Positions 1 to 64,000 of a stretch of DNA of 64,000 nucleotides are shown here, one piece after another; the stretch's first letter is position 1, and the number at the start of each line of letters is the position of its first letter. Source of the stretch: Anaerosacchariphilus polymeriproducens (GTDB lineage Bacteria; Bacillota; Clostridia; Lachnospirales; Lachnospiraceae); assembly GCF_003363435.1 (NCBI RefSeq), contig NZ_QRCT01000013.1:62001-126000 (forward strand). The letters are read 5' to 3'. Below the pieces are notes generated by a model, which saw only the letters and a list, made by a program, of their open reading frames with translations, searched no databases and was not told where the DNA came from. The position numbers and the translations under genes were made by a program.

Positions 1-432
1 TTCAATCGCGGAGATCATATCAACACGTCTTTGATGACGTTCTCCTTCATATTCAGCATCTAAATAAGCATCTACAATTGCTTTTGCAACTTCTACTCCT
101 ACTATTCTCGCTCCAAATGCTATAACATTAGCATTATTATGTTCCTTGGTCAATCTTGCACTTACCGGTTCACTACAAACTGCTGCACGAACACCTTTTA
201 CCTTATTTGCAGCAATTGAAATCCCGATACCGGTTCCACAGATCAAAACGCCACACTCTGCCTCATTGTTCACGACGGCCTTCCCAACAGCTTCTCCGAA
301 ATTAGGATAGTCACAACTCTCATTGGTATTTGTACCAAAATCGATCAATTCATGTCCTTTTCCTTCTAAATATGCTTTTATTTCATTTTTTAGTTCCACT
401 GCTGCGTGGTCATTTCCTATAGCAATCTTCAT
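1..432 (-). CDS. rpiB: Ribose 5-phosphate isomerase B, 3' end cut by window edge
   Basis: This enzyme interconverts ribose 5-phosphate and ribulose 5-phosphate in the cytosolic pentose phosphate pathway. The 144 visible codons start MKIAIGNDHAAVELK and contain the CGTGIGISIAANK loop, whose cysteine is the catalytic base in RpiB enzymes, followed by the HNNAN motif. RpiB proteins are usually about 145-150 residues, so only a few C-terminal codons and the stop lie outside the window. A TCTCTCTTTG-side AGAGAGG ribosome site precedes the ATG. It lies 28 bases downstream of the M24 peptidase gene on the same strand and is probably co-transcribed with it. Confidence in the family is high; the LacA/B-type isomerases are the only close alternative. 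Confidence 0.95.
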   Translation of the reverse strand, partial: MKIAIGNDHAAVELKNEIKAYLEGKGHELIDFGTNTNESCDYPNFGEAVGKAVVNNEAECGVLICGTGIGISIAANKVKGVRAAVCSEPVSARLTKEHNNANVIAFGARIVGVEVAKAIVDAYLDAEYEGERHQRRVDMISAIE

Positions 433-459
433 TTCATTAACCTCTCTCTTTGTAAAAAT

Positions 460-1527
460 TTATATTTCAATGAGTTCTTTGGTAGAATGCGTTAGATTTA
501 TACATCCATCTTTCTTTACAACAACCATATCTTCAATCCGTACTCCTCCAAACCCAGGCAGATATATTCCCGGTTCTACCGTCTCAATTACATTCTCTTC
601 TAGTATAATATTTCCTACCGGAGACAGTCTTGGTTCTTCATGAATAAACAAACCTACACTATGTCCAAGTCCATGTCCAAAGTATTCTCCATACCCTTCT
701 TTTTCTATGATATCCCTGGCAACTTTATCTATTTCACTTCCTGTCTTACCTGCACATATTGCATCTAAAGCTGCTAATTGAGCCTTTAAGACAATTTGGT
801 AAATTTCTTTCTGTTTTTGACTGGCTTTTCCGATAACAACTGTTCTTGTCATATCAGAACAATACCCTTCAAAAACACAACCATAGTCCATAGTAAGAAA
901 ATCTCCCGTTTCTAATTTCCTATTCGTTGGTGTAGCATGAGGCATAGAAGAATTGATACCTGAAGCTGCGATGGTATCAAAACTTAAACCAGATGCACCA
1001 TTTCTCTTCATATGGTATTCCAATTCTGCTGCAACTTCAAGTTCAGTCATTCCTGGTTTTAATATGTTTAAAATTTCTTGAAAAGCCTTATCACCTATGG
1101 CTTCTGCCTGGGCTAACTTTTTGATTTCTTCTTCTGTTTTGACCATACGAAAAGAATTAAGTGAATTTTCTAACGCTACCCACTCTTTTAGTTTCCACAT
1201 TTGATTAAATTTAAAATATTCAAAATATTTCATATGTAGATCTTCAAATCCTAACCGTTTTACATTATCTTCTAAAATAAATTCTCCGATCCACATACCA
1301 TAATTTTTTTCTATTGATACTTCAATTACTTCAAATTCCTTTGCTTCCATTTTCGCTTGAATTGTATATCTGGTATCTGTTAACAATACGTGACGTTCAT
1401 TAGATATGTAAAGATAGCCGGTTTCGCCAGAAAATCCACTAATATAACGTATATTAAACCCATCAGATACTAAAATAGCATCTAATAGGTTTTGATTTCG
1501 TAATTCCTCAATTCGTTTTAATACCAT
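460..1527 (-). CDS. M24-family aminopeptidase (Xaa-Pro aminopeptidase type)
   Basis: A cytosolic dinuclear-metal peptidase of the pita-bread fold that removes N-terminal residues, probably ahead of proline. The 355-residue protein has a creatinase-like N-terminal domain (about 1-125) and a catalytic domain in which the expected metal ligands can be read: D214 in MDYG, D225 in CSDMTRT, H289 in GHGLGHSVG, E318 in ETVEPGIY and E332 in GVRIEDM. I start it at the ATG at 1527 because AAGGAAG precedes it; a longer frame with an upstream ATG would overlap yqeG. The yqeG stop lies one base away, so translation is probably coupled. Substrate specificity cannot be decided from sequence alone. Confidence 0.93.
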   Translation of the reverse strand: MVLKRIEELRNQNLLDAILVSDGFNIRYISGFSGETGYLYISNERHVLLTDTRYTIQAKMEAKEFEVIEVSIEKNYGMWIGEFILEDNVKRLGFEDLHMKYFEYFKFNQMWKLKEWVALENSLNSFRMVKTEEEIKKLAQAEAIGDKAFQEILNILKPGMTELEVAAELEYHMKRNGASGLSFDTIAASGINSSMPHATPTNRKLETGDFLTMDYGCVFEGYCSDMTRTVVIGKASQKQKEIYQIVLKAQLAALDAICAGKTGSEIDKVARDIIEKEGYGEYFGHGLGHSVGLFIHEEPRLSPVGNIILEENVIETVEPGIYLPGFGGVRIEDMVVVKKDGCINLTHSTKELIEI

Positions 1528-1528
1528 C

Positions 1529-2026
1529 TTATCGCTTCCTTTTTTGATAAAAATATAGAACAATCTTTTCTAAATTACGTTTCAGAACAATCTGAATTTC
1601 CTCTTTCGGATGAATAGGTTTAACAAGGATTGCTTTGATACCGGTTCGTTTTGCCCCAAACACATCAGTAAATAATTGATCTCCAACAAAGACCGTATTG
1701 TTTAAATTGGTCCCCATGATCTTCATTGCTTTTATATAATTTTTCCTAGATGGTTTTTTGGCATCAAAAATATAATTCACCTGTACATCTTGATGAAACA
1801 TTTCTACCCGCTGTTGCTTATTGTTAGACATAAGACAACATTCAAATCCCATTTCTTTTAATTTATGAAAAAAATCAATCGCACGCTTATCTGCTTTTTC
1901 TCCATGTGGTACTAATGTATTATCAATATCAAATATGATTCCACGAAATCCTTGCTTGTGCAGCTTTTCAAAATCAATTTCATAAGTAGAATGCATATAT
2001 TCATCCGGATAAAATCTTTGTAACAT
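1529..2026 (-). CDS. yqeG: YqeG family HAD IIIA-type phosphatase
   Basis: A 165-residue haloacid-dehalogenase phosphatase. The nucleophile motif IFDIDNTLV places the catalytic aspartates at D33 and D35; the motif III/IV region GDQLFTDVFGAKRTG is complete. YqeG is widespread in Firmicutes and commonly sits beside aroE, yqeH or peptidase genes; its physiological substrate is not settled, although phosphatidylglycerophosphate phosphatase activity is known for eukaryotic and plant relatives. The stop codon lies one base before the start of the M24 peptidase, indicating an operon. No signal peptide or membrane segment is visible. Confidence 0.9.
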   Translation of the reverse strand: MLQRFYPDEYMHSTYEIDFEKLHKQGFRGIIFDIDNTLVPHGEKADKRAIDFFHKLKEMGFECCLMSNNKQQRVEMFHQDVQVNYIFDAKKPSRKNYIKAMKIMGTNLNNTVFVGDQLFTDVFGAKRTGIKAILVKPIHPKEEIQIVLKRNLEKIVLYFYQKRKR

Positions 2027-2045
2027 AATAATAATAATCTCCAGT

Positions 2046-2597
2046 CTATTTTACTAATTTTGAAATTGCCTTAAAATGTTCGGACTTAGCACTTTGTAAT
2101 AGTTCAAACAATATGGCTTCATAAGTGGTGATAATAGCACCTTCATATTTTGCTCTTTCAATTGCAGCTTTTTTATCATTTTCTTTTCTGGATGAAACAC
2201 AGTCTTCCACTAAAATAGGCTGATACCCGGCTTCTTTTATATCTATCAAAGTTTGTAATACACATACGTGCGATTCTATTCCACAAATAATAACATTTTT
2301 TCGGCCGGATTTGGCAAGTTCTTCTACCACTTCTTCATTACCTAATCCACTAAATGTAAATTTTTCATGAAATCTATCATGACCTAAAGCTTCCAAAATT
2401 TCTGGAGTAGTATTTCCTAAACCTTTTGTATACTGTGCTGTAACTATAGTTGGTATTCCCAGTTCCTTTAAACCGGCTAATAAAATATTAGATCTTTTCA
2501 AAAATTCTTCCTTATCAAAAATTGGCGGCAAAATTTTTTCTTGATAGTCAATAACAAGCGCTATTGTATCATCTGGTAATATTCTCATTACTTTCAA
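2046..2597 (-). CDS. Isochorismatase-family cysteine hydrolase
   Basis: A 183-residue cytosolic hydrolase of the isochorismatase/nicotinamidase fold. The expected catalytic triad is present: D17 in LVIDYQ, K79 in HEKFTF and C112 in GIESHVCVLQT. The family includes isochorismatases, nicotinamidases and many enzymes of unknown substrate; the GIESHVC sequence and short length fit the YcaC/hydrolase branch better than PncA, which normally has a clear DxHxxxH metal site that I do not see. It lies 19 bases upstream of yqeG on the same strand and could be co-transcribed with it. The substrate is unknown. Confidence 0.88.
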   Translation of the reverse strand: MKVMRILPDDTIALVIDYQEKILPPIFDKEEFLKRSNILLAGLKELGIPTIVTAQYTKGLGNTTPEILEALGHDRFHEKFTFSGLGNEEVVEELAKSGRKNVIICGIESHVCVLQTLIDIKEAGYQPILVEDCVSSRKENDKKAAIERAKYEGAIITTYEAILFELLQSAKSEHFKAISKLVK

Positions 2598-2687
2598 CCT
2601 TTCTGCTATTTATTGTTAATTATATACTATCCGTTTTAATTATAACAAAAGTTATTAAAGATGCAACCAAAAATAAGGAATTTCATA

Positions 2688-3056
2688 TTATTCAGATACT
2701 TCTACGTTTTTTGTAGCTATGATACTGATGCCGGTATTTGCTGAATTTTCTATTATTATATCACCTATTTTCACCGGTGCCTTAATAGAAATTGTTTTTA
2801 ATTCTTTGATACATTCAAAAATTTTACCTTTCGGTACCGTATTTTGTGTTTTTACTGATACCATAGGAATCTTCCCGTTTTCTACTTTCACAGTACTTGT
2901 AACAATCCTGCTTGGATTCGTAACTTCCTCACGAACATAAAGTTCACCTCTTTTGCAGGTATTTCCTATTATACTGATAATTTGTTTTTCTTTCAATTTA
3001 ACTTCTATTTCACAACCTAAAGGACAGCCAATGCATGTTAATTTTCTCTCCTCCAT
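2688..3056 (-). CDS. DUF1667 protein of the glycerol-oxidation unit
   Basis: A 122-residue protein with an N-terminal cysteine cluster, C8-x2-C11-x3-C15 and C34, followed by a C-terminal domain without transmembrane segments. DUF1667 proteins are regularly encoded directly after a GlpA-like dehydrogenase and a second FAD/NAD oxidoreductase in Clostridia, and that is the case here (4-base gap). The spacing of the cysteines suggests a bound iron-sulfur cluster or zinc; this is inference. A likely role is as an electron-transfer or small subunit of an anaerobic glycerol-3-phosphate dehydrogenase, possibly replacing the GlpC subunit of enterobacteria. No biochemical role is established that I know of. 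Confidence 0.88.
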   Translation of the reverse strand: MEERKLTCIGCPLGCEIEVKLKEKQIISIIGNTCKRGELYVREEVTNPSRIVTSTVKVENGKIPMVSVKTQNTVPKGKIFECIKELKTISIKAPVKIGDIIIENSANTGISIIATKNVEVSE

Positions 3057-3060
3057 ATGT

Positions 3061-4335
3061 CTATACCTCCTCTAATTTAATTGTAATTTGGGACAATTGA
3101 GGGTAATCATTCAATTTTGCTTTATCTAATAGAATACTCTCCATTTCCCCTGGTGCTACTACTGTTTTCTTTTTATGAATTACTCTTTCTTTATCAAAAT
3201 AGACACTGATATAACAATTTTTATAAACTCCTGCAACACGGAATCTTATGACTACTGTATCATCCATCTGATCTAGTCGTATGATACCGGGCACTGTATA
3301 TCGGATACCATTTTCTGATTTTAGTTCAATGATTTTCCCTAAATCGTTATTTTTACCAACTTTCAGTTTTTTTATGAATCTGGCTGCATTTTTTCCTGCC
3401 AAAGAAGCTTCCTCTGAAACAAAATCCACTAAATCATGGACATGAAGTACATTTCCACATGCAAATACCCCTTCTATATTTGTTTCCAAACTTTCATTCA
3501 CATTAGGTCCTGAAGTAACTGTATCTAGTTCTATACCCATATTGTCACTCAACTCATTCTCTGGAATCAAGCCAACAGAAAGCAACAGTGTATCACAAGA
3601 ATAGTATTCTTCTGTCCCTTTCATAGGACTGCCTTTTTGATCTACTTTAGAAAGAGTAATCCCTGTTATACGGTCTTTTCCATGAATCTTAGTTATAGTA
3701 TGGCTTAATTTTAATGGAATATTAAAATCATTTAGACATTGTACAATATTCCGCTTTAATCCACCTGAATAAGGCATTAACTCTGCAACAACTTTGACTT
3801 TTGCCCCTTCTAATGTCATTCGTCTGGCCATTATAAGCCCAATATCCCCTGAACCTAATATTACTACTTCTCTGCCCGGCATATACCCTTCAATATTAAC
3901 AAATCTTTGTGCTGTTCCTGCCGAGAATATACCAGCAGGTCTATAACCTGGTATATTGAGAGCTCCTCTGGAACGTTCCCGGCATCCCATCGCAAGGATA
4001 ATTGTTTTTGCCTGTATTTCTATCATTCCTTCTAAAGAATTCATATAAGTTACAACTTTACTTTTTGTAATATTTACTACCATTGTATTTAATTTATATG
4101 TTATTTTTAATTTTTTTACTTCATCAATAAACCTATTGGCATACTCCGGTCCGGTTAATTCTTCATGAAAGGTATGAAGTCCAAAACCATTGTGTATACA
4201 TTGATTTAATATACCACCTAATTCGTGGTCACGTTCAATTATTAATATTTGATCAATTCCATTTTTCTTCGCTGAAGCGGCTGCTGCTAGACCTGCTGGT
4301 CCTCCTCCGATAATCACTACATCATATTCACGCAT
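3061..4335 (-). CDS. FAD/NAD(P)-dependent oxidoreductase, GlpA partner
   Basis: A 424-residue two-dinucleotide-domain flavoprotein. The FAD-binding GxGxxG is at the N terminus (VVIIGGGPAGLAAA, about residues 5-18) and the NAD(P)-binding motif VVILGSGDIGLIMA follows near residue 155; GVFACGNVLHVHDL is the second FAD motif. The C-terminal third is a domain shared with anaerobic-dehydrogenase companions. Known families place it with the sarcosine oxidase alpha/NADH-oxidase-like proteins that accompany GlpA homologues in anaerobic Firmicutes. It sits 12 bases after the GlpA-like gene and 4 bases before the DUF1667 gene, so the three probably form one complex that passes electrons from glycerol 3-phosphate to NAD(P) or another carrier (inference). 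Confidence 0.9.
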   Translation of the reverse strand: MREYDVVIIGGGPAGLAAAASAKKNGIDQILIIERDHELGGILNQCIHNGFGLHTFHEELTGPEYANRFIDEVKKLKITYKLNTMVVNITKSKVVTYMNSLEGMIEIQAKTIILAMGCRERSRGALNIPGYRPAGIFSAGTAQRFVNIEGYMPGREVVILGSGDIGLIMARRMTLEGAKVKVVAELMPYSGGLKRNIVQCLNDFNIPLKLSHTITKIHGKDRITGITLSKVDQKGSPMKGTEEYYSCDTLLLSVGLIPENELSDNMGIELDTVTSGPNVNESLETNIEGVFACGNVLHVHDLVDFVSEEASLAGKNAARFIKKLKVGKNNDLGKIIELKSENGIRYTVPGIIRLDQMDDTVVIRFRVAGVYKNCYISVYFDKERVIHKKKTVVAPGEMESILLDKAKLNDYPQLSQITIKLEEV

Positions 4336-4347
4336 ATATTGACCCCC

Positions 4348-5793
4348 TTACGCTTGTTCTTTATTTCTATTGGTAAGAATAATAGATTCATTTCTGTTTT
4401 TTGTAATTTGTAATGAGCTTTCCTTAAGTTCTCTCGCCAATATCTCCATCGTCTTAGGCATACAAAAACCCGCTTGACACCTTCCCATTCCTGCTCTTGT
4501 CCTGCGTTTGATTCCATCTAATGTTCTGGCACCTAACGGTCTTCTTATTGCATCAATGATTTCTCCTTCTGTAATCATTTCACAGCGGCATATTATGGTT
4601 CCATAAGATGGATTATTTTTAATTAATTCATTACGTACATCTTTTGATAACTTCTGAGGGTCTAAAATTCCTTTGCGATGTCCTATATAATCAGGATTCG
4701 GTTTTAAATTCATCTCCGATTTCAAAATGTCAGCTACTCGAACTCCTATTGCAGGTGAACTGCTTAATCCCGGCGACTCTATCCCAGCGACATCAATAAA
4801 GCCCTTGGCATCCTTTACTTCTTCTATAATAAATTCATGTTTTTCCTCATGAGCTCTTAGTCCCGCAAAAGAAGTTATAATTTTTCTTCCCGATAAATGA
4901 TTCACTGATTTACCAGCCTGATTTAATAAGCGTTCAAGTCCTTCCCGTGTTGTATCTGTGCCTTCTTTATCGTCTATATCAATTGCTGTTGGCCCAACTA
5001 GTAAATTTCCATGGACCGTAGGTGTTACTAATACTCCTTTTCCATATTGATTCGGCAATTGGAAAATAGTACTTTTGACCGTTCCTCCCTCTGTTTTATC
5101 CATCAGACAATATTCTCCTCTTCTTGGAGTTATATGGATTTTTTTCTCACTGACCTTATTATGGAACAAATCTGCATAAACTCCAGCCGCATTTACTACA
5201 TACTGTGTCTCTATCATTCCACGATTCGTTTCAACTGCCCATCTGTCATTTTTTTTGAATATATTTCTGACCTTAGTATTAAATTTAAATTCAACCCCAT
5301 TGGTATATGCGTTCTCTGCCAAAGCTATATTTAATTCAAATGGACATACGATGCCTCCCGATGGAGCAAATAGTGCGGCAACTGCATTTTCTGATATATT
5401 AGGTTCTTTTAATCTCAACTCTTTTTTATTTAAAATCTGTAATTCTTTTACATTATTTTTCAATCCTTTTTCATATAAGTCATATAAATTTGGCAATTCC
5501 TCCTCATGAAAACAAACAACGAGAGAGCCGTTTCTTTGAAAAGGAAAATCTAACTCTTTCGCTAAAGCTCCCATCATTTCATTTCCTTGGACATTTAATT
5601 CAGCCATAAGAGAACCTAAAGGCGCATCATACCCTGCATGGACAATTCCACTATTCGCTTTGGATGTTCCACTACATACATCTTCATCCTTTTCTATCAC
5701 ACATGCCTTTATCTGATATCTGGATATTTCTCTTGCACATGCACAACCCGAAACACCAGCACCTATTATAATTACATCATACATTCTTTTCAC
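4348..5793 (-). CDS. glpA: Anaerobic glycerol-3-phosphate dehydrogenase-like flavoprotein (GlpA type)
   Basis: A 481-residue FAD enzyme expected to oxidise glycerol 3-phosphate to dihydroxyacetone phosphate. The N terminus has the Rossmann motif VIIIGAGVSGCACA, and the C terminus carries a BFD-like [2Fe-2S] domain with C402-x-C404 and C439-x4-C444 (ICRCEM and GRCQAGFC). This architecture is that of E. coli GlpA and of many Firmicute annotations called NAD(P)/FAD-dependent oxidoreductase. It heads a three-gene unit with its own promoter and leader terminator, directly downstream of glpF. The substrate is inferred from homology and from the glpP-glpK-glpF neighbourhood. The symbol is used in the sense of GlpA-like. 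Confidence 0.87.
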   Translation of the reverse strand: MKRMYDVIIIGAGVSGCACAREISRYQIKACVIEKDEDVCSGTSKANSGIVHAGYDAPLGSLMAELNVQGNEMMGALAKELDFPFQRNGSLVVCFHEEELPNLYDLYEKGLKNNVKELQILNKKELRLKEPNISENAVAALFAPSGGIVCPFELNIALAENAYTNGVEFKFNTKVRNIFKKNDRWAVETNRGMIETQYVVNAAGVYADLFHNKVSEKKIHITPRRGEYCLMDKTEGGTVKSTIFQLPNQYGKGVLVTPTVHGNLLVGPTAIDIDDKEGTDTTREGLERLLNQAGKSVNHLSGRKIITSFAGLRAHEEKHEFIIEEVKDAKGFIDVAGIESPGLSSSPAIGVRVADILKSEMNLKPNPDYIGHRKGILDPQKLSKDVRNELIKNNPSYGTIICRCEMITEGEIIDAIRRPLGARTLDGIKRRTRAGMGRCQAGFCMPKTMEILARELKESSLQITKNRNESIILTNRNKEQA

Positions 5794-5806
5794 TCCATTC
5801 TATAAA

Positions 5807-5861
5807 ATAAAAAAAGTCAAGCAATAAACACATCATTCTTTGATGTGTAAATCGCCTGACT
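5807..5861 (-). promoter_or_regulatory. Leader terminator before the GlpA-like operon, candidate GlpP target
   Basis: Read on the minus strand, an imperfect hairpin (AGTCAGGC pairing with GCTTGACT, with an inner ACACATC/GATGTGT stem) is followed by TTTTTTTATTTT. It lies between a TATAAT promoter and the GlpA-like start codon, so it must be read through for expression. GlpP antiterminators act on exactly such leaders upstream of glpD and glpFK in Bacillus. It could instead simply end the glpF transcript; its partner upstream of glpP favours a regulatory role. Confidence 0.7.
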
Positions 5862-5884
5862 CATTTTCTCGCAGCACCTATTTC

Positions 5885-5912
5885 ATTATAGTTTAATATA
5901 TTCTTTTACCAA
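5885..5912 (-). promoter_or_regulatory. Predicted sigma-A promoter for the GlpA-like operon
   Basis: On the minus strand TTGGTA, a 16-base spacer and TATAAT are visible, overlapping the last codons of glpF. The predicted transcript starts a few bases downstream and contains AAATAGG near its 5' end, as does the glpP leader. The -10 box is a full consensus; the -35 box is weaker. Confidence 0.55.
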
Positions 5913-6613
5913 GGAATTGCTCCATACAATAATACGGCAGCTATCCCTCCAATAATAGGTCCAAATAATGGTACTATCGCATAACCCCAGTTAGAACTGC
6001 CTTTTCCTCTAATCGGAAGCAATGCATGTGCAATACGTGGACCAATATCACGAGCCGGATTAATTGCATAACCAGTTAAACCTCCAAGTGACATGCCGAT
6101 CGATACTATGATTCCAAATACTAATAATCTATCAAGTCCTGGAGCTAACTCAATTTGCCCTAAACCTTTAATCGCAAATACCAATACAAATGTTCCAATG
6201 ATTTCACTTAATAAATTTAGAGGCAGGTTAGGAACAGATGGACTTGTTGAAAATACTCCCAATTTGGTGCCTTGATCTTCTGTTGCATCAAATTGACCTT
6301 TGAACAGAATATAAACCATGCAAGCACCAATAAAAGCTCCTGCGAATTGTGCCAAAATATAACCCGGTACCATTTCCCATCCAATACTTCCCTCTACTGC
6401 CAATGCAATGGTAAGTGCCGGATTAAAATGTGCTCCTGAGGCAGTTACAAAGATAAAAGCTGGAATTAGAACTGCAAGCCCCCACGCCATAGTTATTTGA
6501 ACACTACCGGCACCTTTCATACCGGACTTATTCAATGTCACATTCGCTACAACACCATCACCTAGTAAAATCAACATCATTGTACCAATTAATTCAGCAA
6601 TATATGGTAACAT
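5906..6613 (-). CDS. glpF: Glycerol facilitator (aquaglyceroporin, MIP family)
   Basis: A 235-residue polytopic membrane channel that lets glycerol enter the cell by diffusion. Six hydrophobic segments and the two NPA half-helices are present: N64-P65-A66 in AHFNPALT and N185-P186-A187 in INPARDIGPR. The aspartate after the second NPAR (D189) is characteristic of glycerol-conducting GlpF proteins rather than water-selective aquaporins. It follows glpK by 21 bases and shares its operon, so uptake and phosphorylation are co-expressed. Start chosen at ATG with an AAGGGGAGG ribosome site. Confidence 0.95.
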   Translation of the reverse strand: MLPYIAELIGTMMLILLGDGVVANVTLNKSGMKGAGSVQITMAWGLAVLIPAFIFVTASGAHFNPALTIALAVEGSIGWEMVPGYILAQFAGAFIGACMVYILFKGQFDATEDQGTKLGVFSTSPSVPNLPLNLLSEIIGTFVLVFAIKGLGQIELAPGLDRLLVFGIIVSIGMSLGGLTGYAINPARDIGPRIAHALLPIRGKGSSNWGYAIVPLFGPIIGGIAAVLLYGAIPW

Positions 6614-6634
6614 AAAACCTCCCCTTCCTTTCGC

Positions 6635-8176
<1,542 letters not shown>

Positions 8177-8192
8177 TCATAATTTCCCTTTT

Positions 8193-8759
8193 CTACATGA
8201 ACCAAACCTCTTGATTCGTTGTAGAAATTGACATTGCCCCCGCTTCTAACGCTTCAATCACATCCATCTTATCCGATATCAATCCTCCTGCTATAATTGG
8301 CTTAGATGTAATTTTACAAATCTTTTTAATTACCCTTGGCATAACACCCGGCAGTACTTCAATGAAATCTGCTTTTATTAGATTTTGATGATTTTCAATA
8401 CTAGATAAAGCCATTGAATCAATTAAAAAAACACGTAAAACAGTATACATCATTAATTCTTTTGCACGTTTGATTATATTCTGCTTGGTTGAGATTACTC
8501 CATCTGCCATTGTGTAATTCTTTAAATAGTCAACAGCGATTTCTTTTGCACTCAATCCTCCTATCAAATCCATATGTACCATAGCAATTTTACCTGCATT
8601 TTTTATTCTTCTTGTTATGTCTCCAATGGAACATATATCACCAAACAAAACAAATACTACTATAATATCCGATTCCAAACAAATTTTTAACCCTTCTTCA
8701 TCTTTTACCGCAGCTATTACCGGACAATTTTCTAATGCTGCGTAAAACGACCTATCCAT
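8193..8759 (-). CDS. glpP: Glycerol-3-phosphate-responsive antiterminator GlpP
   Basis: A 188-residue TIM-barrel-like RNA-binding regulator. In Bacillus it binds leader transcripts of glpFK and glpD in the presence of glycerol 3-phosphate and prevents early termination. Conserved stretches include VHMDLIGGLSAKE, GVISTKQNIIKRAKE, ADFIEVLPGVMPRVI and PIIAGGLISDK. The start at 8759 is preceded by GAAAGGGGGTTAGGA; a longer frame would run into the leader terminator and is rejected. It is the first gene of glpP-glpK-glpF and itself lies behind a leader terminator, suggesting autoregulation. Confidence 0.93.
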   Translation of the reverse strand: MDRSFYAALENCPVIAAVKDEEGLKICLESDIIVVFVLFGDICSIGDITRRIKNAGKIAMVHMDLIGGLSAKEIAVDYLKNYTMADGVISTKQNIIKRAKELMMYTVLRVFLIDSMALSSIENHQNLIKADFIEVLPGVMPRVIKKICKITSKPIIAGGLISDKMDVIEALEAGAMSISTTNQEVWFM

Positions 8760-8779
8760 TCCTAACCCCCTTTCAACAC

Positions 8780-8827
8780 AAAAAAAGCAAGCTAATAAAA
8801 CGATATCTCTATCATTCATACCTTGCT
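8780..8827 (-). promoter_or_regulatory. Leader terminator upstream of glpP, candidate GlpP target
   Basis: On the minus strand AGCAAG and CTTGCT enclose a long, partly paired loop and are followed by seven T residues. The hairpin sits between a consensus promoter and glpP. Upstream of it the transcript has AAATAGG and AGAG-ATGAG, both also seen (AAATAGG, GAGA-AA-ATGAG) in front of the second leader terminator near 5860. This is the arrangement expected of a glycerol-3-phosphate/GlpP antitermination site. Confidence 0.7.
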
Positions 8828-8860
8828 CTCATCTCTAGGCAATCTTTCCTATTTGAATTT

Positions 8861-8889
8861 ATTATAACAGTACATGAAACGTTTGTCAA
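8861..8889 (-). promoter_or_regulatory. Consensus sigma-A promoter for glpP-glpK-glpF
   Basis: TTGACA, a 17-base spacer and TATAAT are visible on the minus strand, both boxes being perfect consensus. A strong constitutive promoter followed by a terminator fits control by antitermination rather than by promoter repression. Confidence 0.85.
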
Positions 8890-8952
8890 TATTGTCAATA
8901 TATCCGATGTTTTACTAATTGTTTTGTGCACTTTTAACATAAGATATAAAAT

Positions 8953-8986
8953 AAAAAAACGTTGAGATAACTCCAACGTTTTTTTT
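8953..8986 (-). terminator. Terminator after the 108-residue hypothetical gene
   Basis: AAAAAACGTTG and CAACGTTTTTT form a short perfect hairpin flanked by A and T runs on both sides, so it can work in either direction. It ends the nrdR-side gene before the glp promoter region. Confidence 0.8.
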
Positions 8987-8994
8987 GATAATAT

Positions 8995-9321
8995 TTATAA
9001 ATCAAAATTCTCCATTGACAAAGTATTCTCTTTTAATTTTCCTACAGAAACTCCTGTACTAGAAATAAAATAATTATACTGTTGTAACACTTCATCTCTT
9101 TTCATTTCAGAAATTGCTCTTTCCATATCATTTGACTTATATTCTATTATTCTCGGATTCATTTCTAAGTAACTACGTTCCGGAGACTTTTCTTGCTCCT
9201 GTTTAGAATCAAAATTATTGATACAATTTTTCTGCTCAACAGAATTTACTTCATCCGTTTTATTTTTTGTATTTTGATAATTATAATGACTATTATATTG
9301 ATCGCTTCTATATATTCGCAT
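8995..9321 (-). CDS. Hypothetical hydrophilic protein
   Basis: I do not recognise this 108-residue protein. It is rich in Asn, Gln, Glu and Lys, has no signal peptide or membrane segment, and contains one cysteine. The C-terminal half (KRDEVLQQYNYFISSTG and VGKLKENTLSMENFDL) looks ordered and alternates charged and hydrophobic residues, whereas the N-terminal 50 residues look disordered. A good ribosome site (GGGGGATT) precedes the ATG, and a terminator follows the stop. It lies 53 bases downstream of nrdR and may belong to the ymxH-nrdR transcription unit. The short, basic-acidic composition resembles small sporulation-associated proteins of Clostridia, but that is only a guess. Confidence 0.7.
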   Translation of the reverse strand: MRIYRSDQYNSHYNYQNTKNKTDEVNSVEQKNCINNFDSKQEQEKSPERSYLEMNPRIIEYKSNDMERAISEMKRDEVLQQYNYFISSTGVSVGKLKENTLSMENFDL

Positions 9322-9374
9322 CTCAATAATCCCCCTTCAAAAATTAAAGGCTTTCCCCTTTTGTATTGTATGTA

Positions 9375-9836
9375 TTACTTATCCAGCATCTTTTTTAATT
9401 CGTTCATAAAAGTGTTAACATCTTTAAATTCACGATACACTGAGGCAAATCTAACATATGCCACTGCTTCTATATCTTTTAATTTATCCATAATAAGTTC
9501 TCCTATTTCTGAACTAGGAATTTCTTTTTCTTCACGATTAAATATTTCTATCTCAACTTCATCAATCAATTTATTAATTTGATTGATTGAAATAGGTCGT
9601 TTATGGCAGGCTCTTAAAATACCTGCTTCTATTTTAGCACGGTCATAAGGTTCTCTATTATTATCTTTCTTTATAATGATTAAAGGGATAGTTTCGATTT
9701 TCTCATAGGTTGTAAAACGTTTCCCACACTCATCACACATTCTTCTGCGGCGAATGGAATTATTATCATCTGCCGGTCTGGAATCAATTACTCTTGTATT
9801 TTGATTACTACAAAATGGACATTTCACGTTATTCAT
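9375..9836 (-). CDS. nrdR: Transcriptional repressor NrdR
   Basis: A 153-residue zinc-ribbon/ATP-cone regulator that represses ribonucleotide reductase genes when (d)ATP is high. The zinc ribbon has C6-x2-C9 and C34-x2-C37 (CPFC and CDEC) with the RRRR basic patch between, and the ATP-cone domain covers about residues 49-139. Length is typical for the family. It follows ymxH by about 75 bases, a neighbourhood seen in many Clostridia. Operators (NrdR boxes) would be at nrd genes outside this window. Confidence 0.96.
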   Translation of the reverse strand: MNNVKCPFCSNQNTRVIDSRPADDNNSIRRRRMCDECGKRFTTYEKIETIPLIIIKKDNNREPYDRAKIEAGILRACHKRPISINQINKLIDEVEIEIFNREEKEIPSSEIGELIMDKLKDIEAVAYVRFASVYREFKDVNTFMNELKKMLDK

Positions 9837-9911
9837 CTCCCTAATAGTATTTTTGCTATTTTTAGTATATATAACTTATTATCTTTCGTCAACAACGCTT
9901 TTTTCTAACAG

Positions 9912-10175
9912 TTAAAAACCATCACACGGTTTTTTTATCCTATCCTCACAAATATCTACTAAAATAATATCCGGTCCAATTTTTACAATATTTCTCCATG
10001 GAATAATATATTCCGTATCCCTACCAAACCAGCAGCATATTTTACCGGGGCCAGGAACTACCAAATCCGTAATACATCCCGTACAACAATCAAATATTAA
10101 ATCCGCTACACAGCCAAGACATCTACAGTCTTGAATATTTATAACTTCTTTTTGCCGTAACTCGCAAAACCTCAT
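9912..10175 (-). CDS. ymxH: YlmC/YmxH family sporulation protein (PRC-barrel)
   Basis: An 87-residue small PRC-barrel protein with the family's CELRQKEVINI start and the GRDTEYIIPWRNIVKIGPDII core. Six cysteines are present, clustered as CRCLGC and CCTGC, which is more than in most homologues and may bind metal. YlmC/YmxH proteins are conserved in spore formers next to sigG or nrdR and are expressed in sporulation, but their function is not known. The gene has its own ATG with a modest ribosome site (GGAGC). Confidence 0.88.
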   Translation of the reverse strand: MRFCELRQKEVINIQDCRCLGCVADLIFDCCTGCITDLVVPGPGKICCWFGRDTEYIIPWRNIVKIGPDIILVDICEDRIKKPCDGF

Positions 10176-10257
10176 AGTTAAAGCTCCTAATTACCTCTTA
10201 TTATTTTTTATGCTTAAAATAAATATTTGATACTATGCTGATTTATTACAAAATCTT

Positions 10258-11355
10258 TTATACATTAAAACGGAATAAAATCACATCCCCATCCTTAACG
10301 ATATATTCTTTTCCTTCAAGTCCTACTAATCCTTTTTCTTTTGCAGCTGCAATAGAACCTTGGTCTAATAAGTCCTGATAATTAACAACTTCTGCACGGA
10401 TAAATCCTCTTTCAAAATCTGTATGGATTTTACCGGCTGCTTGAGGCGCCTTGGTTCCTTGTGTTATCGTCCATGCTCTTGTCTCATCTTCTCCGGACGT
10501 CAGATAACTGATCAATCCCAGTAAACGGTAACTGGCTTTGATTAATTTATCCAAGCCGGATTCCTTTAGACCTAACTCTTCTAAAAACATTACCTTCTCT
10601 TCTTCATCTAATTCCGCAATTTCCTGTTCAATTTGGGCACAGATTACAAAAACTTCACATTCTTCTCCTTTGGCATATTCACGAACACTTTGTACAAATT
10701 CATTCGAAGTTCCCTCATCTGCTAAATCCTCTTCTTTTACATTTGTTGCAAAAATTACCGGTTTATACGTAAGCAAATTATAAGATTCTAATAAATCTAA
10801 TTCCTCTTCATCATGAACAGCAAAACTTTTTGCTAAATTTCCTTCTTCCAAGTAATTTTTGATTCGTTGCAATAGTTCTAATTCTTTTGCAAGAACTTTA
10901 TCGTTTCTAGCTCCTTTTGAAGCCTTCGCAATTCGTCTTTCTAAAATTTCAATATCTGAAAAGATAAGTTCCAGATTTATGGTTTCAATATCACGAATTG
11001 GGTCTATGCTTCCATCCACATGAACAACGTTTGTGTCTTCGAAGCATCGTACAACATGTACAATTGCATCTACTTCTCGAATATTGGCAAGAAATTGATT
11101 TCCCAGGCCCTCTCCTTTAGAAGCTCCTTTCACTAGACCAGCAATATCTACAAATTCAATTACAGCCGGAGTCACTTTTTTGGAATGATATAATTCGGCT
11201 AGCTTTTTTAAACGCTCATCCGGAACAGTTACAACACCTACATTAGGATCGATTGTGCAAAAAGGATAATTCGCCGATTCTGCTCCTGCTTTTGTTAATG
11301 AATTAAATAATGTACTCTTTCCTACATTTGGTAAACCTACAATTCCTAGTTTCAT
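10258..11355 (-). CDS. ychF: Redox-regulated ATPase YchF
   Basis: A 365-residue Obg-type P-loop protein of the YchF/OLA1 group that binds ATP in preference to GTP and associates with ribosomes. Visible motifs are the P-loop GLPNVGKST at residues 6-14, the DIAGLVKGAS switch region and, in place of the usual NKxD, NVKEE. The helical insert and the C-terminal TGS domain (from about residue 280) are complete. Length is standard. It is separated from thiN by 28 bases and is probably the last gene of the large block that begins upstream of priA. Confidence 0.97.
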   Translation of the reverse strand: MKLGIVGLPNVGKSTLFNSLTKAGAESANYPFCTIDPNVGVVTVPDERLKKLAELYHSKKVTPAVIEFVDIAGLVKGASKGEGLGNQFLANIREVDAIVHVVRCFEDTNVVHVDGSIDPIRDIETINLELIFSDIEILERRIAKASKGARNDKVLAKELELLQRIKNYLEEGNLAKSFAVHDEEELDLLESYNLLTYKPVIFATNVKEEDLADEGTSNEFVQSVREYAKGEECEVFVICAQIEQEIAELDEEEKVMFLEELGLKESGLDKLIKASYRLLGLISYLTSGEDETRAWTITQGTKAPQAAGKIHTDFERGFIRAEVVNYQDLLDQGSIAAAKEKGLVGLEGKEYIVKDGDVILFRFNV

Positions 11356-11383
11356 CTAATATTTCCTCTTCTTTCTGAACTTA

Positions 11384-12031
11384 CTAATCTTTAGATTGTA
11401 TCACTATTAAAATACCTTTTTCAAATGTAATTTCTGCCACATTCTCTAAAATCTCATTACTGACTCCTAAAGCATTATCACTTGTCAAAGTATGCTTATA
11501 TAAAGGATATTTAAATCCATCTAAAGTCAGACCTTCAACTTGGGTCGTCAAAGGCAATAAGGAAACAAATTTTCCATACTGCTCCATTTTCTTTATAGAT
11601 ATTCCCTTGTCCAAAAGACAGATTTTATTATGCGAATCCACTAAAAAACAAGGGACTTTCCGTTTTAACGGTATTTGCAAAATTTGAATATTTCCAAGCA
11701 AATGATCGATACGGCTTCCTATCCCACCCAAAATCCAAATTTCTGTACTATGTAACTCCAGTGCCCAGGTGATGGCTGCCTGTGTATCTGTTTCATCTTT
11801 TTCTGGAACCAATTCTTTCCAGATGCAATTCGCATTTTCTTTGTAATAACGATAAGTTTCTTGGGATAGAGAATCAAAGTCTCCAATAACATGTGTAGGA
11901 TAAATGTTTTGTTTCTTTAAGAACTCTAACCCTGAATCGACTCCGATAATAGCAGAAAAAACCATCGATTTCAAGAACTTAACTGCGAATTCTTCTTCTA
12001 TATTTCCTCCACTAATAATTACTGTCCTCAT
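11384..12031 (-). CDS. thiN: Thiamine diphosphokinase
   Basis: A 215-residue enzyme that transfers pyrophosphate from ATP to thiamine to give thiamine diphosphate. Family motifs are GVDSGLEFL, the metal-binding GDFDSLS around D51/D53 and the EKDETDTQAAI motif. The C-terminal domain carries the S-x-DNALGVSNE thiamine-binding stretch. It is located after rpe, 10 bases away, as in many Firmicutes. No TPP riboswitch is visible in front of it. Confidence 0.95.
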   Translation of the reverse strand: MRTVIISGGNIEEEFAVKFLKSMVFSAIIGVDSGLEFLKKQNIYPTHVIGDFDSLSQETYRYYKENANCIWKELVPEKDETDTQAAITWALELHSTEIWILGGIGSRIDHLLGNIQILQIPLKRKVPCFLVDSHNKICLLDKGISIKKMEQYGKFVSLLPLTTQVEGLTLDGFKYPLYKHTLTSDNALGVSNEILENVAEITFEKGILIVIQSKD

Positions 12032-12041
12032 TCCATTTCAC

Positions 12042-12701
12042 CTAATTATAGCATTTAAAAATCTCGTGAAAACGTGTAATGTTTTCTTCAAGATTTCCTT
12101 TAAATACACCGGTGCCAGATACAATGATATTCGCACCTGCATCTAAAACCACATTAACATTATCACTAGTAATGCCTCCATCTACCTGAATATCCGTCTT
12201 CAATCCACGTTCATTCAAAAGATTGCGCAGTGACCTTATTTTTTCTGTTGAATAATCTATATAAGATTGTCCACCAAATCCAGGATTCACTGACATAATA
12301 AGTATCATATCCACAAGATCCAGGACGTGTATTATGGTTTCAATAGGAGTTGCAGGATTTAATGCAACTCCAACTTTTGCACCCGTTTCTTTAATTTGAT
12401 GTATGACTCTATCTAAATGCTTGCAGCTTTCAACATGAACGGTAATAACATCTGCACCACAGGCTGCAAATTCTTCTATATAACGTTCGGGCTGTTCTAT
12501 CATCAAATGTACATCAAAAATCTTCTTTGTAATACCTCTAAGGGCTTTTATCACTGGCATACCAAAGGAAATACTAGGAACAAATTCTCCATCCATCACA
12601 TCTAAATGAATATATTCAGCTCCAGCCTGATCTGCTCTTTTAATCTGTTCTCCTAATTTCGTAAAATCTGCTCCTAAAACTGATGGTGCTAAAATATACA
12701 T
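12042..12701 (-). CDS. rpe: Ribulose-phosphate 3-epimerase
   Basis: A 219-residue TIM-barrel enzyme of the pentose phosphate pathway that interconverts ribulose 5-phosphate and xylulose 5-phosphate. Recognisable motifs are LAPSVLGADF, HLDVMDGEFVPSISFG with the catalytic aspartate, VHLMIEQPE, MSVNPGFGGQ and the second aspartate in DIQVDGGI. Length is normal. It is located four bases after rsgA, continuing the rsgA-rpe-thiN order common in Firmicutes. Confidence 0.97.
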   Translation of the reverse strand: MYILAPSVLGADFTKLGEQIKRADQAGAEYIHLDVMDGEFVPSISFGMPVIKALRGITKKIFDVHLMIEQPERYIEEFAACGADVITVHVESCKHLDRVIHQIKETGAKVGVALNPATPIETIIHVLDLVDMILIMSVNPGFGGQSYIDYSTEKIRSLRNLLNERGLKTDIQVDGGITSDNVNVVLDAGANIIVSGTGVFKGNLEENITRFHEIFKCYN

Positions 12702-12705
12702 TAAT

Positions 12706-13584
12706 TTAGTACCTCCTCTTATCTTTTAATTCATTGTATAATTCTATATAATTATCATAACGTAGTTTACTGATTTTTCCTTGTTCTAACGCTTCTTTCA
12801 CCTTACACCCCGGTTCATGAGTATGACTGCAGCCTTGAAACCTGCATAATCCTTCATATTCATTCAGTTCAGGAAAATAATCTTTTAATTCTTCTTTTTG
12901 AAAATCTTCGACCAGCAGCGAACTAAAGCCCGGTGTATCCATAATATAAGTTTTTCCATCAATATGAATTAATTGGGTATGTCTGGTCGTATGCTTTCCT
13001 CTTTCAATTTTGGTACTTATTTCAGCAGTCTCCATCTCAATATTGGATTGTAAAATATTTATAATTGATGATTTTCCAACTCCGGAAGGACCGGCTACTG
13101 CTGTTGTCTTATCTTTTAAAATCATCCGAAGCTCTTCCATTCCTTTTTGAAGGGCTGCACTTGTTAACAATACCTGATATCCACAATCTTTATATATCTT
13201 TTGTATACTATTTATTTCTTCATCATCTGCTAAATCTGTTTTATTAAAGCAGATAATGGTCGGAACTTTTTGCTTCTGCATCATAATTAAAAACCGATCT
13301 AATAAATTAAAGTGCGGTCTCGGCTTGGCAACCGCAAATATAATAAGTGCCTGATCGATATTAGAAACTGCAGGTCGTATTAATTCGTTAAGCCTGGGTA
13401 ATATTTTATTAATATTACCCTTCTTTTCATCCGAATCAATTACATCGATTTCAACATTATCTCCTACTAACGGCTTAATATTTTCTTTTCGAAATATACC
13501 TTTGGCTTTACACTCATAGATGCCGTACCCCAACACATGTACATAATAGAATCCGGCAATCCCTTTTACAATCTTTCCCTGCAT
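12706..13584 (-). CDS. rsgA: Ribosome small-subunit GTPase RsgA
   Basis: A 292-residue circularly permuted GTPase that checks late 30S maturation. The order of motifs is permuted as expected: NKTD at 114-117 comes before the P-loop GPSGVGKS at 165-172, and DTPGF follows at about 216. An OB-fold precedes them and a C-terminal zinc motif has C247, C252, H254 and C260. It sits two bases after prkC, consistent with the known link of RsgA to PrkC phosphorylation in Firmicutes. Confidence 0.97.
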   Translation of the reverse strand: MQGKIVKGIAGFYYVHVLGYGIYECKAKGIFRKENIKPLVGDNVEIDVIDSDEKKGNINKILPRLNELIRPAVSNIDQALIIFAVAKPRPHFNLLDRFLIMMQKQKVPTIICFNKTDLADDEEINSIQKIYKDCGYQVLLTSAALQKGMEELRMILKDKTTAVAGPSGVGKSSIINILQSNIEMETAEISTKIERGKHTTRHTQLIHIDGKTYIMDTPGFSSLLVEDFQKEELKDYFPELNEYEGLCRFQGCSHTHEPGCKVKEALEQGKISKLRYDNYIELYNELKDKRRY

Positions 13585-13586
13585 GC

Positions 13587-15653
13587 CTAATCTGTCTCCA
13601 CAAATACAATTGAATATTCATTACCTGTATCTACACCATCTACATAAGCTTTCACTGTACCAGTGGTCTCTCCTGTTATTCCCTCTACTTGAAGACTTAT
13701 TTTACTCATGCCATCAGAAGCACTAATTGTCTTATCATAGATTTGTTTTGTTTTTCCTTTTTGTGTTAATCTTAGAATAATTCTAACATTTTCATAATCC
13801 TCATCCAGTCCAAAATCAGAAATCGGTATATCTATATTTCCAATATACTTTCCAGGTTCTTCCTCTTCTTTTCCCATACTGATAACAAGATCAACACTGG
13901 TTCCTTTTTCAACAGTCTTTCCCGGTTCTTGGGTTTGGCTGATTACATCTCCTTCATCTACATTATTACTGTAAGAGCTTGTAACATTTCCTACTGCTAA
14001 CCCACTATTTTCTAACGTAGACTTCGCATCTGATTCACTCATTCCCTGAACATTCGGTACCGTCACTTGAATGATCTCACGACCTCTGCTCACCACAAGT
14101 CTAACACTGTCTCCCTTTTTCGCAGCTGTCCCACCTACAGGATCCATAGAAATAATGCATCCTTCTTGAACATCATTACTATATTGGTAGTCTCTTGTAT
14201 AATTCAATCCATAGTCACTTAATTTATTAATTGCCGCCTGCTCTTCAAGTCCGGTAACATCCGGGACTTCAAAAGTAGCTTCTCCACTACTCACCACGAC
14301 TTCAATGGTAGTATTCTTTTCAACAGTATCTCCATCTTTCACATTTTGATCAATAATTGTTCCTTTTGGATATTCATCAGAAGCTTCCATGGATTTCTGA
14401 TGAATCCCCAGCCCTATTTTATTTAATGCAACTTTTCCTTCATCATAAGTTTTACCTACTACATTAATCATCTTAACTTCATCTGAATCTTCTTTACGTT
14501 TTAATTCCTGTGATTGTTCTGTTTTACTTTTTTTATTTTCAGTTTTCGGACCGAATTTAAATATTCCAAAAAAGCTACCAATAAGGTATAGAAAAATTAT
14601 TACAATAATAACGCCGGCGACAATACCCATTATTGTAATCGCTTTTTCTAACTTTGGATTTATTTCTTCGTCCTCTTCTTCATCCTCATTCAAATCTTGT
14701 GCTTCAACAGGTTTTTCTTCCGGTTTAAGTTGTTTAATATCCGTTTCAGATTTAATCTTTTTTATTTCATCAGGCTTAAACATTATAGTTTGATCTCGAT
14801 TAATCCCTGGAATCACTTGAACGAATTGTTCATTTGGTGTAATTAAAGATTTTTTTAAATCAGTAATTAATTCCTCTGCACTATGATATCTGCGTTCCGG
14901 ACTTTTTTGTGTACATTTAAGAATAATCTGCTCTAAACTAATGGGTACATCCGGTACATATTTACTTGGCTCTACCAATTCATCTTGTAAATGTTGAATC
15001 GCAATACTAACAGTAGTATCTCCATCAAAAGGAACTCTACCTGTCACCATTTCATATAAAGTAATTCCTAAAGAATAAATATCACTTTTCACATCACTAT
15101 ATCCGCCTCTTGCCTGTTCCGGCGAAATATAATGAACGGAGCCCATAGCATTGGAACTGACCGTTTCGGAACTAGCTGCTCTGGCAATACCAAAATCAGT
15201 AATCTTAACTTTTCCTTCTTTTGAAATAATAATATTCTGCGGCTTAATATCTCTGTGAATAATATTGTTTTTGTGAGCAGCATCTATGCCAAGAGCTGCT
15301 TGAATTCCAATACTAACTACTTCTTTGGGAGATAATTTCCCTTTGTTCTCGATATATTTCTTTAAGGTAATTCCGTCTACCAATTCCATTACAATATAAT
15401 GGGTATTACCCTCCTGTCCTACATCATAGACATTTACAATATTAGGATGCATAAGTCCGGCCGCTGACTGTGCTTCTCTTTTAAATTTCTGTACAAAATT
15501 TATATCTTCACTAAATTCTCTTTTTAAAACTTTAATGGCTACGAAACGGTTCAATTTGTGATCTTTTGCCTTATAAACTTCTGACATTCCACCGGAACCG
15601 ACTCTTTCTATTATTTCATACCGTTCTCCGATTAATATTCCTTCTCTAAACAT
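13587..15653 (-). CDS. prkC: PASTA-domain Ser/Thr protein kinase
   Basis: A 688-residue membrane kinase of the PrkC/Stk1 type that senses muropeptides or lipid II and, in spore formers, can trigger germination. The cytosolic kinase domain (1 to about 270) has the glycine loop GSGGMSEVYKAK, K41, HRDIKPQN with D135 and DFG at 153-155. An acidic juxtamembrane stretch (DEEEDEE) leads to a single membrane helix at about 339-364. Three PASTA repeats follow at about 393-459, 460-527 and 528-597, and a C-terminal beta domain of about 80 residues ends the protein. Its phosphatase lies directly upstream (13 bases) and rsgA directly downstream. Confidence 0.97.
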   Translation of the reverse strand: MFREGILIGERYEIIERVGSGGMSEVYKAKDHKLNRFVAIKVLKREFSEDINFVQKFKREAQSAAGLMHPNIVNVYDVGQEGNTHYIVMELVDGITLKKYIENKGKLSPKEVVSIGIQAALGIDAAHKNNIIHRDIKPQNIIISKEGKVKITDFGIARAASSETVSSNAMGSVHYISPEQARGGYSDVKSDIYSLGITLYEMVTGRVPFDGDTTVSIAIQHLQDELVEPSKYVPDVPISLEQIILKCTQKSPERRYHSAEELITDLKKSLITPNEQFVQVIPGINRDQTIMFKPDEIKKIKSETDIKQLKPEEKPVEAQDLNEDEEEDEEINPKLEKAITIMGIVAGVIIVIIFLYLIGSFFGIFKFGPKTENKKSKTEQSQELKRKEDSDEVKMINVVGKTYDEGKVALNKIGLGIHQKSMEASDEYPKGTIIDQNVKDGDTVEKNTTIEVVVSSGEATFEVPDVTGLEEQAAINKLSDYGLNYTRDYQYSNDVQEGCIISMDPVGGTAAKKGDSVRLVVSRGREIIQVTVPNVQGMSESDAKSTLENSGLAVGNVTSSYSNNVDEGDVISQTQEPGKTVEKGTSVDLVISMGKEEEEPGKYIGNIDIPISDFGLDEDYENVRIILRLTQKGKTKQIYDKTISASDGMSKISLQVEGITGETTGTVKAYVDGVDTGNEYSIVFVETD

Positions 15654-15666
15654 GATTTCACCTCAT

Positions 15667-16389
15667 TCAAAATGGTTCAATTATAATAACGGCTATATTA
15701 TCCTGACCACCGTTCGCATTCGCTATTCTTATCAGTTCGTTTCCTTTTTCCTCTATATCTTTTTTATTTTGTATAATAAATTTTATTTCTTCATCTTCTA
15801 TCATATTGGTCAATCCATCAGAACACATAAGAATAGAATCACCTTTTTTTAAATTTACTTCAAAAAAATCAATCTTTACATCTGGTCCGACTCCTATCGC
15901 TCTTGTAATAATATTCTTATCGGGATGAATTCTTGCAATATTTTTATCAATTTCTCCAAGTCGAACCATTTCTGCTACCAATGAGTGGTCAGCTGTAATC
16001 TGGGTTATTTGATCATTTAGCATATACAACCTGCTGTCACCTACGTTAGCAACCAAAAGCTTATCTTTGTTTATAGTCGCAACTACTAATGTGGTACCCA
16101 TACCTTCTAACTCTGCACTCTCTTTTGCCTTTAAATTTAATGACTCATTGGCTTTTACTATTGCAGTTCTTAATATCTCCTTTGGATCTTGCTCTTTCAT
16201 CTCTTTGATGAACTCAACGACTGCTTCAACCGTAAATTTAGACGCAAAGTCTCCTGCATTATGTCCTCCCATTCCATCTGCAACTACAAATAAGTTTGGT
16301 AATCTACCGATTCTTTCTGACGAGGTAAATACATAATCTTGATTCACTTGTCTCTTTCGTCCCATATCTGTAACGGAAAATATTTTCAT
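15667..16389 (-). CDS. prpC: Stp1/IreP-family PP2C-type protein phosphatase
   Basis: A 240-residue Mn/Mg-dependent Ser/Thr phosphatase that opposes PrkC. The PP2C motifs are present: VNQDYV, the metal-binding VADGMGGHNAG, GTTLVVA, NVGDSRLY, DHSLVAEM, CSDGLTN and GGQDNIAVI. It starts inside the last codons of rlmN with a 4-base overlap, so it is translationally coupled to that gene, and it precedes prkC. The pairing of phosphatase and kinase in this order is standard in Firmicutes. Confidence 0.96.
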   Translation of the reverse strand: MKIFSVTDMGRKRQVNQDYVFTSSERIGRLPNLFVVADGMGGHNAGDFASKFTVEAVVEFIKEMKEQDPKEILRTAIVKANESLNLKAKESAELEGMGTTLVVATINKDKLLVANVGDSRLYMLNDQITQITADHSLVAEMVRLGEIDKNIARIHPDKNIITRAIGVGPDVKIDFFEVNLKKGDSILMCSDGLTNMIEDEEIKFIIQNKKDIEEKGNELIRIANANGGQDNIAVIIIEPF

Positions 16390-17435
16390 TCAATCTGTTC
16401 TCCTTTACTAATATAACCCTTTCTAAGCTGCCCACAGGCACCATTAATATCTCTTCCCATTTCCCTTCTAATAGTAACATTTATTCCACATTTTTCAAGT
16501 TTATTTCTAAAATTATCAAGAACTTTTTTCTCTGATTGTTTATAATCCCGCTCTTTTATTGGATTAACTGGTATTAAATTTATATGACAATTGATGCCTT
16601 TTACTAAATGAGCCAACTCCATTGCATCCTTATGCGTATCATTAATTCCACTAACTAAACTATATTCAAAAGTAATTCGGCGACCTGTCTTTTCAAAATA
16701 ATATTTGCAAGCATCAATTGCTTGATAAATATCATATGTATTGGTGATTGGCATAAGTTCCAGACGCTTTTCTTGATTCGCTGCATGAAGTGATAAAGCC
16801 AACGTAATTTGAAAGCCTTCGTCTGCTAATTCTTTCATTTTGGGAACCAGACCGCAGGTAGATACCGTAATATTTCTCTGGCTGATATTTAATCCTTCGG
16901 CACTTGTAAGTATTTTAATAAATTTTAATAGATTATCATAGTTATCTAAAGGCTCTCCTGTACCCATCACTACGACATTGGATACCCTCTCATTCGTCTC
17001 TTTTTGTATATAATAAATCTGCTCTAACATTTCTGAAGACGTAAGATTTCTCTCTAACCCATCTAATGTTGATGCACAAAACCGACATCCCATCCTGCAA
17101 CCTACCTGTGACGAGATGCAGACAGAATTACCATGTTTATATCTCATAAGCACACTTTCTATCACATTACCATCAGGAAGTTGAAATAAATATTTTTGAG
17201 TACCATCTACTTTTGAAGTCAAGACCTCAATCGGCTCTATCGTAATTAAATCATATCTTTCTTCTAGTTTTTCTTGAAGTTTCAAAGATATATTTGTCAT
17301 TTCACTAAATTTTCTAATTAGTTTTTGATGCAGCCACTGGTATATTTGTTTCGCCCGAAATGACTGATCTCCAATAAGAATTAATTCTTCTTTCAATTCA
17401 TCTAATTCAAATGATTTAATATCTGTTTTTTTCAT
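16386..17435 (-). CDS. rlmN: 23S rRNA (adenine2503-C2)-methyltransferase RlmN
   Basis: A 349-residue radical-SAM enzyme that methylates A2503 of 23S rRNA (and A37 of some tRNAs). The cluster motif is C-x3-C-x2-C in CRMGCRFC, and the second catalytic cysteine lies in INGACGQL near the C terminus. Of two adjacent ATG codons I use the downstream one at 17435, which is better spaced from AAAGGG. It lies between rsmB and the PP2C gene, overlapping the latter by 4 bases. Confidence 0.96.
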   Translation of the reverse strand: MKKTDIKSFELDELKEELILIGDQSFRAKQIYQWLHQKLIRKFSEMTNISLKLQEKLEERYDLITIEPIEVLTSKVDGTQKYLFQLPDGNVIESVLMRYKHGNSVCISSQVGCRMGCRFCASTLDGLERNLTSSEMLEQIYYIQKETNERVSNVVVMGTGEPLDNYDNLLKFIKILTSAEGLNISQRNITVSTCGLVPKMKELADEGFQITLALSLHAANQEKRLELMPITNTYDIYQAIDACKYYFEKTGRRITFEYSLVSGINDTHKDAMELAHLVKGINCHINLIPVNPIKERDYKQSEKKVLDNFRNKLEKCGINVTIRREMGRDINGACGQLRKGYISKGEQIE

Positions 17436-17447
17436 TTTCATTCCCTT

Positions 17448-18803
17448 TTAATCTATTCGTTTTAATTTTGCGATAAAAAATCCATCTGCTTGATGAATTC
17501 CCGGTAATAATTGCAGATATCCTTCTTTTGTAGTATCTGAACGCAATTCTTCAGGCAAATACGCATCTATACTTTCTAATTGAAACGGATATCTCTCCAT
17601 TAACCATTTTACATTTTGAATATTTTCTTCTTCATCAATTGTACAAGTACTATAAACAAGAGTACCGCCTTTCTTCACATATTGATATACTGTCTCTAAT
17701 ATCTTTCTTTGAAGATTCACCAGCTGCTTTTCTTTCTCAGGTGTCATTTTATATTTAATATCCGTTTTTTGGTTCATAACACCTAATCCTGAACATGGCA
17801 GATCAGCAATTAAAATATCTGCTTGTTCAACAGAATCCAAATCAAGTGTACATGCATCCTGCTGTAATGCAATTATATTTGACAACTGGCTTTTCTCTAT
17901 ATTTTCCTGAATCAGCCCGACTTTATACGGTGTCAGATCTCTTGCTTCCACCTTGCCTGATCCATCTAGTTTTTCTGCCAGATGTAGACTTTTCCCTCCT
18001 GGAGCTGCACAGACATCAATAATTACATTGTTTTTTTGAGGATCTGCAACTTCTGCAACCAACATAGAGCTAATATCCTGCACATAAAAAAAACCTTTTT
18101 GAAACGCTTTTATACTGCCTATCGTATCAAACTCTGAAATTACCAGTGCATAGTTAAGATAATGCGCAGGTTTTACAACAATTCCTTCCTTTTCTAGCTC
18201 TTTCTCTAGTTCTTCTATTGATATTCTTTTAGTATTACATCGAATTACAGTTCCTTTTTCATGAAAAAAACTTTGTAACATAATCTTCGTTTTTTCAAGA
18301 CCATATGTCTTCAACCATTTCTCAACAATCCATTTAGGCATAGAATACATAATGGATAAATAATCGTCAGGCTCTGCTTTTTCATCCGGAAAAATTATAT
18401 TTTCACGATTACGGATTATATTTCTTAGTACACCATTTACAAAACCCTTTAAATTCACAAATCCTCTTTTTGCGGCTATTTTAACAGCTTCATTACAGGC
18501 AGCTGAATCGGGCACGCTATCCATATACAGGATTTGATATACACTAATTCGAAGCAAATTACAAATAAAAGGTTTCATCTTTTTTACTTTGACTTTTGAA
18601 AATTGATTCAAAATATAATCAATTTTTATCATTTCCTCCAGAGTACCTTCTGTTACCCTCGTGATAAATGCCCGTTCCTGCTTTTCTAAATATTGATACT
18701 TATCTAAAGTATTTCTTAATGCAATATGACTATATTCCTCTTCTTGGATAATTTCTTTTAAAATACCAAGTATAATATCTCGGCTATTTATTGGTTTAGT
18801 CAT
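17448..18803 (-). CDS. rsmB: 16S rRNA (cytosine967-C5)-methyltransferase RsmB
   Basis: A 451-residue enzyme with an N-terminal NusB-like RNA-binding domain (about 1-135) and a C-terminal SAM-dependent methyltransferase. SAM motif I is DVCAAPGGKSLHLAE, and the two catalytic cysteines occur in ADLPCSGLG and YSTCTIDEEEN. The ATG at 18803 overlaps the end of the upstream metalloprotease gene by 8 bases; a GTG one codon earlier is an equally spaced alternative start after AGGAGG. Confidence 0.95.
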   Translation of the reverse strand: MTKPINSRDIILGILKEIIQEEEYSHIALRNTLDKYQYLEKQERAFITRVTEGTLEEMIKIDYILNQFSKVKVKKMKPFICNLLRISVYQILYMDSVPDSAACNEAVKIAAKRGFVNLKGFVNGVLRNIIRNRENIIFPDEKAEPDDYLSIMYSMPKWIVEKWLKTYGLEKTKIMLQSFFHEKGTVIRCNTKRISIEELEKELEKEGIVVKPAHYLNYALVISEFDTIGSIKAFQKGFFYVQDISSMLVAEVADPQKNNVIIDVCAAPGGKSLHLAEKLDGSGKVEARDLTPYKVGLIQENIEKSQLSNIIALQQDACTLDLDSVEQADILIADLPCSGLGVMNQKTDIKYKMTPEKEKQLVNLQRKILETVYQYVKKGGTLVYSTCTIDEEENIQNVKWLMERYPFQLESIDAYLPEELRSDTTKEGYLQLLPGIHQADGFFIAKLKRID

Positions 18804-19521
18804 CACTGCGTCTTCCTCCTGCAATGATAAGAAGACGTAATAATTGTAAGAGGGAAGATGCTACTCCTGCTATATAAGTCAGTGCAGCTGCTCCCAATAC
18901 TTTTTTCGTATAAACAATCTCTTCATCTCCAAGAATTCCTGCACTTTCTAAAACAATGGTCGCTCTGCGAGATGCATCAAGTTCAACCGGAAGCGTTACC
19001 ACTTGAAAGACCAAGGTGGCCAAAAACATTAGTATTCCTGCATTTATTAGCATGGTACCTGATTTTCCGTTTATAAAAAATCCAATGATAAAGACAATCC
19101 AATACAATCTGGACGCAATACTGGCTACCGGTGCAACAGCACTCCTGATTTTTATTGGAATAAATCCTTTTTGATGCTGTATAACATGACCGCATTCATG
19201 TGCTGCAATCCCCACAGCTGCTACAGATGCCATATCATATACTTCATCTGACAAAGCAACTTTTTTGGTCAGTGGATTATAATGATCGGTCAAACTTCCT
19301 GAAACCCTTACTATTTCTACATCAGAAATTCCTGCTGAACGTAAAATCCTTTCTGCCGCTTCTGCTCCGGTGATTCCCGCTCTGTTTCTGATTCTTGAAT
19401 ATTTATGAAAAGCACTTTTTACAAGAGCTGAAGCACCCAGACATAAAACAAATCCAATTATAACAAATATATACGTCGGATCCCAAAACATCCCATATCC
19501 TGAATAAATTCCATTATACAT
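18796..19521 (-). CDS. yugP: YugP-type membrane zinc metallopeptidase
   Basis: A 241-residue membrane protein with the zinc-protease motif H108-E-C-G-H112 (AAHECGHVIQHQ) and four to five hydrophobic segments: one near the N terminus (about 16-36), two in the middle (about 130-175) and one near the end. This is the pattern of YugP-family neutral zinc metallopeptidases (DUF/Peptidase_M48-like), common in this Clostridia gene block. The substrate is unknown; a role in membrane protein quality control is plausible. It is situated between fmt and rsmB. Confidence 0.92.
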   Translation of the reverse strand: MYNGIYSGYGMFWDPTYIFVIIGFVLCLGASALVKSAFHKYSRIRNRAGITGAEAAERILRSAGISDVEIVRVSGSLTDHYNPLTKKVALSDEVYDMASVAAVGIAAHECGHVIQHQKGFIPIKIRSAVAPVASIASRLYWIVFIIGFFINGKSGTMLINAGILMFLATLVFQVVTLPVELDASRRATIVLESAGILGDEEIVYTKKVLGAAALTYIAGVASSLLQLLRLLIIAGGRRSDD

Positions 19522-19540
19522 TTTAATCTCCTTCTTTCAA

Positions 19541-20464
19541 CTATTGCAATTTAGTTCCTTTTTCTATCGTAACACCACGCAAAAATGTGTCAATTCCCAT
19601 TCTTTTTTTTCCTTCTAACTGTAGTTCTTCAATCGCCAAAGCGCCTTTACCCGTTCCAACAATTAGAGATTCCTTCGTAACTTCTAATACTTCTCCAGGC
19701 ATTCCTTCTTTCTCTATTACATTTGCTTTCCAAATTTTCAATGTTTTCCCATTCAATCCGGTAAACGCACTTGGCCAAGGATTTAAGCCTCTAATTAAGC
19801 GTTCGATGACAACAGCACTGTCTGTCCATTGAATTCTACCCATTTGCTTCTTTATCATTTTTGCATAAGTAAAATCTTCCTCATTCTGCTTTTCATAAAC
19901 AGCAGTTTTATTTTCTAAAGCCTCTAATGTCTTAACACATAATTTTGCACCCTCTATGCTTAACTTCTTAAACAGACTGCCTCCTGTTTCTTCTTTATCT
20001 ACCGGAACAACTGTTTTCATTATCATATCTCCAGTATCCAGACCCTCGTCCATTTTCATTGTAGTTACTCCGGTTTCTGTCTCTCCGTTAATCACCGCCC
20101 ACTGAATCGGAGCCGCCCCCCGATACTTTGGTAGTAAGGAAGCATGAACATTAATGCAGCCATAAAGAGGCATTTCTAAAATTTCTTTTGTTAATATTTG
20201 ACCGAATGCTACAACTACTATAATATCCGCTTCTATGTTTTTTAAATATTCTATACACTCTTTTTCTCTAATCTTCTTGGGCTGGTAAATTGGCAGACCA
20301 TAAGACAACGCTGCTTCTTTCACCGCACAAAAATGCATTGTTTTTCCACGACCCTTTGGTTTGTCCGGCTGAGTTACCACCATAGTGATTTCATGACCTG
20401 CTTGAATGAGTGCTTCTAAAGTTCCAACAGAAAAATCAGGAGTTCCCATAAAAATCACTTTCAT
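19541..20464 (-). CDS. fmt: Methionyl-tRNA formyltransferase
   Basis: A 307-residue cytosolic enzyme that formylates initiator Met-tRNA using 10-formyl-tetrahydrofolate. The catalytic part has GTPDFSVGTLEAL, the folate/catalytic motif NVHASLLPKYRGAAPIQW with the essential Asn and His, and GVTTMKMDEGLDTGDM. The C-terminal OB-like tRNA-binding domain starts near residue 205. It lies 11 bases after def, the deformylase that undoes its work on nascent chains. Confidence 0.97.
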   Translation of the reverse strand: MKVIFMGTPDFSVGTLEALIQAGHEITMVVTQPDKPKGRGKTMHFCAVKEAALSYGLPIYQPKKIREKECIEYLKNIEADIIVVVAFGQILTKEILEMPLYGCINVHASLLPKYRGAAPIQWAVINGETETGVTTMKMDEGLDTGDMIMKTVVPVDKEETGGSLFKKLSIEGAKLCVKTLEALENKTAVYEKQNEEDFTYAKMIKKQMGRIQWTDSAVVIERLIRGLNPWPSAFTGLNGKTLKIWKANVIEKEGMPGEVLEVTKESLIVGTGKGALAIEELQLEGKKRMGIDTFLRGVTIEKGTKLQ

Positions 20465-20475
20465 TTACATCCCTC

Positions 20476-20949
20476 CTATTCTTCTAGCTCCACATTTGTG
20501 TCATATAAATCACCTATCACTTTTTCTACATAAAGATGTCCATCTAAATGATCGTTTTCATGACACATGGCTCTTGCAAAATAATCATGTCCTACGATTT
20601 CAAATTCTTTCATATTTCTATCCAAAGCTTTTATTTTTACATGCTTTGGTCTGATAACTTTACCGCATTTTCCAGGTACACTTAAACACCCTTCATCCCC
20701 TTCCTGCTCACCTGCCGTTTCTATGATAACAGGATTGATGAATACAAAAGGGCCTTCTCCAACATCAATAACAAATATTCTCTTTAAAACTCCAACTTGT
20801 GGCGCTGCAAGTCCTGCCCCCATTTCTTCATACATCGTTTCCAACATATCATCAATTAGAACTTCAATTTTGGGTGTCATTTCTTTTACTTCTTTACATT
20901 TCTTTTCTAATACCGGATCTCCTTGAATACGTACCGTTCTTAATGCCAT
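20476..20949 (-). CDS. def: Peptide deformylase
   Basis: A 157-residue ferrous-metal hydrolase that removes the formyl group from new proteins. All three motifs are present: GLAAPQVG, EGCLSVPG and the HENDHLDG variant of HEXXH, including the metal-binding cysteine and two histidines. Length fits the short type-1 class. It is placed between priA and fmt, the usual Firmicute order. In motif III asparagine replaces the more common x, which is within family variation. Confidence 0.96.
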   Translation of the reverse strand: MALRTVRIQGDPVLEKKCKEVKEMTPKIEVLIDDMLETMYEEMGAGLAAPQVGVLKRIFVIDVGEGPFVFINPVIIETAGEQEGDEGCLSVPGKCGKVIRPKHVKIKALDRNMKEFEIVGHDYFARAMCHENDHLDGHLYVEKVIGDLYDTNVELEE

Positions 20950-20963
20950 TTTTCCACTTCCTC

Positions 20964-23231
20964 CTACATAAAATTCATTGGATTAAAATCAAATTGTATA
21001 TTTACTGATTTTTTTTGTTCCTGTAATTCTACTATATTTTCTAATCTATCTTTTATATGAATTAATTCATCATATTGTTCAGCTTTTATATAAATTACCT
21101 TTTGATATCTATCATTGACTTTTGCTATTACCGCATCAGCTGGTCCTATGACCTGAATTATCTGCATATTTCCAGATTGCTCTTTTTCTTTTTTTTCCTG
21201 AATAATCTGCTCTATTTCTGTTTTTAAAATGTCTGCACAATTTTGTGCCATTTCATACTTCAAAGAGGTTATCATTATAACCATCATATTCGCAGCCGGC
21301 GGATATGACATAAGGCTGCGGAACAATATTTCCTGTTGATAAAAATCTTTATAATCTTGTTTTGCAGCTGCTACAATACTATAATGATCCGGAGTGTAAG
21401 TCTGTATTACAACTTCTCCTTTCTCTTCTCCTCTGCCTGCTCTTCCGGCTGCTTGTGTAAGCAGCTGAAACGTTTTTTCACTTGCACGATAATCTGCAGT
21501 ATGTAACGATAAATCTGCTGCTAAAATCCCTACTAAGGTTACATTCGGAAAATCATGTCCCTTAACTATCATTTGGGTTCCTATTAATATATCCGCTTCA
21601 TGATTCGCAAAGGCCTTTAGTATTCTTTCATGTCCTTCTTTTGTTTTGGTCGTATCCATATCCATTCTTAGGATACGCGCATTCGGATAACGGCTTTTTA
21701 CAATAGACTCTATTTTTTGGGTCCCTGCTTTGAAACCTCCAATATAAGGAGAACCACAATTAGGACACTTAGATACCTCTTTTTCTTGATATCCGCAATA
21801 ATGGCAGACTAGTTGTCCATTATTGTGTACAGTTAATGACACATCACAATGTGGGCATTTCATAACGTGACCACAAGAACGGCAAGATATAAATCCTGCA
21901 AAACCTCTTCGATTAATAAACAACATAATCTGTTGCTGCTTCTGCAGTTTTTCTTCTATCAATTCTTGAAGCTTCATGCTCAAAATCGAACGATTTCCCT
22001 CTCTTAATTCTTCTCTTAAATCTATAGTATATACTTTAGAAAGTTCTCTTTTTTGTACCCGGCTGCTTAATTGATACAAAACGTACTCTCCAGTATTAGC
22101 CCGATAGTACGAATCAATGGACGGTGTCGCTGACCCTAAAACAACACTCGCATGAAGCATTTTGGCCCACTGTATCGCTGTTTCTCTGGCATGATATCGA
22201 GGCATTGATTCACTTTTATAACTAGATTCATGTTCTTCATCTATTATAATAAGTCCTAAATTCTGAAACGGAGTAAATAAAGCCGATCGGGGGCCTATCA
22301 TAATATCAATATCATTATTCCGTGCCCGCATCATCTGATCATATTTTTCCCCTGCCGAAAGCCTTGAATTCATAATAGATACTCTATCACCAAATCTCTG
22401 ATAAAATCTTGTGACTGTCTGAAAAGTAAGAGAAATTTCGGGTATCAAAACAATCGCCTGCTTTCCTTCTTGAATCACTCTTTGAATAAGTTCCATATAA
22501 ACTTCAGTCTTTCCGCTTCCTGTAACACCATGGATTAGATAAGTATTCCGGATACCCTTGGTATAGTCTTTCCAGATACCTTCCACGACACCTGATTGGT
22601 CTGTATTTAATGCAACAGACTTTTCCTGCTTAACTATTTTTTTTACCGGATTACGATAAAAAGATTCGGTTTCGATACGAATCATATTTTCTTGCTCAAA
22701 TGATTTGATAACTGATTGTGCTATTTTTAATTTTTTTACTATCACTTCGTAAGAAACTGTAGTATCTTTCAATAATGCTTCTAATAATCTTGCTTTCGCT
22801 GTATAATGCTTATTTTTAAATAATTCAAGCTTCTCCTTAGCCAATTCCTCTTGTAATATCAGGATGACAATTTTTTTTTCTTTTGATTTTACTTTCTGCT
22901 TGATCGGAATTACTGTCTTGAGGCTTTGAATCATGGTAGAACCATAATTTTCTTTTATCCAGCCTGCCAGCTGAATCTGCTTTGATTCTATCAGCAGGCT
23001 GTTATAATTGATTTCATATATTTCTTTTATCTTGGTAATTTCAAATTCAGGCTTATCTGTAATCATGATTACATAACCTTTTATCAAACGATTGCTCTTT
23101 CCAAACGGAACAACGACTTCCATCCCCAATTGAATTTTTTCTAACAAATATTCCGGTATTTTATATTGAAATGTCTTATCCAAATCTGAATGAACAATGT
23201 CAATAATAACATTGGCATATTTTGCCTGCAT
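20964..23231 (-). CDS. priA: Primosomal protein N' (replication restart helicase PriA)
   Basis: A 755-residue superfamily 2 helicase that reloads the replisome at stalled forks. An N-terminal DNA-binding domain (to about 110) precedes the helicase core, which has GVTGSGKTEVYM (Walker A), DEEHE (Walker B) and GSATPS. Between motifs IV and V lies the zinc domain with eight cysteines in the stretch that runs from CRSCGHVMKCPHC to CPNCGSPY. Length is normal. It is four bases after murE. Confidence 0.97.
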   Translation of the reverse strand: MQAKYANVIIDIVHSDLDKTFQYKIPEYLLEKIQLGMEVVVPFGKSNRLIKGYVIMITDKPEFEITKIKEIYEINYNSLLIESKQIQLAGWIKENYGSTMIQSLKTVIPIKQKVKSKEKKIVILILQEELAKEKLELFKNKHYTAKARLLEALLKDTTVSYEVIVKKLKIAQSVIKSFEQENMIRIETESFYRNPVKKIVKQEKSVALNTDQSGVVEGIWKDYTKGIRNTYLIHGVTGSGKTEVYMELIQRVIQEGKQAIVLIPEISLTFQTVTRFYQRFGDRVSIMNSRLSAGEKYDQMMRARNNDIDIMIGPRSALFTPFQNLGLIIIDEEHESSYKSESMPRYHARETAIQWAKMLHASVVLGSATPSIDSYYRANTGEYVLYQLSSRVQKRELSKVYTIDLREELREGNRSILSMKLQELIEEKLQKQQQIMLFINRRGFAGFISCRSCGHVMKCPHCDVSLTVHNNGQLVCHYCGYQEKEVSKCPNCGSPYIGGFKAGTQKIESIVKSRYPNARILRMDMDTTKTKEGHERILKAFANHEADILIGTQMIVKGHDFPNVTLVGILAADLSLHTADYRASEKTFQLLTQAAGRAGRGEEKGEVVIQTYTPDHYSIVAAAKQDYKDFYQQEILFRSLMSYPPAANMMVIMITSLKYEMAQNCADILKTEIEQIIQEKKEKEQSGNMQIIQVIGPADAVIAKVNDRYQKVIYIKAEQYDELIHIKDRLENIVELQEQKKSVNIQFDFNPMNFM

Positions 23232-23235
23232 TTTT

Positions 23236-24702
23236 TCACCTGCTTATTTCTTCTAAAATTTCCTGAATCAAGACTCTTTCATCCAAAGAATATTTCACTC
23301 CATTGATTTCTTGATAATCCTCATGACCTTTACCGGCCAGTACAATAATATCTCCCTTTTGTCCATGTTCTATCGCATATCGGATCGCTTCTTTCCGATC
23401 AGAGATTTCTACATATTTTCCATCTGTCTTAGCCATTCCTATTTTTATATCATCAATAATCGCTTGTGGTTCTTCTGTTCTTGGATTATCAGATGTAATA
23501 ACGGTCAAATCTGCTAATTTTCCGGAGACTTCCCCCATTTCATAACGTCTTAATTTGGATCGGTCTCCTCCACATCCAAATAAGCATACTAAACGAGTCG
23601 GCTGATATGCTTTCAAAGACGACAAAAGACTTTCTAAGCTCATTGCATTATGCGCATAGTCAATCATCAAAGTGAAATCATCTGAAACTTTAACCATCTC
23701 TATTCTGCCCTTTACTTTGGCCGCCTTAAGTGCCTTCTTCATTTTTTCTACAGGAACTTTAAAATGTCTGCAGATCGCTATCGCTGTTAAGGAATTGTAT
23801 ACACTAAATGTTCCTGGAATATCTACTGCAACTTGGCATTCCAATAATCCTTTCAGATCATAGGTCACTCCTAAAATCCCTTTTTCTACCGTAAACTCAA
23901 TATTATCTGCCTGAAGATCGGCATTTGTTGAAATACCAAATGTTTCTAGTTTACAGGTATGATTTTCTATTACTTTTTCAAAATGTTTATCATCACAATT
24001 TACAATTCCTATTTTGCACTGTTGAAACAAAAGTCCCTTGCATTCCATATATTCTTCAAAATCTTTATGCTCATTCGGCCCGATATGATCTGGTTCTATA
24101 TTTGTGAAAATACCAAAGTCAAAAACAAATCCGGCTGTACGATGCATCATCAGTCCCTGAGAAGAAACTTCCATTACTACTGCATCACACCCGGCTTCCA
24201 CCATTTTGCTGAAATACTCTTGAACTATATAAGATTCCGGTGTTGTGTTATTGGCTGGAATTACTTCATTTCCTATTATTGCTTCTATGGTACCAATCAA
24301 TCCCACTTTGTAGCCTGCATTTTCTAATATTGATTTCACCATATAAGTAGTCGTTGTTTTCCCTTTGGTTCCGGTTATGCCAATTGTCTTTAACTTTTGA
24401 GCCGGATGATCAAAATAAGCTGCTGAAATAACTGCCAAAGCATATCTGGTATCTTTGACTTTAATCACAGTAATATGTTCAGGAACATCTACGGTTTCTT
24501 CTACTATTAATACAACTGCTCCTTTCTCTACTACTTCATCTGCAAATTTGTGTCCGTCTACTGCAGTTCCTTTTATACAAACAAATAATGATTGTGATAT
24601 TACTTTTCTTGAATCATAAATAACACTTTCTACGGTAATATCCTCATTTCCCTGAATACAATCATACTCTAAATTTTCTAATAATCGCTTTAACTGAATC
24701 AT
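23236..24702 (-). CDS. murE: UDP-MurNAc-tripeptide synthetase, meso-diaminopimelate type
   Basis: A 488-residue Mur ligase that adds the third amino acid to UDP-MurNAc-L-Ala-D-Glu in the cytosol. The ATP motif is GTKGKTTTTYM, with NNTTPES and the HNAMS region downstream. The substrate-selecting motif reads DNPR (SDNPRTEEP), which marks meso-diaminopimelate ligases, as opposed to lysine enzymes with other residues there. It is the first gene of the long minus-strand block running to ychF and has a recognisable promoter. Confidence 0.96.
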   Translation of the reverse strand: MIQLKRLLENLEYDCIQGNEDITVESVIYDSRKVISQSLFVCIKGTAVDGHKFADEVVEKGAVVLIVEETVDVPEHITVIKVKDTRYALAVISAAYFDHPAQKLKTIGITGTKGKTTTTYMVKSILENAGYKVGLIGTIEAIIGNEVIPANNTTPESYIVQEYFSKMVEAGCDAVVMEVSSQGLMMHRTAGFVFDFGIFTNIEPDHIGPNEHKDFEEYMECKGLLFQQCKIGIVNCDDKHFEKVIENHTCKLETFGISTNADLQADNIEFTVEKGILGVTYDLKGLLECQVAVDIPGTFSVYNSLTAIAICRHFKVPVEKMKKALKAAKVKGRIEMVKVSDDFTLMIDYAHNAMSLESLLSSLKAYQPTRLVCLFGCGGDRSKLRRYEMGEVSGKLADLTVITSDNPRTEEPQAIIDDIKIGMAKTDGKYVEISDRKEAIRYAIEHGQKGDIIVLAGKGHEDYQEINGVKYSLDERVLIQEILEEISR

Positions 24703-25023
24703 AATTCACACTCTTTCTTATAAATTGACATCATTGAATATAGGATAACACATGTTCTTTTGCTTTTCAATGTTCTAGCATTTATATTCCAATTTAGTTT
24801 TAAAAAATATATATTATTTTCATTTCTTCTTAAGGTTTATTTTAGAATTAAAACACACTTTGAACATATTTTTTACGTATACTGTTTTTAGATAGTTTTA
24901 ACACTATCTCCCCCCTCATAAAATATTAAGATAAGAAGTCGTTACTTTTGTAACGGCTTCTTTCGTATCTATATTCCATAAAATACCTGTTATATTATAT
25001 TTAACAGAAAACATACTAAGTTC
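24703..25023. other. AT-rich divergent intergenic region
   Basis: This 321-base stretch separates murE from the + strand membrane-protein gene. Besides the murE promoter it holds one hairpin at 24935-24960 (GAAGTCGTTAC pairing with GTAACGGCTTC), which has only a short T run and no gene upstream that it would obviously terminate. I see no further coding sequence. Confidence 0.6.
24742..24770 (-). promoter_or_regulatory. Predicted sigma-A promoter for murE
   Basis: TTGAAA, a 17-base spacer and TATCCT are visible on the minus strand about 45 bases before the murE start. The -10 box matches four of six consensus bases. Confidence 0.5.
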
Positions 25024-25416
25024 ATGAAGAAAAAATTTTTTTTATGTGGTACCATCGGCTGGTGTATGGAAATCTTGTTTACCTCAACCCACTCTATTCT
25101 TGAAAAAAACTTTCAGCTTACGGGATATACCTCACTATGGATGTTTCCGATTTATGGTATGGCTTCTTTTTTACTTCCTATGTACAAATATGTAAAAAAA
25201 CTCCATATCTTTTTTAGAGGAAGTATTTATACTCTATGCATTTTTATTACAGAATATTTTACAGGATCTTTCTTAAAACAATACCATTTATGCCCTTGGG
25301 ACTACAGCAAAGCAAAATTAAACATTAACGGAGTCATCCGCTTAGATTTTGCTCCTTTTTGGTTCTTTTTAGGATTACTCTTTGAGCGCATTCTAACACA
25401 GAATCCCAGAAGCTGA
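25024..25416 (+). CDS. Putative ABC-transporter type IV (CmpB-like) membrane protein
   Basis: A 130-residue membrane protein with four hydrophobic segments. The C-terminal signature CPWDYSKAKLNINGVIRL matches the WDYS-x-N-x-G pattern of the family annotated as putative ABC-transporter type IV or CmpB-like proteins, which are common and uncharacterised in Firmicutes. The ATG lacks a clear ribosome site, so the true start could be a later codon or expression may be weak. A shared terminator separates it from the convergent PH-domain gene. No transporter ATPase is nearby, so the transporter name should be treated as a family label only. Confidence 0.75.
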   Translation: MKKKFFLCGTIGWCMEILFTSTHSILEKNFQLTGYTSLWMFPIYGMASFLLPMYKYVKKLHIFFRGSIYTLCIFITEYFTGSFLKQYHLCPWDYSKAKLNINGVIRLDFAPFWFFLGLLFERILTQNPRS

Positions 25417-25429
25417 ATTTTCTTTAAAT

Positions 25430-25473
25430 AATAAGTAAGAGCCAATCTTTATACTGATTGGCTCTTACTTATT
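25430..25473. terminator. Bidirectional terminator
   Basis: A perfect 18-base-pair stem (AATAAGTAAGAGCCAATC with its complement) around an 8-base loop, followed by T-rich sequence on both sides. It lies between convergent genes and can serve both. Confidence 0.9.
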
Positions 25474-25836
25474 TTATTCTAAATCTCCATCTTCTATTCC
25501 GATATCAAGAGTATTTATTGTTCTTCTTTTCATTCTTGCTTCTTCTGATGTCTTTAATATAAATTCCTTAATTTCTCTGGAATTTTTGATATGCTGAAGT
25601 ATTAACTGCGGATGAGTCTTATCACCTGTATAGCAGATAATTGTTCCCATACCAAACATTCGTTCAAAGAAACCAGATGTCATTTGTACATCTTGAATTT
25701 TATACATAAAGCAATCATTTTCTACCTGCTTGATCAATCCTGTATTAATCGTTAATATATCCTCTTCTATCGTATACCTGGTAAAAGTCCATGGAAGTCC
25801 AAAAAATAATATACGCTTCCTCTCCTTGTATCCCAT
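25474..25836 (-). CDS. Bacterial PH-domain protein
   Basis: A 120-residue protein with the compact beta-rich layout of bacterial pleckstrin-homology (bPH2/YdbS-like) domains. The core is FTRYTIEEDILTINTGLI, then IQDVQMTSGFFERMFGMGTI and a C-terminal helix. The family is membrane-associated, but here no strong membrane helix is visible; the N-terminal ILFFGLPWTFT is short. Function is unknown. A good AGGAGG ribosome site precedes the ATG. Confidence 0.8.
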   Translation of the reverse strand: MGYKERKRILFFGLPWTFTRYTIEEDILTINTGLIKQVENDCFMYKIQDVQMTSGFFERMFGMGTIICYTGDKTHPQLILQHIKNSREIKEFILKTSEEARMKRRTINTLDIGIEDGDLE

Positions 25837-25911
25837 ATCCGTTCCTCCTTTATTGCCTTTTGCGGCTCAATCTACATTATAATAGATACAAAAAGATATT
25901 GCAAAAGATAA

Positions 25912-25940
25912 TTGAAATTTAACTATAATTATTATATTAT
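25912..25940 (+). promoter_or_regulatory. Predicted sigma-A promoter for pyrBI
   Basis: TTGAAA, a 17-base spacer and TATTAT are visible 46 bases before the pyrB ATG. I see no attenuator or PyrR-binding leader in the short untranslated region. Confidence 0.5.
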
Positions 25941-25985
25941 ATAGAAAGCAATAAAAAGAAAATGAATTATGAACAGGAGGAAACT

Positions 25986-26906
25986 ATGAAACATTTGATG
26001 AGTCCCTTGGATTTTACTGTGGAAGAGCTTGACAAATTACTTGATTTAGCAAATGACATTGAAAAAAATCCTTCCAAATATGCTCATGCCTGTGAAGGTA
26101 AAAAATTAGCAACTACTTTTTATGAACCAAGTACGCGAACTCGTTTGAGTTTTGAGGCTGCAATGTTAAATCTTGGTGGTAATATATTAGGTTTTTCCAA
26201 TGCTGCATCTAGTTCTGCAGCAAAAGGCGAAAGTGTTGCTGACACCATACGGATGATTTCCTGCTATGCAGATATCTGCGCTATGCGTCATCCAAAAGAG
26301 GGGGCTCCTTTAGTAGCGGCTCTGAATTCTTCTATTCCTGTTATTAATGCCGGAGATGGCGGACATCAGCATCCTACTCAGACATTAACAGATTTATTGA
26401 CCATTCGTTCTTTAAAGGGCAGATTAGATAATCTTAAAATTGGCTTATGTGGAGATCTCAAATTCGGTCGTACTGTCCATTCTTTAATCAATGCACTAAT
26501 TCGTTACCCAAACATATCGTTTGTATTAATATCACCTGACGAACTCCAAATACCAAGTTATATCCGAGAGGATATCTTAGGAAAAAACAATATTTCTTTT
26601 GAAGAAGTCGTCCGTTTAGAAGATGCTATTACTGATTTAGATATTCTTTATATGACACGTGTTCAAAGGGAACGTTTTTTTAATGAAGAAGATTACATCC
26701 GAATGAAAGATTTTTATATTTTGGACAAACCAAAAATGAACCTTGCCAAAGAAGACATGCTTGTTCTTCATCCTCTTCCCAGAGTGAACGAAATTTCTGT
26801 TGAAGTAGATAATGACCCTCGCGCTGTCTATTTTGAGCAGGTTCAATATGGTGTTTATGTCAGAATGGCTCTTATACTTACATTATTGGAGGTGCAGGTA
26901 TGTTAA
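25986..26906 (+). CDS. pyrB: Aspartate carbamoyltransferase catalytic subunit
   Basis: A 306-residue enzyme that joins carbamoyl phosphate and aspartate in pyrimidine synthesis. The carbamoyl-phosphate motif [14 protein letters not shown] and the HPTQTLTDL and HPLPRVNEI motifs are complete. I start it at 25986, after AACAGGAGG; an earlier in-frame ATG lies upstream of that ribosome site. It overlaps pyrI by seven bases, so the enzyme is expected to be of the enterobacterial/clostridial regulated type. Confidence 0.97.
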
Positions 26907-27328
26907 ATGTTGGTCTTATTCAGGAAGGTTTTGTTTTGGATCATATCCAAAACGGGAAAAGTATGGATATTTATCATTATTTAGGTCTGGATAAATTAGA
27001 TTGCTGTGTTGCGATTATCAAAAACGCAAAAAGTAATGCGATGGGCAAAAAGGATATTATCAAAGTGGAATGTGATATCCATATGCTTGATTTGGATATC
27101 TTGGGATTCATTGATCACAATATAACAGTAAATATCATCAAAGATTGTAAAATTGTAGAAAAGAAAGCTTTAAAACTACCGTCTCAGGTAATAAATGTCA
27201 TTAAATGTAAAAATCCCCGCTGTATCACTACTATTGAGCAGGAATTGGATCATATATTCTTATTGACAGATTCTGAAAAAGAGGTTTATCGATGTAAATA
27301 TTGCGAAGAGAAATATGGAACTGAATAA
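26900..27328 (+). CDS. pyrI: Aspartate carbamoyltransferase regulatory subunit
   Basis: A 142-residue regulatory chain that binds CTP/ATP and holds the catalytic trimers together. The zinc domain has C-x4-C in CKNPRC and C-x2-C in CKYC. Its start overlaps the end of pyrB, and a GGAGG ribosome site lies inside pyrB. The rest of the pyr pathway is not in the window. Confidence 0.96.
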
Positions 27329-27359
27329 TACGTTAACTTAATATTAATATAAAAAAAAT

Positions 27360-27413
27360 AAAGTGTCTACACAACCTCAATTTTCTACACTATTGTAGGA
27401 GCTAGACACTTTG
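27360..27413 (+). terminator. Terminator after pyrBI
   Basis: AAAGTGTCTA pairs with TAGACACTTT around a loop of about 33 bases; A and T runs flank the stem. It ends the pyrBI transcript and could also stop minus-strand transcription coming from uppP. Confidence 0.7.
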
Positions 27414-27537
27414 TTTCAACTTAACAAATGGCAAAACAAACTTTTCTTTTGCTAAGTTCAAAAAGCTGGTAATTCCTGCTTTTATGTATGTACTCAATAA
27501 CAAAATACCATGTATTAAATAAAGGCTAATTAAATAA

Positions 27538-27666
27538 GATCCCTTAAATACTTTTATTAAAATAGTACCTGAAAATTCTTATGAGGCACTCAAAAAAATA
27601 TTTTCATACAATGAATTATACACCTTAGATATAAAGCTTATAATCAAACAATTTTATGATCTATGA
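27538..27666 (+). pseudogene. Possible coding remnant without a start codon
   Basis: An open stretch of 42 codons between a stop and a TGA reads like protein (VPENSYEALKKIFSYNELY, then TLDIKLIIKQFYDL), but no usable start or ribosome site precedes it. I do not recognise the family. It lies beside an island with a decayed insertion sequence, so a remnant of an older gene is plausible. AT-rich sequence can give open frames of this length by chance. The rest of 27414-27672 shows no gene. Confidence 0.25.
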
Positions 27667-27672
27667 AAAAAA

Positions 27673-28524
27673 TCAAACTGTCAATTTAATAATATTAGTT
27701 AACACAAGTATTGCAAGTAATGAACCTGCAATAACCCTATATACCGCAAATACTTTCATAGGTTTCTTCTTTAAGTAAGTAATAAACTTTTTAATAACGA
27801 TTAAAGCTATAATAAATGCAACAATAAATCCTATTATTAAAGAAAACCACAAAGTCTGTGTCATTATTGAATAGTCAAATTCTAATAAGTCTTTTGCTGA
27901 TGTTCCTATCATTGCAGGGATAGCAATAAAAAAAGAAAATTCTGCTGCTAATGGTGTTGATAACCCAGCCATCCATCCACCCATAATTGTAGATGCACTT
28001 CTTGACATACCCGGACACAAAGCCAATAACTGAAATACTCCTATCTTAAATGCATGTACAAATGTAATATTATCTATTCTGTCTTCTTTACATTTTTTAT
28101 TACTATATAATCTTTCAATCAATAATAATAACAATCCACCAACTATAAATCCAACGATAACAACCTCTGGCTCAAACATAGACTTTATTTTACTATAAAA
28201 CAGCATACCGACAATACTCATAGGAATAGAAGCTACAATTACATTAATTCCAAATTTAAATCCGTTCTTACCTTCTTTGCCTTTTGTAAAGATAAATATA
28301 AAAAAATCAATTATACTATCTTTAATTTTACTCCAGTATAATACAACTACTGCCATGATAGCTCCAAGCTGAATTACAACTTCATACATCTTAGCAAACG
28401 CTCCCTCAAAACCAATTGCCCATCCAACTAAAATCATGTGACCAGTAGAAGATATAGGAATAAATTCAGTAATGCCTTCTACAATACCAATTATAATCGC
28501 TTTCAATATTAAGATAATATCCAT
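27673..28524 (-). CDS. uppP: Undecaprenyl-diphosphatase UppP/BacA, bacteriocin-island copy
   Basis: A 283-residue polytopic membrane enzyme that dephosphorylates undecaprenyl pyrophosphate for recycling of the cell-wall lipid carrier; overproduction gives bacitracin resistance. The catalytic motif EGITEFIPISSTGH has E16, E20 and H29, and the second motif PGMSRSAST has R175. It lies 77 bases after the HlyD-type gene on the same strand, with an AAAGGAG ribosome site; TATAAT in the gap could also give it a promoter of its own. UppP is the sensitivity determinant for the two-peptide bacteriocins lactococcin G and enterocin 1071, so a locus-borne copy may serve in self-protection (inference). Whether it is the only uppP in the genome is unknown. 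Confidence 0.95.
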   Translation of the reverse strand: MDIILILKAIIIGIVEGITEFIPISSTGHMILVGWAIGFEGAFAKMYEVVIQLGAIMAVVVLYWSKIKDSIIDFFIFIFTKGKEGKNGFKFGINVIVASIPMSIVGMLFYSKIKSMFEPEVVIVGFIVGGLLLLLIERLYSNKKCKEDRIDNITFVHAFKIGVFQLLALCPGMSRSASTIMGGWMAGLSTPLAAEFSFFIAIPAMIGTSAKDLLEFDYSIMTQTLWFSLIIGFIVAFIIALIVIKKFITYLKKKPMKVFAVYRVIAGSLLAILVLTNIIKLTV

Positions 28525-28601
28525 ATTTTTTTCTCCTTTCGACTATTAGAATAAACTCTTTTTTTCATATTATAGAATTAATAAAATAAAATTGCATAAA
28601 T

Positions 28602-29645
28602 CTAATTCAATAAATTAATTTTTTCTAATATATAAAACAAAACCCTTTTTTTTCCTGTTATGACTTTTACTTCACAATTCATACCCACTTTTAATTTCTC
28701 CTCTTTTCCTTTTTTATTATATAGTGAATTATTGTCTAAAGTAGTCTTTGCGATATAATATGAGGAACTTTTTTTATCATTTATTTTAATATCTTTTGAT
28801 ATGTTTTTAATCTTACCCGAAATTAATCCATATTCTGAAACAGGAAACGAATAAAATTCTATTTTAACTTGCATACCCTCTTTTATTTTTCCAATATTTT
28901 TATTATCAATAAATGTATCAATCAAATATTTACTTTTAGGTATAATAGTTAAAGGTTCTTCACCTTCATGGATTTTATTTCCTTCTACAATATCAAATTT
29001 AAAATTTACAGAACCATCTTTTTTAGCAATTACTGTTGATTTTTTAATTTCCTTATTTATTATTGCACATTTTTTTAACAAATCATTTTTTTTCGCCTTA
29101 TATGATTTTAATTCTCCATATATCGTATTAATTTCTGTTAATCTTTCTTTTTCTGAGTTTAATGGATTCGTTTTAATTGTAATTAAATCAAAACGTGATT
29201 TATACTCATCAAAATAGACATTTTTTTGTAAAGACTGAAAATTATTTATATTACCGTTCAATGCGTCTAAATAGGCATTTAATATTAATAACCTATCTTC
29301 TACATCACTAAGATTTTTGCTATAATCTTTTAATTCAGTAGCTAATTCATCATGATTAATTACATATATTATATCTCCTTTTTTTACTTCATCTCCATCA
29401 TTTACTTTTACCTTTTCAATTTGTCCTTCAATTTCATTTGTTATAGTTAAAACTTTTTCTGATGTCTTTAATATTCCATTATATTTTATGACAATGTCAA
29501 TTTTACATAAATAAGCCCATATTAAAAATGAAATTATTATAGATAATACTAAATAAATAAATAATACAAAAAATGGATGGGGTCTAGATTCATAAACCTC
29601 TTTGCTATTAGACATGCCATTCATATCCATAAGTAATGGTTTCAT
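28602..29645 (-). CDS. HlyD-family bacteriocin export accessory protein
   Basis: A 347-residue membrane-fusion-type protein. It has a short cytosolic N terminus, one membrane helix at about 25-47, a biotinyl-lipoyl-like segment (EGQIEKVKVNDGDEVKKGD), a coiled-coil region (about 110-195) and a second lipoyl half plus beta-barrel (from about 200). Such proteins (BlpB, LcnD, ComB type) work with peptidase-containing ABC exporters to move double-glycine peptides across the membrane. Its ATG overlaps the last base of the exporter stop region, so the two genes are translationally coupled. The sequence is AT-rich. Confidence 0.92.
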   Translation of the reverse strand: MKPLLMDMNGMSNSKEVYESRPHPFFVLFIYLVLSIIISFLIWAYLCKIDIVIKYNGILKTSEKVLTITNEIEGQIEKVKVNDGDEVKKGDIIYVINHDELATELKDYSKNLSDVEDRLLILNAYLDALNGNINNFQSLQKNVYFDEYKSRFDLITIKTNPLNSEKERLTEINTIYGELKSYKAKKNDLLKKCAIINKEIKKSTVIAKKDGSVNFKFDIVEGNKIHEGEEPLTIIPKSKYLIDTFIDNKNIGKIKEGMQVKIEFYSFPVSEYGLISGKIKNISKDIKINDKKSSSYYIAKTTLDNNSLYNKKGKEEKLKVGMNCEVKVITGKKRVLFYILEKINLLN

Positions 29646-31843
29646 TATTCTTCCCCGCTTTCTAATGTCTGTTGTTTTACAAGCTCTGCATATTCCCCAC
29701 TTAATTTTATTAATTCTATATGAGATCCTTCTTCAATTATTTTACCTTTATCCATAACAAAAATTTTATCACATTTTTTAATTGTACTTAATCTGTGTGC
29801 TATAAATATTACTGTTGTATTTATGCATAATTTATGAATTGTCTCATCTATCATTCTTTCAGTAATGGCATCTAAATTACTTGTAGCTTCATCTAAAATT
29901 AATATATCCGGTTTTTTTAACATTGCTCTTGCTATAGATAATCTCTGTCTTTGTCCTCCAGATATATTTGCACCATTTTCTTCAAGATTAGTATTATATC
30001 TTAAAGGGAGTTCATTAATAAAATCATGTGCATGTGCTAATTTAGAAGCTTCTATAGCATCTTCTATTGATGTATTAACCATGCCAAAAGATAGATTTTC
30101 TAATATACTTCCACTAAATAAAAATGTTTCTTGTGAAATATATGCAATTTTATCTCTCAAAATTTCGATTTGAATATCGTCAATTTTATTATCATTTAAT
30201 AAAATATCTCCAGATTCAGTTTTATATAAATATAATAATAATTTAAAAAGAGTTGATTTTCCAGATCCACTCTCACCAACAAAAGCTACTTTTTGTCCAC
30301 ATTTAATTTTTAAGTTAATATTTTCTAACACTAACTTTCTAGTCCCATAGCGGAAATTCACATTCTTAAATTCAATATCACCTAATAAATTCTTTGGTCT
30401 TATTTTTTTTTCTTCTATTTTTGTTTTTTCAATTTCTAAATCTAAAATTTCTCCCAAACGATTAGCCGCTACTATAGCTGTCTGCATTTTTGGTTGTAGG
30501 TTAATTAAATTTTTTACGGGTTCTAAAAAATAAATCAGTAAAGAATTAAATACTACTAATTGACCTATTGTAATATTTCCATGAATAACATTAAAACTAC
30601 CAACCCATAATATAATTATTCCTCCAATAACTTCTACTATAGTTTTTAGTGCATCTTGTAAATTTTCGATACAATATAATTTAAAAACACTTTTAAGAAG
30701 TTTAACAAATTTAATTTCAGTTTTTAGATTTGCATTTCTTTCTGCATTATAAGTTTTTATCATCTGTATTCCATGTAATGATTCCACTAAAAAAGCCGTT
30801 AACTTTGCATTATTTTCCATTTGATTACGATTTAAACGATGATATGACTTATTAAATGACCATACTATTAATAAATACAATCCAAGCATTATAATTGTTA
30901 CAAAAAACATTGCAGAATTTTGCCTAAATAATATAATACCGCCAATAATTGCCATTATCGTATCTATCATTAGTGTTAATACCGCCCCTGAAATAGCATC
31001 TCTCACTTTGCCAGCATCCTGAAATCTAGATATTATTTCTCCTACTTTTCTTGTACCAAAAAAATTCATCGGGAGATTAATTACATGTTTATAATATCCA
31101 AACAATAATGCTATATCAATCTTTTGGCTTAAATATAATAATAGATGTGAACGAAAAGCGGATAATAATACTTTAAAAATACTTAAAATTATTATCCCTA
31201 TAGAAAGCACCATTAACGTCTCACTCAAATTGTTTGGAAGTATATAATCTATTAATGCTTGAAAATAAAATGCTCCTAAAATACCTAAAAATGTATATAT
31301 CAAAGATGCAATAAATATATGTATTAATATTTTTTTATGAGGTATTAATAAAGATAAAAAACTTTTAAATAAACCTTTTGTCTTATCACCAGTTTTAAAT
31401 TTCATTGTTGGTGTCATAAAAATAATAACTCCAGTCCATCGATATTTAGAATTTTCACTTTCTTTAACGTTTATCCCAAAAAACTGTTCTGGTTTAAGAG
31501 TAATTAATCCTTCTGCTGGGTCTGCTATAATAATTTTTTTCCTTGTAATTTTATGTATAACAATATAATGAAATAAATTGCTATCTATTACAACATGAGC
31601 AATACACGGTAATGGAAAATCAGAAAAAAAAGCTTCCTTATCTCCTTTCATACCTTTTGCACTAAAACCTATTTGTTCAGCCGCTTTAATAATACCATAT
31701 ACATTTGTTCCTTGTTTATCAGTACCTGCATATTCTCTTATTTTTGAAATAGGTGTTCTTAATCCATATTGTTTTGAAATAGTTGCAAGACAAGCTGCAC
31801 CACAATCAGTTGTGTCTTGTTGTTTTATACATGAGTATTTCAT
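29645..31843 (-). CDS. C39-peptidase-containing ABC exporter (PCAT) for double-glycine peptides
   Basis: A 732-residue exporter that cuts the leader after a Gly-Gly pair and exports the peptide. The N-terminal C39 protease domain (1 to about 140) has the triad C14 (TTDCGAACLA), H92 (LFHYIVIH) and D108 (IIADPAEG). A six-helix membrane domain spans about 165-445. The ATPase domain has Walker A GESGSGKST, the Q-loop, signature ISGGQRQRLS and Walker B ILILDEATSN. All catalytic residues are intact. It is followed by the HlyD partner and preceded by the two peptide genes, with a terminator between. It thus matches the class II bacteriocin export machinery (LagD/BlpA/ComA type). Confidence 0.95.
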   Translation of the reverse strand: MKYSCIKQQDTTDCGAACLATISKQYGLRTPISKIREYAGTDKQGTNVYGIIKAAEQIGFSAKGMKGDKEAFFSDFPLPCIAHVVIDSNLFHYIVIHKITRKKIIIADPAEGLITLKPEQFFGINVKESENSKYRWTGVIIFMTPTMKFKTGDKTKGLFKSFLSLLIPHKKILIHIFIASLIYTFLGILGAFYFQALIDYILPNNLSETLMVLSIGIIILSIFKVLLSAFRSHLLLYLSQKIDIALLFGYYKHVINLPMNFFGTRKVGEIISRFQDAGKVRDAISGAVLTLMIDTIMAIIGGIILFRQNSAMFFVTIIMLGLYLLIVWSFNKSYHRLNRNQMENNAKLTAFLVESLHGIQMIKTYNAERNANLKTEIKFVKLLKSVFKLYCIENLQDALKTIVEVIGGIIILWVGSFNVIHGNITIGQLVVFNSLLIYFLEPVKNLINLQPKMQTAIVAANRLGEILDLEIEKTKIEEKKIRPKNLLGDIEFKNVNFRYGTRKLVLENINLKIKCGQKVAFVGESGSGKSTLFKLLLYLYKTESGDILLNDNKIDDIQIEILRDKIAYISQETFLFSGSILENLSFGMVNTSIEDAIEASKLAHAHDFINELPLRYNTNLEENGANISGGQRQRLSIARAMLKKPDILILDEATSNLDAITERMIDETIHKLCINTTVIFIAHRLSTIKKCDKIFVMDKGKIIEEGSHIELIKLSGEYAELVKQQTLESGEE

Positions 31844-31999
31844 CGTTCCCTTTATGTCTCCATGTTTCTATTAATTATTTTGATTCTCTAATATTTAAAA
31901 TTTATTTCAATCTCAATAAGCAATCTTTATGTAATTTACTGCAATAATAGCACTCTACGTATATGTAATAATAAGAGTTAAACAATTGAAAATAATCAC

Positions 32000-32054
32000 A
32001 AAAATGGAGCCATAACAATCCCAACTAAAACTTGTTAGTTTTGAAACAGCTCCA
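32000..32054 (-). terminator. Terminator or attenuator between peptide and export genes
   Basis: On the minus strand TGGAGC pairs with GGCTCCA, with an inner AAACTAACAAGTTT element, followed by TTTTTG. It sits 19 bases after the second peptide gene and about 155 bases before the exporter gene. Partial termination here would give more peptide than exporter mRNA. Downstream, a weak TTGAGA-17-TATTAG pair could start exporter transcripts. Confidence 0.65.
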
Positions 32055-32073
32055 ATTCTAATAATAAATATTT

Positions 32074-32250
32074 CTATTTATTATGTTTTTTGTGCCATCT
32101 TTCCATTTGTCCAGCTGTAGTTGAAGCATCAAGTCCTTTACATATATAATATAATCCTTTTCCTACAACATTTCCAATATCATTAAACGCACTACCTCCA
32201 TTAATACTTCTACTTTCATTAATTGTTAACTCGCAAAATTTATTTAACAT
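32074..32250 (-). CDS. Double-glycine class II bacteriocin precursor, peptide B
   Basis: A 58-residue precursor. The leader MLNKFCELTINESRSINGG matches the double-glycine leader pattern (L-x-x-x-E-x-x-x-I-x-G-G) and predicts cleavage after residue 19. The 39-residue mature part begins SAFNDIGNVVGKGLYY, contains a GxxxG motif (GNVVG), AxxxA and SxxxG motifs in DASTTAG, and ends in a cationic tail (WHKKHNK). Only one cysteine is in the mature part, so no disulphide is possible within it. A ribosome site AAAGGAAG precedes the ATG. No modification enzymes are nearby, so an unmodified peptide is expected. It lies 24 bases after the CPBP-type gene. Confidence 0.88.
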   Translation of the reverse strand: MLNKFCELTINESRSINGGSAFNDIGNVVGKGLYYICKGLDASTTAGQMERWHKKHNK

Positions 32251-32274
32251 AATTTATCTTCCTTTCAAATTTCT

Positions 32275-32736
32275 TTATTTAAATATATTTGTTATATATG
32301 ATATACAATTATATATTGAATGTATTAAAAATAATATTTTGTAAGATGTAAATCTTTTGTTCGGATAAAACATATATGAAAAAATATATATATATCCTAT
32401 ACCACTTGCTATCAACATATAAGATATAGAATGATAATGTAACGCACCAAATATAATAGAAATTAGAACCGCTACAATATAATTTCGTTTTATAATTATT
32501 TTTGCAATCTTAACTAAATAAACTAATAAAATCGTTTCAATACCTGGTCCAATAAATGTTATTAAAATAAACATAAATATTGAAAACGAATTATAATCTT
32601 TTATATATATTTCATCAGTTATATTAATACCAAATAAACCAGCAATATATATAAATAAATAATTAAATATAAAACATATTAATACTGATAACAAAATAAA
32701 TTTTACATCACTAATTTCTCTTACTCTTTTAAACAT
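32275..32736 (-). CDS. CPBP-like intramembrane protein, candidate bacteriocin immunity protein
   Basis: A 153-residue protein with about four to five membrane segments. It resembles the CPBP (Abi) family of intramembrane proteases, members of which provide immunity in plantaricin and sakacin-type class IIb loci. Motif 2 is present as F96-x3-H100 and motif 3 as H139-x3-N143, but motif 1 has a single glutamate (E67 in GPGIETILL) and lacks the usual second Glu and Arg. It may be a weak or inactive protease. I use the ATG at 32736; an upstream TTG overlapping the previous stop is too close to the ribosome site. It sits between the two peptide genes, the usual place for an immunity gene. Confidence 0.8.
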   Translation of the reverse strand: MFKRVREISDVKFILLSVLICFIFNYLFIYIAGLFGINITDEIYIKDYNSFSIFMFILITFIGPGIETILLVYLVKIAKIIIKRNYIVAVLISIIFGALHYHSISYMLIASGIGYIYIFSYMFYPNKRFTSYKILFLIHSIYNCISYITNIFK

Positions 32737-32744
32737 TCTATATA

Positions 32745-32906
32745 TCAATCACCCCAATTATCTTTATTCCCAGCCTCTACGAAGCCATGACCAACACCTT
32801 TTATAAAATTATAAGCTGGATCTATTAAAGATATTACCGTTTCCCATTTCCCTCCACCTTCGATTGTATACATTTCCTCTTCTGATAAAAACTCAAAATT
32901 ATTCAT
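32745..32906 (-). CDS. Double-glycine class II bacteriocin precursor, peptide A
   Basis: A 53-residue precursor and the first gene of the island operon. The leader MNNFEFLSEEEMYTIEGG is an excellent match to bacteriocin double-glycine leaders (L-S-x-E-E-x-x-x-I-x-G-G); cleavage is predicted after residue 18. The 35-residue mature part begins GKWETVISLIDPAYNF and has a GxxxG motif (GVGHG) in a short helix-like segment, then an acidic C terminus with WGD. No cysteine is present. A consensus AGGAGG ribosome site lies 8-9 bases before the ATG. Together with peptide B it forms a likely class IIb pair; synergy is inferred, not shown. Confidence 0.88.
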   Translation of the reverse strand: MNNFEFLSEEEMYTIEGGGKWETVISLIDPAYNFIKGVGHGFVEAGNKDNWGD

Positions 32907-32939
32907 TTAATCTTCCTCCTTATTAATTTATAATATTAT

Positions 32940-32991
32940 TTCTTAACGTTAAGAACTTAGATATTATATAACACATTTTAATAAATGTAAA
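32940..32991 (-). promoter_or_regulatory. Bacteriocin-operon promoter with 16-bp palindromic operator
   Basis: On the minus strand TTTACA, a 17-base spacer and perfect TATAAT are visible (-35 at 32986-32991, -10 at 32963-32968). Seven bases downstream the perfect palindrome TTCTTAACGTTAAGAA (32940-32955) covers the predicted transcription start. A repressor bound there would block the promoter. No regulator gene is found in the island, so the binding protein must be encoded elsewhere. Confidence 0.75.
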
Positions 32992-33131
32992 TAGTTTAAA
33001 ATTATGTTATGTAAATATATTGATGCTTACTCCCTTAATTATAATCATGAAAATGTATTGCATTATTTTATGTATACCTTTTACAGCCTGAATCTTAAAT
33101 TACAATATAATTCATTATAACTATAAATTAC

Positions 33132-34179
33132 GGCTCTATAATAAATGTTGGGGTGTAAACTTACACTTCCAACATTTTTATTATTTTTGTAATAAAATAT
33201 TACCTTTTCAGTTAAAAGATTGTTATTTAATTCTAAATAAACTTCGATATCACTGTTCATGCGGCAAAAGATTTTTTGAAAGTTATTCTCTTTCTTTCAA
33301 GATATCAACAACGGACAAGGCGACTTACACACGCCATTGCTAATGAGCTAAGAGATACTGTAAGCATCAAGCATGTATCTAACAAACTTAACATTTCAGC
33401 CTCTACTGTAACAAGGATTCTGGATACTTTAAATTATGAACTTCCAACATTAAAGAAAGCGATTGCAATTGATGAGTTTAAAGTGAATGCCAATACTGGA
33501 AAATACCAATATATACTTGTTGATTCTCTTAAATGTAAGGTGTTAGACATTTTTCCAGACAGTACACAGTCCCACTTAACTTCTTATTTTAGAACGATTC
33601 CCAAAAAAGAACGTAATCATATGACACCAACACTTAGGAAATACTACAAAAGAAGCAAAACTCTAATACACAAAAGATACGATTCTTTAAAACAAGAAGA
33701 TAAGAAGGCCTGCGACATTATGCTTCTTTACAATGATGAATTACGTAAAGCTCATTACTTAAAAGAATGGTTTTATAAAATTTGTCAGGAAACAAAATAC
33801 TCATTCCAACGTGAACAGTTCTTGAAATGGCTTGCAAATGCAGAAACATGTGGAATGAAAGACTTTGAAGATGTAGCAGCTACCTATAGACGTTTCTCAA
33901 AAGGTATTTTGAGTGCTTTTAAATATGGGATTACAAATGATCCAACTGAAGGTTTTAATAATAAAATCAAAGTAATGAAACGTACATCTTATGGAATTAG
34001 GAATTTTGAAAGATTTAGAACAAGAATATTACATTGTACTAATTAATAAAAAGCGAACTAACAAAGAGGATTATTTGCTAGTCTAAATATCCTTTCAATA
34101 GATGATAATATTAAAATTCCCTAACATCAGTAGAGGGGCGTGATTCAAAGAATCACACCCCAACTATTGACACAGAGCC
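33132..34179 (+). mobile_element. Decayed ISL3-family insertion sequence
   Basis: The 1048-base element has recognisable imperfect terminal inverted repeats. The left end begins GGCTCTATAATAAATGTTGG and the right end, read inward, begins GGCTCTGTGTCAATAGTTGG; both continue with GGTGT. Between them is a frameshifted and internally deleted transposase. Direct repeats of 8 bases, as ISL3 elements make, are not present at the ends, so the element has rearranged or is old. It flanks the promoter side of the bacteriocin island. Confidence 0.85.
33212..34046 (+). pseudogene. ISL3-family transposase, frameshifted and internally deleted
   Basis: Residual zinc-finger-like sequence (RYHCSCGKRFFES) is in one frame; the reading then continues in another as SRYQQRTRRLTHAIANELRD, showing a frameshift near 33275-33300. 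The DDE domain starts normally with IDEFKVN, but FRTIPKKERNHM runs straight into TPTLRKYYKRSK. The part that normally lies between, which carries the second catalytic Asp and the DRFHV-type motif, is missing. The C-terminal DPTEGFNNKIKVMKR with the catalytic Glu is present. The full-length protein in the family is about 400 residues. It should be inactive. Confidence 0.88.
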
Positions 34180-34201
34180 TTTTTATATTTAACTATAAAA
34201 T

Positions 34202-34543
34202 AAGCAAGACGATAAGCCGGGTTATGTCGTGAGTGATCATCTATCTAGGATGATTGTCACCAATCACCTCAAGCAACCTACCTAAAGCTAGCGGGCCACG
34301 TTATCGCTTTTATTCGGTTTTGCTTCGAATGGGGTTTACATGTGCCCTCCTTGTTACCAAGAAGGCGGTAGGCTCTTACTCTACCCTTCCACCCTTACCA
34401 GTAAAATACTGGCGGTATATTTCTGTTGCACTGGCCTTGGAGTCACCTCCACCGGACGTTATCCGGCATCCTGCCCTATGAAGCCCGGACTTTCCTCACC
34501 TACGGTCTTTCGACACTTGTAGCTGCGATCACTTATCTTACTT
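34202..34543 (-). ncRNA. rnpB: RNase P RNA
   Basis: The catalytic RNA of RNase P. On the minus strand the conserved GAGGAAAGTCCGGGCTTC near the 5' end and ACATAACCCGGCTTATCG near the 3' end are unmistakable, with GGTAACAAGGAGGGC and CAGTGCAACAGAAATATACC in between. The ends are placed by a 9-pair P1 helix (AAGTAAGAT with GTCTTGCTT), so they are good to a few bases. It lies between the ISL3 remnant and the nucleoside-kinase gene. Confidence 0.96.
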
Positions 34544-34546
34544 AGC

Positions 34547-34575
34547 ATTATATTTTAACATAAATTAAACTTTAA
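34547..34575 (-). promoter_or_regulatory. Predicted promoter for rnpB
   Basis: TTAAAG, a 17-base spacer and perfect TATAAT occur on the minus strand just before rnpB, overlapping the last codons of the nucleoside-kinase gene. The short distance from the -10 box suggests that the true 5' end of the RNA is a few bases inside my annotation. Confidence 0.6.
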
Positions 34576-36226
34576 AGCAACTACCTCCAATAAATTCCCT
34601 TACAATGGAATTTTGGGGAATTGACTCACTTGGTATCGACACAAAATAATCTAAAAATTTAAGTAAACGAATCGCTTCATTATATTCCTGCTCATCCGGT
34701 TCAATCCCAAATAGTAATGGATCTGCATATAATTTAAGAACTGCCAGCTCATAAATTAGTGCGGAATTAATCATGATATCAGCTTGCTCTTGAAATGGAA
34801 AAATATGCCTTTCCTCACCACGTCTGACAGACTTCCACATAGACAATGTCTCTTTCGCTGAAGTTCCACGAGTTCTTGCATCTCTGACAATTCTTCGTAT
34901 CAATCTAACATCAGTCGTAGGGATACGGTTATGTTCATCAATGTTTAATTGAGTCAGCGCACTAATATAAATTTTAAATTTACTTTCTTTTGGTAGTTCA
35001 TAAGAAAGACTATCATTTAATCCATGAATCCCTTCAATCACTAAAATATCATCTTTTCCAAGTTGTAGACATCTGCCTTTCATTTCTCTTTTTCCCGTTT
35101 CAAAAGAAAATTGTGGTATTTCTACACATTCACCTGCTAATAGAGCCAGCATATCTTTATTAAACCGCTCTATATCTAAAGCTTCTAAACATTCAAAATC
35201 ACGTTCTCCATGTTCATCCAGCGGTATTTGATCACGATCCAAATAATAATTATCAATTGGAATCGGATGTGGTTTGAGACCCTGCGCCATTAATTGAATA
35301 GATAAACGATGGGAAAATGTTGTTTTTCCGGATGATGATGGACCAGCAATCATAATCAATTTCTTATCAGGATGCTGTATTATCTTTTCTACAATTCCAG
35401 CAATTTTCTTTTCAAATAAAGCTTCTTGTATCAAAATACAATTCTTAATGCTTCCATCGGCTACTTTATCATTCAAAGCACCGACGGTATCGATACCAAT
35501 CATCTCTCCCCATTTAGTCGATTCTTTTAATACTTGAAATAGTTTTTTTGGAGGCTGAAATCCTGAAATTTCAGTTCCTCCATCCTGATCTGGAAATTGT
35601 AGTACAAAACCCTCATCAAACAAACATAAGTCAAAATTTTTAAGGTATCCTGTACTAGGAACCATATATCCATAATAATAATCTTCAAATTTTTCAATAC
35701 TATAAATGTTTACATTCGAAACTAAACGATATTTAAATAAGCGTTCCTTATCATGCATACCATATTCACCGAATTTTTCAATTGCCTCATTCGAATTTAA
35801 TGTTTTTTTGTGAATTGGAATATCTCTTTCAACTAACTCTTTCATACGATTCTTGAGCTTTTTCAATAGTTCTTCATTAATTTTTATATCACCTGTCACT
35901 TTACAATAATACCCATTATCCAAATGATACAGAACTCTAACCTTTTTTAATTTACTAACATCTACCACATCATAAAAGGATTTTAGCATCAACAAAGTAG
36001 CACTTCTTTTGTATGCTTTATTTCCGGCACTTTCTTTTGTTGTAACAAAACTTATATGGCATTCATGTTGTACAGTCTTATGTAATTCCTGTAATTTATT
36101 ATCAACCATTGCAAGTGCAATTTCATTTTGAAATTTATTTTGAAACTCTTTTGCAATCTTTAAAAAAGTAGTCCCTGTCGGATACTCCCTCTCTTCCTCA
36201 CCTACATAAACTTTTACTGCTTCCAT
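34565..36226 (-). CDS. Nucleoside kinase with TGS and uridine-kinase domains
   Basis: A 553-residue protein with an N-terminal TGS-like domain (1 to about 60), a middle part similar to the second domain of threonyl-tRNA synthetase, and a C-terminal uridine-kinase/phosphoribulokinase-type P-loop domain (GPSSSGKTTFS near residue 295, then IPIDNYYLDRDQIP). The kinase domain is complete (VIEGIHGLND, RLIRRIVRDARTRG). The family is common in Clostridia and is annotated as nucleoside kinase; its preferred substrate is not known. It lies 15 bases after the Nif3-like gene in the dgt-dnaG-rpoD-trmK block. Confidence 0.9.
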   Translation of the reverse strand: MEAVKVYVGEEEREYPTGTTFLKIAKEFQNKFQNEIALAMVDNKLQELHKTVQHECHISFVTTKESAGNKAYKRSATLLMLKSFYDVVDVSKLKKVRVLYHLDNGYYCKVTGDIKINEELLKKLKNRMKELVERDIPIHKKTLNSNEAIEKFGEYGMHDKERLFKYRLVSNVNIYSIEKFEDYYYGYMVPSTGYLKNFDLCLFDEGFVLQFPDQDGGTEISGFQPPKKLFQVLKESTKWGEMIGIDTVGALNDKVADGSIKNCILIQEALFEKKIAGIVEKIIQHPDKKLIMIAGPSSSGKTTFSHRLSIQLMAQGLKPHPIPIDNYYLDRDQIPLDEHGERDFECLEALDIERFNKDMLALLAGECVEIPQFSFETGKREMKGRCLQLGKDDILVIEGIHGLNDSLSYELPKESKFKIYISALTQLNIDEHNRIPTTDVRLIRRIVRDARTRGTSAKETLSMWKSVRRGEERHIFPFQEQADIMINSALIYELAVLKLYADPLLFGIEPDEQEYNEAIRLLKFLDYFVSIPSESIPQNSIVREFIGGSCFKV

Positions 36227-36241
36227 GCCAATCTCTCCTTT

Positions 36242-37027
36242 TCAAATAATTTGAAACGGATTTTGAATCCGCGCACAAGTTACTGTTACATTATCTGTCA
36301 AATTCTGCTCTAGATATTTCTTCATATATGGGATAAAAATATATTCAATTCCGTAGTGTCCTGCATCAATGATGCTTAGTCCTCTTGCAACTGCATCTAT
36401 TCCATCATGATGATCAATATCTCCGGTAATCAGTACATCTGCTTTCTTCTCTAACGCATGAGGAATCATACTTTTTCCTGAACCTGGTGAAATAGCTATT
36501 TTATTTACTTTTTTCTCTAAATCTCCAAATACTTTTACCGAATCAATTTGAAATTTTTCCTTGACCAGACTACAACATTCTTTTAATGAGACCGTTTTAC
36601 TTAAATGACCGACTCTGCCGAACCCTTCTACATTTTGCTCAGATTGGTAAGTGATTTCCAGAATATCTTCTTTCTCAATGCCTAAATAATCTATCGCCAA
36701 ATCTGCCATACCTTTTATATCAAAATTAGTATGCATCGCATAATAATTAATATTGCTTTGTATTAAACGAATGATTCTTCTTCCGATAAAGTCATTGGCA
36801 ACAACTTTTTTCATTCCTTGAAATATTAGAGGATGATGCGTTAACAGCATATCTGCATTTTGTTGAATTGCCTCTTCGATCACTTCATCTGTAGCATCTA
36901 AAGCTATATGAATCTTATGAATCGGATTCTTTTTATCGCCAATCAACAAACCAACATTATCCCATGAACTTGCATATTCTAAAGGTGAATGTTCCTCTAA
37001 GATTTTTATAATGTCACTACATAGCAT
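36242..37027 (-). CDS. Nif3-like dinuclear metal-centre protein
   Basis: A 261-residue member of the Nif3/YqfO family, which forms a hexameric ring with a two-metal site. The N-terminal metal motif is LLTHHPLIFQGMK and the C-terminal one is DAGHYGIEY; HTNFD provides a further ligand. The short form lacks the PII-like insert seen in Bacillus YqfO. The family is often labelled GTP cyclohydrolase I type 2, but this activity is not general. It is placed after trmK, as in many Firmicutes. Confidence 0.93.
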   Translation of the reverse strand: MLCSDIIKILEEHSPLEYASSWDNVGLLIGDKKNPIHKIHIALDATDEVIEEAIQQNADMLLTHHPLIFQGMKKVVANDFIGRRIIRLIQSNINYYAMHTNFDIKGMADLAIDYLGIEKEDILEITYQSEQNVEGFGRVGHLSKTVSLKECCSLVKEKFQIDSVKVFGDLEKKVNKIAISPGSGKSMIPHALEKKADVLITGDIDHHDGIDAVARGLSIIDAGHYGIEYIFIPYMKKYLEQNLTDNVTVTCARIQNPFQII

Positions 37028-37059
37028 TGTATCTCACCCTCTCTTATATTATTATGTCG

Positions 37060-37752
37060 TCAATCAATTATGGTTAATGCCAGGTTATTATATTCCAATT
37101 TTTCTTCAATTTCATTTAATCGTTCTATAGATGAGGATGTATTCTTTTCTAATAAATTATACTTTATTTTAAGATACTGTACCTGTTCTTTTAATAAAAA
37201 CTCTTTCAGCACCGGATCCTTATTTTCTAAAAGCTGCTTACCATATTTTAAATATACGGGAGATAACGTTTCCATAGCTCCTTTTATTGCTTTTATAATC
37301 GTATAGAACTTACCATCTTCTTGAAGAAATTTTTCTTCAAGAATCCGGTACCCATTCTCTTGCAAATATTGTCGGACTTGAAAAATTTCTGATTGTGGCT
37401 GTAAAATAAATTCTTGAAAAGAACTTAATACTTGTTTCCCTTCATCCAATATTTTTATGACAAGTCCTCCACCCATACCGGCAATAATGAGGGTATCCCC
37501 CTCATTATCCTTCAGGGCTTTCACACCATCTGATTGACGTGTCTGTATGTAGGATTCTAATCCATATTCTAATATATGTCCTTTTGCTCTTTCTAAAGGG
37601 CCTTTATTAATATCCATAGCTATTGCACTTGGTATTCTCATTTTTCTTACTAAATAAATCGGAATATATCCATGGTCTGTCCCAACATCGACCACACGAT
37701 TCCCATTGGTTACCATATTGGCAACAGCCGATAACCTCTTCGATAACCGCAT
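37060..37752 (-). CDS. trmK: tRNA (adenine22-N1)-methyltransferase
   Basis: A 230-residue SAM-dependent methyltransferase that makes m1A22 in tRNA. Motif I reads VVDVGTDHGYIPIYLV and motif IV NEGDTLIIAGMGGGLV; the C-terminal coiled-coil (about 170-225) is typical of TrmK. It lies between rpoD and the Nif3-like gene, its standard position in Firmicutes. Confidence 0.94.
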   Translation of the reverse strand: MRLSKRLSAVANMVTNGNRVVDVGTDHGYIPIYLVRKMRIPSAIAMDINKGPLERAKGHILEYGLESYIQTRQSDGVKALKDNEGDTLIIAGMGGGLVIKILDEGKQVLSSFQEFILQPQSEIFQVRQYLQENGYRILEEKFLQEDGKFYTIIKAIKGAMETLSPVYLKYGKQLLENKDPVLKEFLLKEQVQYLKIKYNLLEKNTSSSIERLNEIEEKLEYNNLALTIID

Positions 37753-37762
37753 ATATTACCAC

Positions 37763-38863
37763 CTAGTCCAAATAATCTTTTAATTTTCTGCTTCTGCTTG
37801 GATGACGTAGTTTTCTTAAAGCCTTCGCCTCGATTTGACGAATACGTTCTCTTGTTACATTAAATTCTCTTCCAACTTCTTCCAGTGTACGAGCGCGACC
37901 ATCATCTAACCCAAAACGTAATCTTAGAACTTTTTGTTCTCTTTCTGTCAGGGTTCCTAATACTTCTACTAATTGTTCTTTTAATAATGTAAATGCAGCT
38001 GCATCAGCTGGTACGGGTACATTATCATCTTGAATAAAATCTCCTAAATGACTGTCTTCTTCTTCTCCAATTGGCGTTTCCAAAGAAACTGGTTCTTGAG
38101 AAATTTTTAAAATTTCACGCACTCTTTCTACCGGCATATTCATTTCTTCTGCAATTTCTTCCGGAATTGGTTCTCTTCCTAATTCTTGCAATAATTGCCT
38201 TGAAACACGTATTAATTTATTAATTGTTTCCACCATATGCACTGGAATACGTATCGTCCTGGCCTGATCTGCAATTGCTCTTGTAATAGCCTGACGTATC
38301 CACCATGTAGCATAAGTACTGAACTTATAACCTTTTCTATAATCAAATTTTTCTACAGCCTTAATTAATCCAAGATTTCCTTCTTGAATCAAATCTAAAA
38401 AGAGCATTCCTCTACCAACATATCTTTTTGCGATACTAACAACTAAACGGAGATTGGCTTCAGCCAAACGTTTTTTCGCTTCCGCATCTCCAATTTCCAT
38501 TCTTTTGGCTAAATCTATTTCTTCTTCGGCGCTTAATAATGGTACTTTACCTATCTCTTTTAAATACATACGAACAGGATCTTCAATACTGATACCATCC
38601 GGAACTGACAGATCAATTTTTTCTACATCTACCTCGTCCTCATCATCAATAATGATTTCTTCTTCTTCATCTTCTGTGATTCTTAGTACATCGATATTTT
38701 TTGTTTCTAAAAATTCTAATATTTTCTCAAATTGATCTACATCTAATTCAATATCATGAAAAAAGTCATTGATTTCTTGATATTCTAATACATTTTTCTT
38801 TTTCTTTGCCAATGCCAGAAGCGCCGCCAGCTTCTCTTCAAACTTTTCTACATTTTCTACCAT
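37763..38863 (-). CDS. rpoD: Primary RNA polymerase sigma factor SigA/RpoD
   Basis: A 366-residue sigma-70 group 1 factor. Region 1.2 starts [11 protein letters not shown], region 2 has [19 protein letters not shown] and [14 protein letters not shown], and region 4.2 ends with [20 protein letters not shown]. An acidic stretch ([18 protein letters not shown]) forms the short region 1.1 tail. The ATG at 38863 is better spaced from the AGGATGG ribosome site than one four codons upstream. It follows dnaG, giving the usual dnaG-rpoD pair. Confidence 0.97.
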
Positions 38864-38902
38864 TTCTATTTCCATCCTTCCATAGTTGTTTATATTTTGT
38901 CC

Positions 38903-40684
38903 TTAATCAAAAGAAATATGCAACTTCTCTAATTCCTGCAAAATACGCTTGTCCTCAACTAAGTTTTGTAATCCCTGTATATCTGTTGGATCTAAACTTC
39001 TTGATGCCGCCTGAATGCTATTTTGCTTAATACGACAAATGGTTTCCTTTAGTGCTTTATCCTTTTCTTCTTTTGTCTCTACTTCATTCAAAACTGCATT
39101 AAAAAGTGCTGCAACATCTCTAGCCTGATCATCATCTGCAAACTTACTTATGATCTGAGCGGGATTCAATTGATTTTTATCTAGCTGCTCATATAATAAA
39201 TCAGCAACATTCTCATATAATTCTTCCGTATAGTCCTTAGGTCTGATATATTTTTTGACTTTATCATAAAGTTCCGGATATTCTATCAACCAAGTCAGTA
39301 ACAATTTTTGAGACTGCTTCATACCATCCTTCATTTTGCGCTGCTGTTTTGAATCGTTAGTATTCCTTTCTCTTGGAGCAAAACCTTCTCCTAATTGTGC
39401 TCCATATTTATTCACTAATTTTCTTAAATTATCAAAACCTATTTGATATTTTGAAGCGATCGATTCAATATAATTGTTTCGCTCGATCTCTTCCGAAAAT
39501 TCAAGCAGCTTTTTAGCAACTTCCTGAAAAAACTTTGTTTTTCCTTCCGGATCTTTTAAATCATATCCCTTTTCGATAATACCAATCTCATATAAAAAAC
39601 TGTTCTTGGCATTATCAATTCTTTCCTGGAAAGCTTGTGCACCAAGATTTTTAATAAACTCATCCGGATCCTTATAAGGATGCATTTGAATCACTTTTAC
39701 TGATAAGCCTGCCTCTTTACAAATAGGAATCGCCCGCAGTGCTGCCTTTTGTCCTGCCTCATCATTATCATAAGTAAGAAGGACTTCTTGCGTGTAACGT
39801 TTTATCAGATTGGATTGACCAATCGTAAATGCAGTTCCCAATGATGCCACCGCATTATTAAATCCTGCCTGATGAAGAGCAATTACATCCATATAACCTT
39901 CACAAATTAAAATATTAGGTTTTCTAGATATCCTTGCAATATTTAATCCATACAGATTGCGGCTCTTATCAAACACTTTTGTCTCAGGAGAATTTAGATA
40001 TTTTGGCATACCTTCCCCCATGACTCGTCCACCGAAACCTATGACTCGATTATTTACATCCATAATAGGAAATATTACACGATTCCAAAATTTATCGTAA
40101 ATTCCTTTTTTTTCATCAAGGTTAAAAAGACCTGATTCTTTTAAAACTTGATCCGAATAACCTTTTTTCTTCATATACTGATAAAGATCATTACTGTATT
40201 TATTGGCATAACCTATACCAAACTGCTTTATCGTATCTTCACTTAATTCACGTTTTTTTAAATATTGAATCGCTTGTTCTCCTGCTTTAGAACGTAATTG
40301 AAAGAAAAAGTATTTTGCAGCTTCTTTATTCATTTCTAAAACCAAATTTCTTAAATCAGACTGCTTTTTTGCCTCTTCTGTATATTCAATCTCCGGTAAA
40401 TGAATACCTGCCCGGTCCGCCAAAAATTTGACCGCTTCAGGAAAACTGTAATTTTCATATTCCATAATGAATGTAAACACATTCCCACCTGCTCCACAGC
40501 CAAAGCAATAATACATCTGCTTACTGGGTGTTACAGAAAAAGATGGGGATTTCTCATTATGAAACGGACATAATCCAAAATAAGTACTACCCCGTTTTTT
40601 GAGTTTCACATATCCTGATATGACATCTACAATATCGTTTCTCATTCGTATTTCTTCGATTAATTCTTCTGAATAATATGCCAT
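38903..40684 (-). CDS. dnaG: DNA primase
   Basis: A 593-residue primase that makes RNA primers at the fork. The zinc-binding domain has C39, H42, C60 and C63 (CPFHNEKSPSF and CFGCGAGG). The TOPRIM core has LICEGYMDVIAL with the catalytic glutamate and the metal-binding TYDNDEAG. The C-terminal helicase-interaction domain starts near residue 435. The ATG at 40684 sits 8 bases after GGAGG; the upstream in-frame codon lies before that site. Confidence 0.97.
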   Translation of the reverse strand: MAYYSEELIEEIRMRNDIVDVISGYVKLKKRGSTYFGLCPFHNEKSPSFSVTPSKQMYYCFGCGAGGNVFTFIMEYENYSFPEAVKFLADRAGIHLPEIEYTEEAKKQSDLRNLVLEMNKEAAKYFFFQLRSKAGEQAIQYLKKRELSEDTIKQFGIGYANKYSNDLYQYMKKKGYSDQVLKESGLFNLDEKKGIYDKFWNRVIFPIMDVNNRVIGFGGRVMGEGMPKYLNSPETKVFDKSRNLYGLNIARISRKPNILICEGYMDVIALHQAGFNNAVASLGTAFTIGQSNLIKRYTQEVLLTYDNDEAGQKAALRAIPICKEAGLSVKVIQMHPYKDPDEFIKNLGAQAFQERIDNAKNSFLYEIGIIEKGYDLKDPEGKTKFFQEVAKKLLEFSEEIERNNYIESIASKYQIGFDNLRKLVNKYGAQLGEGFAPRERNTNDSKQQRKMKDGMKQSQKLLLTWLIEYPELYDKVKKYIRPKDYTEELYENVADLLYEQLDKNQLNPAQIISKFADDDQARDVAALFNAVLNEVETKEEKDKALKETICRIKQNSIQAASRSLDPTDIQGLQNLVEDKRILQELEKLHISFD

Positions 40685-40740
40685 ATTTTTTGCCTCCATA
40701 CTAGAATATTCGACAAGAAATATTGATTTCCTTTATTTTT

Positions 40741-41748
40741 TTAATATTTCCACGAATTTGGTATAAAAAATTCTTTGAACTTAGCAATTGCATATTGATC
40801 AGTCATACCCGCTATATAATCACATATGACCCTTTCAGGTCTCTCTTCTTCTTTTTCTATCATATCTAAATACTGCTCTGGTAGTTTCTCCAAATGCTTT
40901 ACATAATAATCAAACAAGTCCAATAATAATTGAATGGCCTTATTTTCATCACTTTTTGCTACCGGATTAATATACACATGTTCGAACATAAATTTGCGCA
41001 GATCTTTCATTGCTTTTTCAATATGATAAGACATTACGATCTCATTTTTACCACTACTATTAGAAATAATATCGTGAATTAATGTATTCAATCTTTCTCT
41101 TGTGGAATTTCCGAGTATCAGTCGATATTCTTTCGGGATCTCCTCTTCTGATAAAATCTTCCCTCTTATCGCATCATCAATATCATGATTAATGTAAGCA
41201 ATTTTATCTGACAATCTGACAATTTTCCCTTCCAATGTACTTGGCATATTACTGGTAGGATGATTTAAAATTCCGTCCCGTACCTCCCAAGTCAAATTGA
41301 GGCCCTGTCCTTGTTTCTCTAGTCTTTCAATGATCCTTAAACTCTGTTCGTTATGTCTGAAACCTCCAATACAAACATCGTTTAAAGCTCTTTCCCCAGC
41401 ATGTCCAAATGGAGTATGTCCTAAGTCATGACCAAGTGCTATCGCTTCAGCCAAATCTTCATTCAACCTTAATGCTTTGGCTATTGTTCTTGCATTCTGA
41501 GAAACTTCAAGAGTATGTGTCAATCTTGTCCGATAATGATCTCCCTGAGGAGTCAAAAAAACCTGTGTTTTATGCTTTAACCTTCTAAATGATTTACTAT
41601 GAATAATTCTATCTCTGTCTCGTTGATAAACCGGTCTGATATCACACTGCTCTTCAAAACGATCACGTCCTTTAGAATTTTTGCTAAAAGAAGCGAATTC
41701 ACTTAAGTATTCCATTTCCCACATTTCAGTTGTTTCTCGAATCGTCAT
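40741..41748 (-). CDS. dgt: Deoxyguanosinetriphosphate triphosphohydrolase-like protein
   Basis: A 335-residue HD-domain enzyme expected to hydrolyse dNTPs to deoxynucleosides and triphosphate. The metal motif is seen in RTRLTHTLEVSQNARTIA and LGHDLGHTPFGHAGE, and the third ligand region in LSDKIAYINHDIDDA. The start at 41748 is used because AAGGAGG lies before it. Its position before dnaG is frequent in Clostridia. Confidence 0.94.
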   Translation of the reverse strand: MTIRETTEMWEMEYLSEFASFSKNSKGRDRFEEQCDIRPVYQRDRDRIIHSKSFRRLKHKTQVFLTPQGDHYRTRLTHTLEVSQNARTIAKALRLNEDLAEAIALGHDLGHTPFGHAGERALNDVCIGGFRHNEQSLRIIERLEKQGQGLNLTWEVRDGILNHPTSNMPSTLEGKIVRLSDKIAYINHDIDDAIRGKILSEEEIPKEYRLILGNSTRERLNTLIHDIISNSSGKNEIVMSYHIEKAMKDLRKFMFEHVYINPVAKSDENKAIQLLLDLFDYYVKHLEKLPEQYLDMIEKEEERPERVICDYIAGMTDQYAIAKFKEFFIPNSWKY

Positions 41749-41857
41749 ATCTATATACTTCCTCCTTCGAACCTGCTGTGTTCTCAATTTACTCTCTATT
41801 TTATATATTCTATGTTAATTGTAAGATTCCTTTATTTTAGATGAAATAAAATGATTC

Positions 41858-41886
41858 TTGACTTCTTAATCATGTAATGATAATGT
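41858..41886 (+). promoter_or_regulatory. Predicted promoter for the tandem lipoprotein genes
   Basis: TTGACT, a 17-base spacer and TAATGT occur 78 bases before the first lipoprotein ATG. The -35 box is close to consensus; the -10 box is moderate. Confidence 0.5.
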
Positions 41887-41964
41887 TTTGTATGTTGCTT
41901 TTTGGCAATTATTGTTAAATATGTTGAGGAGCTACTTAAACTAATATTTTATGAGGAGAGAAAA

Positions 41965-43230
41965 ATGAAAAACAAAATTTTATTTGCAATGCTTTGCATT
42001 GCCGTACTTACTACCGGCTGTAACGGTTCAAAGAAAGAGATTGAAACTAGCAGCCAGACAAAGGATTCTACTTCCAGCCAAACAAAGGATTCTACCGTGA
42101 AAGAAAACAGCTTAGAAAACACCAAACCAAACACACCTGTAAAACCATCCCCTGAATTGTCCGATGACATCTACAGTTTTAAATTCCAATACAATAATAC
42201 TGTCTATTCTTTACCGGCAGCCTACTCTGATTTTGTTGCAAATTCATGGAAATGCGAAGAAGAATATACCAATGCAAAAGTGAAGCCTGACCTGAACGAC
42301 ATATCAACCCCTTTAATAAATAGCAATTCAGAAACTCGTTTATTTGCTTTCCTAAGTAATTTTGGTAATAGTGTAGATACCATTGATAATTGCCATGTAA
42401 GTAGTATCATAATAAGATCTGATATGTTTGACAGTTCGGATACCATTTACTTACCGGGTAATATTCAATTTAACAAATCGACAGCAGATGATATCAAAAA
42501 AGCTTATGGAACACCTTCTTCCGTTTTTGAAGGTTCCAGATATACAAAATATACTTATACTTACGATGTACTTTCATACGTAGATCTTTATATCGATTCT
42601 ACAACAAAAACACTTTCAGAAATAAAAATTGATAATCCTGTAGCTCCAGACAATATAGTAAAAAAACCAGTAAGCACAGAAACACCGGAATCTGTAAGTG
42701 CTTATACCGCACCAAAAGCACAAAGCGATGACTTTAGTGATTACATTTGTAATTATGCAGGAGACCTTTATCAATTACCTGCTCCTGTATCAGCTTTTAT
42801 TAAAAATGGATGGGAAATTGATACTACAAACACTGATTCATCTGACCCAATAGAATGCACCAATTCTAGCGTAAACGCACATGATAGGGGTTGGGTTGAA
42901 TTAAAACGAGATAATAAAGTGATTCGTGCACGAGTATTTAATAGCACCGATAATGCAGTCACTATTGAAAATAGTACCATTACCATGCTTTCATCTGATA
43001 CAAGTGATTTAGATTCAACAATCCCTTTTACTGTTTCTAAAAATATCACATTAGGTAAAAGCAAAGATGAATTAACGAAAGCACTTCAAGGTTTAAATCA
43101 TGAAATGGATGACCGTTTCTGCTATCTATATGCAACAAATGGGAATGAATACGATCGTTACATATTTATTTTAGATACAGAAACAAAAACAATTGATAAA
43201 ATTGAAATTGACCTTGATGAAGCTGACTAA
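41965..43230 (+). CDS. Lipoprotein with duplicated unknown domain, copy 1
   Basis: I do not recognise a named family for this 421-residue protein. It has a lipoprotein signal peptide with the lipobox LTTGC (C19), so it should be anchored to the outer face of the membrane. A Ser/Thr-rich linker (to about 60) contains a repeated SSQTKDST segment. Two copies of one domain follow, joined by a YTAPK linker: the first begins DIYSFKFQYNNTVYSLPAAY, the second DFSDYICNYAGDLYQLPAPV. Both share a D-x-Y-x-F/N...Y-x-LP...F...W core. Start chosen at the ATG after GAGGAGAG; a longer upstream frame lacks a ribosome site. A paralogue follows 27 bases later. Confidence 0.85.
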   Translation: MKNKILFAMLCIAVLTTGCNGSKKEIETSSQTKDSTSSQTKDSTVKENSLENTKPNTPVKPSPELSDDIYSFKFQYNNTVYSLPAAYSDFVANSWKCEEEYTNAKVKPDLNDISTPLINSNSETRLFAFLSNFGNSVDTIDNCHVSSIIIRSDMFDSSDTIYLPGNIQFNKSTADDIKKAYGTPSSVFEGSRYTKYTYTYDVLSYVDLYIDSTTKTLSEIKIDNPVAPDNIVKKPVSTETPESVSAYTAPKAQSDDFSDYICNYAGDLYQLPAPVSAFIKNGWEIDTTNTDSSDPIECTNSSVNAHDRGWVELKRDNKVIRARVFNSTDNAVTIENSTITMLSSDTSDLDSTIPFTVSKNITLGKSKDELTKALQGLNHEMDDRFCYLYATNGNEYDRYIFILDTETKTIDKIEIDLDEAD

Positions 43231-43257
43231 ACATTAATCTAATGAAAGGGTTTATTT

Positions 43258-44502
43258 ATGAAAAAATTATTTATATCAACGCTTTGTATCATTGTATTTT
43301 TAATGGGATGTACAAAAAATAATAAATCTGACAACGTAACGAATACTAATATTTCTAATACTGCTACTCAAACAAATGATAACAAAAATACACAAGATGA
43401 AAAAAGTGTACCTTCATCAAATAATGCAAGAAGTACGGAAAAAGTTACGAAAGATATTTATACTTTCCAAATAAAAATAAATGATGATATTTATACTTTT
43501 CCAATGTCCTATGAATCTTTTTCCGAAAAAGGCTGGTCTTATGATTTAAAAGCAATATCTTCAAGTTATTCTCCAAATCAAACGTCCTCTTCTATTAAAT
43601 TTGTACATAATCAATACAAACTGTCGGCAGACTGTTGCTTGGGAAATTTATTGACCGATGTAGTACCCTGGGCTGATTGTTATATTTATGAATTTTCTAT
43701 AGATAGTGCTGATGTTTCAGATACGTCTGCCAAAATCACTCTTTCAGGGGATATTGAATTTGGAAAATCTAAACTTTCTGACATAAAAGCTGTTTATGGT
43801 GAACCTTCTTCAATAAATGAGATTGAAGATTTTTCTATACTCAAATATCATTTAGAATACTTTAGAGAAATAGAACTGACCATTGATAAAAAAACGGAAC
43901 TTCTAAAAGGGATAAGATTAATCAATTTTAATAAGCAAGAAAATATAGAGGAAAAAAATATATCTGCAGATGTACCCGCCATCGTCAAAAAATATACAGC
44001 ACCAAAAGAACTTGGCGATGATCTTGATTCTTTTGTTGTAGAATATGCTGGGAATTTGTATCAATTACCTGTTCCAGTTTCTGAACTTCTAAAGAATGGA
44101 TGGACCATAAAGGAAAAAACATCTGATTCTAAGGTCGCAGCAGGAAATACCGGATATATTGAATTAAGAAAAGATAATCAGACATTAGATGGTACCGTTA
44201 CAAATTTTTCTACTGAAGCTGCCACAATAGAAAATTGTTTTTTGAATAATGTGATAGGTTGGAATGCTTCTACTAATCTTCCAATTAAGATACAAAAAGG
44301 CATTACTCGAGATATGTCAGAAAAAGATTTAAGAAAAGCCTTATCTGATATTGATTTTAAAGAATCAGTATCCAGTAACTTAAAAACTTATTCCATTCAA
44401 AATACAAAGAGTTCTTTAGACGGAATACACATTTATGTAGATACTAACACAAAAAAAGTTTCAGGGATTGAAATTTCTAATTCGGAATTAAGTTACAACT
44501 AA
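43258..44502 (+). CDS. Lipoprotein with duplicated unknown domain, copy 2
   Basis: A 414-residue paralogue of the preceding protein, again with a lipobox (FLMGC, C18), an Asn/Ser/Thr-rich linker and two domain copies (DIYTFQIKINDDIYTF and SFVVEYAGNLYQLPVPVS) joined by a YTAPK linker. The second halves of the two proteins are more alike than the two halves within one protein, so the domain duplicated first and the whole gene later. Charged pairs and lack of cysteines suggest a stable extracytoplasmic beta-rich fold. The function is unknown; adjacent genes give no hint. A clear terminator follows. Confidence 0.85.
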   Translation: MKKLFISTLCIIVFLMGCTKNNKSDNVTNTNISNTATQTNDNKNTQDEKSVPSSNNARSTEKVTKDIYTFQIKINDDIYTFPMSYESFSEKGWSYDLKAISSSYSPNQTSSSIKFVHNQYKLSADCCLGNLLTDVVPWADCYIYEFSIDSADVSDTSAKITLSGDIEFGKSKLSDIKAVYGEPSSINEIEDFSILKYHLEYFREIELTIDKKTELLKGIRLINFNKQENIEEKNISADVPAIVKKYTAPKELGDDLDSFVVEYAGNLYQLPVPVSELLKNGWTIKEKTSDSKVAAGNTGYIELRKDNQTLDGTVTNFSTEAATIENCFLNNVIGWNASTNLPIKIQKGITRDMSEKDLRKALSDIDFKESVSSNLKTYSIQNTKSSLDGIHIYVDTNTKKVSGIEISNSELSYN

Positions 44503-44518
44503 ATAGTAGTTCCATAAT

Positions 44519-44583
44519 AATAGTGTGTGAATTATTATTCCATAATGATGTTGTTTACTGGATAATATTCACACGCTATTTTT
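44519..44583 (+). terminator. Terminator after the lipoprotein pair
   Basis: AATAGTGTGTGAATTATTAT pairs imperfectly with the complementary GATAATATTCACACGCTATT, followed by TTTTT. It also lies close to the convergent esterase gene end. Confidence 0.8.
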
Positions 44584-44603
44584 GTAAAACGAAAATGTTA
44601 TAT

Positions 44604-45503
44604 TTATCTCTCATATATTTCAAAAATAAAATCCGCAATACTCTCCACGGCTTCCTGCGCTTTTTTAAAATTAGACATTTGAAAGACATGCCACATCCCT
44701 TTATAAATATCAATTCTAGCAAAATTCCCACTTTTCACCAGCTTCTTATATAGATTCATAGAATCAGATAATAAAATTTCATTGCTACCTACCTGGATAT
44801 AAACAGGCGGAAATTTATCGAACTCAGCTAATAGCGGTGAAATGAAAGGAATTGTGATATCTTCTTTGCCCACAAAATTATCCCTTGCGTCCATTAAATA
44901 CTCTTTATCTAAAATTGGATCTAAATCTGCTTTTATTTGATGACTTTCACCGGCCAGAGTCAAATCCGTCCATGGTGATAATAAAACAAGACCTTTCGGT
45001 TCTTTCCTCATTTGTTCTCTCAACTTTAAAGTAAGCGCTAATGCCAAATTGCCTCCTGCTGAATCACCTGCCAAAATAATATCTTTACTTCCATATCCCT
45101 GATACATTAAATAATTCCATACACTGATTGCATCTTCTAATGCCGCCGGATATGGAAATTCGGGTGCGAGACGATAATTAAAACTGAACACTTCCATCGA
45201 GGTATTCATTGCTAACTTCGTTGTTATTGTTCTTGCATATTCTTTATTTCCTGTCATATAACCACCGCCATGACAGTACATAATAATTCTGTTTTTATCA
45301 TGTTTTCTATTGGGTTCTGTCCATTCACACTCTATATTATCGATAATAATTTCTTTTCTCACCACTTCTTTCGTGACTGAAAAAATTGTACCAAGGCTCT
45401 CCTGTGCCAGTCTTTGTTTTTCCAAATCTTCTAAGGAAGCTAAGCTATGAACGAATTTAATTGCTTTCATCAAACTTTGGGTTCTCTTATTGTGTTTTTC
45501 CAT
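44604..45503 (-). CDS. Alpha/beta hydrolase, HSL-type carboxylesterase
   Basis: A 299-residue cytosolic esterase of the hormone-sensitive-lipase family. The oxyanion motif is HGGGYMTG, the nucleophile serine is in GDSAGGNLA, and the C-terminal acid and base lie in the PVYIQVGSNEILLSD region and in GMWHVFQ. Such enzymes hydrolyse short acyl esters; the natural substrate is unknown. The start at 45503 follows AAGGAG. It is divergently oriented to the acyltransferase-like gene, with only about 140 bases between. Confidence 0.92.
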   Translation of the reverse strand: MEKHNKRTQSLMKAIKFVHSLASLEDLEKQRLAQESLGTIFSVTKEVVRKEIIIDNIECEWTEPNRKHDKNRIIMYCHGGGYMTGNKEYARTITTKLAMNTSMEVFSFNYRLAPEFPYPAALEDAISVWNYLMYQGYGSKDIILAGDSAGGNLALALTLKLREQMRKEPKGLVLLSPWTDLTLAGESHQIKADLDPILDKEYLMDARDNFVGKEDITIPFISPLLAEFDKFPPVYIQVGSNEILLSDSMNLYKKLVKSGNFARIDIYKGMWHVFQMSNFKKAQEAVESIADFIFEIYER

Positions 45504-45644
45504 AGGGGCTGCTGCTCCTTCCGTTTTTATCATTCCTTTATTATGAGTATACCATAATCCGCCTATTTTAGGGTATTAGTTTCTGTTTAAAAAATGGTAA
45601 TATTAGAGTATAATATATATATCAAATACAAGAGAGGTTTTTCT

Positions 45645-46940
45645 ATGCCAAAATCACATAAAAAGTCAACTAAGGATTCTTGGTTTGAACTCGATTTATC
45701 TGCCACAGTATATCCTACTTTACAACGTAGAAGTTTTTCTTCCGTGTATCGTATTTCAGCCTTGTTAAAAGAAAAAGTAAAACCTGATTTGCTGCAAAAG
45801 GCTCTAGAAATGACACTTCCACGTTTTCCTACATTTAAAGTGGCTTTACGTAAAGGAATTTTTTGGCGGTATCTTGAACCTAATAACCGCCCCGGTCCTT
45901 GGGTAGAACAAGATATTATAAATCCTTGTATGCCAATGCCTTTTCATGCAAACAATCATTATCTGATTCGTGTTTACTATTATGAAAATAGAATTTCTCT
46001 AGAAGTATTCCACTCTCTTTCAGATGGAACCGGTGCTTTATATTTATTACGAACATTAATTGCTGTATATCTAAGACTACAAGGCTATACAATCCCCAAT
46101 CAAAACGGAGTTCTTGATATTAATCAACCGCCGGATCCTGAGGAGTTAGAAGATGCTTATAAACGTTATGCCACCTCAAAGGTCCGACCGCCCAGAAAAC
46201 AAGAAAAAGCCTATCGCCTTCACGGAACATTAGAACCTTTTTATACTTTAAATATTATTTGTGGAATTATTTCTGTTGATACGTTGCTGAATGTAGCAAA
46301 AAAATATAAAGTGACTATTACCGAGTATTTGAATTCTGTACTTATCTATGCATTGATACAACAACAAAAATCAGAAAACCATAGAAAAGAACGTCCGATC
46401 AAAATAGCGATGCCGGTAAGTCTAAGACGTTTCTTTCCTTCAAAAACGTTACGTAATTTTATTACAATGGTGTATCCTACTATAGATCCGCGATTGGGTG
46501 ATTATACATTTGAAGAAATTGTAACTCAGGTACACTATTATATGCGTTATCATATTAATGGAAAATTTTTGAATGCAGATATTACGACAAATGCAATGAC
46601 TAAAAGTCATCCTGTCATACGTATTGTCCCATTATTTATAAAAGATTTGACAGTCAGATCGTTTTATAAAAGAGTACAAGATCTTCAATCTAGTGCAGGC
46701 CTAACAAATTTAGGGACCATAGACATCCCTGAAGAAATGCGTGAACACTTAATCCGTTTCGATGTACTTATGGGACAGCCTTTTTCACCAAGAACCAACT
46801 GTGCTATCGCTAGTCTTGGTAATATACTAACAATTAATTTTGCCAGCAGCATTGTCGAAACGAGTGTCGAAAAATTTTTCTTTACAAAATTAGTCCGCGA
46901 TGGTGTCCCTGTAAAAATTGAAACAAACCGAAACAATTAA
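45645..46940 (+). CDS. Condensation/alcohol acyltransferase-like protein
   Basis: A 431-residue protein with the chloramphenicol acetyltransferase/condensation fold. The catalytic motif HxxxDG is present as HSLSDGTGA near residue 140, and the later MPVSLRRFFPS and RFDVLMGQPFSPRTNC segments match the second half of this fold. Relatives are annotated as alcohol acetyltransferases or condensation-like proteins and transfer acyl groups from CoA or carrier proteins. The acceptor is unknown. The ATG is preceded by AGAGAGG. It is followed 12 bases later by a DUF6320-type membrane protein, a pairing that suggests a lipid or cell-surface substrate (inference). Confidence 0.85.
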   Translation: MPKSHKKSTKDSWFELDLSATVYPTLQRRSFSSVYRISALLKEKVKPDLLQKALEMTLPRFPTFKVALRKGIFWRYLEPNNRPGPWVEQDIINPCMPMPFHANNHYLIRVYYYENRISLEVFHSLSDGTGALYLLRTLIAVYLRLQGYTIPNQNGVLDINQPPDPEELEDAYKRYATSKVRPPRKQEKAYRLHGTLEPFYTLNIICGIISVDTLLNVAKKYKVTITEYLNSVLIYALIQQQKSENHRKERPIKIAMPVSLRRFFPSKTLRNFITMVYPTIDPRLGDYTFEEIVTQVHYYMRYHINGKFLNADITTNAMTKSHPVIRIVPLFIKDLTVRSFYKRVQDLQSSAGLTNLGTIDIPEEMREHLIRFDVLMGQPFSPRTNCAIASLGNILTINFASSIVETSVEKFFFTKLVRDGVPVKIETNRNN

Positions 46941-46952
46941 AGGAGGATTTTT

Positions 46953-47657
46953 ATGTCATATTGTGTTAACTGCGGTGTTGAATTAGATAATACCGCACAT
47001 TCCTGCCCATTGTGTCATACTGAAATAAATAACCCAAAACAACCAATCGATCTCACTTCCCCTACTCCTTATCCAAGAAAGAAAGGGGAACTCGAAGTTT
47101 TAAAAAAACGGGATTCGGCTATCGTTACTTCTGTCGTACTTGGTTCGACCGCATTATCCTGTGGACTTTTAAATTTATTCGTATTCCAAAATGGTCGTTG
47201 GTCATTATATATTATTGGAGCATGTCTATTACTATGGATTTTTTGTATCCCTATACTGATTTACAGTAAACTTCCTATTTTTATTTCTATTTTTCTGGAT
47301 GGAATCGCTGCTGCCATGTATTGTGGTATTATAGCTTATCAATATCCAGGAAAAGGCTGGTATCAAAATCTGGCTATTCCTATTATTCTATTAACTACAA
47401 TTCTTATTGAAATTTTTGCAATTTATTTAAAAATGTTCAAGAATTCTATTTTATCAAGAGCTTGTTTGTTTTTTGCTGAAGTAGCAGTATTATGTTCCGG
47501 TATCGAAATATTTATCGATTTATATATTAAACATAATGTTTCATTATCATGGTCAGCAGTCGTTTTAACATGCTGTTCTATTATTGTCGTAACATTGACT
47601 ACGATTATAAAACAAACCCGACTACGTAATGAAGTACGAAGACGGGCTCATTTCTAA
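46953..47657 (+). CDS. DUF6320-type zinc-ribbon membrane protein
   Basis: A 234-residue protein with an N-terminal zinc ribbon (CVNCG and CPLCH, residues 4-7 and 18-21) and six predicted membrane segments in pairs from about residue 58 to 222, ending in a basic RRRAHF tail. The layout fits the DUF6320 group that accompanies acyltransferase-like genes in Lachnospirales. Its function is unknown. It has an AAAGGAGG ribosome site and is evidently co-transcribed with the upstream gene. Confidence 0.8.
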   Translation: MSYCVNCGVELDNTAHSCPLCHTEINNPKQPIDLTSPTPYPRKKGELEVLKKRDSAIVTSVVLGSTALSCGLLNLFVFQNGRWSLYIIGACLLLWIFCIPILIYSKLPIFISIFLDGIAAAMYCGIIAYQYPGKGWYQNLAIPIILLTTILIEIFAIYLKMFKNSILSRACLFFAEVAVLCSGIEIFIDLYIKHNVSLSWSAVVLTCCSIIVVTLTTIIKQTRLRNEVRRRAHF

Positions 47658-47694
47658 TATGTTTTATAACTTTTTTATATGTTTCATAATATCA

Positions 47695-48519
47695 TTATTT
47701 CTCTTCTGCCTGAATCGGTGTAATCACAATATTTTCTGCTGATACACCGGTTTTTCTTTTCATAACATCTTCTATCTGAGCACGTTTCGCATCCGTTACC
47801 TCAGACATATTAACTACAACATCTGCTGAATTATCTGTTATTGTAACTACTGCATCTGTAATACCTTTTGCTTCTAATAATACTTCAGCCGCCATTTCAC
47901 GTTCTGAATTTTCTGTCATTTTAAGCATTCCATCAATTGCAGACTGTTTTTGATCATCTGTTACGTTTTTATTATTTATTACTTCTAATAAAACTTCTTT
48001 ATTTTTGGACCTGACTTGTTCACGTGTCAATTTCGCTTCTGCAATAAAATTGACATCTGAGAAAGGACTGCTTGTTAATACTGCTTCACCAGGTACATTG
48101 TCTTCATTGTTTTTCTTTTTATCCTTTTCATCGTCTTTCGCATCTTTTTTCTTTGTATCCGAATCTTCTTTCTTTTCATTGTCTTTCTTTTTTTCTATAC
48201 TTTCTGTAATTTTTTTATCTTCTTTTTTTTCAGTAGCATTCGCCTGCACTTTTGAATTGTGATCTTCTGTATCTGTAAAGATATCTTCTTCTGAAATATC
48301 ACTAATCTGATTATCAGTTAATTGATCAACATCATCTGTATTTACAACTTCTTTATTTTTATCATTTTTGTTCTCACTCTGAGTGGACGTTTCATTTGTT
48401 CCTAACATAGTTCCTGAATAATTTAAGTATCCTGCAACTGCAATCATCACTGCTAAGGTTGTAATAATAATCTGATTTTTTCTAAAAATCTTCTTCAATA
48501 GTCTTTCCCTCCTATTCAT
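47695..48519 (-). CDS. spoIIIAH: Stage III sporulation protein AH
   Basis: A 274-residue membrane protein of the mother cell. It has one membrane helix near residues 14-32, a long Lys/Glu/Asp-rich linker (about 35-150) and a C-terminal YscJ/FliF-like ring-building domain (about 155-270). SpoIIIAH binds the forespore protein SpoIIQ and forms the ring of the channel between the two cells. The linker is longer than in B. subtilis, where the protein has 218 residues. It overlaps spoIIIAG by 8 bases and is the last gene of the operon. Confidence 0.95.
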   Translation of the reverse strand: MNRRERLLKKIFRKNQIIITTLAVMIAVAGYLNYSGTMLGTNETSTQSENKNDKNKEVVNTDDVDQLTDNQISDISEEDIFTDTEDHNSKVQANATEKKEDKKITESIEKKKDNEKKEDSDTKKKDAKDDEKDKKKNNEDNVPGEAVLTSSPFSDVNFIAEAKLTREQVRSKNKEVLLEVINNKNVTDDQKQSAIDGMLKMTENSEREMAAEVLLEAKGITDAVVTITDNSADVVVNMSEVTDAKRAQIEDVMKRKTGVSAENIVITPIQAEEK

Positions 48520-49111
48520 TCATCTTAACTACCTTTATTTTATGTATTTCCACGGGAAATAATGCTAAAACTGCATCACAAATATTTTGTACCACAGTCG
48601 AATCATCTCCCCCTTCTGCTATAATAACTATTCCTTCTATTTTAGGCTCTAAATTTTTTATCACATAAGGAGAATTCGTACCATCTTCAGATTTGCTATA
48701 AACAGTCTCTTCGTTACTGGTACGTTCGATCGTTGTTCTTGTCCCTCCTGCATTATCTGTTTCACTTACTGTGCTGCTTGTTTCAGGAACGTCTTTCTCT
48801 ATAATGCTTTCACCAGAATCTTTCATGGTTATCATAACTTCTACCTCACCTACGCCATTAATATAAGAGAGTGTATCTTTTAATTTCTGTTCCATTTTTT
48901 CTTCATAATTTTCTTGAACTTCATATTTAGGTCGATCAGAACTTCTATTGTTATCATCTTTATTACGAACTTCCTCTTTTTTATCTGTTGGGATAACGAT
49001 AACACATAATAAAAGTCCAACTAATAATAAAATGAACAATTGATCTTTCTTTATATTTTTAATATGAAATTTGTCTTTAAACATTTGAAACCAATCTTTT
49101 CTATCGCCCAA
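48512..49111 (-). CDS. spoIIIAG: Stage III sporulation protein AG
   Basis: A 199-residue membrane protein with one helix at about 23-41 and an extracellular ring-building domain. The latter includes LSYINGVGEVEVMITM, a Ser/Thr-rich insertion typical of SpoIIIAG, and GIVIIAEGGDDSTVVQNI. The protein forms a large ring in the feeding-tube channel of the spore septum. It follows spoIIIAF without a gap. Confidence 0.96.
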   Translation of the reverse strand: MGDRKDWFQMFKDKFHIKNIKKDQLFILLLVGLLLCVIVIPTDKKEEVRNKDDNNRSSDRPKYEVQENYEEKMEQKLKDTLSYINGVGEVEVMITMKDSGESIIEKDVPETSSTVSETDNAGGTRTTIERTSNEETVYSKSEDGTNSPYVIKNLEPKIEGIVIIAEGGDDSTVVQNICDAVLALFPVEIHKIKVVKMNE

Positions 49112-49672
49112 TTATTTTCCCCCTAACTGTATTTGAATATTACTGTCAGAAATCTTATAATAGTCAGCTATTTTCTTTTTTATTTCTATTATTTCTTTAG
49201 ATTCTTTATTAATTGGTTCTTTTTCAATTTGAACTGCTTCCACAATTATATTTTTTACTCCAGTATTTTCTTTCACTAAACTGATACAAAGTTTCTCATT
49301 TTCATTTATGTTTTTTACTTCTGCTTTTTGTACAATAAACCCTTTTTTCTCAATTAACTTTTGAATTTGTGCTTTCAATTCTCCTTGCGCATATTCACTA
49401 TAAATCTCTTCCTGCTTTTTCTTAAATTCCTCTATTTGTAACTGAACATCTTCCTCATAATTATCATACTGATGAAATGCTGCTCTGACCTGATCCAAAG
49501 ATTCCTCTCTTAATAATACTTTAAGAGGTTTTAAAACAATAATTACCAGCAAAATTCCTGCAAATAACTTCATGTATTTTCGATATTGATCATTTGGAAG
49601 TAATTGAAATACCAAAGATATTAATATCAAATAAAAAATTATATCTTTAATCCAATCATATATGATATTCAC
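49112..49672 (-). CDS. spoIIIAF: Stage III sporulation protein AF
   Basis: A 186-residue protein with two N-terminal membrane helices (about 9-28 and 34-52) and a soluble C-terminal domain with charged helices. It belongs to the SpoIIIA channel complex. The family signature region WIKDIIFYLILISLVFQLLP followed by RKYMKLFAGILLVI is present. Confidence 0.95.
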   Translation of the reverse strand: MNIIYDWIKDIIFYLILISLVFQLLPNDQYRKYMKLFAGILLVIIVLKPLKVLLREESLDQVRAAFHQYDNYEEDVQLQIEEFKKKQEEIYSEYAQGELKAQIQKLIEKKGFIVQKAEVKNINENEKLCISLVKENTGVKNIIVEAVQIEKEPINKESKEIIEIKKKIADYYKISDSNIQIQLGGK

Positions 49673-49684
49673 AAATAACCCTCC

Positions 49685-50821
49685 TTACGTTCTAAAATTT
49701 GTAGAAACTGTAATAATTGCTATTGTTAATAAAAACATTACTCCTGCTGTTAAAACGACTTTTGATAATAGTCTTGCCCCGGTACCAATACCGGTCAAAC
49801 TTTTTACTATTCTTTTGTCCGAAATGGGTTGAATAACTGCTGCACTTAACTGATATATAACAGTAACTACAATAATATTTACAAAAGGTATGATACATAT
49901 AAATGCTATAATAATTAAAGCAGCCACTCCGATTCCATTCTTAATTAAAATACCAGCCCCCAATACTACTTCTGTAGCAGCATTTACTACATTCCCCAGA
50001 CCCGGGAGCATACTGGCTGTTTTTGCAAAAATACCCGTTTTAAAGGAATCAATTACCGGACTTATCATCCCTTGGACGATATTAATTCCAATTACAGCAG
50101 CCAATAAAGTTTTTAAAAGCCATTCCACAATATTTTTTATTAATTCTGCAAGCTTTGATAGAGTATCCTCCTTTAATAGATCATTCACCAATACTAATAC
50201 CACATAAATATGTATCATCGGAATTACTAGATTTTTAAGTAACCACTCTACTGCAGTTATTATAAATAATACAATTTCATAAAAGACCATAGAACTAACA
50301 GTGCCCCCGGAAAACGTGATTGCCAAAAAATAAGAAGGTAATAAAGCTCTCATAAAATCCAATAAATTTTCTACACCTATAGATGCTATTTGGGCGATAC
50401 TACTAAAAGACTTCACTAGAACAGCAAGCAACAACATATAAATAATATAAAAACCTATTTCAGATATTTGGGTGTTCCGAAAAGCTTCTGAAAAGTTATG
50501 GAATATAGCCCCTGCTACTGCAAAAAGTAAAATATGTATAAAAATATCTCTATTCTGGACAATTCCAGAAAATAATCTGCTCAATATCATATCAATAATA
50601 TCTTTCATATCAAAAGGTATTTTTCCTTTGAGCATGTCCATTATTGTTTGTTTTATATCAATAGTATTTTCTTCTAAAATTTCATCTATTGTATCTTGCA
50701 CTTCATGCATTTCCAGTTTGTCCATCAATTGTTCATTCGTTGTAGCCAATGAAAGTACAATACTAGCAAAAATCACACAGCATATTTGATTCATATCGTT
50801 TTCCTTTCTATACGTTTTCAT
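49685..50821 (-). CDS. spoIIIAE: Stage III sporulation protein AE
   Basis: A 378-residue polytopic membrane protein with an N-terminal signal-like helix and seven to eight membrane segments from about residue 95. It is the largest membrane subunit of the SpoIIIA channel and is thought to have transporter-like features. The order and spacing with spoIIIAD and spoIIIAF match other spore formers. The start at MKTYRK is followed at residue 10 by an alternative ATG (MNQICC). Confidence 0.95.
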   Translation of the reverse strand: MKTYRKENDMNQICCVIFASIVLSLATTNEQLMDKLEMHEVQDTIDEILEENTIDIKQTIMDMLKGKIPFDMKDIIDMILSRLFSGIVQNRDIFIHILLFAVAGAIFHNFSEAFRNTQISEIGFYIIYMLLLAVLVKSFSSIAQIASIGVENLLDFMRALLPSYFLAITFSGGTVSSMVFYEIVLFIITAVEWLLKNLVIPMIHIYVVLVLVNDLLKEDTLSKLAELIKNIVEWLLKTLLAAVIGINIVQGMISPVIDSFKTGIFAKTASMLPGLGNVVNAATEVVLGAGILIKNGIGVAALIIIAFICIIPFVNIIVVTVIYQLSAAVIQPISDKRIVKSLTGIGTGARLLSKVVLTAGVMFLLTIAIITVSTNFRT

Positions 50822-51220
50822 TTATTGCAAAAGATTATTAATGGTATCTATTAATGCGATTAGAATAGGCATACTTACTGCCAGTATCGCTATTTTTCCA
50901 AAACTCTCTATTTGATTTCCTATCGCTTGATGACCTGCATCTTTACAAATATTTGATGATAATTCTGCAATATACGTAATACCAATAATCTTCAATAAAA
51001 TCTGCATATAGCTTGTCTCTAAATGAATATAGCTTTGTATTGTATAAACAGTTTCAATTACACTACTAAGTTTTCCTGTAATGTAAAAAAATAAAATGAC
51101 ACTGGTTGCCACTCCAACGTAGATGCTATATTCCGGTTTCTGTGCTTTTAATTGAACTGCTAACAAGGCCCCAACTATTCCGATTAATCCAATTTGCAAA
51201 ATATTCATACCAGCCTCCAA
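50822..51220 (-). CDS. spoIIIAD: Stage III sporulation protein AD
   Basis: A 132-residue protein with four predicted membrane helices, the family pattern for SpoIIIAD. It ends directly where spoIIIAE begins. It is a small integral subunit of the SpoIIIA complex. A likely alternative start is the internal Met at residue 5 (MNILQIG), which is closer to the usual family N terminus. Confidence 0.95.
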   Translation of the reverse strand: MEAGMNILQIGLIGIVGALLAVQLKAQKPEYSIYVGVATSVILFFYITGKLSSVIETVYTIQSYIHLETSYMQILLKIIGITYIAELSSNICKDAGHQAIGNQIESFGKIAILAVSMPILIALIDTINNLLQ

Positions 51221-51234
51221 ACTACCTGTCCTAA

Positions 51235-51429
51235 TTATAATGTAAACAAATTTTTGATTGTATCAAACAATTCATAAATATATGGAACAATCCAAAATAA
51301 AACTAAAATTAGTCCTGCCAGGCTAGTCAAAAAAGCATGCTCTTCTCTACCGCTATGTTTTAGTACCTGGCTCAAAACTGTTACCAATATTCCCACGGCA
51401 GCGATTTTAAAAATAATATTTACTGTCAT
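51235..51429 (-). CDS. spoIIIAC: Stage III sporulation protein AC
   Basis: A 64-residue protein with two membrane helices. The SpoIIIAC signature is clear: IIFKIAAVGILVTVLSQVLK, then GREEHAFLTSLAGLILVLFW. It is a small integral subunit of the channel complex and has full length. Confidence 0.95.
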   Translation of the reverse strand: MTVNIIFKIAAVGILVTVLSQVLKHSGREEHAFLTSLAGLILVLFWIVPYIYELFDTIKNLFTL

Positions 51430-51443
51430 AAGTCCTCCTCAAG

Positions 51444-51962
51444 TTAAATCATTAAAACAGCAACAAATGTTCCTGCTAATATACCAAGACTTTGGTATAG
51501 TTTTATACTGCCCCTTAAACTATCATCCAGTCTCTTAATTTCCATTTCTAACTGCTCTAAATATAGATTTAATGTTCCCACTTGCATCTGCGTATCCAAA
51601 TAACCTAACTGACTTCCAAGATTTCGAAACCCTTCCAAATCTTCTTTTGACAAATATGTATCAAAAAAATCTGACTCCATCCTTTTCTCCCAAGTCTCTT
51701 TCAAACCTCTACCTTGTTTGATTTCTAACTCTTTTGAAACATTTTCTAAAAAAGCATTCAATGGGTTCTCAATTTTTCTGGAAATTTGATATAAAGCTTC
51801 TGGTAATGGGGTATGAACATAATTTATTTCTCCCCGCAGCATGATAACAAATCGTTGCAGGCATTTTAATTGTTCCAGTCTTTGAATTAAATCCCGGCCT
51901 TTTAAAAATCCTATGCCGCTTGTACTACAAATAATGCATAACATTCCAATTATTTTTAACAT
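51444..51962 (-). CDS. spoIIIAB: Stage III sporulation protein AB
   Basis: A 172-residue protein with a membrane helix at each end and a helical domain between, as in type II secretion F-like proteins. The pattern GIGFLKGRDLIQRLEQLKCL near the N terminus and RGSIKLYQSLGILAG near the C terminus fits SpoIIIAB. It overlaps spoIIIAA by seven bases. Confidence 0.95.
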   Translation of the reverse strand: MLKIIGMLCIICSTSGIGFLKGRDLIQRLEQLKCLQRFVIMLRGEINYVHTPLPEALYQISRKIENPLNAFLENVSKELEIKQGRGLKETWEKRMESDFFDTYLSKEDLEGFRNLGSQLGYLDTQMQVGTLNLYLEQLEMEIKRLDDSLRGSIKLYQSLGILAGTFVAVLMI

Positions 51963-52900
51963 ATAAGAACTCCTTGCTGATTATAAATACCTTCAATCTC
52001 TCCAACTTTATATTTTGCACTTAACACAATAAAACGCTCAAACATTTTATTTTCTATTAATTTCTGGAATATATTTTTTCTTTTTATGTCTTCTAACGAA
52101 TTACCATGAACCGTTGCAATAATTTTACATCCACTATAGCATGCGGTTTCTATGGCCTTAATATCTTCTAGCGAACCAATCTCATCCACAGCGATCACTT
52201 TCGGTGACATAGAACGTATCAACATAAACATTCCTTCCGCTTTTGGACAATTATCTAAGACATCTGTACGTATCCCTACATCATTTTGCGGTATACCCAT
52301 ATAAGAACCGGCAATTTCTGAACGTTCATCAACGACTCCTACTGTTTTTGCTTCTCCTATTTTATTACCAGTTGAGATTTGTCTGATCAAATCTCTTAGA
52401 AGTGTTGTTTTTCCACAACCGGGCGGTGAAATAACCATCGTATGAAGTACGTTTCCACCTTCATAAAGATATGGAAGTACTCCATCTGCACAGCCCTTAA
52501 CTTCATGAGTAAAACGTATGTTTAAAAAAGAGATATAATGAATCGTTTTTATCTGCCCACTTTCAACCGTCACTTTTCCAGCAAGTCCTACTCTATGTCC
52601 TCCGGAAATCGTAATAAATCCTTGGCGTATTTCGTCTTCAAAAGCATATCTGGAATAACTGCTTATATGTTCTAACGTCTCATACAATTCTCTTTTTTCA
52701 ATTCTATAAGCTTGATTTAATTCCTTGGTTAATATTCCATCTTTTCCAAGATAATTCTCTTGCCCATTTAAAATAAAAATAATGGGTTGATTTATTCTCA
52801 TACGTATCTCTTGCAATTCATCAAATGGAATTTCAATTTTGTTTAACAAGGTATGAATATGTTCTGAAAATATGCCTAAAAATTCATTTCTCTTGTCCAT
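51956..52900 (-). CDS. spoIIIAA: Stage III sporulation protein AA (secretion-type ATPase)
   Basis: A 314-residue ATPase related to type II/IV secretion motors. It is expected to power the SpoIIIA channel from the mother-cell side. The P-loop is ISPPGCGKTTLLRDL, the Walker B-like stretch is KVIAVDEIGSLED, and GGHRVGLAGKV is the family's upstream motif. It is the first gene of the eight-gene operon and has an AGAGGTGAGG ribosome site. Confidence 0.96.
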   Translation of the reverse strand: MDKRNEFLGIFSEHIHTLLNKIEIPFDELQEIRMRINQPIIFILNGQENYLGKDGILTKELNQAYRIEKRELYETLEHISSYSRYAFEDEIRQGFITISGGHRVGLAGKVTVESGQIKTIHYISFLNIRFTHEVKGCADGVLPYLYEGGNVLHTMVISPPGCGKTTLLRDLIRQISTGNKIGEAKTVGVVDERSEIAGSYMGIPQNDVGIRTDVLDNCPKAEGMFMLIRSMSPKVIAVDEIGSLEDIKAIETACYSGCKIIATVHGNSLEDIKRKNIFQKLIENKMFERFIVLSAKYKVGEIEGIYNQQGVLIC

Positions 52901-52918
52901 TTCCTCACCTCTTAACTA

Positions 52919-52947
52919 AATATATGTTGACTTGTCACTAATCATAC
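52919..52947 (-). promoter_or_regulatory. Possible sigma-E promoter of the spoIIIA operon
   Basis: On the minus strand CATATATT (-10, compare CATACANT) lies 13 bases after GTATGATT (-35). The match is partial. Mother-cell sigma-E control of spoIIIA is known in Bacillus and Clostridia, which is the main reason for listing it. Confidence 0.3.
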
Positions 52948-52981
52948 GCAAAATATAGTTTTTATTTTTTTTATGAAAAGG

Positions 52982-53009
52982 TTGAATTCTATTTGAAATA
53001 TGATAAAAT
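52982..53009 (+). promoter_or_regulatory. Predicted sigma-A promoter for typA
   Basis: TTGAAT, a 16-base spacer and TAAAAT occur 43 bases before the typA start. Confidence 0.5.
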
Positions 53010-53052
53010 AATAAGGTTGTGTTAGATATTGTTTTAAGGAAGGAACGTTAAA

Positions 53053-54879
53053 ATGAAAATGAAAAGAGAAGAAGTCCGTAATATCGCTATTATTGCTCAT
53101 GTTGATCATGGTAAGACAACTTTAGTAGATGAGCTTCTTAAACAAAGCGGAGTATTCCGTGCCAACCAGGAAGTACAAGAACGTGTTATGGATTCTAATG
53201 ATATTGAACGTGAACGTGGTATTACGATTTTATCGAAAAATACTGCTGTTTATTATAATAATGTAAAAATAAATATTATTGATACTCCCGGTCATGCTGA
53301 CTTTGGCGGAGAAGTAGAGCGCGTACTTAAAATGGTAAATGGAGTTGTACTTGTTGTTGATGCTTTTGAAGGTCCAATGCCGCAAACAAAATTTGTCCTA
53401 AAAAAAGCTCTGGAACTTGAACTCCCGGTTATTGTATGCATTAACAAAATTGACCGGCCCGAAGCCAGACCGGATGAAGTAATTGATGAAGTATTGGAAT
53501 TATTTATGGATTTAGATGCAAATGATGAGCAGCTTGACTGTCCATTCGTTTATGCATCAGCAAAAGCAGGACATGCTATCTTAGATTTAAGCCATGATCC
53601 TGAAAATATGATTCCATTATTTGAAACTATCATTGATTATATTCCTGCACCAGAAGGAGATCCTGATTTAGATACACAAGTTTTAATCAGTACAATTGAT
53701 TACAATGAATATGTAGGCAGGATTGGAATCGGTAAAGTAGACAATGGTATTTTAAAAATCAATCAGGATGCAGTCGTTATTAATGCTCACGAACCAGATA
53801 AAATGAAACGCGTGAAAATAAGTAAATTATATGAATTTGATGGTTTAGAAAGAGTTGAAGTAAAAGAAGCTGCGATTGGTTCTATCGTTGCTATTTCCGG
53901 GATTGCTGATATTCATATAGGTGATACTATCTGCTCTCCTGATAACCCAGTCGCTATCCCATTTCAAAAAATTTCAGAACCGACTCTTTCCATGAATTTT
54001 ATTGTAAATGATAGTCCATTAGCCGGCAGAGAAGGAAAATTTGTAACTTCCAGACATTTACATGATCGTCTTTTTAAAGAACTTAATACCGATGTCAGTT
54101 TACGAGTTGAAGAAACCGAAAATGCAGACAGCATCAAAGTATCAGGACGTGGAGAACTTCATTTATCAGTATTAATAGAAAATATGAGACGTGAAGGCTA
54201 TGAATTTTCAGTAAGTAAAGCAGAAGTTCTATACAAAACAGATGAAAATGGAAAGAAACTGGAACCTATGGAAATAGCATATATTGATGTTCCTGAAGAA
54301 TTCTCTGGTACAGTGATTGATAAATTAAGCCAACGTAAAGGTGAATTACGTGCCATGAGTACTTCAAGCGGAGGTTCGACCCGATTAGAATTTTCTATTC
54401 CATCAAGAGGTCTTATTGGTTATCGAGGCGAATTTTTAACTGATACAAAAGGAAATGGCATTATTAATACTACTTTTGATGGTTACGGCCCTTTCAAAGG
54501 AGAAATTCAATATAGAAAGCAGGGTTCTTTAATTGCCTTTGAATCAGGAGAAGCTGTTACTTATGGATTATTCAGTGCGCAAGAACGTGGTACTCTCTTT
54601 ATCAAACCGGGTGATAAAGTATATGCCGGCATGGTAATTGGTCAAAATGGTAAAACTGAAGACATCGAACTAAATGTTTGTAAGAAAAAGCATTTAACTA
54701 ATACACGATCTTCAGGCGCCGATGATGCTCTTACTTTAACTCCTCCAAAAATACTAAGTCTTGAACAAGCATTAGAATTTATTGATACCGATGAACTTTT
54801 AGAAGTTACTCCTGAAAGTCTTCGTATTCGAAAAAAAATATTAGATCCTACTATGCGTAAAAGATCTTCAAAAAATTAA
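53053..54879 (+). CDS. typA: Ribosome-associated GTPase TypA/BipA
   Basis: A 608-residue translational GTPase that acts in 50S assembly and stress adaptation. The G domain has AHVDHGKTTL (P-loop), RERGITI, DTPGHADFGGEV and NKIDRP. Domains II, III, V and the BipA-specific C-terminal domain follow, including VSGRGELHLSVLIENMRREG and KHLTNTRSSGADDALTL. Length is normal. It is a single-gene unit with a promoter, a GGAAGGAA ribosome site and a terminator. Confidence 0.97.
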   Translation: MKMKREEVRNIAIIAHVDHGKTTLVDELLKQSGVFRANQEVQERVMDSNDIERERGITILSKNTAVYYNNVKINIIDTPGHADFGGEVERVLKMVNGVVLVVDAFEGPMPQTKFVLKKALELELPVIVCINKIDRPEARPDEVIDEVLELFMDLDANDEQLDCPFVYASAKAGHAILDLSHDPENMIPLFETIIDYIPAPEGDPDLDTQVLISTIDYNEYVGRIGIGKVDNGILKINQDAVVINAHEPDKMKRVKISKLYEFDGLERVEVKEAAIGSIVAISGIADIHIGDTICSPDNPVAIPFQKISEPTLSMNFIVNDSPLAGREGKFVTSRHLHDRLFKELNTDVSLRVEETENADSIKVSGRGELHLSVLIENMRREGYEFSVSKAEVLYKTDENGKKLEPMEIAYIDVPEEFSGTVIDKLSQRKGELRAMSTSSGGSTRLEFSIPSRGLIGYRGEFLTDTKGNGIINTTFDGYGPFKGEIQYRKQGSLIAFESGEAVTYGLFSAQERGTLFIKPGDKVYAGMVIGQNGKTEDIELNVCKKKHLTNTRSSGADDALTLTPPKILSLEQALEFIDTDELLEVTPESLRIRKKILDPTMRKRSSKN

Positions 54880-54890
54880 TAAAAAAACAA

Positions 54891-54930
54891 AAATCTTCTG
54901 GAAATTTTATCTATTTTCAGAAGATTTTTT
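54891..54930 (+). terminator. Terminator after typA
   Basis: AAATCTTCTG pairs with CAGAAGATTT around a 17-base loop and is followed by a T run. Confidence 0.85.
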
Positions 54931-55082
54931 CCATCAATCCCGTATTTTTAGGAGGATTTATTAAATTTCCAAAATTAACACTAGAAAAAGGATTCAAAAA
55001 GTGACATAATATAATTAAATTCTACAAAACATAATAAGGTTTTGATAGATACTTAATATTTTTACAAATTAGGAGGGCAACC

Positions 55083-57293
55083 ATGCAAACTTTAAATCGG
55101 AAAAAAATTGTGAACAGATTTTTGTTATTACTAGTTATTTTTCTCTGTATGACAAAAACTGTTCAGGCTTCTACTACTTTATCAAATCCTCAAACTGTAG
55201 AGGAAGCATCTACTCAATCATTTAAAGTCTCATTTCATACCAGAGGCGGCACCAGTATATCAAGTAAACAAGTCAAAACAAACAGCAAACTATCAAAACC
55301 CAAAAATCCTATTCGACTAAATTATAAATTTGAAGGCTGGTATCATGGGAATAAAAAATTTAATTTTAAACAAAAAGTAACCAGCAATATCATTTTGACC
55401 GCCCGCTGGTCAAAGGTGAAAGTTAATAGAACATCTATTAAACGTCTTAAAAATATATCCAAAGCCAAGGTTACTGTTAGTTATAAAAAAGTATCCAAAG
55501 CAAAAGGATATCAAATTGATATTGCAACTAGCAGAAATTTCCGCAGCCACAGAATTACTTATAACACAACCAGAACGTCAAGAACTATACGTAATCTAAT
55601 AAAAGGTAAAACATATTATGTTAGAGTACGTGCTTACAAAATCGATTCAGCCAATCGTAAAATTTATGGAAGATATAGTTCTAAAAAGAAAATCAAAATA
55701 GCAAAAGGATTAAAATTAGTTACTGCTTCTGCTACTTCTGCTAAAATCACAAGTTGTAAGTTAAGATCCAAAAAAACGGTTACAGTAAAAGCAAAAGCTA
55801 ATGGTATCATTAGAAGTGTCGGGGACTATTATTATTTATTTGCATTACCATCTTACAAAAGTTCCTTAAGTAAATCAGCAAAACCTTTAGATTCCACTAG
55901 AAAAGGTAGTTCATTTTCGTTTTCATTTCCTTTAAACAAAGATACTTCTAAAAGTGTATTGCAAAAAAAATTCGTTATCGCTGTAAAAAGCTCTTCTAAA
56001 TCGTATCGAATAGTTAGTTCCGGTAAATATATAACGAATCCGGAAAAATCAGCAAAATATACTTATGCTTTTACAAAAACCCGTTCAAAAAAAGGCCTTC
56101 AGGTAAATATTAATTATATGAAAGACGCTGCAGATCTTGGTATCAAACATACGGCTGTCAATCTCCCTATTAATACAGTTATTGCAGCATCTTATGAACA
56201 AAATGATACGTTTGGCATTCCATATCAGTATAACGGAAAAACATATTGGTTCAGTAAACTTGTTCTGCATAATTATGATTCAGCTTTCAAAGCTTTTCAA
56301 GATAAAAATGTTGTAGTTTCTGCTATATTACTACTTGATTGGAATAGTGATCTATCTTATTTAATTGACCCAAGTGCCAGACAAATGGGACATAATTATT
56401 ATGGTCTTAATACAAGAAGCAAAAAATCCAGAGCGCATTTAGAAGCTACCTTTTCATTTTTAGCTGAAAGATACTCCGGCGCAAATGGCTATGGTAAAGT
56501 TGTAAACTGGATTCTGGGAAATGAAGTAAATAATTATAATGTTTGGAATTATGCCGGATCTACCTCATTAACAAAGAATGCACAAAGATATGCCGATTCC
56601 TTCCGTTTAGTTTCTAGCGCGATTCGAAGTGTCAACAAAAATGCACGTATTTATATTTCCTTAGACCATTTATGGAATACCAGAGTTCCTGGTTCTTTTA
56701 CTTCTAAAAGTTTTCTAGATGCTTTTGCAAGAGCTTTAAAACAACAGGGGAATATTAAGTTTAATATCGCTTATCATCCTTATCCATCACCATTGATTGC
56801 TCCAGAATTTTGGAAGAACATTTGTAATGACCTGACCAAAAGTTCTTACTCTCCTGTTATTAATATGGGAAATATCAATGTTTTGACCAATTATGTTCGA
56901 CGTAATTTTGGAAGTTCTACCAGAATTATTTTATCAGAACAAGGGTTTACCTCTGTTAAATCTGGAATACACGTAGAAAAAACACAAGCTGCGGCGATAG
57001 CTTACGCTTATTATTTAACTGAATTTAACCCTATGATTGATTCTTTTATCCTGCATCGTCATATAGATCATAAAGTAGAAATGGATCAAGGCCTTTATCT
57101 AGGTCTATGGAAAAATAAACCAAATACAATGGAAGATCCCGGTCAAAAGAAATATGCCTGGAAAGTATTCAAATATATGGATACCCGCTATTCTAATAAA
57201 TATAGTAAATTTGCATTAAACATCATTGGTGCAAGAAGCTGGTATTCTATTATACCAAATTTTCGACCTTCTAGATTTAGATACATGTATTAA
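55083..57293 (+). CDS. Secreted protein with InlB-type repeat, Fn3-like and DUF5722 glycosidase-like domain
   Basis: A 736-residue secreted protein. A signal peptide (to about residue 30, ending VQA-S) is followed by an InlB/Listeria-Bacteroides-type repeat (SFKVSFHTRGG to LTARW, about 48-117), a fibronectin-III-like domain (to about 205), a basic beta-rich segment and a large C-terminal DUF5722-type domain (about 335-735). That domain looks like a TIM-barrel glycoside hydrolase: E481 in WILGNEVNNY and E619 in IILSEQGFTS are placed like acid/base and nucleophile of clan GH-A. The substrate is unknown. The absence of an anchor motif suggests release or non-covalent wall binding. The N-terminal half is very Lys/Ser-rich. 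Confidence 0.85.
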   Translation: MQTLNRKKIVNRFLLLLVIFLCMTKTVQASTTLSNPQTVEEASTQSFKVSFHTRGGTSISSKQVKTNSKLSKPKNPIRLNYKFEGWYHGNKKFNFKQKVTSNIILTARWSKVKVNRTSIKRLKNISKAKVTVSYKKVSKAKGYQIDIATSRNFRSHRITYNTTRTSRTIRNLIKGKTYYVRVRAYKIDSANRKIYGRYSSKKKIKIAKGLKLVTASATSAKITSCKLRSKKTVTVKAKANGIIRSVGDYYYLFALPSYKSSLSKSAKPLDSTRKGSSFSFSFPLNKDTSKSVLQKKFVIAVKSSSKSYRIVSSGKYITNPEKSAKYTYAFTKTRSKKGLQVNINYMKDAADLGIKHTAVNLPINTVIAASYEQNDTFGIPYQYNGKTYWFSKLVLHNYDSAFKAFQDKNVVVSAILLLDWNSDLSYLIDPSARQMGHNYYGLNTRSKKSRAHLEATFSFLAERYSGANGYGKVVNWILGNEVNNYNVWNYAGSTSLTKNAQRYADSFRLVSSAIRSVNKNARIYISLDHLWNTRVPGSFTSKSFLDAFARALKQQGNIKFNIAYHPYPSPLIAPEFWKNICNDLTKSSYSPVINMGNINVLTNYVRRNFGSSTRIILSEQGFTSVKSGIHVEKTQAAAIAYAYYLTEFNPMIDSFILHRHIDHKVEMDQGLYLGLWKNKPNTMEDPGQKKYAWKVFKYMDTRYSNKYSKFALNIIGARSWYSIIPNFRPSRFRYMY

Positions 57294-57295
57294 AG

Positions 57296-57347
57296 TAAAA
57301 AAAGATATCCTTAGATTATTTTGAAATAGTCTAAGGATATTTTTATT
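57296..57347. terminator. Bidirectional terminator
   Basis: ATATCCTTAGA pairs with TCTAAGGATAT; A and T runs flank the stem. It lies between the convergent DUF5722 and spoVAE genes. Confidence 0.85.
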
Positions 57348-57348
57348 T

Positions 57349-57705
57349 CTACTTTTTCATTTTTGGATCAAATATGAGAGATGCTATATAAGCAAATATC
57401 AAAGCTGCGCTGATTCCAATTGCACTGGCAGTGAATCCTCCCATAAAAATACCAATAAATCCATCTGAATGAATTGATTCTTTTACTCCTTTCCATAAAA
57501 TATTACCAAATCCCAATAAAGGTACACTTGCACCTGCACCTGCGAATTTCAAAAATGGTTCATATAGAGACAAAGCTCCTAACACAACACCTGTACAAAC
57601 CAATAATACCATTATTCTACCTGGCATAAGTTTTGTCTTTTCCATTAAAATCTGTACTAAAGCACAAATAAGTCCTCCGACCCAAAATGCATTAATATAG
57701 TCCAT
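57349..57705 (-). CDS. spoVAE: Stage V sporulation protein AE, stand-alone copy
   Basis: A 118-residue membrane protein with three to four helices and the SpoVAE signature FAGAGASVPLLGFGN. SpoVA proteins form the channel that moves dipicolinic acid into the spore and out again on germination. The usual partners spoVAC and spoVAD are not adjacent; the gene is alone here, ahead of a divergent zinc-ribbon gene. It may be a second copy or a split operon. Confidence 0.9.
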   Translation of the reverse strand: MDYINAFWVGGLICALVQILMEKTKLMPGRIMVLLVCTGVVLGALSLYEPFLKFAGAGASVPLLGFGNILWKGVKESIHSDGFIGIFMGGFTASAIGISAALIFAYIASLIFDPKMKK

Positions 57706-57852
57706 AAATTCACCTCTTTCAATTCATTACAACTCATTGCCTTTAGTATTCCATTACTTACTATTCAATATACTTTTTACTTAACATTTTCTTTGTATTT
57801 TTAAATTAATAATGTTATAATACTATTCGGACTAAAGGGAGGAGATGATATT

Positions 57853-58215
57853 ATGATAATTTGGGGATTTGGTAAAGTCACCCGTGCTTTTAAAGGAGGA
57901 CTTTTTTCCAGACGTTGCAATTTCTGTAATTTAGATCAAATTTGGCAGCTTTGTGTAATGCGAACCTGGTTTACATTATTCTTTATACCGCTGATTCCTT
58001 ATAAAACTACTTATTGCATTACTTGTCCTAATTGCAAAAGTTACATAAAAATTACAAAGGAAGAATATTTGAAAATAAAAGACTCCATTTCAAATGGTTC
58101 TATTTCAAATCTAGCAGAATCACCAAAAGATGTTGAAGATCAAATTAAATATGCCGGGAAGAATGAAACTCAAATCAATTTTCTTAAAGAAATGGAAAAG
58201 CAAAAAAAGAATTAA
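57853..58215 (+). CDS. Zinc-ribbon protein with membrane-like segment
   Basis: A 120-residue protein with the two halves of a zinc ribbon (CNFC and CPNC) separated by a hydrophobic stretch (MRTWFTLFFIPLIPYKT). This order, with the hydrophobic segment between the cysteine pairs, is that of a widespread zinc-ribbon family in Firmicutes whose role is unknown. The C-terminal third is charged and probably helical. GGGAGGAG precedes the ATG; a terminator follows. Confidence 0.8.
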   Translation: MIIWGFGKVTRAFKGGLFSRRCNFCNLDQIWQLCVMRTWFTLFFIPLIPYKTTYCITCPNCKSYIKITKEEYLKIKDSISNGSISNLAESPKDVEDQIKYAGKNETQINFLKEMEKQKKN

Positions 58216-58219
58216 AAAA

Positions 58220-58258
58220 ACACATCTGCAATTATTATGATATTGCAGGTGTGTTTTT
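58220..58258. terminator. Bidirectional terminator after the zinc-ribbon gene
   Basis: ACACATCTGCAAT pairs with ATTGCAGGTGTGT, including one wobble pair; A and T runs flank it. It also ends the convergent pnp transcript. Confidence 0.85.
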
Positions 58259-58289
58259 CTGTTAAAATTTAAAAACTGTCCGTCTATTA

Positions 58290-60380
58290 CTATTCCTGAG
58301 GCACATCCTTTATACTAAAACTAATTCTTCCCATTTTATCTTTTCCAAGACAAACAACAGTAATTTTGTCTCCTAACGTCAATACATCCTCAACTCTCTT
58401 TATTCTTTCCTTAGAAATTTTAGATATATGAACCATTCCTTCTTTTCCCGGTGCAAATTCCAAGAAAGCACCGAATTCTTTGATAGAAGTAACTATACCC
58501 TTAAAAATTTGTCCTTCTTCAAAATCTGTGGTTATTATTTTAATCATTTCCATAGCTTTATTCATTGATTCTTTTTCTACTCCACAAATAGAAACTAAGC
58601 CATCATCTGTAATATCGATCTTTACTCCAGTCTGTTCAATAATTGCATTAATTGTCTTACCACGCTGTCCTACAACATCACCAATCTTTTGAGGATCGAT
58701 TTGAATCTGAATAATTTTTGGAGCATAAGTACCAACTTCTTTCCTTGCTTCTGAAATAACAGGATTCATTACCTGATTCAAAATAAAGGTTCTTGCTTCT
58801 TTTGTCTTTCTAATTGCTTCTTCCACAATCGGTCTTGTTAAACCATGAATTTTGATGTCCATCTGTATTGCTGTGATTCCATCATGAGTTCCGGCTACCT
58901 TAAAGTCCATATCACCAAAGAAATCTTCAAGACCTTGAATATCTGTCAGCACAATATAATCCTCATCATTTTCGCCTGTCACAAGTCCTGTAGAAATACC
59001 AGCTACAGCCTTTTTAATTGGTACACCAGCCGCCATTAAAGACAAAGAAGATGCACAAATACTTGCTTGTGATGTTGATCCATTTGATTCAAATGTTTCA
59101 GAAACTGTACGAATCGCATATGGAAACTCTCCCGGAGTAGGAAGTACCGGTATTAATGCTCTTTCCGCTAACGCACCATGTCCGATTTCGCGACGTCCGG
59201 GACCTCTTGAAGGTCTTGTTTCTCCAACAGAATAAGATGGGAAATTATAATGATGCATATATCTTTTTGAAGTTTCATCTATATCTAATCCATCAATTCT
59301 CTGCGCTTCTGATAACGGTGCTAATGTTGTAACCGTACAAATCTGTGTCTGACCACGTGTAAACATACCTGAACCATGAACTCTTGGTAAAAGATCAATC
59401 TCTGCTGATAATTTTCTCATTTCGTCTACTGCTCTTCCATCAGGTCGTTTTTGATCTTTTAGAATCATCTTGCGAACAGTTTTCTTTTCATATTGATATA
59501 CTGCTTCATCAATTAATTCTAACCATTCTTCATTTTCTTCAAATGCTTCTTTTAATTTTTCTTTTATTTCACGTATATTGGATTCTCTAACTTGTTTTTC
59601 ATCTGTAAATACAGCTGCTTCCATCTCTTGTGGAGGAACCATCTCTTTAATAGCTGTAAACAATTCTTCCGGAACTGCACAACTTGTATAATCATGTTTC
59701 TCTTTTCCACATTCAGCTACAATTTTTTCAATAAATTCGATTACTTGTTGATTAATCTCATGAGCGGCATAAATTGCTTCAATCATTTTATCTTCAGGAA
59801 TCTCGTTCGCACCTGCTTCAATCATAATCACTTTATCTTTCGTCGATGCCACAGTTAATTGTAAATCAGATCCATTCTTTTGTTCTGCATTGGGATTAAA
59901 CACAAATTCACCATTTACTAATCCTACTTGAGTCGTTGCTGTCGGACCATTAAAAGGAATATCCGAAATAGCTGTCGCGATTGCAGAACCTAACATTGCA
60001 GTTAATTCCGGACTACAATCAGGATCAACTGACATAACAAGATTGTTCAAGGTAACATCATTTCGATAATCTTTCGGAAATAATGGACGCATTGGTCTAT
60101 CTATAACACGTGAAGTAAGAACAGCATTTTCAGATGCTTTCCCCTCTCTTTTGTTAAAACCGCCTGGTATCTTTCCTACCGCGTATAATTTTTCTTCATA
60201 TTCTACACTTAAAGGGAAAAAATCAATCCCCTCTCTTGGCTTATCAGACGCAGTTGCCGTAGATAAAACAACTGTCTCACCATAGTGCATAAATACTGCA
60301 CCATTTGCTTGTGCTGCAACTCTTCCAACTTCTACAGTAAGAGTTCTTCCAGCTAATTCCATTGAAAAACTTTTGTACAT
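58290..60380 (-). CDS. pnp: Polyribonucleotide nucleotidyltransferase (PNPase)
   Basis: A 696-residue 3'-5' phosphorolytic exoribonuclease of RNA decay. Two RNase PH domains carry DRPMRPLFP in the first and ADILLPRVHGSGMFTRGQTQ-like and GPGRREIGHGALAERAL motifs in the second; the catalytic DIQGLEDFFGDMDFKVAGT is present. KH (GDVVGQRGKTINAI) and S1 (GIVTSIKEFGAFLEF) RNA-binding domains follow. It lies after rpsO, the classical order, with a strong leader hairpin between. Confidence 0.97.
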   Translation of the reverse strand: MYKSFSMELAGRTLTVEVGRVAAQANGAVFMHYGETVVLSTATASDKPREGIDFFPLSVEYEEKLYAVGKIPGGFNKREGKASENAVLTSRVIDRPMRPLFPKDYRNDVTLNNLVMSVDPDCSPELTAMLGSAIATAISDIPFNGPTATTQVGLVNGEFVFNPNAEQKNGSDLQLTVASTKDKVIMIEAGANEIPEDKMIEAIYAAHEINQQVIEFIEKIVAECGKEKHDYTSCAVPEELFTAIKEMVPPQEMEAAVFTDEKQVRESNIREIKEKLKEAFEENEEWLELIDEAVYQYEKKTVRKMILKDQKRPDGRAVDEMRKLSAEIDLLPRVHGSGMFTRGQTQICTVTTLAPLSEAQRIDGLDIDETSKRYMHHYNFPSYSVGETRPSRGPGRREIGHGALAERALIPVLPTPGEFPYAIRTVSETFESNGSTSQASICASSLSLMAAGVPIKKAVAGISTGLVTGENDEDYIVLTDIQGLEDFFGDMDFKVAGTHDGITAIQMDIKIHGLTRPIVEEAIRKTKEARTFILNQVMNPVISEARKEVGTYAPKIIQIQIDPQKIGDVVGQRGKTINAIIEQTGVKIDITDDGLVSICGVEKESMNKAMEMIKIITTDFEEGQIFKGIVTSIKEFGAFLEFAPGKEGMVHISKISKERIKRVEDVLTLGDKITVVCLGKDKMGRISFSIKDVPQE

Positions 60381-60434
60381 AATAATCTCCTTTTCATTTT
60401 CTAATATAATGATTTACATTATTCTTATTTTCAT

Positions 60435-60510
60435 GATAGGATTTTCCGAAACTACTGAAAAACACATTTCATAAATGTACTTTTCAGCGGTCTCGGGCCT
60501 TTTTCCTATC
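60435..60510 (-). promoter_or_regulatory. Long leader hairpin upstream of pnp
   Basis: A 76-base near-perfect hairpin. Paired blocks are GATAGGA/TCCTATC, CCGA/TCGG, CTGAAAA/TTTTCAG and ACATTT/AAATGT, joined by small internal loops and closed by a 3-base loop; the 3' side has no T run. It lies in the pnp 5' untranslated region, about 55 bases before the start. In E. coli a comparable double-stranded leader is cut by RNase III and then by PNPase for autoregulation; a similar role here is inference. Confidence 0.6.
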
Positions 60511-60526
60511 ACTTCTAAATCTCTTG

Positions 60527-60555
60527 CAAAAATAGGGCGGAAAGCTCCGCCCTAT
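60527..60555 (-). terminator. Terminator after rpsO
   Basis: A GC-rich 10-base-pair stem (ATAGGGCGGA with TCCGCCCTAT) and a 4-base loop, followed on the minus strand by TTTTTGC. Some read-through into pnp is likely, as in other bacteria. Confidence 0.85.
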
Positions 60556-60574
60556 GATCACTTTCTTGCATTTA

Positions 60575-60841
60575 CTACTTTCTGATTCCTAAACGTTCAA
60601 TTAATGAACGATATCTTTCAATATCAGTCTTCTTTAAATAAGCAAGTAATCCTCTTCTTTGACCTACCATTTTAAGAAGACCTCTTCTTGAATGGTGATC
60701 TTTTTGATGCTCTTTTAAATGCTCTGTTAACTCTTGAATTCTTGATGTTAAGATAGCAATTTGTACTTCCGGTGAACCTGTATCACCTTCTGTTCTTGCA
60801 TATTCTGCAATGATTGATTGTTTCTTTTCTTTCGATATCAT
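60575..60841 (-). CDS. rpsO: Ribosomal protein S15
   Basis: An 88-residue primary 16S rRNA-binding protein of the 30S platform. The conserved [29 protein letters not shown]-like ([16 protein letters not shown]) and [10 protein letters not shown] motifs are all present. GAAGGAGG precedes the ATG. Its leader contains small hairpins that may bind S15. Confidence 0.98.
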
Positions 60842-60856
60842 TTCGTTACCTCCTTC

Positions 60857-60898
60857 GCCATAATGGCATTTTCATATACAGCCTATACTAAGAATAGG
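60857..60898 (-). promoter_or_regulatory. Hairpins in the rpsO leader, candidate S15 autoregulatory site
   Basis: Two small inverted repeats lie before the rpsO start: CCTAT/ATAGG (60882-60898) and the palindromic GCCATAATGGC (60857-60867), the latter directly in front of the ribosome site. S15 is known to repress its own mRNA in several bacteria through different leader folds. The link is inference. Confidence 0.4.
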
Positions 60899-61032
60899 TC
60901 GGAGTTTCCAAATTCTGAATATTGGCTATTAATCATACTTTTGTATTTTAGCATACAAATTATCAAATGTAAAGATTAAGATGCTGATTATCCATTACTA
61001 TCATAATACTCTATAAAAATATTTTTATTCAC

Positions 61033-61103
61033 AAAAAAGATATGCTTTTCTTGCAACAGACGCTAAATTAACAAAACTGTATGTAGCAAGAAAAAGCATA
61101 TCT
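61033..61103 (-). terminator. Terminator after the NlpC/P60 gene
   Basis: On the minus strand a long stem (AGATATGCTTTTTCTTGC with GCAAGAAAAGCATATCT, one bulge) is followed by TTTTTTGTG. Confidence 0.85.
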
Positions 61104-61128
61104 AATAATTTCCTATATATGGTTCATA

Positions 61129-62193
61129 TTAATCTAACACTCTTGTCACACAAATTGGTGTTCTATAAAATGCATTGGAAATTTTAATTCCTGTTTTTGC
61201 TGAACTTGCATGAACTACTTGTCCATTCCCAATATACATAGCTACATGATTGATTCCTCCATCACCATAGAAGAACAAATCTCCCGGTAAAGCGTCCTCA
61301 GCTGCAACTTTTGTACCACATCCGGACTGTGCACTCGATGAATGTGGCAAATATACACCATATTTAGCCATAACACTCATTGTAAAACCGGAGCAATCAG
61401 CTCCATTGGTTAAGCTTGTACCACCCCAAACATAAGGGTTGCCAATAAACTGACACGCATATTGTACGATATCTACTCTGACATCTGATACACCTTCTCC
61501 ATATTTTAACTCTGACATTGTAGTAGCTGTTTTTAATTTATGTGATAATACTACATACTCTTTACTGATATAACCAGAGTCATCTTCATCTATCTCTACA
61601 TGAAGCCAGTCTCCTAAATCTTCTTTCACTTCTAACTCTTCTTCGATCGGTACCATAGTCACAATACCTACATTTTTATTTGGTTCTTCTCTAACATACA
61701 AAGTTTCGGTATTAACAATTGCTACTGTTGTCATAACTTCTTCAGCTATTTTATTGGCTTTTTCGCCGGTCACCAGATATTCTGACTTTACAAATCCCGT
61801 TACTTTTCCGGATTTAATTTTGGACCAGTCTCCCTGCGTTTCGATAATATTACAACCTGCATTGTTTTGCAATACTCCAACTAATTTTGCATCTTCACTG
61901 GCAGATTCTCTTATATTTAAATGGTTCTCTACACTTGCCACACCTAAATTCTCAATTCCATCTATGACAGAAGTTGCTTTTTTTTCTTCTTTCTTCTCAA
62001 CTGTTTCTTTTTTCTTAGCTGCTTTTTTAACAACCTGTGAGTTATCAGCATCTGCTTGAATGTTATTACCTAATACCTGCGCAGCACCCACCGATGTTCC
62101 TATCGTAGCAGCATGTACATTTATTCCTGTCCCAACTACCAATACACAGCTTGCAGCCATAACTCCTATTACTGTTTTTTTATTTAATATCAT
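61129..62193 (-). CDS. Secreted SH3/NlpC-P60 peptidoglycan hydrolase
   Basis: A 354-residue secreted cell-wall endopeptidase. A signal peptide (to about residue 29, VHA-A) and a Lys/Glu-rich linker are followed by two bacterial SH3 domains (about 83-140 and 155-215) and a C-terminal NlpC/P60 domain (about 235-354). Catalytic Cys is in NGADCSGFTMSVM, catalytic His in INHVAMYIGNG, followed by VVHASS. Such enzymes cut D-Glu-diaminopimelate bonds, in agreement with the meso-diaminopimelate MurE in this window. It has its own terminator. Confidence 0.95.
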   Translation of the reverse strand: MILNKKTVIGVMAASCVLVVGTGINVHAATIGTSVGAAQVLGNNIQADADNSQVVKKAAKKKETVEKKEEKKATSVIDGIENLGVASVENHLNIRESASEDAKLVGVLQNNAGCNIIETQGDWSKIKSGKVTGFVKSEYLVTGEKANKIAEEVMTTVAIVNTETLYVREEPNKNVGIVTMVPIEEELEVKEDLGDWLHVEIDEDDSGYISKEYVVLSHKLKTATTMSELKYGEGVSDVRVDIVQYACQFIGNPYVWGGTSLTNGADCSGFTMSVMAKYGVYLPHSSSAQSGCGTKVAAEDALPGDLFFYGDGGINHVAMYIGNGQVVHASSAKTGIKISNAFYRTPICVTRVLD

Positions 62194-62366
62194 TTCGAAC
62201 CTCCTATAATACCCGCAAATTTTATTTATATAATGTAAGATAATATTTTGTCGAATTTTATACTTTTGGGTTATAATCAGTTCTTATTATAACATAATAT
62301 TTAAATGTGTCAATCTGTTTTGTAACATTTCTGTAATATATGTAAAACTTTTATGCATTTATTACA

Positions 62367-63257
62367 TTATTGCCATCCAACTACACCAAAATCATATATA
62401 TTTTCTTTTGTTATTAAAACTGTTGGAATAAATATTCTTTTTTCAATCTTGTCTCCCTCTAAATAAGCATAAGCAATTTCCGCTGATGTCATCCCCATCT
62501 CAATTGGAAACTGTGCAACGGTACCTGTCATCTTTCCTTCTTCTACCAGAAACTTAGCTTCCGGTGAACCATCTACCCCATAAATCAAGGTATCCTCTGC
62601 TCTTCCTACATCTTCTAATGCTGTCAATGCACCCAAAGCTGTTATGTCATTACTTCCCATTACAACGTCTATATCTTCGAATTCTTTTAAAAGTCTCTCC
62701 ATTACATTTTTAGATACTTCAAACAAATTTCCACCCGACTCACGGGCAATCACTTCGTATTGAGGTTTCCCTGCAATTGTATCCAAAAATCCCTGTACTC
62801 TGTCTATGGAAGATTTTGTAGGTGGAAAGTCTAATATTACAATTTTAGCCGCTTTTCTTCTTTCCATCATATTATTTGCAATTTTTACTCCTATTTGGTA
62901 ATTATCGCTTGCTATAATAGCGACTACTAAATTACTGTTAAAGACCTCTGAATCAATATTAAAGACTGGCATATTAGCTTCCTTGCATGCTACTAATGCA
63001 GGTTCAACTTTTATCCAATCTACCGGAGTCAAAAATATTGCTTTTACATCCTTGTTTATCAAATCTAAAATTTGTTTATTCTGCTTTTCTTGATCCAGAA
63101 TAGGATCCAGAGTAATCAGCCTATCCTTATGTTCCTCAATAATGGTATTTATTCCCATATTAAGTACCACAAAATACGGATTATATAAACTCATAAAGGT
63201 AGCTCCAAATAAACTTCCATTTTCCATTGACTTACAATAATTAGGGCTTTTTAACAT
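62367..63257 (-). CDS. Sugar-binding periplasmic-fold protein lacking a signal peptide
   Basis: A 296-residue protein of the ribose/galactose-binding (Peripla_BP_4) fold. Features are FGATFMSLYNPYF, the alternating domain boundary at IASDNYQIGVKIANNM, and VMGSNDITALGALTALE plus YGVDGSPEAK near the C terminus. It starts at ATG 63257 after GGGAGG and has neither signal peptide nor lipobox nor a DNA-binding domain. It is therefore either cytosolic or part of a two-protein sensor. A paralogue lies 51 bases upstream on the same strand, cut by the window edge. The ligand is unknown. Confidence 0.85.
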   Translation of the reverse strand: MLKSPNYCKSMENGSLFGATFMSLYNPYFVVLNMGINTIIEEHKDRLITLDPILDQEKQNKQILDLINKDVKAIFLTPVDWIKVEPALVACKEANMPVFNIDSEVFNSNLVVAIIASDNYQIGVKIANNMMERRKAAKIVILDFPPTKSSIDRVQGFLDTIAGKPQYEVIARESGGNLFEVSKNVMERLLKEFEDIDVVMGSNDITALGALTALEDVGRAEDTLIYGVDGSPEAKFLVEEGKMTGTVAQFPIEMGMTSAEIAYAYLEGDKIEKRIFIPTVLITKENIYDFGVVGWQ

Positions 63258-63308
63258 ATGACTGTCCTCCCATACTTTCATCTTATAAATTAGGATATTT
63301 CATGACTT

Positions 63309-64000
63309 TTATTGCCATGAAATAATATCATAATCATTAATATTCTCTTGATCTATTAAATATATCGGCGTGTAGATTATCTTAGGAACGGGATTCCCCT
63401 CCAGATATACATAACCCATTTCTGCCGCAGTCATACCCATTTCAAGCGGAGATTGTGCAACCGTGGCTGTCATTAGCCCTTCTTTTATCTTTAATTTTGC
63501 CCTTGGTGTTCCATCCACTCCAAAGACTAAAGTCCCTTCAATTCTATCTGCCTCCTGTAATGCCTCTATTGCCCCCAGTGCAGAAGAATCATTGGTTCCG
63601 TAAACAACATTAAAATCCGGTTGCTCCTCTATTGCTTCCTCCATTAATATTTTTGATTGAAATCCAGCCCCTTCTTCTGATTTCTCTATGACGATTTCAT
63701 ATTGAGGCTTATTCTGAATGGTGTCTTTAAACCCTTGTATTCTGTCAATGGTAGCCTTCGCAGCAGGATAATCTATAATTACTATTTTCGCTTCCTCCAC
63801 CCTCTCCATCATAGCATTCGCAACCATTATTCCTATTTTATAATTATCAGACATTACAATCGTCGTTACAAGTTCTTCATCAAAAACAGGAGAATCTAAA
63901 TTAAATACCGGAATTCCTGCTTCATTTGCAGCCAAAAGAGCCGGTTTTACCGTTATCCAATTTACCGGATTCAAGAAAATTATAGAAACCTTCAATTTTA
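63309..64000 (-). CDS. Second sugar-binding periplasmic-fold protein, 5' end outside window
   Basis: The visible 230 codons are a paralogue of the downstream protein (IIFLNPVNW against AIFLTPVDW; VVYGTNDSSALGAIEAL against VVMGSNDITALGALTAL). The frame stays open to the right edge, so the start and any signal peptide are outside. An in-frame TTG at 63995 is not the true start, because the homologous sequence continues upstream of it. Both genes are probably in one operon. Confidence 0.85.
   Translation of the reverse strand, partial: KLKVSIIFLNPVNWITVKPALLAANEAGIPVFNLDSPVFDEELVTTIVMSDNYKIGIMVANAMMERVEEAKIVIIDYPAAKATIDRIQGFKDTIQNKPQYEIVIEKSEEGAGFQSKILMEEAIEEQPDFNVVYGTNDSSALGAIEALQEADRIEGTLVFGVDGTPRAKLKIKEGLMTATVAQSPLEMGMTAAEMGYVYLEGNPVPKIIYTPIYLIDQENINDYDIISWQ

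Follow-up and report, generated by a model that had tools for sequence, protein, structure and literature searches.

The receptor of the lactococcin G/enterocin 1071 family of bacteriocins has been shown to be UppP/BacA (PMC12765074). Why does a genomic island of Anaerosacchariphilus polymeriproducens that carries two peptides of this family also carry a uppP gene of its own? We addressed this question in a 64,000-nt stretch of the genome, called the window throughout. A sequence-only reading of the window had proposed that a second, altered copy of the target protects the producer, either (i) by supplying a resistant enzyme or (ii) by acting as a decoy.

A two-peptide bacteriocin island between pyrBI and rnpB

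The minus-strand gene order is beta peptide, 157-aa membrane protein, alpha peptide, C39 ABC exporter, HlyD-type protein and, as the last gene, uppP (Table 1). Both peptide precursors scored well above the NCBIfam cut-off of 37 bits for their families (beta, 65.1 bits against NF038034; alpha, 64.3 bits against NF038035), with supporting Pfam matches (PF11632, E=1.8e-11; PF08129, E=1.4e-6). Alpha has the double-glycine leader SINGG and the GxxxG motif GNVVG; beta has IEGGG and GVGHG, and was aligned with homologues from pEF1071 and LR962290. Having passed the curated cut-offs, the window peptides are members of the lactococcin G/enterocin 1071 (class IIb) family, with receptor use predicted. 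The earlier view of a two-peptide bacteriocin from a UppP-targeting family is borne out, and the family assignment by curated profiles is new. Peptides of this type above cut-off were found only in the window's genome among 299 family, 391 class and 392 order genomes, and in 4 of 398 genomes of a phylum sample; they are very rare in the sampled genomes. The window exporter is 43% identical to the LR962290 exporter and 67% identical to that of a sister locus in the host family (L047; G557:C62:36000-55000), which encodes different double-glycine peptides and CPBP-like proteins and has no uppP. Promoter-like matches of the same grade as the candidate upstream of beta occur in the region at chance level.

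Table 1. Features of the bacteriocin island and its flanks (window positions).
Feature	Position	Strand	Basis or remark
pyrB + pyrI, flank	25962..27328	+	PF01948/PF02748
Inverted repeat between pyrI and uppP	27360..27412	.	AAAGTGTCTA/TAGACACTTT; fold -21.3 kcal/mol for the stretch
Island UppP/BacA	27673-28524	-	283 aa, complete ORF; PF02673, TIGR00753
HlyD-type accessory protein of the exporter	28602..29645	-	PF13437, PF16576
C39-peptidase ABC exporter (leader cleavage and export)	29645..31843	-	TIGR01193 (700.7 bits), PF03412, PF00664, PF00005
Alpha peptide precursor, lactococcin G-alpha/enterocin 1071A family	32074..32250	-	NF038035, PF08129
157-aa membrane protein, degenerate Rce1/Abi (CPBP)-like	32275..32748	-	TTG start at 32748; ATG at 32736
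Beta peptide precursor, lactococcin G-beta/enterocin 1071B family	32745..32906	-	NF038034, PF11632
Candidate promoter upstream of beta	32963..32991	-	TTTACA-17-TATAAT, 11/12 consensus match
Shortened ISL3-type element, rnpB edge of island	33132..34179	+	PF01610, PF13542
rnpB (RNase P RNA), flank	34197..34544	-	RF00010, 299.6 bits

We compared the site with the same interval in relatives. The placement of pyrB and pyrI beside rnpB and a kinase gene is conserved in G314, G406 and, for pyrI only, G405. In G314 and G405, rnpB and the same kinase gene lie about 0.5 kb past pyrI in convergent orientation, and the interval contains neither uppP nor bacteriocin genes; in G406 the interval measures 3.4 kb and holds unrelated genes. 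The window interval measures 7.2 kb. GC content falls to 23-27% across 28 to 33 kb, compared with about 34% in the surroundings, and the ISL3-type element at the rnpB edge has 34-nt terminal inverted repeats (33123-33156/34155-34188) and a transposase ORF (33276-34046) that is apparently incomplete at its N-terminus. uppP belongs to a horizontally acquired bacteriocin island inserted between pyrBI and rnpB. The sequence-only reading would have been abandoned had uppP occupied the same place in relatives without the bacteriocin genes; the relatives' site lacks uppP as well. The GC3 of uppP (0.215) exceeds that of the exporter and HlyD genes (0.13-0.14), so the island may be composite, with uppP having joined separately. 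The inverted repeat downstream of uppP is probably a terminator shared with the convergent pyrI.

The island UppP is of Clostridium type

Profiles and coordinates agree with the initial description of a complete UppP that retains its catalytic residues and lies 77 bases past the HlyD-type gene on the bacteriocin strand. The protein matches PF02673 with E=1.8e-76 over 256 of 257 positions and lies above the cut-off in both TIGR00753 and NF001390. Its AF2 model (pLDDT 88; alignment of 22 sequences) has E. coli BacA (5oon) as its best PDB match, with a TM score of 0.83 and 41% identity. Catalytic E20, S26 and R175 (E20, S26 and R172 in E. faecalis BacA) are present, as are all residues invariant across 21 aligned relatives, in an intact ORF. 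By family, by BacA fold and by the catalytic E, S and R, the gene encodes a UppP/BacA undecaprenyl-diphosphate phosphatase with predicted enzyme activity. Within the 77-base gap there is an RBS-like AAAGGAG and no predicted terminator.

A sole uppP in the genome would have spoken against a protective second copy, but two further UppP-family genes are present. The closer of the two (G000:C34:3212-4033), 47% identical to the island copy, is the housekeeping-type gene expected elsewhere in the genome; we refer to it as the host copy. The third UppP-like protein (G000:C34:244785-245636; L045 8759-9631) is divergent, with 33% identity to the island copy; N replaces its catalytic S26, and its gene adjoins an ftsK-looking gene.

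The closest named relatives of the island UppP are Clostridium UppPs (73-76% identity). In our sample of 299 family genomes, the nearest UppP reaches 48% (G452) and adjoins a signal-peptidase-looking gene, with bacteriocin genes not among its neighbours. In the tree, the island copy falls in a clade of 15 rows that otherwise comprises Clostridiaceae and one Tissierella (SH-aLRT 100) and is sister to Inconstantimicrobium porci (93); the host copy falls within its own family's clade, far away. Tree and identity values establish, at the level of sequence, a foreign, Clostridium-type origin for the island UppP. The tree and the 47% identity rule out a duplicate of the host copy.

The nearest relatives share a five-gene layout of OmpR-type regulator, sensor kinase, uppP, ABC ATPase and FtsX-type permease. 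By gene content this is the BceRS-BceAB type, a layout of antimicrobial-peptide detoxification or resistance, which links the island UppP lineage to peptide resistance. UppPs of such modules in Clostridium and C. difficile (L053-L064, L070) are 66-76% identical to the island's and have nearly the same residue pattern, but the modules have a kinase, regulator, ATPase and FtsX permease, none of which the island has. We considered whether uppP is part of a module remnant at this site, and rejected this, as neither a partner gene nor a remnant of one lies beside uppP in the window. Across 80 Clostridium uppP loci, an ATPase directly follows uppP in 16, and no locus has a C39 exporter or the island peptides nearby (flanks up to 10 kb). 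The bacteriocin neighbourhood is thus peculiar to this island.

The island UppP lacks the mapped docking charges

A 2025 study established E. faecalis BacA as the enterocin C receptor: it is required in cells and suffices in liposomes (PMC12765074). EntC1, the alpha homologue, docks in the BacA catalytic cavity and alone inhibits the enzyme; the mapped contact charges of BacA are E47, D106, D107, D110, K209 and K212 (PMC12765074). K209A weakened binding, and K209A/D106A/D110A abolished it, with 54% survival; E. coli BacA was not inhibited (PMC12765074). Docking does not always kill: lactococcin G binds E. faecalis BacA and does not kill E. faecalis (PMC12765074).

We transferred the E. faecalis numbering by way of the host copy, rather than from the E. 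faecalis BacA sequence itself; E20, S26, E47, D106 and D107 coincide in the two, and R173, K210 and K213 of the host copy are offset by +1. The host copy matches five of the six mapped charges, in line with 29 UppPs of the family, which keep two to six (median, five of six). The island copy keeps none, having K45, Y110, S111, K114, D212 and E215 instead, with the sign reversed at the positions of E47, D110, K209 and K212. E. coli BacA keeps two of six. BceAB-linked Clostridium UppPs keep zero to two, and it may be a general trait of UppPs linked to peptide resistance that they do not serve as receptors. C. simiarum (L053 and L123) and C. yunnanense (L056 and L132) each carry both UppP types: the second copies L123 and L132 keep D106, D107, D110, K209 and K212, and the BceAB-linked L053 and L056 have lost the docking charges.

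On the peptide side, E31 of mature alpha occupies the position of EntC1 D32, the partner of K209, and keeps the acid. By this alignment, E31 would face a lysine (K210) in the host copy and an acid (D212) in the island copy. Alpha has T in place of EntC1 D27, and beta ends in NWGD, without the C-terminal K33/N34. Docking of the window peptides may accordingly differ from that of enterocin C, and not all of its contacts need apply. From the residue pattern, the bacteriocin probably cannot dock onto the island isozyme. Because docking does not always mean killing, this predicted failure to dock is the firmer half of the argument.

The proposal of an altered copy acting as a resistant enzyme stands in one part: the island UppP has none of the six docking charges, as opposed to five in the host copy. 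The part that does not stand is alteration for immunity. By comparison with the BceAB-linked Clostridium UppPs the pattern is ancestral, inherited from Clostridium, and amounts to a pre-adaptation at most.

A candidate immunity protein lies between the peptide genes

The gene between beta and alpha encodes a 157-aa membrane protein that matches PF02517 with E=5.5e-4 and 20.6 bits, slightly below the cut-off of 22.4. A homologue in G1087 is 32% identical over 154 aa (E=4e-10). There, two membrane proteins of 158-160 aa are encoded in tandem after two double-glycine peptides (L187 11380-12360); one is the homologue, and together they are a candidate immunity pair. We found no significant similarity between EntI and the 157-aa protein, which is thus not recognizable as LagC/EntI-type immunity, and its single-sequence model (pLDDT 55) was too poor to use. 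Abi-type proteins are immunity proteins of several class II bacteriocins (Kjos 2010, as cited in PMC8538875). Given the weak Rce1/Abi match, the homologue beside double-glycine peptides and the known Abi-type immunity proteins, the 157-aa protein is most likely the dedicated, classical immunity protein of the island.

Comparison with related loci and known systems

The loci of lactococcin G, lactococcin Q, enterocin 1071 and enterocin C resemble the island in their two homologous double-glycine peptides, C39 exporter and HlyD-type protein, and the receptor of the family is UppP/BacA. They differ in immunity, which is of the LagC/EntI type in the known loci, as opposed to the Rce1/Abi-like protein here. 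They differ also in that the island has uppP after the HlyD gene; pEF1071 and LR962290, both E. faecalis plasmids, do not. We read the stretch around eight related two-peptide loci (pEF1071, LR962290, G557, G1179 twice, G1203, G1357 and G1087) and found uppP in none, contrary to the idea that homologous bacteriocin islands would carry it too; G1357 is cut by a contig end, and several of the eight are remote or below the family cut-off. Alpha and beta scans of 299 family, 391 class, 392 order and 398 phylum genomes gave no second locus that pairs lactococcin G-type peptides with uppP, and none was confirmed in a contig scan with a beta alignment, in plasmid tblastn or in viral contigs. The pairing was seen once and, on this evidence, does not recur. 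A literature search, which covered few subscription journals, found no report of a class IIb locus that carries a uppP of its own, as the sequence-only reading had stated.

In some loci, truncated copies of a bacteriocin exporter, reduced to the N-terminal C39-peptidase part (about 36-100 aa), are interspersed with double-glycine peptide genes: five in L183 (1297-10728; G1357:C3), three in L188 and one in L184 (12470-12679).

Enterococcal bcrABD is similar to the island in having an extra, mobile UppP (BcrD, on plasmids) tied to peptide-antibiotic resistance. By lineage, however, BcrD belongs with the host copy (64% identity, against 39% for the island copy), and its gene accompanies a bacitracin ABC transporter instead of bacteriocin genes.

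A resistant gyrB beside the novobiocin genes is an example of a resistant-target copy in an antibiotic gene cluster. The logic here would be the same, in that the producer's cluster supplies an isozyme of the target that the drug does not affect, and the island presents both elements: a second copy elsewhere in the genome, predicted to be of the sensitive type, and a cluster copy that differs from it at the contact residues. The difference is that the target here is a receptor for pore formation, so that an insensitive copy would not be dominant. To our knowledge, a resistant-target copy has not been described for a class II bacteriocin.

Self-protection and its alternatives

Self-protection by the island uppP is plausible on this pattern. 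Its position in the island, on the same strand and 77 bases downstream of the HlyD gene, with an RBS and no terminator between them, we count in favour of a bypass role. Loss and reversal of the charges, together with the abolished binding of a triple mutant at comparable positions, supports a resistant enzyme over a decoy. Lethal permeabilization is receptor-mediated, and a cell that keeps a docking-type host copy should therefore gain no protection from an insensitive second copy alone. We tentatively propose, at a little under an even chance, that the island UppP is an auxiliary resistant-target (bypass) immunity gene that is insufficient on its own. The proposal has three steps: (i) alpha, like EntC1, would enter and block the cavity of a docking-type UppP such as the host copy; (ii) the Rce1/Abi-like protein would prevent the lethal two-peptide membrane lesion; and (iii) the island UppP would sustain the recycling of undecaprenyl phosphate at times when the host enzyme is occupied or down-regulated. 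Against it are the objections that the host copy should still sensitize the cell, that a conventional immunity candidate is present, that the related loci examined lack uppP and that the residue pattern is inherited from Clostridium.

The main rival, unlikely in our estimate though a serious contender, is that uppP is a BcrD/BacA-type gene for resistance to bacitracin or other peptides, taken from a Clostridium BceRS-uppP-BceAB module and independent of the island peptides. UppP/BcrD is a known determinant of bacitracin resistance (PMC3435297). Such an origin fits the closest relatives in BceAB-type modules, the GC3 difference from the exporter genes and the lack of uppP in other two-peptide loci. 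However, no other module gene or remnant lies in the window, and by a striking coincidence the passenger would be the receptor of exactly this bacteriocin family, when a genome presumably holds about 1-2 UppPs among about 3000 genes.

It is improbable that uppP is chance cargo, an unrelated gene taken up by mobile DNA with no protective role. The single occurrence of the pairing, the IS remnant at the island edge and the other UppPs in the genome would suit such an accident. The ORF is nonetheless intact, with every residue invariant in the 21 relatives present. Its placement suggests an operon, its product is of the non-docking type, and UppP is the known receptor for the bacteriocin encoded next to it.

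Two explanations seem very improbable to us. One is that the Rce1/Abi-like protein is the whole of immunity, the bacteriocin ignoring the housekeeping UppP and the island UppP only boosting the undecaprenyl-phosphate supply. The service of Abi-type proteins to several class II bacteriocins (again Kjos 2010, as cited in PMC8538875) and the G1087 homologue beside double-glycine peptides favour it, but the host copy keeps its docking charges (five of six) and alpha keeps the acid at the K209-partner position (E31). The other, with equally little to recommend it, is the decoy that the sequence-only reading had offered, a sponge that binds the peptides and titrates them off the host receptor: although the island UppP retains S26 and R175, the catalytic residues that EntC1 contacts, we reject the decoy because the charges of the docking rim are reversed. 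With all six rim charges lost, four of them reversed, the predicted binding surface is absent; binding is abolished in a comparable triple mutant, and E. coli BacA escapes inhibition. Moreover, it is binding to BacA that nucleates the membrane lesion, and a decoy that bound the peptides would therefore be harmful.

Returning to the bypass reading, the island may, with confidence clearly short of even, be the first class II bacteriocin locus with an insensitive isozyme of its own receptor, one that would stand in for a host UppP blocked by the producer's own alpha peptide and work alongside an Rce1/Abi-like immunity protein. This one producer naturally has two UppPs that differ in whether they carry the mapped docking charges, and the enterocin C docking model can be tested directly on them. 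If the reading is true, the logic of a resistant target in the cluster would extend to class II bacteriocins, and bacteriocin genome mining could be guided by the target, through receptor paralogues beside double-glycine peptides.
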